Of a stretch of 64,000 nt of DNA, positions 1-64,000 are shown one piece after another. Under the pieces are notes generated by a model. The model was not told where the DNA came from, did no database searches, and saw only the letters and a list, made by a program, of their open reading frames with translations. Position 1 is the first letter of the stretch, and every line of letters starts with the position of its first letter. Position numbers and translations under genes: made by a program. The stretch is from contig CM028330.1 of assembly GCA_016647705.1 (NCBI GenBank), forward strand, positions 47,396,397 to 47,460,396, given 5' to 3'. The DNA is from Eucommia ulmoides. Taxonomy: Eukaryota; Streptophyta; Magnoliopsida; Garryales; Eucommiaceae.

Positions 1-828
1 TTGAATTAACACCAATAACCAGACATAAAGGTTCATTAGGTGATTATTCGCGTTAATATTAACGCGAACAGGTGCCTTTCCAAAGTTGGTGACTATTCGT
101 GTTAACGTTAACACGAACATGTGCCTTTCCAAAGTTGGTGACGGTTCGTGTTAACGTTAACATGAACATATGTCTTTTCTAAGTTGTATCCATTCAATGG
201 TGACTTTTGGTATTCTATAAATAGGAGACTTGTCATTCATTTTATTTCGTCTCATACATAACATTATCACTTCTTATTACCACAAAAGCACAAAACATTT
301 AGAGTTTTGTGAGAGTTCCAGCACAAGTCTAGTTCGCCGAAATTTTTGGTTTCAAGTGCTTGTACCAAAAATTTGAAGATCGTTGTACCCTGGGAGACAA
401 ACGTTTATTCAACCATTAGCACCAGTGTGGGGGCGTGAATCTACTTTAAGAGCATAGAGTCAAACTCTAGCTTCGATCTACTTTAATTCAAATTCGTTAT
501 TTGAACATCTGGGTAAGTTTTTATAATATTTATGACACTGTTTCTATTACATTAATGTTAACACATTCTGCTACTATTCTTCTATATTTCTGTTACGTTA
601 ACGTTAACACATTTTATCACTGTTATTTTTTACTTTCTGTGACGTTAATGTTAACGTCACATTTCTAATTTCATATACACTTAATTTTCTTCACAGAATT
701 TTCATAATTTATTTTTAATGTCCATTCATGTTTAATTAATATTCACATTAATATTTTTTAATAATTATTAATTTTATTTCATGGTTATTTATTTATTTAT
801 CTTGAATTTTTCAGCATTTCCTCCAACA
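1..828 (+). repeat. Partial 5' LTR of Copia-1
   Basis: Position 1 corresponds to about 18532 in the 3' LTR. A TATA-like 'tctataaatag' lies near 215-225, with a probable transcribed part after it. The LTR ends ...CTCCAACA at 828. This copy is about 140 bp longer than the matching part of the 3' LTR because of an extra 'gttaacgttaac'-rich stretch and an AT-rich stretch at 600-780. No iMet-type primer site follows; 829-972 is AT-rich and runs into the truncated Athila LTR. Confidence 0.8.
47..166. repeat. Three 49-bp tandem units, each with a 22-bp palindrome
   Basis: Units start at 47, 96 and 145, exactly 49 bp apart. Each opens with a 22-bp dyad of the form TTCGYGTTAA..TTAACRCGAA (perfect at 47-68 and 96-117, one mismatch at 145-166), followed by 'ggtgcctttccaaagttggtg' or close variants. 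The 3' LTR at 18583-18650 has only two, more degenerate units. The cluster lies just upstream of the TATA-like box, a position that fits an enhancer, but this is inference. Confidence 0.85.
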
Positions 829-972
829 ATCTTAAAGCAGATTCAACTTTTATTTATTTATCTTGAAATTTTGGCATTTTCTTCAACACTATGTTAACAG
901 TAAGGAGGATGTAAATTTTAAAAAAAAATAACTTGTAAGTGTGAAAAATAATAAATAATAATTAAATAATTA

Positions 973-1732
973 AATCTTTGTACGTAATGTTTATTGTGGA
1001 TATTCATGATCTTCTCTTGATTTAATATTTTATTGGCTAAGAACATGTTAGTTTAATTAAAGATTAATTAGGGATAGATGTAATTGTGTAAATACTCATT
1101 TGGTTTAATGTACGTTTCTTTAACAGTTGTTACTTTTAAATCCAATTGTGTTTATCATTTGATGACGATCTTAGTATGCTTGTTATGGTATTAGGATAGG
1201 ATTTGAGAAACTAGGGTTTGACACTCGGGAGAGATAACCCTGGATTCAGACTAGGGTAAACATATCGTTACGACCTAACGACCAGGGAAGGCGTTAGTTA
1301 GTGTGCAATCGATGACGTTGGATCAAGACTCACACGGCCTAGGATCGTTAAGACATTGAGGGAGACCTCTTCGTCGACACGAAGTCGCGTATTCCCTTGT
1401 CTTACACTCGGAAGAGGTGCCGGAGGAGTTTATGAACCGAGATTTTACCTAAACTTCGTTATTGTTAACTAAACGATATCAAACATGTATTAAGTGAACG
1501 AAATAAATCCCTAATTAATCAACTTAGTTAAAATTAAATTATAGTTTAGTTTAGTTTAATTTTAAATCATGTCTTTAATCGTCAGGATAACATGAGACTA
1601 TGTAAATTGCAGTATTCAATTATTCACATTTTTCTCTATGGGAACGATATTCGATTTTCAAGATCCACTATATTAAAACTTAGACCTCGTATACTTGCAA
1701 GAGTAAGTAGCGGTCTATTTTACGCCCTACCA
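973..1732 (+). repeat. Truncated 5' LTR, Athila-type element
   Basis: It aligns with 12280-13039 of the 3' LTR ('ctttgtac.taatgtttattg', 'cactcgggagag', 'gtcgacacgaagtcgcgtattccc', 'acctcgtatacttg'). About 700 bp at its 5' end, including the LTR start TGATAGGTGT, are missing. It ends ...GCCCTACCA at 1732, directly before the primer site. Confidence 0.8.
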
Positions 1733-1738
1733 AGTTTT

Positions 1739-1756
1739 TGGCGCCATTACCAGGGA
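1739..1756 (+). promoter_or_regulatory. Primer binding site, tRNA-Asp type (degenerate)
   Basis: TGGCGCCATTACCAGGGA follows the 5' LTR after a short 'agtttt' spacer. It matches the complement of the tRNA-Asp 3' end (TGGCGCCGTTGCCGGGGA) with three transitions, consistent with mutational ageing. This primer is typical of Athila-like plant elements. Confidence 0.8.
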
Positions 1757-3234
1757 TTAGTGTAAATTTTAAGTTGATATTGCGACTAAGTGGTCGATTG
1801 TTAATCCTGACATTTATTTTGTTTTGTTTTTAATTTTAATTTTTGTTTTATTGTGTTAGTGTGATTAAGCCGTACGAGAAACGATGAAAAAGATTGAAAT
1901 TTTTAATTCTCAATCCCGAGATCGAGCTTATATTGAAAATGATAAGGACTGAGAGGAGAAGCCAACTTAAAGCTATGATCTTGATCCAACTGAGCATTTA
2001 AGACCAAATTCCTTATCTATTTTGGTGAAAAATACTTAGTAACACGAAAGTCCAGCTGGGGACGGTAAAGCAAGCGCAAAAACAAATTTGAAATGAAACT
2101 TAGGGTATCAAATTACCCAATTTTTGTTACTATTTATTTGATTATTTATTCTTTTTGGAAGGTGGCATGGCTTCGGAACGTGTTCGAAAGTGAATTTAGG
2201 AATGTAGACGCTTGGGGAAGTGTTTCACGTTTAAACATGTTGAACAAGAGAAGTAGAAATATACGGGGTGGAGCCGTATTTTGAAAATTTGAGAAAAACA
2301 TGAAAGTAGGAGCTGCAGGCCCACCGCCTAGGCGGTAAAAATACAGGTTGTGTGTTTTTTCAACAAAGCGGCCCACTGCCTAAGCGATGAACCCATCGCC
2401 TAGGCAGTCAAAATCCAAAATGCAACAAATTTTCAAAACACGCTCCATCGCCTAGGCGGAGAAACCACCGCCTAGGCGAAAATAGTGCAGTTAGCTGAGT
2501 TTTTACACTGGCGTAAATTTGCCTAGGCGGAGAAACCACCGCCTAGGTGAATAAACGTCAGAAAGGTTTGTTTTTAAAAAAAAGGCTCCACCGCCTAGGC
2601 GATGGACCTTCTTCAGTTAAAAAGAACCCGCTCGTTCAAAAATTGAAAATCGCAAAGCTTCTTCTCAAAAACCTCCACCTTCTCTCTAAAATCTCACTTC
2701 CAAACCGTTCCAATACTCAAAAATCATCCTTCCATTACCAAAAGTAGTCATTCCCATCACGAATCAACCACCAAGAATCGGATCTCCACCCCTATTTCCG
2801 AAAATTTAGGGTTTTTGCGTGAACGGTGCGATTTCTCCATTCTCTTTCGATTGGACCATAAATTCTCAATAAGTAAGTTTCTTTTACTTTACATTTAGTC
2901 TAATTGTTGAAATTATTGGTTGGTTTGCATGATTATGTTAAAAAATCATTGAATTTTGAAGTTTTGCCCAAAATCCATTTACCCTATTTTCGCGATTTCA
3001 AAGTTCTATGGGTTTTTGGTTTGATTCTTGGTGATGAGCATGTTTAATTGGATTGTTTAAGTATTTGAACTAAGATAGGATGTCACATTTGTGAAATTTG
3101 GTTGAAAAATTCAAATGGGTGTTTGTTTTGAGATGTATGTGTTCTTGACAAAGTGATTAGGGAGGTTTATGTTTTTCAATTTTTCATATATGATGAGATT
3201 GTATTGGTTTTTTTGTGATTTTGATTATTAGGAA
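1757..3234 (+). other. Leader of the Athila-type element
   Basis: Non-coding stretch between the primer site and the gag-like ORF. It contains a cluster of 'cgcctaggcg' palindromes (2331-2612), annotated separately, and an AT-rich stretch (2870-3230). No gene is supported; the short ORFs here have no recognisable sequence. Confidence 0.5.
2331..2612. repeat. CGCCTAGGCG palindrome cluster 1 (leader)
   Basis: About eight copies or near copies of CCGCCTAGGCGG in roughly 280 bp, typically set as 'ccaccgcctaggcgg', with spacers of variable length. The module 'gcctaggcggagaaaccacc' also occurs in the LTR at 11888. Related clusters lie at 6855-7135, 10570-10850, 11770-11965, 14145-14350 and 23773-23862. 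Confidence 0.85.
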
Positions 3235-4119
3235 ATGCCGAAGAGGGTAGCAAAGAAGAGGGAGAGAGGAGAAGGGTTGAGCTCGCAACTCGGGGTGCCG
3301 ATTGACGTTGACTACGATGCCAACCGTTTTGCGTCAAAACAAGCGGAGTATTTCAAAGAACACGAAGCTTTTCGAGCATGCATACGCCAACGTGGTTTTG
3401 GTCCGATAGAAGATCTCCCAGCGAAATTTCAACAAGAAATCTGAAGCCACCAATGGGAGCAATTCTGTAAATCGCCACCCTCGGGCGAGGTAGCCTTGGT
3501 CAAAGAATTTTACGCTAATACTACGGAGGCCATAGACGACCAAGCAAGAATTCAAAATCGGTCAATCATTTGCAGCCCTGATTTTATCAATCATCTCTTT
3601 GGAATTTCGGCGCCTAGGTCCCCTGAAAGCAAAGAACCTACTTTACATAGGGTCATTAAAAAGATCACATCTGGCGAAGTCAAGTGGAAACACCAGGGAC
3701 CGAATATCGCTACCTTCTCAGTGAAATACCTAAAGCCAATTCCAAAAATCTGGCACCATTTCATTTATGGAAACCTCCTACCAACGTCACACCTTTCAAA
3801 CGTCTCAAAGCACAGGGCCTTTTTTATCTAAAAAATTCAAATTGGGCAAGCAATCAACATTGGATTTTTGATCTACTCATCAATCATACATGCTGCAAAA
3901 ACGACAAAGGATGGGCTCCATTTTCCGTCACTTTTGACCCACATTTTCCGACTAGCTGGAGTGACGGTATCCGAAGGAAGCATGTGCCACCCTATCATCC
4001 CACTAGATCTATCAAAGATAAACCGTTTGTGGAAGACTGGGGTGCAAGAGGCAGTCGAGCCCAAGCCTGAGGAAGGGGAAGAGCCAACAGACGAAACTGC
4101 GGGACCTTCTGGAGCCTGA
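3235..4119 (+). pseudogene. Decayed gag-like ORF of the Athila-type element (plant transposon protein domain family)
   Basis: One frame runs for about 295 codons from ATG at 3235 to TGA at 4117-4119, broken only by in-frame TGA at 3442-3444 and TAA at 3829-3831. The start is basic (MPKRVAKKRERGEG). Recognisable blocks follow: VKEFYANTTEA, IWHHFIYGNLLPTSH, and HFPSLLTHIFRLAGV, ending in an acidic tail rich in Glu and Pro. This pattern is familiar from plant proteins annotated as 'putative plant transposon protein domain', which occur widely in Athila-like retrotransposons; I recognise it by pattern, not by a search. The protein probably belonged to the element and is now non-functional. No protease, RT or integrase follows it. 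Confidence 0.7.
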
Positions 4120-5629
4120 GATGAAAACTCCCAGGAGAGGGTATATAACAAGATTCAAATTGTCCTCCAAACTAAATACGAAATTTTCTCTTTCCTAGAC
4201 CAATATTCGAGGTAGCAAGATTGAGTCCAACGGAAGATTTGGGAAGGCCTTGGCCTTGAGATAGGCGATTACCCTCCGATGCCATCCGTGCCGCCACATT
4301 TGCTACAGAAACCACACTCTCCTTTCTAACGAGATGATGGTGATGACTCCTCGTCAGGTAAACAGTAGGGAATAAGTCTTATTCCCTAGGTATGTGTTTA
4401 ACCCATTTTGTATGCATTAATGTTATATGTTTATTGGGTTCGCTGACAGTGGAACACGTCTTTTGTTCAAGCATGTATTGGGATGGAATGGATGATTAGT
4501 TTAGTGTATGTTCATCCATTTTGATTTTTTGTAGAAAAGAATGAACTATTATTATTTTTTGAACAAAATGCAAAAAAAAAATTGATGTACAAATTTATGT
4601 TTATGTATGTATTTTATTATTTTAATGAATGTTTTAGTTTTTAAATTTTTAGTTTAGTGTAGTTTAATTTTTGTTTTTGCATGAGTAGTGTTAGATTAAT
4701 TTACATATGTTAGTATTAGATTTAATTTAGAATTGTGTATGTATAAAGTAGTATTTGCATGTTTAGATGTTAAGTTCATTTGGGTCAAGTCCCGATAATG
4801 AGAATTATCCCCTAATTACATATTGAGGTCGGGGGTAATACCTTCCTTGTGTGTTTTGTGTGTTTAACATGTCGATTGGGTAAAACTTATCTCGATCCTA
4901 AAATCGCACGACATTTGAACTCAATGTATAATTATTTGAACGATTAGACGCTGATTATTTAATATTAAGCTCATGATAGAAAATGAGGAAACTAGAACTT
5001 GATTTGGGGGAAACTTGAGGCGAACTCCTAGGTAAGGTAATTCCGGAGACGTAATTTAGGTCGTCATTTTTTCGCTTGAACCGTTGTAGCTAACCTGGAA
5101 ATTTTCATTCTTTCTTTCCCCTATCGAAGCCAATAACATAATCAATTCTGAAAATGTTCAAATACTCTTTTCATTTAAATTTTTCCTAAACCAATGTCGC
5201 TAAGCCTAATTTTCAAAATTGAGAAAAAGCAAGTGAGCGGTCGGGTTTCTGATAAATTTTTATTGATTTAGTATTAGTGTATTCACTTATCACGTTTTTA
5301 TTCCTTTTTGCACGCTCCTAAAATAAGTTTGGGGGGGGTGTTTCTATAATTTCTTTCTTTTACATATTCCTAAAATTTTATAAATTTGAATACGTTTGGG
5401 GGTGTGTTTCTCTAACTTCTTTTTGCACTCTCCTAAAACTATAATAATTCGAATTAATTTAGGAATATGTTGATATATAAAAAAAAAAAAAAAAATGAGA
5501 TTATAGTTTTCATTTTCTTTTCTTTCGACAAGTGAATACAAAGATCTTCATTTCTTATTCAGAGTTGTATTCTAAGAATGTGGGGGGGTCATGAGAGAGG
5601 ATAGCGACAAGCAATTTTACCTCGAGTAT
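4120..5629 (+). other. Non-coding internal region of the Athila-type element
   Basis: No ORF is supported. The stretch around 4780-5060 ('tgaggtcgggggtaataccttcc', 'gaacttgatttggggg', 'ggtaattccggagacgtaatttaggtc') is homologous, on the opposite strand, to 8330-8640 of the nested element, which ties the two elements to one lineage. The nested element is inserted at 5629/5630. Confidence 0.6.
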
Positions 5630-7358
5630 TGGTAGCGCGAGAAAAACACGCCGCTACTTACACTCGCAAGTATACGAGGTCTAAGTTTTAGTATAGTGTG
5701 ATCATTAATATCGGGTTATCGTATCCACAAGGATTGTTGTCGTTACTAGCGAATACCGCGTTTGTCGTGACCTAAGTTTATCTAGGTGAAAAACAAATGT
5801 ATTTAATTAATTAAACTAATACTAATATATCCTAAATTAACTACACTATTATGTTAATATGTTTTAGGGTGAAGAATTGTATAGGGATTAACGTGTTTAC
5901 AAATACGTGTTCGATTTCGATTTACTCGCGTTTACGTTGTTCGACCTATTTGACAACCTCGGTACGTAAACTCCACCGCCACCTCTTCCGAGTGTAAGAT
6001 GGGAGAATACATGACTTCGAGTCAATGGAGAAGTCTCCCTCAATGTCTTAATGACCCTAGGTCACATGAGTCTCGCTCAGCGTCATTGATTGCACACAAT
6101 TCAACTCCCTCCCAGGTTATTGGATCGTTGCGTTGTATTTACCTGATCGACAATCTTTGTTCTAAAACTCTCTCGCCACCTCTTCCGAGTGTAAGACGAG
6201 GAATATAACGCAACTTCGAGCCAATGAAGAGGTCCCCCTCAACGTCTTTATGACCCTAGGTAGGGTGTGTCTTGCCCAATGTCATCGATTGTCCACGATT
6301 CAAACCTCGACCGGGTTATAGAATCGTGGCATTTGTTTACCCTAATCTGAATCCGAGGTTTTGTCAAAACCCTGTATTCTCTATTTATCAATCAAAGCAT
6401 AATAAACAAACAATACGATAAATACAATCAAAATACGAAGAACAATCACAAACGAAACACCGAAATCACCCGAACAACGTATTTATAAATTTAGTATTAA
6501 TCCCTACTACAATCCATATTTAACTCGGGGCCATAGCCGCATGTACAAGAAAATAACGAGCTAAACATGCACACGTACTCCTAAGATAAAGAAATAAGGA
6601 AAAACAATCGAAGAACTTAGCCTCGTCTGAAGATAAACCACTAAGAACGCTCAACGATCGATTCGTCGTTTTCTCCACTTCGGGATGTGAGCTCCACACC
6701 TGAAATCCCTAACCGTAGGCTTAAGTATAGCCTAAAGGGCTCAAAAATGCAAGAGAGAAGAGAGAGATCCGGCCAAAGGGGGAGGAGAGGGGATATTTAT
6801 AGCAAAAATATCCTAAAAATATCTAAAAATATCTTAAGGCTGTGCAGGGCAAATCTGCCTAGGCGGTGGAATTTTCGCCTAGGCGGAGTTAGGTCGGTTA
6901 AGTCTGATCGCCTGGGCGGTGAAGTAGGCGGTGGATTGGAGAACATTCTGTTGAAATTCCGCCTAAGCGAAGAAAACTTCGCCTGGGCGAGCGACTGTCA
7001 GTAGCCCTTCTTCGTCCTCTGCTAGATTTCCGCCTAAGCGGTAGAATTTCCGCTCAGGCGATCGTCCGTCAGTAACATTTTACTCTTCTCTGCATCTTCA
7101 CCTCTTAAGCAGTGGCCTGGACGCTTAAGTGGTGGGCCTGTTTCATCTTTTAGCCTCCGAGCTTGTTTATCCACCGTAACTTCGAACCGCTTTGGTTCGA
7201 TCTCATCATTTTTACTCCAGTTTCCTATCTTTTTGACCCACACACCTGAGTTATACAAAAAGTATAAATACTAATTAAAACATAATAAAAATAACAATAA
7301 ACATATTCGAAAATTAACCAATTCGGATTGGAAATAGATAGGTTTTTCACACCTATCA
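5630..7358 (-). repeat. 3' LTR of the nested Athila-type element
   Basis: About 1.73 kb, pairing with 9358-11076. It contains a roughly 197-bp internal duplication: 'gccacctcttccgagtgtaag' occurs at 5978 and again at 6175, each followed by related sequence. CGCCTAGGCG-type palindromes lie at 6855-7135. On its upstream side (right) is the polypurine tract (complement of 7359-7371). Confidence 0.88.
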
Positions 7359-9357
7359 ATACCCCCAAACTCAAAACTTGGCTAGTCCTCGAGCCAAACA
7401 CACACACTAAAATGAAAAAATACAAAAAAAATAACAAACTGAATTAAATAACAAACAACCTAAAAACAATCTAAACATAATAACATGCGAGTTTTGACTT
7501 CTTCTAACGGCCTATTTATTTTTGCCCTCAACAACCGCCAATAATAACGAGTTCAGGCGGTAATACACAGCATGTAATGTTCTAGAATTTTGATATGCAA
7601 TAATGGTGAACGCTATTCTAGATCCTTTAAATGTGTTAGTGCGAGACTCAATAATATAACTATACAACGATCAGATTAGATTATCCACCAATGAAATTCA
7701 TGAGTTAAGGATTACCATAAGCTTGATTGGGGTCCACTCTCCACTAATGTAGGTTTAGTAGTTCATGAAGATCATTAGGGCTTGGTTCGGTTAAGGTTAA
7801 TTTGGCTAAGGGTAATTTCGAAATAGAAAAATAGGTTAACGTTGTTAACTTAACGTTACCCAAGGCTCAACGCTTGGCACATTCACTCTCGAATCCCCAT
7901 AGGAAGATTGGAAACAGTCCCGAACATGCATTTAAGATCAACGTACTCACTTGTCAAAAGAAACGGAAATAAAAACGGTATTTACATTTGATTCTTTTCT
8001 TTTTTTTTTCTATTTTTTTTCTCTTTTCAACGAACGCACCCCCAAACTTATTTGATTGTTACAATTGAAGGGGTGTGTGAAATACAAATGAAAAACGACA
8101 AGTGAGTACTCAAATACTGAATCAATTAAAAGTTCGCCCTAAACCCAACCGCTCACATCAAGAAGCCTTTGCAACGGCTAACTTGATTTACTCAAATGTG
8201 CCTTTAAATTCAACGATTAAGGACTGGAAGGAATTCAATTGGTCGTGGTATTGTTAGTTTATGTGTTCTGAATTGAATTTGCATTTAGATTTCGACAAGG
8301 TGACGAGGGATAATCATTTTACAAAGTAGGCTTCAAAGGCTCAAGCGATAAAGATAATGCCTAAATCACGTCTCCTGAACTACCTCGCCTAGAATTTCGC
8401 CTCAAGCTTCCCCTCAATCAAGTTCTAGAATCCTTAATGTGTCATGAATTTGGTTAATCGATAATCGTCCTCAAATCAATTGAATAACTATACATTGAGT
8501 CTATGTGCTCGTGCAATTTAGGATCTACAATAATTTTTTTCAAAAAGCATAGTCAAGCACACAGAACCATACATGCATGGGTATTACCCTCGACTTCAAA
8601 AACAACCAGGGGTAATTTTCATCATCGGGTGACGAACCAGATGAATGCAAAACTCAACATATAAACAACAACACAAAAACATAAACACATTCTAACCTAA
8701 ACACACATGCAATACGGAAAAACAATAACACATAAACTAACATACTACTACTACACATCACCGCCAAACTCAAAGTGGACAGTGTCCTCAGCGATCCCAA
8801 TCATCATTCTTCAACATATGAAATTTAAAGCATGCTGACGAAGGGATGTTTTAAACACTTACCTGGGAGGCGAGAGAATCTCGCCTCCGATTCAAGTCGG
8901 ATGTGTCGGATTTAACTTATTTTGACCTTGGGTTGCCTCCCAAGAAGTGCGTGGTTTAATGTCCTCGGCCCGACATTCAGAATGCCCTCAAGATTGGCGA
9001 GGTTTTGCTTTGGATGGCTCAATCTCTCAATAAAACGACTCACCGGCTTATGTGCTTGGCCAAGCAACATAAAACGGCTTGGAATCCCGTCGAAAGGAAT
9101 ACATCAATACCCGTCGATCTAACATCGGCACGTACCCTGCATAAGAAATAAAAACAAAACTACAAACAAAAATTATATACAAAGAAATGCCTAAAGTAAA
9201 ATTAGGTCATTTACACACAATATCAATAATGAACGATATCGCCAATCCTGGCAATACGAAACACTTGCTTCTCCTATCTAAAACTCAAGCCCAGAGTCAT
9301 TACCGCATTTCTCCGACAATAACATCAAAACAATCCCCGGCAACAGCGCCAAAAACT
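7359..9357 (-). other. Non-coding internal region of the nested element, with PPT and PBS
   Basis: The polypurine tract is 7359-7371 (minus strand 'gtttgggggta'). The primer site is 9334-9351 (minus strand TGGCGCTGTTGCCGGGGA, one mismatch to the tRNA-Asp 3' end). Between them are 'gggaggcaacccaagg' near 8930, a common phrase in plant Ty3 elements, and stretches shared with the host element's internal region (7680-7740, 8330-8640). No gag or pol is visible, so it must have depended on an autonomous relative. Confidence 0.75.
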
Positions 9358-11076
9358 TGGTAGCGCGGGAAAAACACGCCGCTACTTACACTCGCAAGTA
9401 TACGAGGTCTAAATTTTAGTATAGTGTGATCGTTAAGATCGGGCTATCGTATTCACAGGGATTGTTGTCGTTACTATCGAATACCGCGTTTGTCATGACC
9501 TAAGTTTATCTAGGCGAAAAATAAATGTATTTAATTAATTAAACTAATACTAATATATCCTAAATTAACTACACTATTATGTTAATATGTTTTAGGGTGA
9601 AGAATTGTATAGGGATTAACGTGTTTACAAATACGTGTTCAATTTCGATTTACTCGCGTTTACGTTGTTCGACCTATTTGACAACCTCGGTACGTAAACT
9701 CTACCGCCACCTCTTCCGAGTATAAGATAGGAGAATACATAACTTAGAGTCAATGGAGAAGTCCTCCTCAACGTCTTAACGACCCTAGGTCACGTGAGTC
9801 TCGCCCAGCGTCATTGATTGCACACAATCCAACTCCCTCCCAGGTTATTGGATCGTCGCGTTGTATTTACCCTATCAACAATCTCCGTTCTAAAACTCCC
9901 TTGCCACCTCTTCCGAGTGTAAGACGTGGAATATAATGCGACTTCGAGCCAAGGAATAGGTCCCCCTCAACGTCTTTACGACCCTAGGTAGCGTGTGTCT
10001 TGCCCAACGTCATCGATTGTCCACGATTCAAACCCCGACCGGGTTATCGAATCGTGGCGTTTGTTTACCCTAATCTGAATCCGGGGTTTTACCAAAACCC
10101 TGTATTCTCCATTTATCAATCCAAGTATAATAAACAAACAATACGATAAATATAATCAAACTACAAAGAACAATCACAAATGAAACACCGAAATCACCCA
10201 AACAACGTATTTATAAATTTAGTGTTAATCCCCACTACAATCCATATTTAACTCAGGGTCATAGCCGTATGTACAAGAAAATAACGAGCTAAACATGCTC
10301 ACATACTCCTAAGATAAAGAAATAAGGAAAAACAATTGAATAACTTAGCCTCGTCCGAAGATAAATCGCTAAGAACGCTCAACGATCGATTCGTCGTCTT
10401 CTCCACTTCGGGATGTGAGCTCCACACCTGAAATCCCTAACCATAGACTTAAGTATAGCCTAAAGGGCTCAAAAATGCAAGAGAGATGAGAGAGATCCGG
10501 CCAAAGAGGGAGGAGAGGAGATATTTATAGCAAAAATATCCTAAAAATATCTAAAGGTTGTACAGGGCAAATCCGCCTAGGCAGTGGAATTTTCACCTAG
10601 GCGGAGTTAGGTCGGTTAAGTCTGATTGCCTGGGCGGTGAAGTAGGCGGTGGATTGGAGAACATTCTGTTGAAATTCCGCCTAAGCGAAGAAAACTTCGC
10701 CTAGGCGAGCGACTATCAGTAGCCCTTCTTCGTCCTCTACTGGATTTCCACTTAAGCAGTAGAATTTCCGCTCAGGCGGTCATCCATCAGTAACATTTTG
10801 CTCTTCTCTGCATCTTCATCGCTTAAGCGGTGGTCTGGAGGCTTAAGCGGTGGGCCTGTTTCATCTTTTAGCCTCCGAGCTTGTTTATCCAATGTAACTT
10901 CGAACCGCTTTGGTTCGATCTCATCATTTTAGCTCCAGTTTCCTATCTTTTTGACCCACACACTTGAGTTATACAGAAAGTATAAATACTAATTAAAATA
11001 TAATAAAAATAACTATAAACATATTCGAAAATTAACCAATTCGGATTGGAAATAGATAGGTTTTCCACACCTATCA
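9358..11076 (-). repeat. 5' LTR of the nested Athila-type element
   Basis: About 1.72 kb. It ends TGGTAGCGCG (plus strand) next to the primer site and CACACCTATCA at 11076. It has the same 197-bp internal duplication and the same palindrome cluster (10570-10850) as its partner. Confidence 0.88.
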
Positions 11077-11579
11077 GGTATCGTTCAATTCAAACGATTA
11101 TCTATTTTCAATTCCAATGATACCCGTGGTCGTTCTCCAAAGTCAAACCAAGTCCTATTGATCTCTATGAATATCCGAGCCTACATTAGTGGATAGTATA
11201 CTCCAATCAAGCGTATGGTTTTCCTGAATCCTTCAACGGTTTAAGTTATGAGCTTAACAATTGAATAATCGAATCCGGTATTTGAATAGTTACACATTTG
11301 AGTTGTCATACACACACTTCAAATGGATGTAGAATGATTTTTATTTATATTGATCGTTGAAATTCTAGACCACTTGGTGTGGGTTACTTCCCGAACTTAA
11401 TCAGATTTAGGGATGTTGAGGGAGGAACAAATTGGTCCTTTCGATTTAACTTTGTATTTACATGCATGTACTTCTTTTGTGTTTAAATTTTTCATTTTTA
11501 GTTTGTTAGTTCATTAGTTAGTTTAGCTTAGTGTTAGTGTTTTACCCAAGGACTAACAAAATTCTAAGTTTGGGGGTAT
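11077..11579 (+). other. 3' internal end of the Athila-type element, with polypurine tract
   Basis: The host element resumes after the nested insertion. 'cctacattagtgga' and 'ccaatcaagc' match the complement of 7690-7740 in the nested relative. The polypurine tract 'aagtttgggggta' ends directly before the LTR start at 11580. No gene. Confidence 0.65.
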
Positions 11580-13039
11580 TGATAGGTGTAAAATACCTAT
11601 CTATTTCGAAACCGAATTTATTAGTTTTTAAGCGTATTAGTTATATTTAATTGTGTTTTAGTTTGTTTTAGTGTAAAACAGGTGAAGCGACGTTAACGGG
11701 CGATAAACAAGCGAAAACGGTGGAGAAACGATGAACAAAACGTGAAGAACTGGGTTTTGGTGCATGAAGACCACCGCCTAGGCGGAAAAGAGGCAGAATG
11801 TTGGAGTACTGAAGTGCTGAACCACCGCCTAGGCAAGAAAACCACCGCCTAGGCGAGAAAACGTCAAAATGTTGTGCCAACAGCCATTGCCTAGGCGGAG
11901 AAACCACCGCCTAGGCGAAAATCTGACAGAAGCTTAACCGACTTAAACCACCGCTTAGGCAATGACACTCTGTGCAGAAATATATGTTTCCAGATATTTT
12001 GAAGATATCTTCCCAAAACCTTCTTTTAACCCATTTCTCCCCAATTGTTAAAGAGGCTAGAGGAGCCCGGTTGATAATTGGAGAGCTCTTTCCACCTTAG
12101 TTAGGTTTAGATAATTTAGGAAGTAGATTAGATTAGTTCTAAAGAGTGTTCTTGGCCAATTCTTGAAGGGCTAAAAGAGGAAGTTCATCAATGGAGAAGA
12201 GGAAGCTCGGGAAGATTGTTCTTTGGCGAAAGTGGACTACTCCACTTTGAGATTTGATTTTTCTTCCCTTGTTTCCATCTTTGTACTTAATGTTTATTGT
12301 TGATATTGATGATATCCTCTTGATTTAATATTGTATTGACTAAGAACATATTAGTTTAATTAAAGATTAGTTAGGGATAGATGTAGTTGTGTAAATACTC
12401 GTTTGGTTTAATGTACATTTCTTTAACGGTTGTTCCTTTTAAATCCAATTATGTTTATCATTTGATGACGATCTTAGTACGCTTGTTATGGTATTAGGAT
12501 TGGATTTGAGAAACTAGGGTTTGACACTCGGGAGAGGTAACCCTGGATTCGGACTAGAGTAAATACATCATTACGACCTAACGACCCGGAAGGGCGTTAG
12601 TTAGTGTGCAATCGATGACGTTGGGTCAAGACTCACTCGGCCTAGAGTTGTTAAGACATTGAGGGGGACCTCTTTGTCGACACGAAGTCGCGTATTCCCT
12701 CGTCTTACACTCGGAAGAAATGGCGGAGGAGTTTACGAACCGAGATTGTCGGATACCTAAACTCCGTTATTGTCGACTAAACGAAATCAAACATGTATTA
12801 AGTGAACAAAATCAATCTCTAATTAATCAACTTAGTTAATATTAACCCACTAATTGTAGTTTAGCTTAGTTTAAATATAAATCATGTCTTTAATCGTCAG
12901 GATAACATGAGACTACGTAAATTACGGTATACAATTATTCACACTTTTCTTTGTGGGAACGATATCCGATCTTCAAGATCCACTATATTAAAACTTGTAC
13001 CTCGTATACTTATGAGAGTAAGTAGTGGTGTATTTTACG
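11580..13039 (+). repeat. 3' LTR of the Athila-type element (left arm of a palindrome)
   Basis: It starts TGATAGGTGTAAAATACC directly after a polypurine tract and is homologous along its 3' half to 973-1732. Instead of ending ...CCCTACCA like other copies, it stops at 'tattttacg' and passes into tRNA sequence. A palindrome cluster is present at 11770-11965. It pairs as an inverted repeat with 13111-14549. Confidence 0.88.
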
Positions 13040-13103
13040 ATAGTGGTGAGAATTCCCGCCTGTCATGCGAGTGACCCGGGTTCGATCCCCGGCAACGACG
13101 CCA
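13040..13103 (+). tRNA. tRNA-Asp(GTC) copy lacking its first 11 nt; retroelement primer relic
   Basis: These 64 nt match plant tRNA-Asp from about nucleotide 12 to the CCA end: D-arm part, anticodon stem-loop with GTC (cccgcctgtcatgcgag), T-arm with 'gggttcgatcccc', and the 3' acceptor strand plus CCA. The CCA is not gene-encoded in plant nuclear tRNA genes, so its presence points to a copy made from a mature tRNA, as expected if reverse transcription copied the primer. The 5' acceptor strand is missing, so it cannot fold as a functional tRNA. It sits between two inverted LTRs. Confidence 0.85.
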
Positions 13104-13110
13104 AAAAACT

Positions 13111-14549
13111 TGGTAGGGAATAAACTACACCGCTACTTACTCTCGCAAGTATACGAGGTATAAATTTTAATATAGTGGATCTTGAAGATCGGATATCGTT
13201 CCCACAGAGAAAAGTGTGAATAATTGAATACCGCAATTTACATAGTCTCATGTTATCCTGACGATTAAAGACATGATTTAAAATTAAACTAAGTTAAACT
13301 ACAATTAGTAGGTTAATATTAACTAAGTTTATTAATTAGGGATTGATTTCGTTCACTTAAAACATGTTTGATTTTGTTTAGTTAACAATAATGGAGTTTA
13401 GGTATCCGACAATCTCGGTTCGTAAACTCCTCCGCCACTTCCTCCGAGTGTAAGACGAGGGAATACGCGACTTCGTGTCGACAAAGAGGTCCCCCTCAAT
13501 GTCTTAACAACTCTCATGAGTCTTGACCCAACGTCATCGATTGCACACTAACTAACGCCCTCCAGGGTTACCTCTCCTGAGTGTCAAACCCTAGTTTCTC
13601 AAATCCAATACTAATACCATAACAAGCGTACTAAGATCTTCATCAAATGATAAACACAATCGGATTTAAAAGCAACAACCGTTAAAGAAACGTACATTAA
13701 ACCAAACGAGTATTTACACAACTACATCTATCCCTAACTAATTTTTAATTAAAATAACATGTTCTTAAACAATACAATATTAAATCAAGAGGATATCATC
13801 AATACCAACAATAAATATTAAGTACAAAGATGGAAACAAGGGAAGAAAAATCAAGTCTCAAAGTGGAGTAGTCCACTTTTGCCAAAGAACATTCCTCCCG
13901 AGCTTCTTCTTCTCCATTGATGAACTTCCTCTTTTAGCCCTTCAAGAATTAGCCAAGAACACTCTTTAGAACTAATCTAATCTACTTCTTAAATTATCTA
14001 AACCTAACTAAGGTGGAAGGAGCTCTCCAATTATCAACCAGGCTCCTCTAGCCTCTTTAACAATTGGGGGAGAAAGGGGTTAAAAAGAAGGTTTTGGGAA
14101 AATATCTTCAAAATATCTGAAAATAGATATTTCTGGGCAGAGTGTCACCGCCTAGGCAGTGGTTCACCGCTTAGGTGGTGGTTTAAGTCGGTTAAGCTTC
14201 TGTTGGATCTTCACCTAGGCGGTGGTTTCTCTGCCTAGGTGGTGGCTGCTGGCACAACATTCTGACGTTTTCTCGCCTAGGCGGTGGTTCAGCACTTCAG
14301 TACTCCAACATTCTGCCTCTTTTCTGCCTAGGCGGTGGAACTTCCGCCTAAGCGGTGGTCTTCATGCACCGAAACCCAGTTCTTCATGTTTTGTTCACTG
14401 TTTCTCCACTGTTTTCACTTGTTTATCGCCTGTTAAAGTCCCTTCACCTATTTTACACTAAAATAAACTAAAATGAAATTAAATATAACTAATACGCTTT
14501 AAAACTAACAAATTCGGTTTCGAAATAAATAGATATTTTACACCTATCA
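13111..14549 (-). repeat. Inverted LTR of the Athila-type element (right arm of the palindrome)
   Basis: On the minus strand it starts TGATAGGTGTAAAATATC and ends ...TTATTCCCTACCA, followed by the 7-nt spacer AGTTTTT and a tRNA-Asp primer site that runs on into nearly the whole tRNA. It matches 11580-13039 in inverted orientation along its length, with scattered substitutions. A palindrome cluster lies at 14145-14350. No internal element DNA accompanies it; Copia-1 sequence resumes at 14550. Confidence 0.88.
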
Positions 14550-14881
14550 AGTAGGTACAGTAATGATAATAGTCTAAGTCATAGGAGATGTCACTTTAAA
14601 AGTCTCAATTGGCGCAGTGTTTTCACTTTCTATCACAGAGTAGCATGTCTACAATTTTAACAAATGTATAATAAATACTTAGAAAATTTTACAACCAAAG
14701 CACAAATTAAGGAATCAAATGTTTCACTAACCAGAAACTGGAAGTTAACGTTCACATAAGAATCAGAATTCAATTCAGAACATTAATGTTCACACAACAA
14801 TTTACAAAACAGATTTAAAATGTGAACATTTACTTATTTATCTTAAAATTTCAGAATAAAATTTGAATCTTTACGTAAGTT
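14550..14881 (+). other. Copia-1 internal DNA upstream of the pol remnant
   Basis: AT-rich non-coding sequence right of the palindrome. It contains words reminiscent of the LTR ('gttaacgttcacataag', 'atttatcttaaaatttcag'). No gag or protease sequence can be recognised. Confidence 0.4.
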
Positions 14882-17414
14882 ATTAATTTAGATTTATTGC
14901 CAAAACGCAAAATTGGTTCAAACCATAAATGTGAGACTTGTGTGCAGTCTAAGTTGACTCGAACTTCTTTTCAATCCATTGAAATAAGTACTAAACCTCT
15001 AGAGTTAATTCACACTGATATTTGTGATTTAAAATTTGTACAAACTAGAGGTGGTAAAAAGTATTTTATTACTTTTATTGATGATTGCACAAGATACTGT
15101 TATGTTTATCTTCTAAGGAGTAAAGATGAAGCCTTGGAAAATTTTATGTAATATAAGAACGAAGTTGAGAATCAACTTAACAAAAAGATTAAAGTTCTTC
15201 GAAGTGATAGAGGTGGTGAATATGAATCACCGTTTGTGAAATTTTGTACTCAACACGGAATAATTCATCAAACAATAGCATCTTATTCACATCAGCTAAA
15301 TGGAGTAGCTGAGAGGAAGAATATAACTTTAAAAGAAATGATGAATGCTATGTTGATAAGTTCTGGACTAACCCAGAACATGTAGGGGGAAGCATTACTT
15401 ACCGCCAATTACGTTCTTAATAAGTTGCCACATAAGAAATTGGATAAAACTCCATATGAAATGTGGAAAGGTAAGACTCCTACTTATAAATTCTTAAAAG
15501 TGTGGGGGTGTCTTGGTAAGGTGGCGGTTCCTATTCCTAAAAGGACTAAAATAGGACCTAAAACAATTGATTGCATATTCATTGGGTATGCCCAAAACAG
15601 TAGTACTTATCGATTTTCAGTTCACAAGTCTAAGATTGAAAATGTACATGAGAATACAATAATGGAATCCATAAATGCATTCTTTTATGAGGATATATTT
15701 CCTTATAAGACTTCTCGAGAGTCTAGTTTTTTAAAAAGAACGCTTGATACTACGATAGGTGAAGTCCAAAATGAAATATATTTGGAAGATAATGAACCTA
15801 GATATAGTAAGAAGGCTAAAACAACAAAGTCATTTGGTCCTGACGTTCTTACCTATATGGAAGAAGGTGATCCTAAGAGTTTTAAGGAGGCGATGTCAAC
15901 TCCTAAAGCACCATTTTGGAAAGAAGCTGTAAACAATGAAATAGAATCTATCTTGCAAAACCATACATGGGAACTAGTGGATCTTTCATCCGGTTCCAAA
16001 CCTCTTGGGTGTAAATGGATCTTCAAAAAGAAGATAAAAGCAGATGGATCAATTGATAAATATAAAGCTAGACTTGTAGCTAAAGGTTACAAGTAAAGAA
16101 AAGGTGTTGATTACTTTGACACGTACTCATCGGTTACTATGATAACATCCATTAAAATGTTGATAGCCATAGCAGCTATACATAATCTTGAAATACATCA
16201 AATAGATGTTAAGACAGCTTTCTTAAATGGTGAACTAGATGAGGAAATCTACATGGAACAACCAGAAGGGTTTGTTGTTTCTGTCAAAGAGAACAAAGTT
16301 TGTAGACTTGTTAAGTCTTTATATAAACTTAAACAAGTACCAAAACAGTGGCATGAGAAATTTGACAAAGTTATGATGTCAAATGGATTTAAAATCAATG
16401 AATGTGACAAATGTGTCTACATTAAACATAATAAATCTGAATATGTCATTGTATGCCTTTATGTAGATGACATGTTAATTATTGGTAGCAATAATGACAT
16501 CATTAAGTCTACCAAAATGATGTTAACCAGTAAGTTTGATATGAAAGATTTAGGTGTTGCTGATGTAATTCTAGGAATTAAAATTTTCTAGATCTTCTAA
16601 AGGACTAGTATTATCGCAATCTCATTATATTGAGAAGATACTTGAGAAATTCAACAAGTATAATACTAGTCTAGCTAAAACACCTATTGATATGAATTGT
16701 CATTTAACTAAGAATACTGGTGAAAGTATCTCTCAGTTAGAGTATGCTAATATAATAGGCAGTCTAATGTACTTAATGAACTATACTAGACCTGATATTG
16801 CCTATACAGTGAGCAGACTGAGCAGATATACTAGCAACCCAAGACACGGACACTGGAATGCAATAGTTAGGGCACTTAGATATTTAAGGTATACTCTAAA
16901 CTATGGATTGCATTACACCAAATATCCAGTTGTACTTGAAGGTTACAATGATGCAAATTGGATAATGGATTGTAAAGATACTAAATTCACAAGTGGATAC
17001 ATCTTTACACTTGGAAGAGGAGCTGTCTCATGGAAATCCTCCAAACAGACGTGTATTGCAAGGTCTACAATGGAATCTGAGTTTATTGCTTTAGACAAAG
17101 CAAGTGAAAAAACTGAATGGCTTCGTCAATTTTTAGAAGATATTCCAATGTGGACGAAACCTGTGTCAGCTATTTGTATACATTATGATAGCCAATCTGC
17201 AATTGGTAGGGCACAAAGTAGTATGTATAACGGTAAGTCTCGACACATACGACGTAGACATAATACCGTTAGATAGTTACTCTCAAATGGAGTTATCACA
17301 ATTGACTACGTGAAGTCAAAGGATAATATTGCGAATCCACTAACTAAAGGGTTAACTAGAGAGAGAGTATATTATTCATCAAGAGGAATGGGTTTAAAGC
17401 CTATAACTAAATAG
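14882..17414 (+). pseudogene. Copia-1 pol remnant: integrase, reverse transcriptase, RNase H
   Basis: Integrase: the end of the zinc-binding region (CETCVQSK), then IHTDICD, FIDDCTRYCYVYLL, SDRGGEY and VAERKN, carrying the DDE core acidic residues. Reverse transcriptase: CKWIFKKK, IDVKTAFLNGEL, YMEQPEGF and the intact catalytic YVDDM. RNase [24 protein letters not shown] and SKDNIANPLTKGL. Breaks are in-frame stops at 15149-15151, 15383-15385, 16094-16096 and 17274-17276 and a frameshift near 16586. The order integrase-RT-RNase H defines Copia. Gag and protease are absent, so it cannot function. Confidence 0.93.
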
Positions 17415-17995
17415 TCACCTTAATGGAAACCCAATCTAGCTGACTAGAGATCCCAAGATCTAGGTTCAAAGGGACAACCTAATTATGTGTAGACTAAGTA
17501 ATCACTGGAAGATTTTAAGTTTTATACTCATTCCAATGGTGAACCAGTGATAAATATAAGTATTAAGGATACGTTTTGCTTTTAATGATTCCTATAGCTT
17601 GAAAAATTCAAGTAGGGTATACGGGATACTCTTGATAGGTTAATCATCTAGATGAGTGAAGAACAAGGCCGGTTCTATGAGAATGAGAAGGCTAAATTCT
17701 CTAAAGCACCTATTGAATCACCAGGATGTTCAAGGCTAAAATGAACACAACCAGAAAATTGACTGTGTCAGGAAGTATCTATGTGAATTCTATTGTCTTA
17801 GTTTAAACAAACGACTGAATAGTTCAAGACATCGCGTTCACTGATTAACCAAGTAAATCCAATAGTCTTTTACTAGAGAAGGTTCAAGGCCAAAAGCTAT
17901 CTATCTCGATGCAGTTACTTTCTATTTGAACTCTCTATAGTGTGTCAACATTACATATGCATGTATATTCAATCAATCTCATTCATGTGGGGGAT
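17415..17995 (+). other. Copia-1 3' untranslated internal region with polypurine tract
   Basis: Non-coding stretch between the end of RNase H and the 3' LTR. It ends with the polypurine tract 'gtggggga' (17988-17995). Confidence 0.7.
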
Positions 17996-19217
17996 TGTTA
18001 GAATTTTTGCTATTTTAATTGATTAATTAAAGTGAGACCTATTAATTAAATTAATTGAGTTATTATTCCGTTGCATTCCTCGTTGTTTGAGAATCAACGT
18101 AGTATATTTATATGCCAAAAATAATTAAATTTTGAATGAGATTTTAATTCTCAAATAAACCCATTTGAGATTGATTGAAGATATAAATAAATGTATTATC
18201 CCACATTACTTAGAAGGGGATGAGTTATCACACATTGCTTGAAAAGAGAAAATTTGAGTTGTAAGGGTAGTTATCCCACATTGGTTGTGGAGAAGAAACT
18301 CAAGTTTGTATCAACTTATAAATTGAGGACAAATGCAAGCTACTAACAATCAAACCTTCAAACTTGAATTGGGTTGGGTTGAGTTTGGGTTGGGACAAAT
18401 CCATCCATATTTAGATTTGGTTTGGACCGGATCCAAGTTGGGTCGGATCGGGTCGGATCTTGACCCACCAGATTAGTTTAAAATTTAATTAGTGGCAGTT
18501 AAGTAATTAATTAATTGCTCAATCGTTAATTTTGAATTAGCACCAATGAACAGACATGAAGGTTCATTAGGTGACTGTTCGCATTAATGTTAATGTTAAC
18601 AGGTGCCTTTACAAAGTTGGTGACGGTTCGCGTTAACGTTAACGTGAGCAGATGTCTTTCCAAAGTTGCATCCATTCAATGGTGGCTTTTGGTCTTCTAT
18701 AAATAGGAAACTTGTCATTCATTTTATTTCGTCTCATGCACAACATTATCATTTCATATCACTACAAAAGCACAGAACATTTAGAATTTTGTGAGAGTTC
18801 AAGTACAAGTCTAGTTTGCCAAAAAAATTTGTTTCAAGTACTTGTACCAAAAACTTGAAGATCGTTGTACCCTGGGAGACAAACGTCTATTTAACCATTA
18901 GCACCAGTGTGGGGGCGTGAATCTTCTTTAAGGATATAGAGTCAAACTCTAGTCTCGATCTACTTTAATTCAAATTCGTCATTTGAACATCCAGGTAAGT
19001 TTTTATAAAATTTTAAAACACTATTTTTGTTATATTAACGTTAACACATTCTGCTATTGTTCTTTTTGTTTCTATTACGTTAATGTTAACACATTCTGGT
19101 ACTATTCTTTTTGTTTCTGTTTCGTTAACGTTAACACATTCTTGTGTTGTTCTTCTTTAGTTTTATTTCATGGTTATTTATTTATTTATCTTGAAATTTT
19201 CGATATTTCCTCCAACA
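17996..19217 (+). repeat. 3' LTR of Copia-1
   Basis: It starts TGTTAGAATTTTTGC directly after the polypurine tract and ends TTCCTCCAACA, about 1.22 kb. It matches 1-828 from 18532 onward. A TATA-like 'tctataaatagg' lies near 18698. Two palindromic units remain at 18583-18650. Confidence 0.88.
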
Positions 19218-20080
19218 CATAGATAGTCTTAATTCAATATACATATTATTGATATTGAATTCAATATGCATCCATACATGAACCAAATACAACCAATTTT
19301 AATATTGTTTTGAAGTTGATTCAAGTATGACGTTGAATTCAACATGAATTCATATATGAACCAAATATAGTTGATTTTGATATTGTTTTGAACTTCATGG
19401 TTTCGCGATCAGTAATCAGTGTTCATTTCAGACTCACATTCTTCCAATAAGTTTTTATGACTTGTTTTAACTATAAGAACTCGGATATCATTAAATTGTT
19501 CATATCTTTCCGATCATAATTGAGCAGTTAAAGCAGGCTGTCTGTTTTCTCATAATTGAGCAGTTAAAGCAGGCTGTCTATTTTTTCATATATTGAATTC
19601 CACACATGCATAAAAACCAATTAAAATTTACATATGAATAAAAATCAAAGATCTTTACACCGTTTCAAACAAATTTTGATGTCATTATTTCAATAATATA
19701 CAAATATTTCATTTCATCAGCTGTTTTCGGCGATGTTGAATTCAACACATAAAAATAAAACAAAAAATAATCGATTTTGGTATCATTTTGAAGCTCACAT
19801 CCCACAATCATTATATGTATTCATTCCATACCCACGATGCGTCAATAATATTAATGCGTGATGGCATTAAATGGGTAATTGTTCCTATTTTTCAAAAATA
19901 TAAACTTACAGTTGCACTATTCTCTTATTTTACAGTATCAAACTTATTCCCCGAGAATAATAAATTTGTTCAATTGTTTTGCGAAGGATTAAAATGTAAC
20001 ATGGAAAAATATTTTTTTTCCCCTTTTATTTTGGTCAAGTCGCCCTTATTTTTATTTATGAAAAAAAATTTATCTAAGAG
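19218..20080. other. AT-rich intergenic DNA with degenerate short repeats
   Basis: No gene. 'catatatgaaccaaatatag' and 'catacatgaaccaaatacaa' mark a diverged tandem repeat of about 75 bp (19270-19400) with EcoRI-like 'ttgaattcaa' dyads. A 37-bp near-perfect tandem duplication ('cataattgagcagttaaagc') lies at 19515-19585. Confidence 0.5.
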
Positions 20081-20270
20081 GTGTTAGAGCGGTGTCCCCT
20101 TTCATTCTAAATTAGAGTTCGAATCTCTTAGAGAATACTCTAAGAATTAAAAAATCTTAAATTTAATCATGAATTTACCAAACCAATGTGAGTGAGTGTG
20201 CCTTTAAAATCGTCCGAGGAGATTATTAGTCGAAGTGCGCGTAAATTGATCCTCATACATCTTACTCAAA
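20081..20270 (+). mobile_element. SINE copy 1 (tRNA-derived)
   Basis: A tRNA-like head with box B 'agttcgaatct' is followed by a body 'gtgcctttaaaatcgtcc...gattattagtcgaagtgcgcgtaaattgatc' and an A-rich tail passing into (AT)n. The body matches 30025-30095 and 37490-37560, defining a dispersed family. Confidence 0.65.
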
Positions 20271-21900
20271 AAATATATATATATAAAAAAAATTTCAACG
20301 GAAAGATTTAGACGCAAAAATCTTTATTGGAAAGTGTCCCACACTGCAGTTACCTAATTTATTTGACTATTCAAATTCCTAGCACAGAAGATGGTGAAAG
20401 GAGAAAGAGAATTTTTTAATATTATTATTATTATCATTATTTTTGCATGGAGAAACGGATTAAACTCACTGTGGAATTGGAAATCAAAAATTGGGAGCAG
20501 TCAATGCCCGTCTTTTATTTACGTGTTTAAATGCATTGGCGACAACTGCTCCGTTGTCATATTAGGACATGGCATGTTAATTAAACTAATAAATCATATA
20601 GATATCTAATACTAATTTGTAAAAGTGGAAAGATAGAACTTTTTAATGAGTTCAATAATAACACTTTCCAGCTTTTTGGTTAGTTTTTATTTTTTTTTTA
20701 TTTTTTTTTTGTTAATTATTACCACTTCTTCTTAAGTTCTTATCTTTTCTTTGTTTTTTCTTTTTTTTTTTTATCAATAGGCTTCTTCCCTTTTGGAAAT
20801 TTCACAAAAAATAAATAAATAATAAAAATAATATTAAAATTTATAATTATTTTAATTTTAAAAAATAATTATAATTACAAATAGAAAATCCACAAGCCTA
20901 ATTTTTTTAACCGAGTGAAAATATTAATAAATAAAATCTCATATGAAAACTTCACTAAATAATTTTTAAAAAAAAACTAAATTAAACAACTTATATATGA
21001 AGCGTAATTAAATTTCATAGATAAAAAAAAATTTAATTTTAGAGTAATTTTAAATTTAAAAATTTCAACAGCAAGTACCTTTTAAATACTCAAAAAACAC
21101 AAAAAAACTATCGTTTGATTCCAAAAAAAAAATAGAAAATGTAATACATAAATTAACAATTTTTAATTCTCATAATAATTTTAAATTCTAAAAAATCAGC
21201 ACGAAATACTTTTTAAATATTTAAAAAAATATAGCAACCACCATTTAATCCCAAAAGTATTAAAAAAAATTATAAATATATTTACATAAACAGAATTTAA
21301 AAACTAAAATTGTAATTCTTTTAAGAGGGTTATAAGAGTAATTTTTTATTAGATAATTTTAATTAATTCTAATAATATAGTATCAAGAATAAATATGAAA
21401 TTTTATATTTAATATCAAAGAAAGTAAAGGTCGGAGATATTTTTCAAATGACAGGGAATATCATTATAAGTTTTTCCAATGACAATGAAATTTATCCATA
21501 TTTTAATTGAATATTGTTTTTATTACAACTAATTATACGTAACATTATCTTTTCATCTCCATTTCTTTCTCCAATCATTTAATAAAATAAAATTTTCTCT
21601 CTCTATCAATTAATTACATATAATTTTTAAATAATATAAAAAAATTCCTATTAGCTTATTTTAAAACTATTATTTAAACAAAATAAAAAAATTTAAAAAT
21701 CCTCTAGGAGATTATTTACATATTATATATTATTTCCTAAAAATAAATGTGAGTGATGAACAATAATTATTTTAAAGGTTGACATTATTTATTTTTTAAC
21801 TTACAATTTTATTTTTATTTTTTAGCATTAACCTTTTTTCATATTTTTATAAGATAAATTAAATATAAAATTAAACGATGAATTGTTGTGCGTGTAATAT
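20271..21900. other. AT-rich intergenic DNA, no gene
   Basis: Very AT-rich sequence with poly-A and poly-T runs. The short ORFs (for example 20391-20609) have no family resemblance. Nothing else is supported. Confidence 0.5.
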
Positions 21901-21966
21901 TCAAATAAAAAATATATACTGATATAATTTTTTTTAAATCCGCATATTATGCGGATCTAAAACTAG
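21890..21966 (+). mobile_element. Helitron 3' end (copy 1, 5' end not found)
   Basis: Hairpin CCGCATA-TT-ATGCGG followed by 'atctaaaa' and CTAG, then T in the flank: the Helitron pattern of a hairpin about 10 nt before a CTRR end. It matches the ends of the copies at 22440-22778 and 22779-23116. Upstream sequence shared with them is limited to about 50 bp, so the 5' part is lost or diverged. Confidence 0.65.
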
Positions 21967-22271
21967 TAATTATATAGAAATATCAAACCCTAAAGACGTC
22001 TTGTTAGGGGCCTGTAGGCAAGATGTTAGAAATCGAATTAACTGAGAGAATATGAACAACATAATAATATTGTCACATCAAACATTAATACCAAATAGAT
22101 AAAACGGTAATAATTAGACACTTATTCTAACTTCCAAAGTACATCATACTTCATACTTAAGAATAACCATACTTAAAGCTAACTAACGTGTTTTTCTTTT
22201 GTTTTTTTTTTTTTAAATGCTATTTTAAAAGAAATTTAATTATATAGCTCTAACCCTTGACATTTGAAGAG

Positions 22272-22330
22272 CCCCCCCCCCCCCCCCCCCCCCCCAAAAA
22301 AAACAAAAAAACGAAAAAAAAAAAAAAAAA
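22272..22330. repeat. Poly-C (24) followed by A-rich tract
   Basis: Twenty-four consecutive C residues are followed by about 35 nt of mostly A. The length is probably unstable and may be inexact in the assembly. Confidence 0.9.
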
Positions 22331-22439
22331 AACTTGGGTAGCCCGACAACAAAACAAATATCTACTTGTAGTATTTATTGTCAAAAAAGTCTGTTAAGAG
22401 GTAAAATATATAGCATTATAGCAATATAAATTGTTAATA

Positions 22440-22778
22440 TCATATACTATTAAAAGTGAAAATCAAAATAAAAAATGAACCACAACTCAAAATAATAAAT
22501 CTCTTCAATCTCTTTATTCTTATCAAATTAATGGTCAAGATCTTCTTTTTCACTATTAATATTGTGACCCTAAATTTTTTATAAAATAATCACCCCTAAA
22601 TTTTTAAAAATATACATATTTAACCCTTTATTTTTACAAAAAATCGATTACAATATTTATTCCTAATTTTCTGTCATATGTAGATTAAGAATCAATATTA
22701 TAACATCAAAATATTCAAATTAAAAATATATATTAATATATATTTTAAGACTTGTATATTATGGGGATCTAAAACTAG
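22440..22778 (+). mobile_element. Non-autonomous Helitron (copy 2)
   Basis: 339 bp, starting TCATATACTATTAAAAG and ending '...tatattatggggatctaaaaCTAG', with a decayed hairpin. Homologous to the next copy over its whole length ('tctttattcttatcaaatta', 'atggtcaaga', 'caaattaaaaatatatatt'). No coding capacity. The next copy starts at the very next base. Confidence 0.7.
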
Positions 22779-23116
22779 TCATATACTAAAGTAGAAGTTA
22801 AAACTAAGAATAAACCATAAATCAAAACAAAATATCTCTCCAATTTTTTTATTCTTATCAAATCAATGGTCAAGATACATTTTTAGCCTTTTATTTTTTA
22901 GAAAAAAATCAATTACAATCTTTAAAATTTAATATACTCCTCTAATTTATATAAATTTCAAGTGAACCCCTAAAAAAATTATCCTTTAAAAAATAGTTTA
23001 TATTTTCTGTTATACTTAAATCAAGAATTAAAATTATAACATCAAAGTATTCAAATTAAAAATATATATTAATATTTTTTTTTCTAGACCTGCTTATTAT
23101 GCGGGTCTAAAACTTG
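22779..23116 (+). mobile_element. Non-autonomous Helitron (copy 3), abutting copy 2
   Basis: 338 bp, starting TCATATACTAAAGTAG and ending with a CCTGC-TTATTAT-GCGGG-like hairpin, 'tctaaaa' and CTTG (a mutated CTAG). It joins copy 2 directly with no spacer, forming a head-to-tail pair. Confidence 0.7.
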
Positions 23117-23122
23117 TGTGTG

Positions 23123-23321
23123 TGTACATATATAGATCTTGGCCCACTATATTAAATCCTAGCTTCACTAAGAAAATCAAATCTTAATCTTACTAGAGTA
23201 CGTTACCCTAGTCACCTCTTATATATAGACTCCTTCTATATCTTTGTAATTGTACTTTTATCATATATTAATATAATTGCTCAACGTTCTTCCAATATTC
23301 CATTTCTCAATTATTCTAATA
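23123..23321 (+). repeat. 5' LTR of Copia-2 with adjacent primer site
   Basis: It starts TGTACATATATAG and pairs with 29689-29889. The putative iMet primer site is 23322-23334. Confidence 0.8.
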
Positions 23322-23411
23322 TAGTATCAGAGTCAATTCTTCATGGTCCTGTTCCTACTAAACTTTAGCAACCCTATCTTCTTTTCAAATCTTCCGCCGC
23401 GTCGCTGCCCA

Positions 23412-25072
23412 TGATAGGTGTAAATTACCTATCTATTTCCAATCCGAACGTTGTTAGTTTTTGAGTATGTTTAGTACGTTTTAATATGGTTTTATGTGTT
23501 TTTGTCTAAATCAGGTGTTTGAGGTGAAAAATTATGTAAATGGATCAAAAACGATCAAATCGGATCAAGAACGGTGGAAAAATTGTGAAAATGTGCAAAG
23601 TCAGTAGAGGTGTTGTAACTTAGAGGCTATTTTTTACTATGATGCAATCCAATCTTGGACAAAACTCAAAATGTGGAAGTTGTATATCTTTCTCTTAGAT
23701 TTCTATTTGTTTTTGAATCACCTCAATCGGAGTTCGGACGAAGAATTTACAGCGAAAATACGAAAGTATGTCACCACCTAGGCGGAAATTCCACCGCCTA
23801 GGCGGTAAAAGTACAGAATCAAGCATAAACTCACTGATGTTGCACCGCCTAGGCAGTCACCTTTGCACAAGATTAGATGTTATTTTAGATATTTTAGGAT
23901 ATTTTGATCCCATTTTCTCCTCCTCTCCTCTCCATTCAGCCAAGAGACATCCATAGACTTTAGGATGATAGATTGAGAGGTTTTGGGAGTGCTCAGTCAA
24001 ATCCTAAGGAGAAGATCACGTTGTAACGAAGGAGGAGCGATCTTGAAACGTTTTTAGCGATAAATCTTCAAACTATACTAAGTTTCTCTCATTCTTTTCT
24101 TTATTTCTTAACTTAGGATTGTTGTTTGAGCATGTTTAGCTTAGTTTTAATTGTATAATCGGCTATGGCCATAAGCTAAACGGGTTTTTATCTAGGAATT
24201 AATATATTTATGAAAATGTTGTTTTATTGAGTTTGTGTTTGGTTAGCGGTTGTTCTTCGTTACTTTGATTGTGTTTATCATAGTGTTTGTTTATTATGCT
24301 TAGAATGATATATGGAGAATACGGAGTTTGACGAACCCCGGATTCGAGTTAGGGTAAACAAACGCCACGATCCAATAACCCGGTCCAGGTTTGGATTATA
24401 GACAATCAATGACGTTGAGGGAAAACTTACGTGACCTAGGGTCATTAAGACGTGGAGGGGAACTTCTTCGTTGACTCGAAGTCATGTATTCCCCCGTCTT
24501 ACACTCGGGAAAGGTGACGGTGGAGTTTTAGAACTGAGATTGTTAATAGGGTAAACACAACACGACGATCCAATAACCCGGCCGGGAGTTGAATTATGTG
24601 CAATCAATGACATTGGGGCGAGACTCACATGACCTAGGGTCGTTAATACATTGAAGGGGACTTCTTCGTTGACACGAAGTCGTGTTATATCCCTCGTCTT
24701 ATACTTAGGAGAGGTGGCGAGGGAGTTTACGAACTGAGATTATTGGATAAGTCGAACGTCGTTAATGTAAACTAAAACGAGACCAAACAAGTTTTTGCAA
24801 ACAAAAGTTAATCCCTAGACAATACTTTCCCTAAACATCTCATAGTAATATTAGTATAGTTAATTTAATTAGATTAATTAACTTAGTATTAGTATAATTA
24901 ATTTTATTCAATTTATTTTTGCCTAGATAAAATTAGGTCATGATAAACGCGGTACTCAATAATAGTCAAAACCAATCCCTGTGGACACGATAACCCTAAC
25001 TCTCCTGATCTATACTAAAACTTGACCTCGTATACTTGTGAGTGTAAGTAGCGGCGTATTCACGCACTACCA
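23412..25072 (+). repeat. Solo Athila-type LTR inside Copia-2
   Basis: It starts TGATAGGTGTAAATTACC and ends ...GCGTATTCACGCACTACCA, 1661 bp. Flanks gccca (23407-23411) and gccta (25073-25077) form a 5-bp target duplication with one mismatch. No internal retroelement sequence is left, so an intact insertion was probably reduced by LTR-LTR recombination. It has the same duplicated 'acactcgg...gaggtggcg' section as the LTRs of the nested element (24330-24740) and three CGCCTAGGCG-type palindromes at 23773-23862. Confidence 0.88.
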
Positions 25073-25077
25073 GCCTA

Positions 25078-26239
25078 CGACCCTCAGTTTCACTATTCAA
25101 CAAACCAACATCATATTCATCACTACCATCAGACTTATTTCGTAAAAACAAATCCAATGACATCAAAATCATCGCTACCGAAATCACTGCGAAAGGACTC
25201 GTCATGCACTTTCACGAGCGATCAACATCTGACTGCTATCGTCACCCTCGTTGACTGCTACAAGCTTCAATATCAACCCAAATTCAACAAACACCATATC
25301 ATCAGGTTCATCTTGACGAGACGAGCAAAATGCCATCGAAATCACCAACAACAGACCTTTCACGCTCTATTACGCGCGCCTAAAGCCACTGCAGCTCTAC
25401 TTTACTATTCATCATGCGCTCAAATAGTGCCACGCAAGCCCTAGCCACGTCAACGTTGACTCAACGCCACGTCAGGTACAATATCAGCTGCTATATCACC
25501 AAATGGTAGCCAACTCAGTAGCCATCTGAATTGCTACGCCATTACAGGTTGCCATGTCACCTGTCATGTCATCACTAAGTCAAGATTGAGGTGCCACATT
25601 AGCAAACAAGTCAGTAATTTTTACTGCCACGTTAGTAATCTTGACTGTCACATCGTCATTCTTGACTGCCATATCATCGAACTACTATGTCATCTGGCCA
25701 GAGAGTTGACTGTTTCAAAATTGGTCAAACCAATTTTTTTACCTATTCACTATTTTTTTATCGGTTCTAGCAATTCATATACTCTCTCCTAGCTAATTTT
25801 AGTGTTCGAAATCCATCTATGGTCTCTGTTTACACAAATTTGAATCATATAATATTGTTCTCTTTATATTGTTCATTAGGTGCATCACGGTATTTTGACC
25901 AGTTCAAGGGTTCATTAATTGATTCTTCATGATTATAGACCGGATCTTAGATATTTCAGCATTCTGAATCAATCTATTGCCCCAATTTCTCTATATTTAT
26001 ATCATATAGTATACTTTATTGTATATTGTTCTGATTCAACAACAATATCTAAGGATTGTTCTTGCCCAACCATTTTTGTTGCCAAAAAGGATTTTGATCG
26101 TGCCTCCACTGTTGTTACCATCTTTCTTGGGGATATAGATTTACTCTTCAAAAGCTTTCTCTCCGATTCTAGTACAAACTTTTCCTCTTACAACTCTTTT
26201 TGGTTTTTTTGGTTCCGCCTATTATAATCATATAACTTC
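25078..26239 (+). other. Degenerate 5' internal region of Copia-2
   Basis: This is where gag should lie, but no gag motif is legible. 25490-25700 is a run of degenerate short repeats based on 'tgccatgtca' and 'ttgactgcca'. No gene is supported. Confidence 0.4.
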
Positions 26240-26589
26240 GAATCCTAACATTTTCTTATCCAAACGATCTGCTATGAATGTTTCTACCAATCATATTGAT
26301 GATGGTTCTCATATGCCTGTTATTCATACCGGTCAGATTTTACTTCATATCTTTCTATTCCTGACACATATTTAATTCCAAAACTCACTTTAAATCTTTT
26401 ATTTATTGGGCAACTCTATGAATTTGGACTTAAAGTGATATTTTCTAATAGTGATTGTCATGGGCAAGATCTTCAGATAGAAAAATCCCTTGGTACTGGT
26501 TGTAAAGTTGAACCTCTATTTGCACTCAATAGTTTACACCTTCTACCTCAAACCCAATCACCACTCCCCTCCCCCACCCCCAATCACTA

Positions 26590-26940
26590 CTACATTCATC
26601 CTCATTATTAGCATCTTCATTACTATCATCCTTCTTATCACCACCACTGCCGCCACTACTATTACCATCCTCATCGTCATCACCATTCTTCTATATTTGG
26701 CATTCTCAGTTAGGTTACACGTCATCTAGCTATCTCAAATCACCTAAGTCTTACCACTCTTACCACCGGTACCTCCATCCTCATCATTATCATCTTCATC
26801 ACTATCATCCTTCTTATCACCACCACCGCCACTACCACTATCGCCATTCTCATCGTCATCACTATTCTCCTATATTTGGCATTCTCGGTTAAGTCACACG
26901 TCATTTAGTTGTCTCAAATCACTTAGGTCTTGTGATTAGT
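26590..26940 (+). repeat. Two-copy tandem repeat (~190 bp) inside Copia-2
   Basis: 'tcactatcatccttcttatc', 'caccaccactgcc', 'cctatatttggcattctc' and 'gtcatctagctatctcaaatc' recur with small changes about 190 bp apart. The units are rich in CAT and CAC triplets. Typical Copia elements have no such module between protease and integrase. Confidence 0.75.
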
Positions 26941-29009
26941 TAGGTTCAATTCAACATGAGTCTTTTAATTGTATTCATTGTCAACTTACAAAATAACCAG
27001 ATTTAGCTTTTTATGATAGTCAGTCTACTTCTCTTGTATCCTTTGATTTGGTGCATTCTGATATTTGGAAACCTTCTCCTTATGCAACAATGGGTAATTA
27101 TTGTTATTTTGTTTTATTTGTGGACATCTAATCTCAAGAAACTTGATTATTTTTTAAGAAAAAATAAATTTGAATTATTCCAAATATATTCTGATTTTTT
27201 TTCTATGGTTAAAATTCAATTTTCTCGAAATATATTAGTCTTTTACTCAGATTATACAATGGAATACAAGGATCGTGCCTTCTTCAACCTGCTTCACAAA
27301 AATAGCACGCTATCCTACTACTTGTGCCCTAGAACCCCCCCTTCCCCCCCCTCCCCCAACAAAATGGACAAGTAGAATGCAAACATAGACACATTCTTGA
27401 CACAATCCATGCCCTCCTCATTTCTTCATCCTAAACTGAGCGCTTTTGGGGTAAGGTTGCCTAACTGCAGTATACACTATAAATCGTGTCCCTTCTTCTA
27501 CAATTCAGCATTAGTCTCTATTTGAGCATCTTTTCAGTAATCCTCCCACTTACTTTGGTGTCAAAGTTTTTGGTTGTATTTGTTTTGTTCTTTTTAAACC
27601 ACATGAAAAGAACAAAATGGAACCAAGGACCTGCCTATGCTGTTTTCTAGGATATGCATTGAACATCAAGAGTTTTGGTATTGGGACCCCATCTCTAAAA
27701 CTCTTTGTAAATATCATCATGACATTTTTTGGGAATATCAAATATTTTCTTCCTTACGATAATTTGATATATCAACCATTACTAACTCAAGATTCTTTAC
27801 CGATCTATCTCTTCAGTTGTTCCTTGAGGATGTAGTTCCAGGTTACCCTGAGCCCACTTCATAACCACGAGTTGATCTCACCCCTCCAACTCCAGAACCA
27901 CCAGTTAATCTTACACCTCCAGCTCAATTAACTGTGGCTAAGGCTCCTCTTATGTTTGATGATCTTGTGCTAACTTTCCACCCTCTAGATCACTCTTCCC
28001 ACTCTAATATAATAATTCATCCTCCCTCTTATCTCAATGATTATCATTGTTTTTCTACCATACTTAATCTGATGAGCCTCAATCCAATGAGGAGACCAGT
28101 ACTAATCCTCTTTGGCAGAAAGCAATGGACAAAGAACTTCAGGCCCTAACTAAAACTTACGCCTGGGATTTTGTTGACTTCTCCTCACGAAAACTCTTAT
28201 GGGATTCAAGTGGGTGTTCAAGATCAAAACGTTTTCTGATGGTTACGTTAAACACTATAAATTCTAACTCATTGCTAAAGGATTTGCTCAGGAATATGAC
28301 ATTAACTATGAAAAGACATTTGTTCCAGTGGCTAGGCTCACATTTATCAGTATTATTCTTGTCGTAGTTGTCATCCATCAATGGACACTTTTTAGATGGA
28401 TGTCAAGAATGTCTTCCTCAATGGAGACCTACTTAAGGAAATTTACATGCATACCCCTCTTGGTCTAGTTGTTCCTCAACCCAAAGTTTGTCACCTTCAT
28501 CGTGCCCTATATGGTTTCAAAAGCTCCGCATGCTTGGTTTGCAAAATTTAGCACTACCATCCACCAGTTCGAGTCACATCCAAGGATTATGATTCTACCT
28601 TGTTTATTCACTGGACTAACAAAGGTACTATCCTCATTCTACTGTATGTGGACGACATGATCATTACAGTAGAAGGAGGATAATGTTTTTGTTAGTTCAA
28701 TCTACGTGGAATCTCTAAACTCAAAAAAATTCTCAATGGTCAATTCGAGATGAAAGACCTTGGTGTGCTCACCTATTTTCTTAGCCTCAAAGTTTCAACC
28801 GGTACACATGGATACTTTCTATCTAAGGCCAAATATGCATCTGACATTATTTCCAAGGCAGACATTATGACTCCACCACTGCCAACACTCCTCTAAACCC
28901 GAATATCAGACTTACTCCACTACATGGATCTTCTCTCTTGAACGTCACTCTTTATCTCCAACTAGTTGAAGGTTTTGTATATCTCACAGTTACTCGCCTG
29001 GACATCACC

Positions 29010-29130
29010 TATGTCGTTCATCAAGACAGCTAGTTCTTGTTCATTTAAATATACCAATCATTACTCAGTCGTTCATCAAGACAGCTAGTTCTTGTTCATT
29101 CCTTATACCAGTCATTACTCAGTCGTTCTT
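29010..29130 (+). repeat. Tandem duplication of ~57 bp in the Copia-2 RT-RNase H region
   Basis: 'gttcatcaagacagctagtt' is followed by 'cttgttcatt', a short variable link and 'catta ctcagtc', and the whole is repeated once. It breaks the reading frame. Confidence 0.8.
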
Positions 29131-29688
29131 CAAATTTTTCGATATGTCAAGGGCACCTTATTTCACGAACTTCATTTCTCCGCCCCATCCGCCCTCACCT
29201 TACAGGCTTATTGTGATGTCGATTGGGTCAAAAATTCCACCGATAAACATTCAACCACTAGTTAATGTTTTTTCTTGGGTTTCTCCCTCATTTCCTGAAG
29301 TGGTAAAAAATAAATTGTGGTTTCTCGCTCCAACATTGAAGTTGCATATTGTGTCATCGCTGATGTAACAGAAGAACTGCTTTGGTTTCGTTGGCACCTC
29401 ACTAACATGGGAGTCTTCTCATCCACTACCACTATTCTACACTGTGAAAATAGTAGTACTATCCATATCGCCCAAAATGACGTTTTCCACAAGCATATAA
29501 AGCACGTCAAGACTGATTATCACTTCATCTGTCACCACATTCTCCAAAATAATATTCGTCTTCAATTCGTCAGTTCAATCGATCAGACAACAAATATTTT
29601 CACCAATGCTCATCCACCCGGACGCTTTCATACTCTAATTTCCAAACTCAAGTTCACGTATTATTTATCATCATGAGTTTAAGGGGGA

Positions 29689-29889
29689 TGTAAATATACG
29701 TATATGAGTCTTGGCCCACTATGCTAAATCCTAATCTCAATAGAAAAACTAAACACTAACCTTACCAGGATTACCCTATTCACCTCCTATATACAGACTC
29801 CATGTATATCTATGTAAATGTACTTTTATCATATATCAATATAATTGATTTATGTTTATCCAATAATCCGGCTCTCAATTATTCTAACA
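29689..29889 (+). repeat. 3' LTR of Copia-2
   Basis: It starts TGTAAATATACG directly after the polypurine tract 'aagggggatg' and ends ...TTATTCTAACA. Confidence 0.8.
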
Positions 29890-29899
29890 TAAATTAACC

Positions 29900-30107
29900 A
29901 CCCAAGAAGGTTAGTCTACTTGCTATGGGGATGTACTTTCTTTCCTTATCAAATAGGGTTCGACCCTCCTAAGGAGCACTTGAAGAGTAAAATCTTGAAT
30001 GCATCAGGCCAATATGAGAAGTGCGCCTTTAAGATTGTCCAGTCAAGTGATTAGTCAATTTGCGCATAAGATTGATCAGGACACATTTCAGTGTTTAAAA
30101 AAATAGT
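29900..30107 (+). mobile_element. SINE copy 2 (tRNA-derived)
   Basis: It carries box B 'gggttcgaccctcc', the body 'gtgcgcctttaagattgtcc...gtgattagtcaatttgcgcataagattgatc' and an A-rich tail. It inserted just beyond the Copia-2 3' LTR. Confidence 0.7.
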
Positions 30108-30698
30108 ATAAATTAAGCATATACGAGATTTAAAACATTAAATATAATTGTTGCTTAAAAAATAATCTCCAAATCCGCAAGTGCCAAATATAAGAACAAT
30201 TGGAAGAAAGACGACCTATTTTGTTCCAATTAGATATTCCAATAACAGTCCTGCCCAAGGAAAAAGCAATGAAAAACATGTTTCGAGAAAGACATGCTTT
30301 TCAAGTGTTAAATAAGTTTGTATTTTTTACTCATATAATAGATCATGTGTCTATTTTCGTATTAAAAGTGGAAAGAAATAAATAAGAGGGCACCCTGACA
30401 ACGGGTGTGATTTAAATAAGTCGAAATAAATAAATGTCAAAAGTTTTCACGTATAGTTTGTGTCGCGTAATATATTTGTTGAGTCCGTAATATATTTATT
30501 GAGTGTCTATGTGAAATTTCAACTCGAAAATATCACAAAATTGTCCGCATACAACTTAACCTATTATTAGTATCTCAATTTAAGTATTTTGGATCATATG
30601 GATTCGATCCAAAAGTTATTACGTGTCACAAGGTTAATTTTTCAAATTCAAAATTCTAACTGAGTAATGGCCAAATTGTCAATGCAACTAATAAGCCC
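30108..30698. other. Intergenic DNA, no gene
   Basis: AT-rich. A short ORF at 30200-30385 has no recognisable family. Nothing else is seen. Confidence 0.45.
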
Positions 30699-32110
30699 TG
30701 TGAAATCCCTGCAACGCAATACAACACCGAAACGGTATATCAAAATGCAACCACACAGGCACAACACAATTTACCGGCAAAGTCCAACCTTATATTTATA
30801 ACTCAGGAAACAAGGAACCAGTTTTACATTTTCAGTTTGGAAATTCGCAGGAACACTTTCACTGCTCAAAAATCAGACTACACATGACTATTTATAGAGA
30901 ACAATGATAGTTGACAGTCCCAACTGCATAGGCAAATACTTGACACTTGTCCGACACATATCCAGCCTACAGCATGACAGTTTTTCAGCCTGAACTGTCC
31001 ATAACTGCCCACAAATTCCCACCACATGTCTTGCACATGACTTGTAACTTCCAGTTACTTCAGTTTACCATGAGCTATACCTCCCCATAGCGTCTTCGCT
31101 TGCTTGACATCGTGCCAACACGCTGCCCGGTTGCTATCTCATTCCCTTAGTCATGCCGAAATTTGTCGACGCCTAGCCATGCCACCCGCATAGCCAGTCT
31201 GGCGTCCACGTTCTGCTACGTTAGCTTGGCCTCGTGCTCAAGCTTACCTTCATATTATCTCCATGAATGTCAATCCTAGCATTGCACCTAGGATCATCGC
31301 ACCTTTATTTTAGCGACGCCCGATGTCCACCCACATTGTCCAGCAACACCCTTATGTGCCCATGCATGCCAACGCTTGTTGCTTCCCATGCACTTTGATC
31401 CTAGTCGTGTGCCTGGATTCACCTTATCTATTGCCTTGGCGTCACCCAATGCCTACTAGCATTGACCCGTGACGCCCCATTTCGTCAACGCTCACAGCGT
31501 CCCATTTTCACCTGTGCCAAGAATCTTGGATATGCCTTGTCCACATCTTCTTATCATTCCAACGTCTTAGGATAGACCTTGCCTTGTCGTGCCAATGCCC
31601 CTTGGGTCTTGAGGGAGGGGCATCCCCTTATAATACTTTAAGTAAAATAATTTAAGTCACAGGAGTAGACATGAAATTGTCCAAGAAGGCATAATGGAGT
31701 CAACATTGAGCCCTTGCCCATGGTTGACCTACATTTTGTGGCACGTTATCCCAACTTGACACCACCGTGCCATACCTCTGCCCAACATTGGTCTAACTTT
31801 GAACTTGAGTTAATCTCCTAGCATAGCTCATGCCAACCCCCTCTTTGACGCCACGTACACCACGTTTGGTTAGCGATATGCACCAAGTTGGTGCCTCGTT
31901 GCCAACGCCTTTTGTTTGTGTCGCATGCTCCACGTTCAGTAGCAAAGTGCACCAAGTTCGTGCTAATTGGTCTTCCAGCTTTGTTAAGGCTAACACTAGG
32001 CCAATGGACCACATGGAGTGTTATAAATAATATTAGAGTCAACCTTGGTCCAGAAAACGACACCATGGTGGTGTTGATAGAAGAGTAGAAACTCTAGAGA
32101 AGAATAAAAA
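30699..32110 (-). repeat. GC-richer island, possibly an LTR remnant in minus orientation
   Basis: Base composition rises sharply against the AT-rich surroundings. The minus strand contains a TATA-like 'ctctataaatagtcatg' (near 30886-30900), and the left border TGTGAAATCCC would be an LTR 3' end (...GGGATTTCACA). From 31080 to 32000 words such as 'gtgccaac', 'tgccaacgc' and 'gcaccaagttggtgc' recur in degenerate form. No primer site or partner LTR is found, so the LTR reading is tentative. ORFs on both strands overlap here and none looks like a known protein. Confidence 0.35.
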
Positions 32111-33060
32111 CCCTAGGGTTGGTACCCTATGTCAGCTTGTAGACTGCTCTGTGTCTGGGTTACTATCTACACCACCAATCTTAGATTGAGATATATGAAT
32201 ATACTAATATATTCTCCTCGGCGAGAAAATGAATGTGGTATATTTATTTATAAAAGATCGTTTAAAGGTGAATTAAAAATTGCCCCTAAAAGTACCCACA
32301 TGAAGTTATTGATTTATTTGCCATATGGGTTATCCCACAATGATTAGTGAAGAATGCGAAGAGTCATTTGTTGATTCTCGGATTACCTCTTGAAGGTAAG
32401 CCCCTTAGTACATTCAAGTGATATGAACAGAAAGTAAGGTTATGGTTATAGCATAAATAAAATCACACGTGTAAGCACACCGTTGTCGTTGACTGACCGA
32501 CCAACCGTTCGTCGTTGTATCTTGAGACACAAACGCTCAACCAACCGTAAGCACCGTTGCAGCGTCGAAATCTTTTTTAAGGAGATATCGCCAAATGATT
32601 GCCTCAATCTCCTTTTTTGGTATTTTGGTTTAGTTTTTTGCTCTATAATACAATAAGTGCCTTCCAATAACTTTTCTTGTGTAACATGTTCTCCATTTGG
32701 TATTTCATCACTTTACTGTAATTTTAATTTTGATTCTGTAATTTTTATTGTAATCTATTAATGTGGAATATTCAAGTAACCAATGATCTGTTTCATTTTT
32801 CCAATTTTTATCTTTAAATTAATTAATTAATTTTTTTCCAACACCAACTAATAAGATAAATTGAGCCAACATGATGAGGACATCACGTCTTTGAATAGGG
32901 AAAATTAGATAGGTACGATGTGTCAACTTATAGGTTACTTTATGTCCATGTATAGGCCGCTATCTACATCATTAACCAAATGGATGAAATGAGTCAACAT
33001 GACGAGAACGTTGTGTCTTTGCGTGCGGATATTATGAGATCTCACTTTAGGAAAAAAAAA
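32111..33060. repeat. Diverged duplicated blocks
   Basis: 'gagccaacatgatgagga' (near 32872) returns as 'gagtcaacatgacgagaa' (near 32990). 'gtcagcttgtagactgctct' with 'ctatctacaccaccaatc' (32128-32180) returns near 32924-32975. These are probably decayed repeats. No gene is supported. Confidence 0.45.
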
Positions 33061-33339
33061 GTATTTGATATATAAAGTATCATGAAATTTGATTATAATT
33101 CAATTCGTGATTTATTGGGCTGAATAGGGCGCTATAGTGTACTGAGTATGTTATATTTATATTAATTGTTTCAATATAATGTTCCATGGGTAAAATTTGG
33201 AAAAGTTTCAACCAGACCATCTATTGTTTGAAAAGTAGTTCCGAGACCACTTCTACAAACATGTTAGAGTAAAATTATCTATCTGTGCTTAAATATTATC
33301 TATTATTCTAATCATTAATTTTTAGTTACCCTTTTCTTT

Positions 33340-33990
33340 GTTTGTGCACAATTTTTATTCTTTATTTTATGCTTTTCATTTCTATTTTTTGCTTTTGTTT
33401 TTTTTTTTTTTACAATTTTTATTTTTTATTTTGTTTTATTTTCTATTTTTTTGTTTTCAATATCACAAATTTCAGTTCAGTTTTTTATTTTTATTTTTCT
33501 GTTTTTGGTATTATGTTTAATTCCTTTTGTTTTGATTTTCTTTTTTTGTTATTGTTTTGCATTTTTGATTTTTTGTTGTTTTGGCTTTTGTTTACTATTT
33601 CGTGTTTCGTTTAATATTTTGTTCTTTTGACTTTTTTTTTATTAGTTTACATTTTTTATTTCCGATATTTGTCTTTTTATTTTATTTTTTTCCATTATTT
33701 ATTTATTTATTTTATTTCTATTTTCTAGTTTGTTTTTTAATTTTTTGCTTACTAATCTTTTGTGTTATATTTTTTATTATTTTCTTATCTATATTTTTTT
33801 TTTTTTAAAAATGAGTTTTAATTTTTTATATGGAAAATAAAAATAATAAAAAAATAAATAACAAAAAGATATATAAAAAAAATAAAGTGAAAAAAAATTA
33901 AAAAAAATAATATTAGATAGTAAAAAACAAAATAAAAATTAAAAATTAAAAAAAATAATAGAAAAGAAAAAAAATTAATAAGGATAAAGA
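33340..33990. repeat. Long T-rich tract followed by an A-rich tract
   Basis: About 470 bp of (TTTTATT)-like T-rich sequence is followed from about 33830 by about 160 bp of A-rich sequence. ORFs here translate to Phe-rich low-complexity peptides and are not genes. The two parts are roughly complementary and could fold back. Confidence 0.8.
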
Positions 33991-35040
33991 ATTAATTTTT
34001 GGCAACGCTTCAATAGGGACAACTTCGTAAAAAAAATAATAATGTGAGACCAATAGCCTCACATCGATAGGAATTTCAACATTAATTACTTTTAACAAAT
34101 AAAAAAAACATTTATAACAGATCTGATTATTACTCCATTTGCAATAAAAAATAATTTCATAAAAGTTAATATTAAAGATTTGATCGATCACATCTTATAT
34201 TTGCATAAAATTCTCATATAAAATTAATTCTTTGCTATAAAAAAAAATATTTTAATATATCATAAAATTCTCATATACAATTAATTCTTTGTTATAAAAG
34301 AATATTTTAATATATCAATTGAATAGACATTTAGACTAAAGTCATATTTGATAACGTTTAAATTTTAAGTGCTGAAAATATCATAAATTTATTTTATAAA
34401 ATTAAATTTTAAATGCTTAATTATTTAATAAGTATAAAATTTGGAAGTTGAAATTATTTAAATTACATTATTATCCTCTAAAATTAAAATTTAAAATCAT
34501 GATAATAAAAAAAATCCAAAACAATTTCTGTAAAATAAATTTACTAATTTCATATAAAAAAACAATAATGAATTTTACAATTTCTGGAAACAGAAACAGA
34601 ACATATGAGAACAAAAAAAAAAAATTATTGTTCTTTTTTCAAATTGTTAAAAACATAACATGATTGTTTTTGTATTTGTGTTATATTCCAAGTTTTAAAG
34701 ATTGTTGAGGGTAAAGTGTAAGAAAAGGTTGAGTTCATTAAGTGATAAATCATAAGTAAATGCTCAAATTTTAGGCCTATAGACTAAATTTTTTAAATAA
34801 TATTAACTATCAAACTTAACAATTAAGTTTGATTATCAAACATAATAATTTAATTCTTTTATATTCACGCGAAATTGACGTTAACTCCATTTTACTGGAT
34901 TGTATCCAACGAGTCATTATGATTTGAATTAAATTGTTGTAATTCAGGAAATTGAATTGCGGATCGGTTACACGTGGCAAAATCTACCCCGTAATATATT
35001 ACCGTGTAATTATCTCCAGGAATCAACACGTACTCTTCAT
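33991..35040. other. AT-rich intergenic DNA upstream of RBOHE
   Basis: No gene is supported. 'cataaaattctcatata.aattaattctttg.tataaaa' occurs twice (near 34205 and 34262) as a small tandem duplication. Confidence 0.5.
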
Positions 35041-35515
35041 CCCCAGCGAGAGAGAGGGAGGGAGTTAAAATTCTGTGCATGTGATGTAACATTTAGCTTG
35101 CTTCCTCAAAACATATTACATACAAAATTTTAATTTTACTAGAAATTTCTTAATATATATTATACATTCCAGGAGATGCTTAATATTCCAGGAGCTGTTT
35201 TGTTTTTTGTTTTTTTTTTAAAAGAAACCTCAACTACTCTTAAGCACGACTTGGCATAAGGCGTTGAATTCGTGCAGAGATTGGTTGAGAGGTGTTTGTT
35301 TTGAGAACATTGCTGTGACGAAGCGTGTGACCCAAGCCTGCCTCCCTCTCTCTCCGTTTCGGCCATTTTTGAAGGGAAAAAAATGGATGATCAATGAAGA
35401 CTTCAATCCAGTTAAGCTAAGCTAAGTTAACCTTTTCTTTATGTGAAGAAAGATTGAAGAGAGAGAGTTTTAGTGAGAGATAGCATTGACCTGCCGGAGT
35501 GTTGGAAAACCGGCG
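35041..35515 (+). promoter_or_regulatory. Probable promoter and 5' UTR of RBOHE
   Basis: A TATA-like 'atatatattatac' lies near 35153. GA-rich runs ('gagagagagggaggga' at 35047; 'gaagagagagag' at 35456) flank the putative leader. If transcription starts near 35190, a 4-codon upstream ORF (ATG at 35383, TGA at 35395-35397) precedes the main start and could lower translation. The transcription start is not visible from sequence. Confidence 0.4.
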
Positions 35516-38500
35516 ATGAGGACGTCGTCGTTTGGGAGCGGCTCCAACCGAACGAGTTACAGCCGTACATTCAACCTGCCGGCCGATTCCAGAGACTACG
35601 GCGTCGGAGGAGCAATGCTGCCGGTTTTTCTCAACGATTTGGGCCGGAACAACGAGCAGGACTTAGTGGAGGTCACGCTGGAGCTGGAAGACGACGCAAT
35701 TGTTGTCTGCAGCGTTACTCCGACGTCAAACAACGCCGGTACCAGCGATGGCGGATATGCCGAACCGACGGGAGGTTTCTTGGCGCGGAGCTTATCGACG
35801 ACGTCGCGTATTCGCCGGAAATTCTCGTGGCTGAGATCTTCATCGTCGCGAGCGTCGTCGGAAGCCGATCAGGAACCGACGGTATCGACGCGCGAAGCCA
35901 TGAGAAGGACGGCGCAACTCGTACGGACGAAATCGAGTGCGCAGAGAGCTCTCAGAGGCCTCAGATTCATCAGCAAAACCACCGGAGATTCCGACGCGAA
36001 TGTGATCTGGAAGAAGGTGGAGTCGCGCTTCGACTGTCTCGCGAACGACGGTTTCCTCTCCCGAGAAGACTTCGGAGAATGCATTGGTAAAAAAAAATGC
36101 CGTTTCACATGCCACTGATTACAACGTCGTCTTATTTTGATTACTCGAATTCACGATTGAAGAACACAACCGCGATTTTAGTTTTATTTTTTTTTGGAAT
36201 TAATTTAGGAATGGCGGATTCGAAGGAGTTTGCTGTGGGCGTATTTGATGCACTGGCGAGGAGAAGACGTCAGAAAGTGGAGAGGATAACGAAAGCAGAG
36301 CTTTACGAGTTCTGGTTGCAGATTTCTGACCAAAGTTTTGACGCTCGTCTTCAGATTTTCTTTGACATGTATGTGAATCCCTTCTCTCTCTCTCTCTCTC
36401 TCAGAAATGTTTTCTGTGGCCCTTTTCCCGCCATTCATTTGCTGGAAAAATCGAGAATGTTCCACAAATCAACGGTGCCTGGAGCCTTTGCTCAAAATTC
36501 AGATCAACTTCGTCGTAAATTAACCTTCATTCTGACGCAATTTTTTGCTCTGTTTCCACAATTCTGATGCATAAATTGGAAGAAATAAAATGTTTTTTGT
36601 TTGGAATTTCAGGGCAGATATCAATGGCGATGGAAGAATTACGAGGGAGGAAGTTCGAGAGGTAAGATTAATTTTGGTTAACTGCTTTAGTCAAAAAGTT
36701 TAAACTAGGTCATACCTTATTGTATCTAACATCAACTAGTCTTTCTTTACTTCTCTCTAATTCCAAAAGAAAATGGGAAAGTACGTAGAAAATCCAAATT
36801 TCTTGATATCAATAACTTTTATAATATAGTGGTACCATGAGCTTGATTATATATCTCATGCTTGGTAGCCCATTGGATATGTAGTTCACCTTTTTTGTGA
36901 AAAATACCATATGTACCAAAAATGATAATTTTGAATGGACCCCAAAAGCCTATAAAAATATATATTTTAACTTATTACTTATACCTATTCAACCATAGTC
37001 CTAAAAATCCATGTTTCCGCGTAATGCCCACTCCAAAATAGAAAATTAATTACTTGAAGAAAAAAAATATATGTCCACCTATATTAAATAGTGCATAAGA
37101 TACACCACAAGGTCTCCTTTAAAATAAAAATAATAAAAAATGTTATGATTGATTGGGTTTAAATTGGTGGGTTCAGTGCAATTTAATGTTAAATGGGATT
37201 ATGTTAAAAAAATCTAAAAAAATAAGCTTGATTATATGGATTGTGTCTCATTAGATAATTTTTTAGTTTCCCCATAAACTAACTATTTGTGGTATTGTTT
37301 TTATTGTCCTCTCTAATATATCCATGTGCTTGTGATCATGCTATTTGCACTTCTAAAAATTCAATTGACACTCTAATTGTATGAGATAGTTCATTTGATG
37401 TGCTTTTTCATTTCGAAATGAAATTTAACAATTTTTTTGATTGAAAAAATTACAAAATTTTGAATTTAATTCTAAATATACCAGACCGATGTAGAGGAAT
37501 TTGTCCTTATGATATCTCAAGAAGGTGATTAGTCGTATACGTAAATTGATCTGGACACAATTTACCGTCAAAAAATAAATAAAAATCGTAAGTTGAATTT
37601 TATTGTCCGAATAGGTTTCATGTAAATTTTAATGGATTGGTGAATGTTTGTAATGAATTTTTTATGTGACATTGTTTTAACTGAATAATTTCATATGATC
37701 ACCATTAAATATCAATGTGGGAATTAACTTTTGAATTAAATTACTATTAAAAAATATATAATTGTTGGGTTGAAAGGTATTTTACTCATGTTAATGGTGA
37801 AAGTCGTCGCAATAAAAATGAGCCACGCGTGCATGCCCGTCCATCTATCCATCCATCCATCTAACCCTTTTTAAATTCCTTTTAAAAATTGCAGCTTATA
37901 ATGCTGAGCGCGTCCGCAAATAAGTTGTCAAAGTTGAAGGAAAGGGCCCACGAATATGCATCATTGATCATGGAAGAGCTGGACCCAGATAATCTTGGTT
38001 ATATTGAGGTAAACTGAAGATACGTTTGAGCAATACCAATAATTAAGTTGTCATTTTCTCTATTATTGTTTTTCGAAATTTTCGGGTTTTTATTTTTATT
38101 TTTATTTTTTTTAAGACACATAAGTTGAGAACAAGAATTAAATTTTAAACCTTCTATAAAGGAAATATGTTTTCGTCTCCTTCTCAAAAGAATTAGGAAT
38201 ATGATAACAAAAATAAAAAAATTTGGTTATGACAAAGAAATATTTTTTTTTTGTTATGCTCCAATTTGTTTTACAAATTTAATAGAATTGTTCTCGGATT
38301 TTTCTCGGAACAGAAATAGAATGTAAAAACAAAAACACTAAGGACCAGTTTGGTTAGTGTTTCCATTCCAAACCAACCCAAAAAATTTAGAATTGATTTT
38401 TGGGAATGCGTTTGGCAATACAAAACTCAATCCAACCCAACCTAAAAAAATGAGAATTAATTCTCAAAATCTTAAGGGAATGAGAAACGAAAAAAAATTG

Positions 38501-41500
38501 TTGTTTTTTGTGCCCAACCCAACCCATCCTAAATGAGGGACATGCTGAGGATTAAAAAAAAAAAATTGTTAGTTGGTCTAGTGTTCGACTTTGGTTGAAC
38601 TCATTTCCATTTTCTTTTTTCCTTTCACATCTCTTTCTTCTTTGTCGTTCCTTCGCCATCTGTAGCCGACGCCTCCCACCTCACTACCTACGACGAAATT
38701 GGCCTCCCATCGCCACCGCAACTGTCGCCGTCGCCAGCAATTTCTCAGCCTCCGACGATGAAATAGGGCTATGATTTCTCAACCACCGACGAAATAGGGC
38801 TCTGATTTCATTTCAACTGATTTCCTTGCCTTCGACTAACTCTTCCTCCGATTTCGTAGCCTCCAACACTATCACCCCCACAACCGTCGCCATCGTTTTC
38901 GCGAAATGGTCTTCCTCGAAATCGTTCCTCCTCCTCCCTTCGTCTTCGTCGAAATTGTTCTTCCTCCTCGCCTTCAAAATCGATTTTGATTTTCGGTTTT
39001 CGATTCGATTTCGATTTCATTACTCAAATCGATTTAGGGTTTGATTTTTTATTTTGGTTTAGGGTTTCGATTTCATTACTAAAATCGATCACGAGATCAG
39101 TTAGAGTTTCAATTTCGATTTCATTGCTCAAATCAATTTAGGGTTTGGTTCTTGATTTGGTTTAGGGTTCAATTTCGATTTCATTACTGAAATTATTCAC
39201 AAAATCGATTTCGGTTTTCGATTTCAATTTCATTGCTCAAATCGATTTGGGATTCGGTTCTTGATTTTGATTTAGGGTTCGTTCTTTATTTTGGTTTAGG
39301 GTTTGTTCTTGATTTCTCAATGATTTATTGATGATCTCTCAGAATTAATGTTTTTGATTTCTTATTTTTCGGTGCAAGCTTAAAGAAATAAATAAAAAGA
39401 AAAGAATAATTGTGAGGAAACAATTTTAGAATAATATCGTTACCAAATACGATTTTGTTCCCAGAACAAAAAAAAATTCTCGTTACCAAATGCAATTCTG
39501 TTCTCAGAAGGAAACAAATTTTCAACTCAACTCTATCAATCCCAGATGAGTTGAGAAAAGTGGAACACAAACCAAAGGACACCTAAACAAACACAATCTA
39601 AGTACACCCGACTCAATTATTTCCCAATTCTGAAAACGACATTATCCTAATGTACCAATTTCAAGCTTTCCGCCATTTAACTGTAAGTGAAAAAATAAAA
39701 AACTTGTAGGCTTTCTCGGCCTTGGGAGCATTATTTGGCGGATCGTATGGAGGCTTGAAACATATATTTTGTTTTCCTTAAGTGGCATGTATTATTATTA
39801 TGATTATTATTATTATTCATTTAAGACCCTATTTTGAGTGTGTGACACGATAGGTGTTGAGACGCAAATGTAGAGTTGTTTAGTTTATATTACTAATGTT
39901 TATATTCGTTCCCGGAATAAAAACGTAAATGGACACCGCACGAATGACACCAAAATGACATCCCATTTATTTAAAATTTTAAAATTTGTTTGTAAATTGC
40001 TAGTCAAAATTTTCATTTGTCTTTTAACAGTTATGGCAGTTGGAAACCCTGCTTCTTCAAAAGGACACCTACATGAATTACAGCCGACCCCTCAGTGCTG
40101 CCAGTGCCGGGTGGAGCCAAAACCTAAGCACCACTACATATTTCATGGCCAACGACTTGGCCCGTAGACTCGGCTGCGGTCTCCGGCGACTCGTGCTAGA
40201 AAATTGGCAGAGGGGTTGGATTCTGTTGCTGTGGCTAACGGCCATGGCAGGGCTATTCGCCTGGAAATTCCTTCAGTACAGGCAGAGGGCGGCATTTCAC
40301 GTAATGGGTTATTGTCTGGCGACAGCCAAAGGTGCTGCAGAGACACTCAAGCTCAACATGGCTCTCATTCTGTTGCCGGTTTGCCGGAATACGCTGACGT
40401 GGCTACGGTCCACCAGAGCTAGGCTGTTCATCCCTTTTGACGACAACATTAATTTCCACAAGGTATGCAAGAATTTCTCATATCGCAGAAAAATGAACGC
40501 TTGATTGGATAATATAAAAACAATGAGAGAGGATAACAATTACTATGGGCGGATTTGAGGCATTACTCATAGGCCAACCCAATGATTTGTCTTTTAAGAT
40601 TTGTCAAACACGTGCTTTCTATCTTCCAAAATAATTAACTATTATCTAGATTCCACAATTATATTGCAATCCTATAAGATACTAAAAGACCATTACAAGT
40701 TTACGCTCCTAGCATAGTTTAGTGTTTCTGTTCCCAGATTTATGTTTTCTTTTTCTCAGAAAATTGGGAAAAAAACAGAAATATGGGAGCAAAAAGAATT
40801 TGTTAATGTTCTATTCTCATACTTCTATAACAAATTTCTGTCAACAAAACAGCATTACTACCTGTTTCCAGGATTTTTGGGAATAGAAAAACACTAAACA
40901 GACTACGCCTAATTTCACTGCACAATCAGATAAAAAAATGAGAATCTGACAGTATGAATCAGATGTCATATGTCAAAGGTGAAATTATAGTTAGGGTTTG
41001 GAATAAACTGTGTTGTAAGTTTTGTGTTAAAAAGCAAATGGTTCTATGCAGTTGAGCCTTGAAATTGACCTCAACTCATAAATCTTCACGAAAACAAAAA
41101 TCAAACTCACCATTTTTTATTTTTTTTTGTGTATTGTTCCTTTAAAAAAACACATTTTGAACTTACAGAGGATTGCATTGGCCATAGTAGCCGGAGTCCT
41201 CATCCATGCTGGAAATCACCTGGCCTGCGATTTTCCCCGCCTGGCAAACTCGTCTCCGGAAAAGTTTGCCCTTATAGCTGCGGACTTTAAAAATAGAAAA
41301 CCCACCTACAAAGAGCTTCTGACAAGTGTTGAGGGCGTAACTGGGATTTCCATGGTGATACTAATGATCATCGCTTTCACACTAGCAACAGAACGATTTC
41401 GAAGAAACATAGTGAAGCTTAGGGCACCTTTTAACCGATTGACGGGCTTTAATGCATTCTGGTACTCTCATCACCTGCTTGGTCTAGTCTACATTTTGCT

Positions 41501-44500
41501 GCTTATCCATGGAACCTTCTTGTTCCTTGCCCACAGATGGAGTGACAAAACTGTAAGTGTTTTTATTACACGACTGTTCATTTGTTGATTCGTAGGTTAA
41601 GTATGTTGTGAACCAATGTTGAGGATGGTGTCTTATGATGTCTCAGACATGGATGTACATCTCTATTCCACTCTTCCTTTATGTAGCAGAACGGAGCCTA
41701 AGAACATGTCGATCGGAGCATTATTCAGTCAAAATTTTGAAGGTATTAATGTTCATCTCACCTTAATTTATAACAATGTGACTTTGTATTACTACAATAT
41801 TTTGAAATGTCTATTAAAAGAGGCTTCTTGTTCTTGCAGGTTTCAGTACTACCAGGAGACGTCTTCAGCTTAATCATGTCGAAGCCAAATGGATTCAAAT
41901 ACAAGAGTGGGCAGTACATATTTCTACAATGCCCGACGGTTTCTCCATTTGAATGGTAATTGTTCTTTAAGGTGGCGTTTTTTTAGTGTTTTTTTTTTTA
42001 ACAGAAATATGGGAACAAACCAAATTTGTTTTCGGTCTATGCCCAGATTTCATAACAAAATTCTAGGATGAGAACATTATTGATCCCGGATTTCTGTTTC
42101 CATTCCAAGAAATGTGTGAACAAGAACACTAAACAGAGATCACATAATTTAATTTGTTAGTCATCGGTATTCTACTATATTTTCATCAAAAAAAATGAAT
42201 GCATGTTCTTGATTTCTCTCCAGGCATCCATTTTCGATAACTTCAGCACCGGGAGACAACTATCTAAGTGTTCACATCAGAACGGTAGGAGATTGGACTC
42301 AAGAACTTAAACGAGTATTCACAGAGGATTGTGGTTCAGCCTGTGTTATTGGAAGAGCAAAGTTCGGACAACTTGGAAATGTTGATCAAACAGGGTAATT
42401 TTAATAATTCTATGATTGAAAAATAAAAAGCACTAGTATACAAATTGTAATACGAGCATCTTGCCAACTAAATTGAAGCAGATTACCCAAATTGTTAGTG
42501 GATGGACCATACGGTGCTCCAGCGCAAGACTACCGTAACTACGACGTGTTACTCCTTGTGGGGCTCGGAATTGGGGCTACTCCTTTCATTAGCATACTCA
42601 GAGATCTGTTGAACAATACCAGAGGACCTGAAGACCAAATGGTAAAATTCCCATTTTGGAAGTTTATTTTATTTTTAGGACAATTCATAGAGGACATCAC
42701 ATTATTTTTACAATTGTATGCCACAGTTTTTGAGAGTGTAGGCCTTTTTATTTGATTGTTACATAAAAGACGTCAGTGACAAATGGCGGCAGCAGGCATT
42801 GGCAACGGTGGCCTAACAGTGGTGCGGCGGTAGTCCACTTCACAATGCTAATTAATCTTTTTAGTTACGATCAACTAAAATGCCAAAAAGAGAATAAAGT
42901 CTAAAAAATCATGGATAGATTAATAGTGCAATGTAAAATTGGACATGGGATTAATTTACCCATATTTTAGGCTTTGCCATTTTTGCTAATATTACAATAT
43001 GATGGTGGGTCAGGATTCGAATACAGAAACGAGTAGATCAGACGATAGCCAGAACAGTTTCGCGTCTTCAAGTGGGATATCATGTGGAAAGAGGAAGTCA
43101 CAGAAGACAAAGAGTGCACATTTTTATTGGGTTACAAGGGAGCCTGGGTCCTTCGAGTGGTTTAAAGGAGTCATGAATGAAGTTGCAGAGATGGACCTCA
43201 AGGTATTAAAATTGAACATGAATGTCACCCTTTTTCATCATGTTGTCTACAATCCATAAGATTTTGTGTTTCTGTCTGCCAATTTCATTTTGATAATTGC
43301 TAATGAAACAGGGTCAAATTGAGATGCACAATTATCTGACAAGTGTTTATGAGGAGGGTGATGCAAGATCGACGCTGATCACCATGGTTCAGGCTCTAAA
43401 CCATGCCAAACACGGCGTTGACATCCTATCTGGCACCAAAGTAAGTCTAACTCTATTTCTCATTCATATCTCAATGATTTGAGTTGGCTGTAAAATAGCT
43501 ACTACACCTCCACCCCAAATTTATTGTCCCACTTTCCTTTTTAAAATGTCCCTTTTTTTGTTTTTTTTTAACATCATCACTTTTCCCAAAATAACCATTT
43601 TCTCAGCCATACATTTAAATGGGATGATCCACAATTAGTCCTAAATAGAGGATGTAATATGTTATTTGTCTTATGAAACATAAGTTTATAATTAGTCCAT
43701 TAAACTGATATTTAGTTCCATATTAGTCCCGCATATGCTCACGCATTGTATGCGGAGCGTAAAAGGGCTTAGCGAGTGATTCCGTATTATAGTACATATT
43801 AGTTACATATAACTAAAATTAGTTATAAGTTAATAATTACAAATATCAAGTCACTATATTACATGCAGGGTTGTAAAAGGCGAGGGCGTTGGGCGTTTTG
43901 ACCTGTCTGGAGCGAGACGTAAGCCTTAAGGCGTGGGGAGTATGCCCCCATTATACATAAATTTTTAATATTTAAAAATATTATATAGAATTAAAAGATA
44001 TGGAAAATAAATAAAAATGATATATATGAAAAATAAATATAGATAAAATTATAAGATGACAAAAATTATTAATCATAAATAGTAAATTAATTGAAATTCT
44101 ATTTTATATGAGGCTAACCTATTTAAGAATGCTATTAAATATTTTTTTAGTTTTTTTTTTTTTTTTATCTATTCTCTAACAAATAATAGAAAAAATTACC
44201 ACTTAGGCCTATATTAAATATCTTATTACTAATACATTTCAAGTAGTTTAGATTAGGAATTTTTTATTTTTTTTTAGTATTTCTATAAAATTACTGTGCT
44301 TGATATGTTTAAAAAAACAAAAAAAAAACATCTTATTCATCCATCAAAATCATTACTTACATCTATATGGTGAATTGACTATAGTTATAATTTCCATTCC
44401 TGTGTCATTAATGAGTTGTTTTCCGACCGTACTTGGACAATATTTTCAAAATTTTACCAGATTTCTGTGTTGGTGTCCATGTCAGTTTCAGATTGAATAT

Positions 44501-45050
44501 GCATCCAACCTGGTAAAGTGTTAATCATCAATTGTCAATCTATATGTCAATTATTGGTGAGAATTCATAATCAAAGAGGTGAAAACGAGTCCATATCTGC
44601 AAACAGGTTTAGTAAAAATGATGATGACAGAGTCTGATTTTGTGTTGGTTGGTCGGTTGGTGCAGGTGAGAACTCATTTTGCAAGGCCAAACTGGAAAGA
44701 AGTGTTCAACAAAGTAGCCTTGAAGCATCCATACGCCACAGTAGGTAATAAACTCACTTCACATTCATCTCCATTGTTTTGTTCTCATCTTAAAAATTTA
44801 GGAACAAATTGAAAACATTTCTTTCGGTTTATGTTTCTTCCCAACGTAAAAGGGGGAAAAAAGGGTTCTAAACGGCACTCTACCATCTTAATCATCGACA
44901 AACAGGGATCTATAATTATACAGGATTTATCAATTTGCAGGAGTGTTTTACTGTGGGATGCCAGTGTTGGCAAAGCAACTGCTGAAGCTATCGCAGGAAC
45001 TCACTCACAAGACCACTACCCGATTCGATTTCCATAAGGAGTATTTCTGA
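35516..45050 (+). CDS. RBOHE: Respiratory burst oxidase (NADPH oxidase), RBOHE type, 14 exons
   Basis: Exons: 35516-36086, 36209-36368, 36613-36661, 37895-38008, 40031-40462, 41169-41552, 41647-41742, 41840-41955, 42224-42394, 42482-42641, 43014-43202, 43312-43440, 44666-44744, 44941-45050. All introns are GT-AG, all phases join, and the product is 919 residues. It moves electrons from NADPH through FAD and two haems across the plasma membrane, making apoplastic superoxide. The N-terminus has the [12 protein letters not shown] block. EF-hands lie at about 246-257 ([12 protein letters not shown], canonical) and 290-302 (weaker). Haem histidines fit H455/H459 and H543-H544/H556. The FAD motif HPFSITS is at 642-648 and NADPH motifs DGPYGAP and GLGIGATP at about 705-732. 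The C-terminus RFDFHKEYF resembles RBOHE. Calcium and phosphorylation control is family knowledge. The E assignment rests on remembered family pattern. Confidence 0.95.
36381..36402. repeat. (CT)n microsatellite in RBOHE intron 2
   Basis: About ten CT units near the 5' end of intron 2. A possible polymorphic marker. Confidence 0.9.
37455..37585 (+). mobile_element. SINE copy 3, 5'-truncated, in RBOHE intron 3
   Basis: 'ttgtccttatgatatctcaa' and 'gtgattagtcgtatacgtaa' plus 'attgatctggacaca' match the bodies of the SINEs at 20081 and 29900. An A-rich tail follows. The box B head is missing. Confidence 0.6.
38341..39584. mobile_element. Tourist/Harbinger-like non-autonomous DNA transposon in RBOHE intron 4
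   Basis: The left end 'aggaccagtttggttagtg' and the complement of the right end ('aggtgtcctttggtttgtg') form imperfect terminal inverted repeats. The centre (38630-39330) contains GC-richer sequence and a degenerate tandem array of 'tttcgatttcattactcaaa' with 'tcgatttagggttt', about 90-100 bp per unit. An element with the same themes in reverse orientation lies at 54728-55655. Exact ends are uncertain. Confidence 0.5.
40717..40899. mobile_element. MITE in RBOHE intron 5 (GTTTAGTGTTT family)
   Basis: Terminal inverted repeats GTTTAGTGTTTCTGTTCCCA and, from the right end, GTTTAGTGTTTTTCTATTCCCA; 183 bp, with 'cagaaatatgggagcaaaa' inside. A related copy lies in intron 8 (41975-42137). Confidence 0.7.
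41975..42137. mobile_element. MITE in RBOHE intron 8 (same family as intron 5)
   Basis: Left end 'gcgtttttttagtgtttt', right end 'aacactaaacagag', interior 'cagaaatatgggaacaaac' shared with the intron 5 copy. About 160 bp. The intron still has normal GT and AG ends. Confidence 0.6.
43868..43960. repeat. Short GC-rich insertion in RBOHE intron 12
   Basis: 'gggttgtaaaaggcgagggc', 'gttgggcg' and 'ccttaaggcgtgggg' stand out against an AT-rich intron. Such 'aggcg' and 'cttaaggcg' strings are common at ends of small plant repeats. The family is not identified. Confidence 0.35.
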
Positions 45051-46037
45051 AGCAAGAACAACACGAGATCACCTCTCTTTTTTTTCGTATTTATAAAAAG
45101 TATGATATAGAGAAATACATGTATACCATTTAAACATAATGTACATTCATAAGCTCACACACTGAATCATGTAGCCATAATATACCAATCTCAAAAGCAA
45201 GCAATTTATTGAAATTTGTGTCTACCTCAAATGGGATTGCAGTGTATTTGTTGTCCCCCTGTTACTTTGACATTGTTTCAATGAAGCCTTTCTATTTTAA
45301 AGTATATCAATTGAGTTGAAGGGTGCGTTTGTTTGAGTGGAAAAAAATGATGGATTAGAAAATAAAAAGAAAAATAGGAAAGAGAATAAAAAATAAACAC
45401 TTGTTTGGTATGAAAGAAAAATGAGAGGGAAAAAATAAAAAGAAAAATACACAATTTTCAAGACAATTTTTTTTCACACAAATTTGGGAAAAAAAATAAA
45501 GGAAAGTGAGAGAATTTTTCAAGAATAGAGTAAAATTACCTTTACACCCTTGATAATATAGTTTTTAATTTATTTTTGTAGTATATGAAGGTAAAATAGT
45601 AAATTATTTTTCCTCTTTGCATTTTTCTTTCATAACCAAACAACTCTAGGGAAAATAATTTTTCTTTCATAATAGATAAAAATATTATCCTCTCATTTTT
45701 CTTTTCCTTCTTCTTTTCCATCCTCCCAGCAAAATGTACCCTCAAGTGATTGGGCACTTCTGTGTGTACGATTGACACTAAACAGCTCCCATTCGGAACA
45801 AAAACATAAATTTTTTTTGTTCATTATATTTCTATTTTATGTTCTAATTTTTCAGAGAAAAAAAAAATACTAAACCAACACCACCTTGATGACTGAAGGT
45901 GCTACAAAAAAAAAAAAAACATTTCATGAAATTTCTTGAGATCTGAACTAACGTACGTACATGGGACAGCACAAAAACATGGGGATCAAATAGTGAGAAG
46001 AAGAGAAGAAAAATGGGATGAAAAGTATAATGAAACC
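45051..46037. other. Convergent intergenic region between RBOHE and the small membrane protein gene
   Basis: Holds both 3' UTRs. No canonical poly-A signal is obvious within 150 bp after the RBOHE stop. A MITE occupies 45321-45741. A further remnant with 'cactaaacag' and 'actaaacc' at 45775-45885 resembles the intron 5/8 MITE family. Confidence 0.5.
45321..45741. mobile_element. Tourist-like MITE between the two genes
   Basis: The left end GGGTGCGTTTGTTTG pairs with the complement of the right end (GGGTACATTTTGCTG). It has an A/G-rich left half and a T/C-rich right half, so the whole could fold back. 421 bp. It resembles the MITE at 57771-58203 in ends and composition. No clear target duplication. 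Confidence 0.55.
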
Positions 46038-49000
46038 TCAATCATCTTTCAATCTCTTGAGAAGTTTGGCAGCCCAGCGCCGGACACGTCGCTTCAGCGT
46101 GTAACCAACAACCACTCCAGCAACAAAGAAAACAGCACAAAACTTTGTGCAGGTGAACAATGAAACCACTTGCCTGCATTCACATCAAACTTCTATTTTA
46201 GGGTCTGTTTGGTTCCAACTCTATGTCTCTTCTCAAAATCAAAACAAACACACTTCTTCTAACATAAAAATAATAGTAAAAGATTCCCCTATATTCTTAC
46301 TTTAGCCCCCATTTCTTAGTTTAACCTTTAAAATACTCAATTTGTTGAACGTGTATTAAAGAAGTCGATCTAGTCAAATATATTTTGATGTTTGTTATTA
46401 AATCATGTCTTATATTCTCTCTTTCTATAAATTGTGTTCACCACCATAACCATGTCGGCGTTTCATCCAAATTTTTGGTTGTTGCCTTGGTTTGGTCACT
46501 GAAATGCTAAAGACGATGGAGGGGATAGTCACTAGGGCCAATGGCAGAGCCACATTAGGCCGAGGGGGACTCAAGTCCCTCCCTAACGATTGAAATTTTT
46601 CATTTTTACCCTTATATCTTTATTAAAAATCAATTAAAACACTTAAAATTTTACATACCCCCCTACCCCATTTATATAAATATCTAATAAACATGTAAAA
46701 AAAAATAGCCCTCCCAATTGAGTTTCTAAATCCGTCGTTTCATAGGGCAAGGTTACTTGAGATTTGGGCTCATTTTATTCTTGGGCTGAATTTGTTTAGG
46801 TTTAATTTATCATCTATTTTGTTTGATGGGTGTCTTTTAGACTTTGTCCTACCAAAGTCTAAAATGGTATGGAGTTGGTATGATGAATATGCTAAGGTAT
46901 GAAATTGAGCAATGAAGGCTAGACTAGGAAACAAAAGATCCAGCATAGAAGCAGGCATGGACCAATATACATTCTACCAGCAAGAGACCATTAGTCCATA
47001 ACTCCCCGACAACCTCACAATACAAAAAGAAAATGACTTATGTCAACAGTAGACACCAGATTTTATCCCGCCAACAACTTTTAATTTTATTTGACTTCAA
47101 AAATTAATTTTTCATAAATTAACAAAATCTAAATCATAAGTTGGAGGCCTGTAATTGAAGATTTCAACAGAAAATTTAGTTAATTGGAGCTTTAAATTTA
47201 CAATTAGAAATTTTATCAGATAACTCGAAAAAAGTCAAACTAAAATCCCAAGATTTTAAATAGATATTTCAAAATCTAATTGAACCGTAAAGTGACTAAA
47301 TGAAAGTTACTAAGTCACGGTTAAGCTATTTTAAAAGTAGACTAAAACAAATTTCAAATTCAAGAAACTTTGAGACTAAATCGAAAATTAGAAATGTTAA
47401 GATCATAAGGTTTTAAAATAATATTTCAAGAGTTCAATTAAGTTCAAATAATGTCTAATCACAGTGCTAGGATATTAATTAAAACCCTTCATAGACCAAT
47501 TGAAATAATTTTTCAAATCGGAACTTAATTGAAATTTTAGAAAATTACACTCGACATTTAAAAGGCCAATTTCAGTTTTGAAATTGGAGTCTTCGAGGAT
47601 CTAATTGGCGCTCTTGAAAGACCCAATTCGCTTGATGCGATCTCCAATTGAGATTTCAGAAAATCAAGAAAACTTTTGGACCAAAATTGGAATTTCAAAA
47701 AGTTTCATTCCGGATCCAATTTATCAATCACTTTTCCAAAAATTTACATATTTCCAAGCATTCAATTTAATTTTTTAAAACTCTATTTCAAGAAAACGCT
47801 TTTGAATCAAACTTTCAAAATACTTTCAATTTCACCCTGAAACTTTGATTCGCATTGAAAAAACTAGATTCCTTGAAATCCATTGAACAATTTAGTAGAA
47901 TATTTACCCTTTCAATTCCCAATCAAACATTGGATAGTTTCCATAGAATGACATCTCCACCAAGTTGGCATTAGTTGCATTTTGTATTTCGCCAGTAAAT
48001 TATAGAAAAAAAAATGTTTCAAATGCACTCTACAAAAAAATGCATGTCTCCAAATGATCTCATTTTCACCAAAAATCAAGTGCATGAAATCCTCCTTACT
48101 GCATGTTTGGATCCTTGGAAGACTTCTATTTTGTAAAAGATCGTTCTGTTAACTTAGAATGTGAGTAGTTGCATGCATAACATATGAATTTTGTATGGCT
48201 CGAGCCAACTAACATTTCTTGTGGTGTTAACTCTTTCATCCGAAACTATTTACATGTAGTTTTAGGCCATATTAAGTTTTTCCACTTTCCGATTTCCTCA
48301 ATTTTCACTTTCAGATTCGGTTTTTCTAACTTTTCACTTAGTTAAAGTCCTCAAGTCAAAATACTCAAAACATGAAAGTTGTAGATTTCGATCCAACTAA
48401 CGTTTCTGTGTTTCACTTTTTCATTTGAAATCACTTTCATATAGTTTCACACCAATTAAAGTATCATCTCTTAAGAAAATCTAACAAATCCCATCTCAAA
48501 AATGACACTTTAGACCACTTTAATCATGTAAAAAATGCATAACAATATATTCTCGTGTGTTTACCCCCCAAATGCATGCTAAATCCATGCCCCATGTTCC
48601 AACATGTTAATATGTATTTTTTTATATATTCACTGTACCACATGTCAATACATGTTTCTTTTTTTAAAATAATCACTCACATACATGTCAATGTTTTCTT
48701 CAATTTACATGCTCATCTACCTTGCATGGTCAAATACATGCCCAACTTATGCATATTCATGTTATTTTTCCACATACTAAGCCTATGACACGTCAATGCC
48801 CGTTTGTCTTTAAATACGTGTCCAACCTAGTTCAAGTTTGTGTTAGTCTAGTCATTTTTACAAGCTAAGTTCATGTTAACATGTCAAATACATACTTTAC
48901 ATCTATACATATTTTTTGTGCTCATATGAAACGAAATTCATAAATAGTTGCAATCTCATTTTAATAAAGTTTGGATCAAATTGCCAATCTCGACTAGGCC

Positions 49001-52000
49001 AAGTTTATAATAACCAAAAAAAATAAAAAAAATCTATCAAGGATTAAACTTGTTAATTCATAATTTATTAATAGGAAAATCATATTGAGATTAAAAAAAA
49101 AATTACTTAAAAAAACACACAAATCTTTAAAAAAAAAAATATGTAAAGCATTTAAGTTTAAATCATTTAAATGTAATTGGACAAACACACCGTTTTCAAA
49201 CGGATGTCTTGGGGCGCCTAACACTTTCCTCGAATACAATTGACCCCCGAACTTAAAATGAATCTTTAATTAAACGTAATTGTTGGCCCAGTGAGTTACC
49301 TAAAAGGGAGGTGAATTGGCTTGTTATAAAAATTTAGCAATTTAAATCTTTAAACACTTAATATATCAAATAATCAATTTATCCTAAATTAACTATTATC
49401 TTGTTACGCAGCGGATAAGTGTTTAAACTAAGCGCACACCCAAACAAAATAAAGAATAAAGTAAATAAAGCAGAACACCACGATATATCATAATTCAGCA
49501 AACTAGCCTTGCCTAATCCAGTCTCCCGAATTCCGCGAAGATTCGCACCCACTAAAACCCAGATTCCTTTAAAGGTAGGAACCAAACATTCACAATGATT
49601 CTTTTACCAGACTCAGAATCAACATTTACAATTATCCTTTTCTCAAGTTAAAGAAGAACCTTATCTTTTTACCAGACTAAAGACTAATCTAATTCTATTA
49701 TAGGAGGAATCACCACCTAATCCTTTTCCCAAGTGCAAGAATAACCTTATCATTTTTCAGGCTCAAGACTAACCTAATCTTTTCACAGGCTAAGGATCAA
49801 ACATAATCCTTTTACAGACTAAAGATCAAACCTCACAACTCTCCAAGTATCATTTTCACAAGTAAAGATTAAACCTTTACAATTCACTCATTTCGATTCA
49901 GAAAGAATCACAACCTAGTTTTTTTCAAGGGAAAAAAATAACCTAATTTTTTTATACTTTAGGTAAAGATCAAATCTCAATCTTTTTCCCGGAAAAGATT
50001 GAAACCCAAGCTACCCTGACCAGATACAGCCCCAACCGTATCCAATCCGCATAAACTCACCAAATACAAAAAATGAGTTTCTTCCCACTCGGAACTTCTA
50101 CTACCTCAAACAAAATTATACTCGATTAATGTCCTGAAATTTACTAGAGATAGAATTTAAGTGAGGAATTCAATATCTTATTATAATAAGTGTGGGTAGC
50201 ACAAAATTAAGCACGTAATTATATAATATCACAAAATCGTTTTAACAAAAAAAAAAAAAAAATTATGCTCTTAAGTTTGAAAACGATATTTTTCAATGAT
50301 CTTATCAACCAAACAAATATAATAATATCAAATTACAATACAAAATAATAGTTTGGAAAGATCTCACCAGGATAACACCAAAGAAGGTAAATAGAATCAC
50401 TAGATAGCTCAAATCGGTGATACCAATTCAACAATCAGCGCTTTAGATCAAGAACGCAACACAATATTTCTCTTGAATAAATCTCAGTAGAATGATAATT
50501 CTTAGAATAGTTTAGGAACTGATAGTTCTTGATGTGTGTAGATCTAATTTCGAAGGTCTATATATAATGATTTTAAACAAGTCTTCCAACGGCTAGTTTT
50601 CATAAGATAGGCCTCTAAAAGACACATGTAGACCATATATATCATAATCATTCAATTCTAATGTATTTCACTCAAATATAGCTTTCAAACTTCTCAATTA
50701 AGTCTATAAATTATTTCTCAATTACTAATCACAAAGATAAGAAGTATTGAATAAACAAAATTGAGAAAATCATTTAATATATGAACTAAATTAGTAATCT
50801 ATTCAAAATATATAGACCATATCTTCCATAATTTCAAATCTCTCACTTGGAACCATAAAAAATGGATAGTTTTTTACCGAAATGTCCAAGTTCCTCGAGA
50901 TCTCAACCGAAATAGTCGGTTGACCGATCCCGGTGGTCGGTTAACTGATTGTGGTTATAGGTACAGCAACTTCAAGCCCCATTTTGACCACGATGTAATC
51001 TGATTTTGAAAAAACTCAAAACATGAAAGTTGTAGCTCTCTTTCTAGGCTTTCCAAATCATCTTGAATCACCTCAATCGGAGTTCGGATGAGAAAATTAT
51101 GGCAAAATACAAACAGGTGCACAAGCCCAGTCAGTTGACCGAATTCCCACGGTCGGTTGACCGATTGATTCAGGGAGCTTTCAAGCCAAAATCACGCCAC
51201 GGTCGGTTAACCGATCCTTCCATGGTCGATTAACTGATCTATTCAGAGAGTTACATTTTCCAACCCAACGTCAATCAATTGACTGATCCTATACTCTTCG
51301 GTTGACCGATCACTACTGGAACCTCTCTTTTTCAACTTATTTCAACTCCAAACTTCAACGTTTTAATCTCGTTAACCGATTTCTTTTCTCGGTTAACACA
51401 ATTGATACTAATATTCAATTTAACACTAATCTCACTTAGATCAATTTTCATTTTTCAATTTCACATTGGAGCAAATAATTGGATACTAATTAGGATCCTA
51501 AACTTTATCAAATTAAACATACAAATATATAATTCATCAATTAGTGTCGTGTGTGATCCAAATCCAAGATACATTAAGAGTAAAAGAGTGTTTGAGTTGT
51601 TTTCACCTAATTTCTTCGAAATCTTCAACATACTATATTTCTTCAACATCCATCTTTGTATCCTTGATAATTACTTCATCATTTAATCTTTAATGGAACT
51701 TCTTATACTGAAACACTCAACATGTTAGTTCCATCAAAAACATCAAACCTTAATTGTCCATCAAAACCTCGAAATCAACACTAATATATTTAGGAGATAA
51801 TTTACTTGAGCCATTTCAAAATGTATCTTTCCTAAAAAATTCAGCGACCTGGCACACCAGTTGAAAATCCAATCCCAAGTGGCAACTCTATTTCTACAAA
51901 ATTTGGCGCAGAAATTCATTTCAAAACCTAGCGCATACAAGCCCTCAGCTAGTGATGCTTGCTCCGGTTCTCACTTCTATACCCGCTTTAGTTCACATCT

Positions 52001-54290
52001 TAGATCTAGGAATTTATCCATCTTCCATAAATGAGACAAATGAAACCAAAGTTTCATGTTCGGTTTTGAATTAGAGACACTAAGTTCAAAATGGTGAATC
52101 GGCATGGACTATAACCCCTAGCCTTCCAAAGTCCGCATCATTTACTAAAATAGTGATCTCGTTATTGCCTATTCTAGCAAAACCACCCATCAGAGCCATC
52201 GTTAAAAAAAAAAAACTCAAACAATCAAAGAAACACTTTACATTTGCATTTGTCTCTTTAGAAAATCCGGTGCGCGTCAAACTGAAGTCTCCTCAGCACC
52301 CCTAACACATATAAGCCTTAAAAGGTTGAATCAGAAAAAAACAAAGAGCTTAGAAAGAAAGATTAATCCCAAAAAAAAAAAAAAAATTCAGGAGCTTGCC
52401 ACAACCAGAAAAACTATGAGAATGAAAATGCAAAGAGCACAAATACTTCTTGCAACTACCCGTCATGAGCAGAACGCCAAAATCTAGTACTTAAACTACT
52501 ATATGAGATGAAATGGTTGCATAATGTGGTATTTGAAAGCCTCAGTATCCTCAACAAAAGCTTCTAGAATAGGAAATATGTGCCTTAGCGGTCCATCCCA
52601 CTGACATTCTTGCCAAAAGGCAAAAAAAAAAAAAAAGAATAATACTAATAACACAAAAAAATAGGGAAAATTATTGGATTGTACAAATCCATACGTAATC
52701 CACACCTCACTAGTAGTCTAATCACCCACTCGATCAAATATTTAAAAGCAATCGCCTTTCTCCAACAAAAATCACACCCAACACCAAATCGTCGTACCCA
52801 TTTCCATAACAATGCTATGTTAAAGATTTGAAATTGCCTGAACTACAAACCCCCAAACACAATAGGCTTACAAACATCTTGCCATGAAAGTGCTACTTAT
52901 AAGGGGGATTATTCTCCTGCCTTTTGATAAATATTGGTGTTTCCACTTTCCAAATGGATAATATCTTTTGAAACCTCTCAATCACCGCATCCAAAATGGC
53001 AACGGCTCAAATCAAAAAACCAAGTATTACCAACAGGCGACTAGAAGGGCATGCACAATTTAAATCCATCCAAACCCATTCCTTGTGAAAGCGGAGATGG
53101 GAAAACTCGTTAAGATGCCATCCCTACATAGTCCTCCATCTAAGATAACAACAATTTATACAGCGAGTATTGAAACAAACCAATGGTATGTTGATGGAGG
53201 TGAGATTCCTGCCTAGATATTTCCCTCTCATATTGCGTGGGCCTAACACACGGACTAAAGGAAATAGCCCACGAGGACAAAGGAAAGCCAATCCAGCGGA
53301 CATTTTCCAATACGGGCCATTGAAGGCCCACTCGTGATATACAGAATGGGCCATACAGTCCATCCAGTGCAATAAATTGACAGCCAAAGAACCAACCACA
53401 AACTCGTACGTGACCATTCTTATGGGCACAACCCAGGAACCAAGGACACCAACTAGAACGAGTGCTGGTGGAGAAGTTGTGTGGGAACATGTAACCACAC
53501 ATTATCACGATCATCTACGAAATAGGTTCACTTTTGGTTATCTTCAATTCTTATCTTTCATAACATATTGACTCATTTACACGCCAGAGATTCTTTGGTT
53601 AGCACCACACTGGTGTCACTTAGTATTTTTGGTGTTGGAGGTTTACGGGTTCAGGGAGTGGCAACTTTGGGCTACATCATATGCTTTTGTTTTCGTAAGA
53701 AAGGAAATTCCACACTTCAATTACCGTCCAAGTAAGAACCCAATCATGGACATAAATAACAAATTCAGGACATTCCACAATAAAACCCAAAATCAAAGTT
53801 TGCACAGGTCTTCCCCTCGCTCATAAGTTCACCCAAATCCAAGTCCAAATATTTCCCATCTTTTCAAAGGACAATGGATCGTGACGTGCATATCCGGTAT
53901 GAAATTAAGATGCCAGAACCAAATTAACTCAAGTAATAGCATATCACATGCTTGTGCAATTTGAAGCGCAACAGTCACCGCTAATGTAACAGACATGGAC
54001 AACCCATTAAGGCTTTTAAAGGGGCATAATTTTGATAAGGGTATTACACTGAATTCCGTCACCCTACTGAAAATTCCGAGGTGAAAATAATAACACACAC
54101 ACAGACGGAGCAGGGGTTTAATGGTGAGAAATAACCTGGGATGTCTGGTGAGCAAAACCCGGGATTGGTCCAAAGTCAGAGAAGAAGAAGCGGAGCCCGT
54201 ACTGAAAGACGGTTTCTGCGAAGAAGAAATAGGGCAGGAAACAGATTCCTCCGTCATTGCACTTCGCCAAGCTTTCTGTAACCCTTCCAT
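46038..54290 (-). CDS. Small single-pass membrane protein, 96 residues, two exons (predicted)
   Basis: Exon 1 is 54290-54136 and exon 2 is 46173-46038, TGA at 46040-46038. Donor CAG|GTTATT and acceptor TGCAG|GC fit splice consensus. The phases match: 155 + 136 nt is exactly 97 codons. The start is the ATG at 54290 ([12 protein letters not shown]). Residues 13-45 are Ser-rich. A hydrophobic stretch, [16 protein letters not shown], at about 62-77 looks like one membrane helix. The C-terminus is strongly basic ([18 protein letters not shown]), which suggests an amphipathic helix on the cytosolic side. The pattern feels like a conserved plant protein of unknown function, but I cannot name it. The intron is 7962 bp, far longer than most plant introns. 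The joining of the exons is inference; exon 2 alone is more certain than exon 1. Confidence 0.6.
46525..46740. mobile_element. Small repeat with 'gcagagccacattaggccga' end, unclassified
   Basis: 'ggcagagccacattaggccg', 'agggggactcaagtccctcc' and, later, 'tagccctcccaattgag' with 'taaatccgtcg' look like a dispersed plant repeat whose ends carry 'gcagagccac' and 'aaatccgtc'. Class and borders are uncertain. It lies in the long intron of the minus-strand gene. Confidence 0.35.
46741..49280. other. Intron DNA, left part, no gene
   Basis: AT-rich, non-coding. 47100-47600 has many variants of 'caaaatctaaatcataag' and 'aattagaaattttatcag' suggesting an eroded repeat. 48360-48400 carries 'tcaaaacatgaaagttgtag', a phrase also found inside two LTRs (23660 and 51010). 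Confidence 0.4.
49281..51780 (-). repeat. Solo LTR (2.5 kb) in the long intron, probably minus-oriented
   Basis: The minus strand starts TGTTGATTTCGAGGTTTTGA and ends ...CTGGGCCAACA. Flanks gtaat (49276-49280) and ctaat (51781-51785) make a 5-bp target duplication with one mismatch. 'gggaggtgaattggc' near 49308 and 'acgcagcgga' near 49406 are typical of antisense views of plant LTRs. A TATA-like string lies on the minus strand near 50561-50571. Palindromes of the type CGGTTAACCG and CGGTTGACCG cluster at 50905-51310. Orientation is inferred from the start sequence and TATA string. Confidence 0.7.
50905..51310. repeat. CGGTTRACCG palindrome cluster
   Basis: About nine exact or near copies of CGGTTGACCG/CGGTTAACCG in 400 bp, for example at 50920, 50936, 51160, 51190 and 51297. 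The cluster lies inside the solo LTR, as CGCCTAGGCG clusters do in the Athila-type LTRs. Confidence 0.75.
51786..54135. other. Intron DNA, right part, no gene supported
   Basis: Overlapping minus-strand ORFs at 53124-53514 and other short ORFs do not resemble known proteins and change frame without splice logic. Parts (53040-53300) are less AT-rich than the surroundings and might be an old repeat. Confidence 0.4.
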
Positions 54291-54727
54291 TGGATTTCAA
54301 ATGCAAAGCGCAAGAGACCCCTTCTTTTCTGGGTTAAACAAAATTTGGGAGGGCACCCACGCTAAAAAAAAAAAAGAAAAAAAAAAAAAAAAAAAAAAAG
54401 GAAAAACCATTGAAATGATGAAAGAGATCGGTGTTGACGTCGTTTGAGGTTTTTGATTGGGCTTTTCCGATGTCTTCTCTTCTTAATTACAAAAGGGATA
54501 ATTAGTCATTTATCCAGATTAGGAGGTCTATTGGGTATATTAACAAAAGCAATATACCACAAAGGTATATAAGGGGGAAAAAAAAAATTGAATATAATCT
54601 TAATTTTATTATAATATTTAAAAGTAGAAGGTAAGACTTTAAAATAAAATATGACTAATATCTTCAATCTTCTTACTCTTATTAGATCAATAGACAAAAT
54701 CTTCTATTCACATTACTAATAACGTTA
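54291..54727 (-). promoter_or_regulatory. Upstream region and probable 5' UTR of the small membrane protein gene
   Basis: On the minus strand the ATG at 54290 is preceded by about 70 nt of moderately mixed sequence and a poly-T tract (complement of 54365-54400). 54590-54720 resembles the 5' part of the Helitrons at 22440 ('taatatttaaaagtagaagg', 'tcttactcttatta', 'atcaatag'). Confidence 0.35.
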
Positions 54728-55655
54728 GGTTGCGTTTGGGTAATGGATTTGATAAATGCAAGAAATTTGTGAAATGAAGGAATTTTAAAATCTTGAATTT
54801 TAAAATCCTTTCATTTCATAAATCCGTTGTTTGGATAATTATTTGAGTGAATAATTTATTTATTTTTGTTTTATTTTTTATCCTATTTTTGAAAAAAAAA
54901 AAAAAAAAAAACAGGAACAGAAGGGACGAACGACGAGCAAAATGAAGAGCAAATCGATTTCAAACCCTAATCAAGGATAAAATCAACAACAAATTGAACC
55001 AGAAACAGAACAAATCCAACAACAACATGAAGAACAAATCGAAGAAACAGTTCGCCGTTTGCCGTTCGTTCGCCGTTCGCCATTCCATTTCGATTTCGAA
55101 AACAAAATCGACATTTCAAAATCCCATCATGATCGAAATTGGTTTCGATTTCGAAAACGAAATCGAGATTTCAAAATTAATTTCGAACCCTAATTCGATT
55201 TCGAAATCGAAATCGATGACGAACGAAAGATTTCAAACCCGTGGCAACAGACGATGAACAAAGTGACGAAGACAACACACAAGAGGTGACAAAGATGACG
55301 AACAACTACCGTCGACGAACCCTATTTCGGCGAATGCAACGACCAACTATCGGCGACGAACCCAATTTCGGCGAACACAACGAAGAAGAGACGAAGAAGA
55401 AGCACAGAAGCAGAAGACATGGAACGAAGAAACACAAAAGCAGAACAAGGAAGAACGAAGCAGGCACGATGGATGGAATGATTTCATAAATTACACCTCT
55501 CCCAAATTCATATCGAAATCCTTTCATTCACCCAAAAAAAAAAAAATTATAAATCCCTTCTCCTATTACCCAAACAAGTAATTTGCCAAAAATGGATTTC
55601 AAAATCCCTTAACTAATTGAAATCCCTCCTACAAATCATTCATCCAAACATAACC
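54728..55655. mobile_element. Tourist/Harbinger-like non-autonomous DNA transposon (928 bp)
   Basis: The left end GGTTGCGTTTGGGTAATGG pairs with the complement of the right end, GGTTATGTTTGGATGAATG. Flanking trinucleotides are TTA (54725-54727) and TAA (55656-55658), which fits a TWA-type target only loosely. The interior carries 'aaatcgatttcgaaatcgaa' arrays and a charged-residue ORF, as in the intron 4 element but in reverse orientation. Confidence 0.6.
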
Positions 55656-55658
55656 TAA

Positions 55659-56801
55659 TTGAATAAAAAATTACTTTTAATTTAAATTAATAACATTAAA
55701 TTGCTATCAATTCCAATTCTATATTTACATAATAAAATAAATTATTTTTTAATTAATAATTATATTTATTTATTTATTTTTGTTTTGTTTTGTTTTTTAT
55801 TATCAATTTAAAATTTCATTCTTTTTCAAAAAAATTATATTCATAATTTTGGATTTTAAACAAAAAAATAAATTTATTTTCATTCAAATGAAATTATTTT
55901 TAATTAATAATTATATTTATTTATTTATTTTTGTTTCGTTATTATTATCAATTCAAACTTTCATTCATATTTTACAAAAAAAAAAAATCATAATATTGGA
56001 TTTTTTTTAAAAATAAATAAATTATTTTTTATTCAAAAAATGGATGAATCATGTGGACTGAAAATTATGTTCCATCGAAGACATTATTTTCCCCAATAAT
56101 CTATTTTAGCATTAAACTTATCCATAATTAAAAAAAAAAAATGGGTTCTTGTTGAGCATTTCATAAATTAAAAATAATTTTTTTTTTTTAAATCCGAATT
56201 TTACGATTCACTATTTTTCTAATTTACTTTTTGGAGTGATTTTTTAAGAAAAAAATAATAATTCTCTCAAAAGTTAAAAGTCAATGTACACCACAAAAGT
56301 TATTGTAATTTTTTATATAAAAATTACAGTTATTTTAAAGTAATATAATAATTTTGTATTTATAAATTTTGTATCAACGTGGAATACATTGACTAAAATT
56401 TAAAGTTCGTATACTATTAAAAAAAAATTAAAATTTATGTCCATACGATTACTAGCTCATAGTAATTTTACAAAACTTGAAAAACACGCAATATGTTTAT
56501 ATTTTAATTTTTTGGGCTCCGTGGTCAGAAACCAATTTTTTCATTCTATAATTTTGTAATTTTTATTTTGTTTATTTTTATTTCATGGTTTCTAACTTAT
56601 ATTATGTTTTTTTCGAAACTGATTTTGCTACAAAAAAATTGAGTATTCGATCAATTTTATTAAGAGCATCAAATGCAAACATCATGAAGAAGAAAATATA
56701 ATTCTTACATGTTTGGCATCCAAATAGTAAACAACAATATTGTATTATTATAAAAAGTGCACATTGTATTTAAATAATAAACAGAAGATGAGATTTATAT
56801 T
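55659..56801. other. AT-rich intergenic DNA, no gene
   Basis: Poly-A and poly-T runs. A tandem duplication: 'ttaattaataattatattta' with '(ttta)n ttttgttt' at about 55748 and again at 55898, period about 150 bp. Nothing else is seen. Confidence 0.5.
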
Positions 56802-56959
56802 TTCTTCCAAGCTATGCGTTGGGCCGCCCGTAATGGGCTTTTTCCTAGCTCGACTTTATCAGTTAGACCTTTCCCATTCTTGGGCCTAAAATATTGGCCC
56901 AATATCTTTATCCAACTCTTCTTAGAAAGCCGAATATAGAAGCGGGAATTTCTCCCGCA
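56802..56959 (+). repeat. Direct repeat, left copy
   Basis: From 'ttcttccaagctatgcgttg' to 'gcgggaatttctcccgca', about 158 bp, matching 61088-61252 at high identity in the same orientation. It starts and ends with sharp loss of homology. The end can form a small hairpin (GCGGGAA/TTTCTCCCGC). Confidence 0.8.
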
Positions 56960-57039
56960 TCATTTGCCCCTGACCTGAGTGTTGATTCGAAAAAAGTGAG
57001 ATGAAAGGTTATCTTTTCTTCTTACACTCAATTATTGGT

Positions 57040-58815
57040 CTAAATTGATTTATCAGTTCATTTTTACACTTACACTTGGTGATTTTTACCACTACAAGTG
57101 TTTATTTGACGAATTGAACGATGTCGTTCGTTTTATACTTTACACTTGATGATTTTTATCATTGAGTATTTCTTTGACGGACTGATCAATTCAGTTCGTT
57201 CCGCACTTTACACTTGGTGATTTTAATCACTAAGTTTTTCTTCGAGGAACTGATATGTGTAGTTTGTTTTCACACTTAATTTTTAGCACTTGATGTTTTA
57301 TGGGTGAGTTGATCTGCTCAACTCATTTACACTTAATTGTTAGTAATAAATGTTTATGTGGGTGAGCTGATTTGCTTAGCTCAATTACACTTAGTTTCAG
57401 TATTAAATGTTTCTTGAGTGAACTGATTTGCTTTGCTCTGTGAGTGAGCTGGTCTGCTCTACTTTATGAGTAAGTTGATTTGCGCTACTCTGTGAGTAAG
57501 CTGATCTGCTCTGCCTTGTGAGTGAGCTGATCTGCTCTGCTCATTTTTGAATGAGTGAGGTGATCTACTCTGCTCATATTTGAATGAGTGAGCTGATCTG
57601 CTCTGTTCTGTAATTGAGCTAGTCTGCTCTGCTCACTTTGGTATTACACTTAGTTTTTACACACAAAATGTTTTGTGAGTGAGCTTATTTGCTTTGCTCA
57701 TTTTTGAACGAGTGAGCTGATATGCTCTGCTCTGCTCACTTTTGATTCACACTTAGTTTTTACACACTAAGGGTATGTCTGGTTAGAAGGAAGGGAAAGG
57801 AAAAAGAAAAAAAAAATGAAAATGAAAATATTTTTATCTATTGTGAAAAAAAAAATATTTTTCTTAGTATTGTTTGGTTGAGAAAGAAAATGAAAGAATA
57901 GAAAATAATTTAATTTAATATAATTTACTATTTTGCCCTCATATATTCTAAAAATAAATTAAAAAAACAATTATTAAGGATATAATTGAAATTTTGATAT
58001 CCAAAACCATTTTCCTCTCTTTTTCCTCCCAATTTTTTTTTTGGGAGGGGGGGAGGGGAAAACTTGTCTCGAAATTTGTGTTTTATCCTTCTCATTTTTA
58101 TTCCCCTTCTATTTTCCTTCCATACCAAACACAATTTTTTTTTTTTCATTTTTCATTCTATTTTTCATTTCTCTTCCATTTTCCATCCATACCAAACACA
58201 CCCTAAATGTTTTGTGAATGAGCTGATATACTCTGTTAATTTTTGAGTGAGTGAGCTGATCTGCTTAGCTCATTTACACTTGGCTTCAGTACCAAATGTT
58301 TTGTGAATGAGCTGAACTGCTCAGCCCATTTACACTTGGTTTCAGTACCAAATGTTTTGGTGGTAAGTTGATCTGCTCAACTTATTTATACTTGGTTTCA
58401 GTATCAAATGTTTTGGTGGTGATCTGATCTGCTAAGCTCATTTACACTTGGCTTCAATACTAAATGTTTCTTTGCCGAACTGATATGAACAGCTCAGTTC
58501 TTCAATTTTTACACTTGGTGATTTGTCACCAAATATTTCTTCGCCGAACTAATTTGAGCAACTCGGTCCTTTTAATTTTTATACTTGGTTATTTGTCACC
58601 AAATGTTTCTTTAGCGAACTGATCTGTTCAGTTCGTTTATCACTTTACACTTAGTGATTTTAATCACCGAGTGTTTATTTGACAAACTGATTTGTTCAGT
58701 TCATTTTACACTTTACACTTGGTTATTTTAATCAATGAGTGTTTCTTTGACGAACTGATATGTTCAGTTCATTTTACACTTTACATTTATTGATTTTTAT
58801 CACTGCAAGTGTTTC
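57040..58815 (+). repeat. Long degenerate tandem array (unit ~60-85 bp)
   Basis: The unit theme is 'acacttggtgattttaatca', 'aagtgtttctttgacgaact' and 'gatctgttcagttcgtt'. In 57400-57720 it shortens to repeats of 'gtgagctgatctgctctgct'. It is interrupted by a MITE at 57771-58203 and resumes after it. No ORF. Confidence 0.85.
57771..58203. mobile_element. Tourist-like MITE with TAA target duplication
   Basis: 433 bp. Left end GGGTATGTCTGGTTAGAAGG, complement of right end GGGTGTGTTTGGTATGGATGG. Exact TAA at 57768-57770 and 58204-58206. A-rich left half and T-rich right half. The TAA target and the 'tgtttggt' end are typical of PIF/Harbinger (Tourist) MITEs. It is inserted in the tandem array. 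Confidence 0.8.
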
Positions 58816-58816
58816 A

Positions 58817-59230
58817 TTTTCTGGGAGACATCCGCAGACCCGTCTTCTACTGTCAGGGAGGCATCCTCACAGCCAGGAAATTTGTAAGTAGGTAGGCATC
58901 CTTAGACCTGTCTTTTGTCGTCGGGGAGTTACCCTTATACCTGAGGAATTTGTAAGCGGTGAAGTATCCTCATACCTGTCTTTTTTTCACCGGAGAGTTG
59001 CCCTCATACTCGGGGAATTTGTAAGCGGGGGGAGGTATCTTCATACCCGTCTTCTACCGTAGGGGAGGCATCCTCAGACCCGCGGAATTTGTAAGCGGGG
59101 AGATATCATCAGACCCATATTTCACCACCGGGGAGTTATTCTCTTACCCGGGGAATTTCTAAGCGGAGAGGTATCCTCATACCCTTCTTTTTTCTGTCGG
59201 GAAGTTATCTTCATACCTAGGGAATTTGCA
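58817..59230 (+). repeat. Second tandem array (unit ~70 bp)
   Basis: Repeating themes are 'ggggaatttgtaagcgggga', 'ggtatcctcatacccgtctt' and 'ctaccgtcggggagttatcc'. About six degenerate units follow directly on the first array. Confidence 0.85.
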
Positions 59231-59624
59231 GGTTCTTCTCTTTCTCTTTGCCCTCCTTCATAACTAGTTTGCTTGTTGAATGAGTTATGAACGCGAAATT
59301 GGCTTTAAGGCACTTTCAGTATTTAATCAAAGAAATATAATTTTCTGCAATTCTTGATTTATCAAGACCTCAACAATAATTTATAAGTTTATTTTCAAAA
59401 ATAAATTTAAAAGTTTATTTTCAAAAATAAATTTAAGAGAATACAACTGTAAATATACATGTTATCTCATGGGCCTTAGAATAATTAGCTCTAGGTCATA
59501 TACAATAATTTATAAATTTATGCTAAAAAAATAAACTTTAAGGGATAAAACTACAAATATAATTGTTAGCAGAGGCTTTAGTCTATTTAGCCCTAGATTA
59601 CCTTTTTGATATTCTTCTCCACAT
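59231..59624. other. AT-rich spacer, no gene
   Basis: Contains a short tandem 'aagtttattttcaaaaataa' duplication at 59383-59425. Nothing else is supported. Confidence 0.5.
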
Positions 59625-60036
59625 TGCAGGCGCCATTGTTTGTTGTCTTCTGGTTCAGCCGCCGCCTCCATGGGTCGAAGGTACGCACACGCAGCTTGCT
59701 TCACAAGCAGATTGTTGATCTGTATCTCCATCTCACGCAGGTTGTCTTCCCTGTCGCACGCTGGAGGCTAATATTCCGCCGCCGGCAACAAGTCCTTGAG
59801 GCTGATGTAGGATGCAGTGCGACAAGCAATTATCTCGACGGCGCCGCTGATCATGAAGGGCGCCTTTTGTTGGCGTTCAAGCTCCGATAGATTTCTCCGA
59901 TGAATGCATCTGAGTTGGCGAACATTAATCGGTCTTCTTCCATTTCGATTTCGGCCAAATCGCTCGGGATCTGACCATCGACGCTGCCTCTTCGCCGATC
60001 TCCCTTGTCCAGATCTGGTCGGTGTGGTTTCGACAC
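59625..60036 (-). pseudogene. Broken unidentified gene fragment, minus strand
   Basis: A protein-like stretch appears on the minus strand in two frames. The first is IEMEEDRLMFANSDAF followed by GEIYRSLN. After a shift near 59870 comes APFMISGAVEIIACRTASYI, an in-frame stop, then DREDNLREMEIQINNLLVKQ. GC content is high for the region and charge patterns look like real coding DNA, but I do not recognise the family. The stop and the shift mean it is broken unless hidden introns explain them. It overlaps the 5' part of the ankyrin fragment on the other strand by a few tens of bases, so one end is misjudged or the fragments were joined artificially. Confidence 0.4.
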
Positions 60037-60341
60037 TAACTGAATCTGACTACGCAGTCGATGATTTGATGGACCGGTTCTTCTATGACGCAGCGAAAAT
60101 GGAAAGAGTCAATTTGATGGAGAGTTTGGATTAGGGTTATGCAGCCATTGATTTGAATTCAATCGATTCTAAAGGTCGAACTCCTATTCATATTGTCGCC
60201 ATTAACGACCACCTCGAATTGCTTCGGTTTCTTCTTTCACTGGGCGCCGACCCCGAAATAGTTGACAACAATAGGTGGACTCCCCTCTAATACGCAGCCG
60301 GCGAAGGTCACGGAGAAGCCGTCGAGTTCCTATTGAATTAA
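60022..60341 (+). pseudogene. Ankyrin-repeat gene fragment
   Basis: One frame, broken by TAG at 60132-60134 and TAA at 60288-60290 and ending at TAA 60339-60341. The first part reads DDLMDRFFYDAAKMERVNLM. Then comes one full ankyrin repeat: SKGRTPIHIVAINDHLELLR followed by FLLSLGADPE; a second begins DNNRWTPL, has a stop where His is usual, then YAAGEGHGEAVEFLL. The spacing fits 33-residue ankyrin repeats, which serve protein binding. No more repeats follow, whereas such proteins normally have several. The parent gene cannot be named; a plant MSP-ankyrin protein is possible. It is dead as it stands. Confidence 0.75.
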
Positions 60342-61087
60342 ACAACATACTCGAAATACTACATAATAAAAAATTGCAAAACGGTTGTTTCAATCGTAGA
60401 ACTCTGAATTTGTGGTTTTGCCAATAGCAATCGTAGAACTCGGGGATGGTCTATGATGTTCATGGCACTGAAGATCATATCTTTTTGCTCGGTTTTCCTT
60501 TTGCTCGGTTTCCCACATACGGTGTTAAATAATGTTGCCAATGTTGCCAAAAATTCCTAGCACGTGCAAACGGCTTCTTATGTGCCAAAAACCTCCCTAA
60601 CCTGCGAAACTAATAACTTGCAAAATGGATTAGTTCTAAGGAAACACCGGTGTTGTGTCGATCAAAGAACCTCCGGCGTGAGAATAATTCAGTTTGTTTT
60701 GGGATATTAGGCAAAAGACTGAATGTAAAGATAATGTGATATCTTCTCTTATTTATAAACTCAATAGATCACGATCGTTTGGTATTGATGACCTAGTTTT
60801 TGAAAACTAGGTCTTCTCCCACTATCTGATGATGGTCCACTTCCTCCCATCTAGGTGGAATCATGGGTTAGTGGATTGAATTAGAATTTAAGGATTTAGT
60901 CTTCTCCCACTTTGTTACTATTTAATTGGGAGTGTATCGTTTACTAAGTTACGTTCTTTAATTTCTTACTTGATCGATCCATGCATGGATCATCGGTTTG
61001 GACCAACATCCGCGACTTGGCTCCTTTTGAGCATTGAGCCTGTTTATTGTGTTTGTCTAGGATTATCTGTGACTTATTGCGATGGGC
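60342..61087. other. Intergenic DNA, no gene
   Basis: Small direct repeats ('aatcgtagaactc' at 60395 and 60429; 'tttttgctcggttt' at 60481 and 60496). 'gatcgatccatgcatggatc' near 60972 is a strong dyad. No coding evidence. Confidence 0.4.
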
Positions 61088-61252
61088 TTCTTCCAAGCTA
61101 TGCGTTGGGCCGCCGCCCCGCCCGTAATAGGTTTTTTACTAAATCGATTTTATCAGTTAGACTTTTCCCGTTTTTGGGCCTAAAATATTAGCCAATTTGT
61201 TTATCCAACTCCTCTTAGAAAGCTTAATGTAAAAGCGGGAATTTCCTCCGCA
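61088..61252 (+). repeat. Direct repeat, right copy
   Basis: Same orientation as 56802-56959, with a short extra GC-rich insert ('cgccgcccc') and scattered changes. Together the copies bracket the two tandem arrays and the gene fragments. Confidence 0.8.
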
Positions 61253-61700
61253 TAAAAAAATAATGAATAAAATAAACATAAAAAGATATAAATAGTAGAA
61301 AATAGAAAGAAAAAATAAAATAAAAATAAAAAGATTGAAAGATTACATTTTAAGGGTATTTTTGACGATAACTATAATTGTATTGTCTCGGGAAATAGGA
61401 TTAACATTATAAAGATTGTCTTAGGTGTAATTCAAATTATATAGGATGTCTTCGGTATAAAATAAAATGATAATGGGTGTCTCAAATGTCATTGTTAAAT
61501 CCTAGTTACAGCTTAAATTAAAATTTAAAAGAAAAGTTGAAAAATTCCTTATCTTTTTTTTTTTTTTTTTCAAATATGACTTTATGGCCTTCTTATTTTG
61601 GGTACATATGTTTTAGGGATAAAATTGTTGATTCTTTTATCTTATTACTTAAACCTTCACGTAAAATATTTCAATATTCGTTTTTTAATGCTCAAATCTC
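61253..61700. other. AT-rich intergenic DNA, no gene
   Basis: Low-complexity A-rich sequence and a poly-T run (61555-61570). No coding evidence. Confidence 0.45.
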
Positions 61701-62198
61701 ATACATCATGTGTGTATAGAAACCTCATGTGAATAAAAAATAAAATCTATTTCATGTTTTTAAAAACAAAACTACTATGAAAGAAAATAAAATAAAAAAT
61801 AAAATGTGATATATACCTTAAAATTTCATGATTGTAAAAAACTATTCTTTAAATAAAATTCACATTGTCATTGATAGTTTGAACACTCCTAATGATACAT
61901 AGTTCAACTACATTTTTTTAACAAAAACTAAATATTTTCTCTTACACAAACAAATAAAAAAATAAATTTAAACAACAAAAAAATTAAAATGTGATATATT
62001 CCTTAAAATTTCATGATTGGAAAAATTATTCATTAAATAAAATTCACATTGTTGTTGATAGTTTGAACACTCCCAATAATACATAGTTCAACCTAAAAAA
62101 ACTAACAAAAACAAAATATTTTCTCCCACAAAAACAAATAAAAACATAAATTTCAAAAACAAAAAAATAAGCTGTGCATAGTGCGGACCTAAAACTAG
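61701..62198 (+). mobile_element. Helitron-like 3' end with internal tandem duplication
   Basis: It ends 'gtgcggacctaaaaCTAG' before T, very like the Helitron ends at 21966 and 22778; the hairpin is weak. Inside, a unit of about 186 bp is present twice (61800-61984 and 61986-62160), sharing 'aaaatgtgatatat.ccttaa', 'ttgatagtttgaacactcc' and 'atacatagttcaac'. The 5' border is not determined. Confidence 0.5.
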
Positions 62199-63247
62199 TT
62201 TGAAATAAAATCTACCCCACTTTATTTATATTATTGACGATTTATGTGTTTTTAGACAATGATCACAATAATTCTTTGTCTTTTAATAAATACCAAGAAA
62301 AAACTTTTTTTTTTTTTTTTAATCAAAAGCACCGGACCTCTAAATCGTAGTTGACTTACTAATGCCATCTTTTAAATTTTAATTTTACCCTCATAATATA
62401 AAATTCATTCCTGAAATTACTTTGACCATTTTTGTAAATTTTCTCTCTTTTTTATTTTTTATTTTTATTTTTTCTTTTCTCTCTGTAACCCAACCCAAAT
62501 GAACCTGTTCTCCCACCCTACCCTCGTAGTTCATCCCCTGCCACCAAGACCACCACCAACGTGCCAAAGTTCATCCCACCACCATGTTCTAACCCCCTCC
62601 CCCATCACCACCACCGTCCAATTCTCTCTCCCCCCCCCCTCCCCCCAACAATACCCACCTTTACCCCACTGTTTAGCCCATCATAAATCATTCAACCCCC
62701 CCCCTATCCAGCCCATCATAAATCATTCAACCCCCTATTGTCCAACCCAGAAAGAAAAATTAGATCTATGTGAAAGCATCAAAATATTAAAATCTTAATA
62801 AAATTCTTTTTCACAATTAATTTTCTAAGCTGAAATCAATTTACAATAATATGAAATAATAAATTAAAGAGTAAATCATATTTAAACTTTATACATTTTT
62901 TCCCGCACTTCAACCCATAACAAGTAGTTACTGAGGCATGATTTGAGAAGTCTCTTTCAAGAACGACAAGATCAACTTCCATACAAGTGTAAAACTCCGA
63001 ATAGTGGCACATGTGTCCCACCTCTAACGATATTTGCACAAGAACCTCATTTTTAATGGTGCATACTAATTATCTAACAATAATTTTCTAAATCAATAGA
63101 TCTAAAATAGGTTTGATTTGATTCTATTTTCTGATGTGGCCTCCTTTTATAAACTAGTCTTGGGTAAACCCCATATTCTCTATTTTCTTTTATTACATAT
63201 TTCCCCTTGAATGTCTAAGCATCTTAACATTACTACTTATTCTTTTT
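62199..63247. other. Intergenic DNA with a C-rich stretch, no gene supported
   Basis: 62500-62740 is C-rich with poly-C runs and a small duplication ('agcccatcataaatcattca' at 62667 and 62710). The minus-strand ORF at 62836-63039 has no recognised family. Confidence 0.4.
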
Positions 63248-63538
63248 TCAAGAACTATCCAAACTACCCAGTCTCTCTTGGAGCGCATTCATGCTTTCCT
63301 TCTCATCTTCCAACTTGGACAGCGTGTCCAGAACCTCGACCACTGTGTTATTGTGGCTGGTATCTTGGCTGATGAAAAGAACATGAAGTTTTTCTAGCTT
63401 GCGCAGGCAATACAATAGTCGCCTTCCTATCTTTAGCTACTGAATAAGGACTTCAGCCATTTTTATGTCGCGGTTTTGCTTAATCCGGCGCTTCTCAACA
63501 TCCTTATGGAGACCTTTCGCCCAACTCGAATTAACAAA
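63248..63538 (-). pseudogene. Coiled-coil-like ORF remnant, minus strand, unidentified
   Basis: One minus-strand frame of about 96 codons runs from 63538 to a TGA at 63250-63248 with a single in-frame TAG (63440-63438). It is rich in Leu, Lys, Glu and Arg with heptad-like spacing (VEVLDTLSKLEDEKESMNAL), suggesting a coiled coil. The left edge is open and has no start. It may be the end of a gene that continues beyond an intron, or a transposon remnant. I do not recognise it. Confidence 0.4.
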
Positions 63539-64000
63539 TAGTAAAGAAAGGCGAACAAAGGGCGGACCCTAAATCGTTAGCCCCTAAAAAGAGGTGCATC
63601 GAGAGGCACGAGCTCCAAGTGCCAATGATCAATTGGACGGGGCATTTCAAAGGACGCGATGGGAGGGCATGGTGAAGGCTCTTGGAAATACACGAGTTGT
63701 CACATCCAACGTGTGAATAGCGAAGCAACCCTACAATACAAACATGTATGCGTGGAATAAAAAAAAAAAAAAACTACCGGCAGACCCCGACGACTCGAGG
63801 TTCCAACCCGGAAGCGACCAGAGACTAAAATCGGACGTGCGCAATGGGTTAAACTAACCAGTAGGTCATCGCACCCTAGATGACCTTTAAGCTCAACACA
63901 ACCTTCTATTGAGCCTATCCTTTGTGACCTACATGGATTTACCCGCTACGCTACCACTAAAGCGACGTTCCTACAATACACTATACACTTAATCAACTAG
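63539..64000. other. GC-richer DNA at the right edge, unidentified
   Basis: More mixed base composition than the region to the left. Several short ORFs, none recognised. It may belong to an element or gene extending beyond the window. Confidence 0.35.

Follow-up and report, generated by a model that had tools for sequence, protein, structure and literature searches.

In tRNA-primed reverse transcription, m1A58 blocks pairing, so that plus-strand strong-stop synthesis ends after 18 nt of the tRNA (PMC13191261). The same paper reports that unmodified tRNA is copied fully in vitro and that TRMT6-mutant cells extend past A58; full-length tRNA copies are not among the products that its account of the process describes as able to proceed. 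Particles of Ty3 are reported to accumulate dead-end plus-strand strong-stop DNAs, the first of which carries a 12-nt tRNA copy (PMC5371799), and the two-LTR circles of two carrot copia elements, with their small indels, have been ascribed to non-homologous end joining (PMC9324142). Reverse-transcribed tRNA at the U5 end of an LTR has been described in retroviruses: in circular MLV DNA whose LTRs are separated by tRNA-Gly (Colicelli and Goff, 1986, as cited in PMC12220202), and in an HIV provirus next to which lies a copy of tRNA-Gly (Gurgo and Franchini, 2025; PMC12220202), for which the authors propose a self-primed alternative as well.

In the window, the 64,000-nt stretch of Eucommia ulmoides DNA analyzed here, two LTRs of one family face each other, U5 to U5, across a copy of tRNA-Asp. 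The order along the locus is LTR L (11580-13039, plus strand), a 64-nt tRNA-Asp(GTC) copy (13040-13103, plus), the 7-nt linker AGTTTTT (13104-13110, minus) and LTR R (13111-14549, minus). An earlier note on this DNA had proposed an inverted same-family LTR pair around tRNA-Asp, and the pair is real: seven inverted-repeat pairs jointly cover 11579-13037 and 13121-14550 and form the two arms. Of the 1390 gap-free columns in the alignment of L with R, 94 (6.8%) hold substitutions, scattered along the LTR; the arms also differ by several indels, mostly unit losses in CCACCGCCTAGGCGG-type repeats, with about 44 nt lost in R. Repeats of this type, with the palindrome GCCTAGGC, lie at 11757-11970 in L, at 14157-14360 in R and at 2310-2600 in the internal region of the element to the left.

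The tRNA stretch is identical at 59 of 64 positions to nucleotides 12-75 of tRNA-Asp(GTC), CCA included, the reference being a provisional plant sequence. The first 24 nt of this reference are the same as a wild-soybean small RNA printed in PMC3519564, which lists it as a miRNA candidate, and the first 18 nt are the same as the tRNA-Asp forward primer in PMC6521008; the reverse primer of the latter has no obvious match to the 3' part of the reference, and a literature search found the body and 3' part, as letters, in no paper. The match scores 51.5, compared with 16.5 for the next best in the window and 11-12 in five shuffled windows. ARAGORN called no tRNA gene in the window, and Rfam gave no tRNA-family match in 12000-14200 with E up to 1, its three sub-threshold matches there being an 18-nt tmRNA match inside the tRNA copy and two to lncRNA. 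A nuclear tRNA gene would have a complete acceptor stem and no encoded CCA; here nucleotides 1-11 are absent and CCA is present. Three of the five changes from the reference (linear positions 38, 42 and 70) are C-to-T or G-to-A, as methylation of plant DNA would lead one to expect.

On the minus strand, the last letters of R are CCCTACCA, after which come the linker and then the primer site TGGCGTCGTTGCCGGGGA (13086-13103), which matches tRNA-Asp at 17 of 18 positions. From there the tRNA complement runs on in register, past nucleotide 58 of the provisional reference, with 42 of 46 positions matching; placed without gaps anywhere else in the window, on either strand, the same 46 nt reach 24 matches at the next best places. 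Two further tRNA-Asp primer sites were found in the window. That of the left element (1739-1756, plus strand) matches at 15/18 and then at 9/46, that of a related element, N (9334-9351), which served as a control, at 17/18 and then at 13/46, and in both the match ends after about 19 nt. BLAST of the tRNA stretch against the window found only the stretch itself and the primer site of N, and the primer-site pattern had 0 matches in viral_contigs. Against the provisional reference, two further observations of the earlier note thus hold good: that the 64 nt are tRNA-Asp with its CCA, reaching up to nucleotide 12, and that on the R side the primer site runs straight on into the tRNA.

L belongs to a larger element, as its 3' LTR: a polypurine tract, AGTTTGGGGGTAT (11566-11579, plus strand), directly abuts its start and has the same motif as the tract before the 3' LTR of N. 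A remnant of the 5' LTR, here called A (974-1732, plus strand), was recognized from BLAST to L and R, from alignments and from its sequence; it has lost about the first 697 nt and ends ...TTTTACGCCCTACCA. L ends TTTTACG and, compared with A at 1725-1732, lacks the terminal 8 nt, CCCTACCA. The left element thus has the parts of a tRNA-Asp-primed LTR retrotransposon, namely the CCCTACCA end of A, a linker, a decayed primer-binding site and a polypurine tract. Between A and L, outside N, an ORF scan found two ORFs of at least 110 aa: one, a fragment at 3445-3831 (plus strand), matches Pfam PF20167, "putative plant transposon protein," and the other has no Pfam match. Soybean Diaspora and Calypso, of the Athila lineage, are described with 18-nt tRNA-Asp primer sites 5 bp after the LTR (PMC1142308). 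The label "Athila-type" in the earlier note is therefore plausible as to primer type, which agrees with Diaspora and Calypso and lends support short of proof, but no Athila polyprotein was seen in the two ORFs scanned.

The surroundings are a nest of retrotransposons. N, between A and L (5630-11076, minus strand), was probably inserted into the left element; its LTRs, of about 1.7 kb, are 93% identical, its internal sequence is only about 2 kb, and it is flanked by the duplication ATACC/ATACT. Further to the right is a solo LTR of a related family, here called C (23412-25072, plus strand), with the duplication GCCCA/GCCTA. The composite itself is hosted by a copia-type element (1-19218, plus strand), whose LTR-like repeats at 1-655 and 18532-19135 are 86-87% identical, with similarity continuing to about 828 and 19218. 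Pfam places integrase and reverse transcriptase of its pol part at 14873-16588 (plus strand; start approximate), and for an ORF that reaches 17276 it gives no match. The integrase is recognizable only from about 14873; no gag and protease part was seen in 1-19218, and a gag_pre-integrase match is weak (E 0.0049, below the curated cut-off). The origin of 14550-14870 is uncertain.

R begins exactly at LTR nucleotide 1, without a polypurine tract or internal DNA, and is not flanked by a target-site duplication (TTACG vs. AGTAG), whereas N and solo LTR C, the two ordinary insertions that could be checked, each keep duplications agreeing at 4 of 5 positions. To the right of 14549, matches to the rest of the window do not exceed 29 nt; AGTAG, the letters to the right of R, which a duplication enclosing the entire composite would repeat on the far side of A, was not found at 800-1000, the outer end of A being lost. 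The joint between L and the tRNA copy has no filler and no evident microhomology, 8 nt being lost from L and 11 nt of the tRNA being absent. All of this, including the boundaries and the register of the primer site, can be read directly from the DNA. R accordingly consists of exactly the parts of a plus-strand strong-stop DNA (LTR, linker and tRNA copy), because it starts at LTR nucleotide 1 and has neither polypurine tract nor target-site duplication.

Several simpler identities for R were considered and rejected. It is not a simple solo LTR, since a 5-bp target-site duplication is missing and a linker and primer site are present, nor an inverted duplicate of L, since it has the U5 end, linker and primer site, of which the last two do not belong to a 3' LTR. 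It is not the 3' LTR of an element extending to the right, since it has no polypurine tract and beyond 14549 there are only matches of at most 29 nt to other parts of the window. Nor was it inserted into the end of L, the missing 8 nt of which do not recur at 14401-15000. By BLAST, the tRNA sequence does not lie within the LTR, as it would in a Helenus-type element.

The best explanation, to which we would assign a probability of roughly 0.7, is that the composite is a fossil of failed reverse transcription: m1A58 was read through on a whole tRNA-Asp, and the product was end-joined to the 3' end of a sibling. The element involved would have been an Athila-like LTR retrotransposon of the tRNA-Asp-primed kind, and its primer a whole tRNA-Asp. 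Starting from the polypurine tract, plus-strand synthesis would have gone through U3-R-U5 and the linker, passed m1A58 (the usual stop, after 18 nt of tRNA) and continued to about nucleotide 12. For the over-extended product, normal second strand transfer would have been impossible, and this dead-end DNA, now R with its linker and tRNA copy, would have been end-joined, no microhomology being evident, to a sibling cDNA at the U5 end of its 3' LTR (L), trimmed by 8 nt in the process, to give a tail-to-tail LTR-tRNA-LTR palindrome inside the copia element. That plus-strand synthesis went astray through the primer tRNA, and that its product was then joined to another LTR end, is what the earlier note had suggested, and it fits best; further backing comes from the strong-stop limits of R, from the identity of L as a 3' LTR short of 8 nt, and from the two other primer sites, which do not run on. 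What we infer is that m1A58 was read through, that end joining was the route, and that it preceded the integration of L; with the outer end of A gone, the joint may indeed be older than integration, or R may have been captured by an L already in place.

How readily could reverse transcription continue once past A58? In Arabidopsis, m1A58 is reported to be ubiquitous in nuclear tRNAs, and reads of tRNA-Asp(GTC) are almost exclusively full length; these come from a laboratory reverse transcriptase, not that of a retrotransposon, and truncations near the 3' end were not investigated by the authors (PMC11658184). Because the reads are almost all full length despite m1A58, tRNA-Asp probably poses little further block past this position. 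The carrot two-LTR circles show small indels, so that a blunt joint lacking 8 nt on one side and 11 on the other would be ordinary for end joining. There are also points on the other side. The start of R at LTR nucleotide 1 would also fit an integrase-joined 5' LTR, which counts against the read-through explanation, and the five changes in 64 nt of tRNA, counted against the provisional reference, are slightly more than the roughly two that half the L-R divergence would predict. We know of no blocking modification that would explain a stop at nucleotide 12, and the evidence base for read-through is one locus.

The relative ages of the LTRs bear on whether R could be a sibling. In the 701 columns common to L, R and A, there are 42 differences between L and R, 61 between L and A and 62 between R and A. 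Private changes number 39 in A, 19 in L and 20 in R (A vs. R, p 0.018; A vs. L, p 0.012), with three sites at which all three differ. At sites polarized with outgroups, L and R share a state against A at six, and each of the other pairings does so at one (one-sided p about 0.02); the fork in the tree of L, R and A is not settled. By these counts R is at least as close to L as is A, the presumed partner of L, and would not be an older independent copy: an independent insertion should be at least as far from L as A, and R is closer. This agrees with R being a sibling copy, made in the same replication event or in a contemporary one. Part of the distance of A may reflect faster change in A. Had three copies simply parted at the same time, the polarized sites would not be expected to divide six to one to one; this could be accounted for by gene conversion between the neighbouring arms or by A not being the partner of L.

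Among the alternatives, the one that survives best, though we consider it unlikely, is that the run-on was inherited: R would be the 5' LTR of a member of a subfamily in which the internal region opens with an extended tRNA complement; a later deletion would have removed the internal part, and what was left would have been joined to L. The start at LTR nucleotide 1 is where a 5' LTR would begin, and lentiviruses and spumaviruses are known to have complementarity just beyond the primer site (PMC13191261). Here, however, the match goes on for 46 nt beyond the primer site, taking in the anticodon loop, and halts at L with no internal sequence between them, and none of the two other primer sites in the window (0/2) has anything similar. 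Diaspora and Calypso, too, are described with 18 nt (PMC1142308), and the origin of such a subfamily would itself need an earlier read-through.

Another possibility, which seems quite unlikely, is that a strong-stop DNA or a broken element used its 3' end to copy a nuclear gene for tRNA-Asp, by way of about 15 nt of primer-site homology, before being joined to L. Such an end would be homologous to every tRNA-Asp gene, and the product would look alike even in its CCA, because the CCA would come from the primer site; this route would nevertheless call for an additional jump, driven by homology, and for copying to halt within the tRNA, and no tRNA 5' end or 5' flank is present. The alternative raised in the earlier note, nested insertion beside a resident tRNA gene or tRNA-derived SINE, has been weakened to the point of being very unlikely. 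Retrotransposon insertion beside tRNA genes is on record for compact genomes, but the tRNA here stands in exact primer-site register after a normal LTR and linker, with its CCA and without nucleotides 1-11, R has no target-site duplication, and the locus is inside a copia element in a retrotransposon nest. A fold-back chimera or other assembly or sequencing artefact, of which near-palindromes are a typical shape, is scarcely credible given arms that have diverged by 6.8% plus indels, which would argue against a fold-back read, and an R with a U5 end, linker and primer site absent from L.

If the read-through explanation is correct, the locus would preserve, in a chromosome, an intermediate for which the other evidence comes from enzyme assays, from cell lines and from individual retroviral clones. 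The primer, too, would be identified directly: tRNA-Asp, with everything from nucleotide 12 to the CCA end attached to the DNA. This bears on an open disagreement over whether tRNA fragments, as stated in one review (PMC12786077), or complete tRNAs, as inferred from primer sites in one survey (PMC6317226), prime plant elements. A broader proposal, which we put forward tentatively and regard as possible rather than probable, is that dead-end strong-stop DNA with a near-complete tRNA copy can reach plant chromosomes, that tRNA-Asp-primed elements may make it regularly, and that a whole tRNA, rather than a fragment, served as primer here. Regular production might be expected because tRNA-Asp seems to present no further hard stop once m1A58 has been passed. 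If true, this would be a natural source of tRNA-LTR chimeras, and would resemble the old strong-stop model of how tRNA-derived SINEs arose. The signature (LTR, linker, primer site, anti-tRNA) can be searched for in any plant genome, and could help in estimating the failure rate of the m1A58 stop and in telling which tRNAs are affected.

Among the titles and abstracts listed in a literature search, with subscription journals mostly outside its scope, no plant LTR-tRNA-LTR junction is described, and comparison must be with partial likenesses. The complex insertions of grasses attributed to template switching (Sabot and Schulman, 2007; PMC1950507) may resemble the present locus in that two copies are fused in one replication cycle and inserted as one; they differ in having three LTRs, the middle one being shared, and in that no tRNA is reported. 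Helenus TRIMs (PMC10886601) are likewise LTR retroelements that carry tRNA sequence, but as that paper presents them the tRNA-like part is inside the LTRs, where it is proposed to be an RNA polymerase III promoter, and has no primer-site match.

Other likenesses are DNAs that carry a copied tRNA. The dead-end strong-stop DNA of Ty3 (PMC5371799), like R on the read-through explanation, is LTR DNA with a tRNA copy, displaced and unused, although 12 nt of tRNA are reported as copied there and 64 nt here. HIV inserts of tRNA-Asp (63 nt) and tRNA-Glu (65 nt) (Konstantinova, 2006, as cited in PMC12220202) come close in length, the former being a nearly equal stretch of the same tRNA; as related there, they replaced an engineered hairpin in the nef region, and were not at an LTR end as here. 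The HIV provirus of Gurgo and Franchini (PMC12220202) does have its copy, with CCA, at the U5 end, lacking five bases at the 5' side; in that account, unlike here, a non-cognate tRNA is joined to host DNA, in a cell line, with no second LTR at the joint. The MLV circle (PMC12220202) would share the arrangement of a reverse-transcribed tRNA at a U5 end joined to another LTR, with four bases of the tRNA missing at the 5' end as against 11 here. That circle, as summarized in the same source, was unintegrated and used a spurious primer, and the Colicelli-Goff type has its LTRs in direct orientation; in the present locus the LTRs meet inverted, U5 to U5, in chromosomal DNA, the joint is blunt with small losses, the event is old, and the tRNA is the one usual for the family. 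The locus would thus be an inverted, chromosomal, plant, cognate-tRNA form of a known but rarely seen accident, the retroviral precedents of which are single cases.
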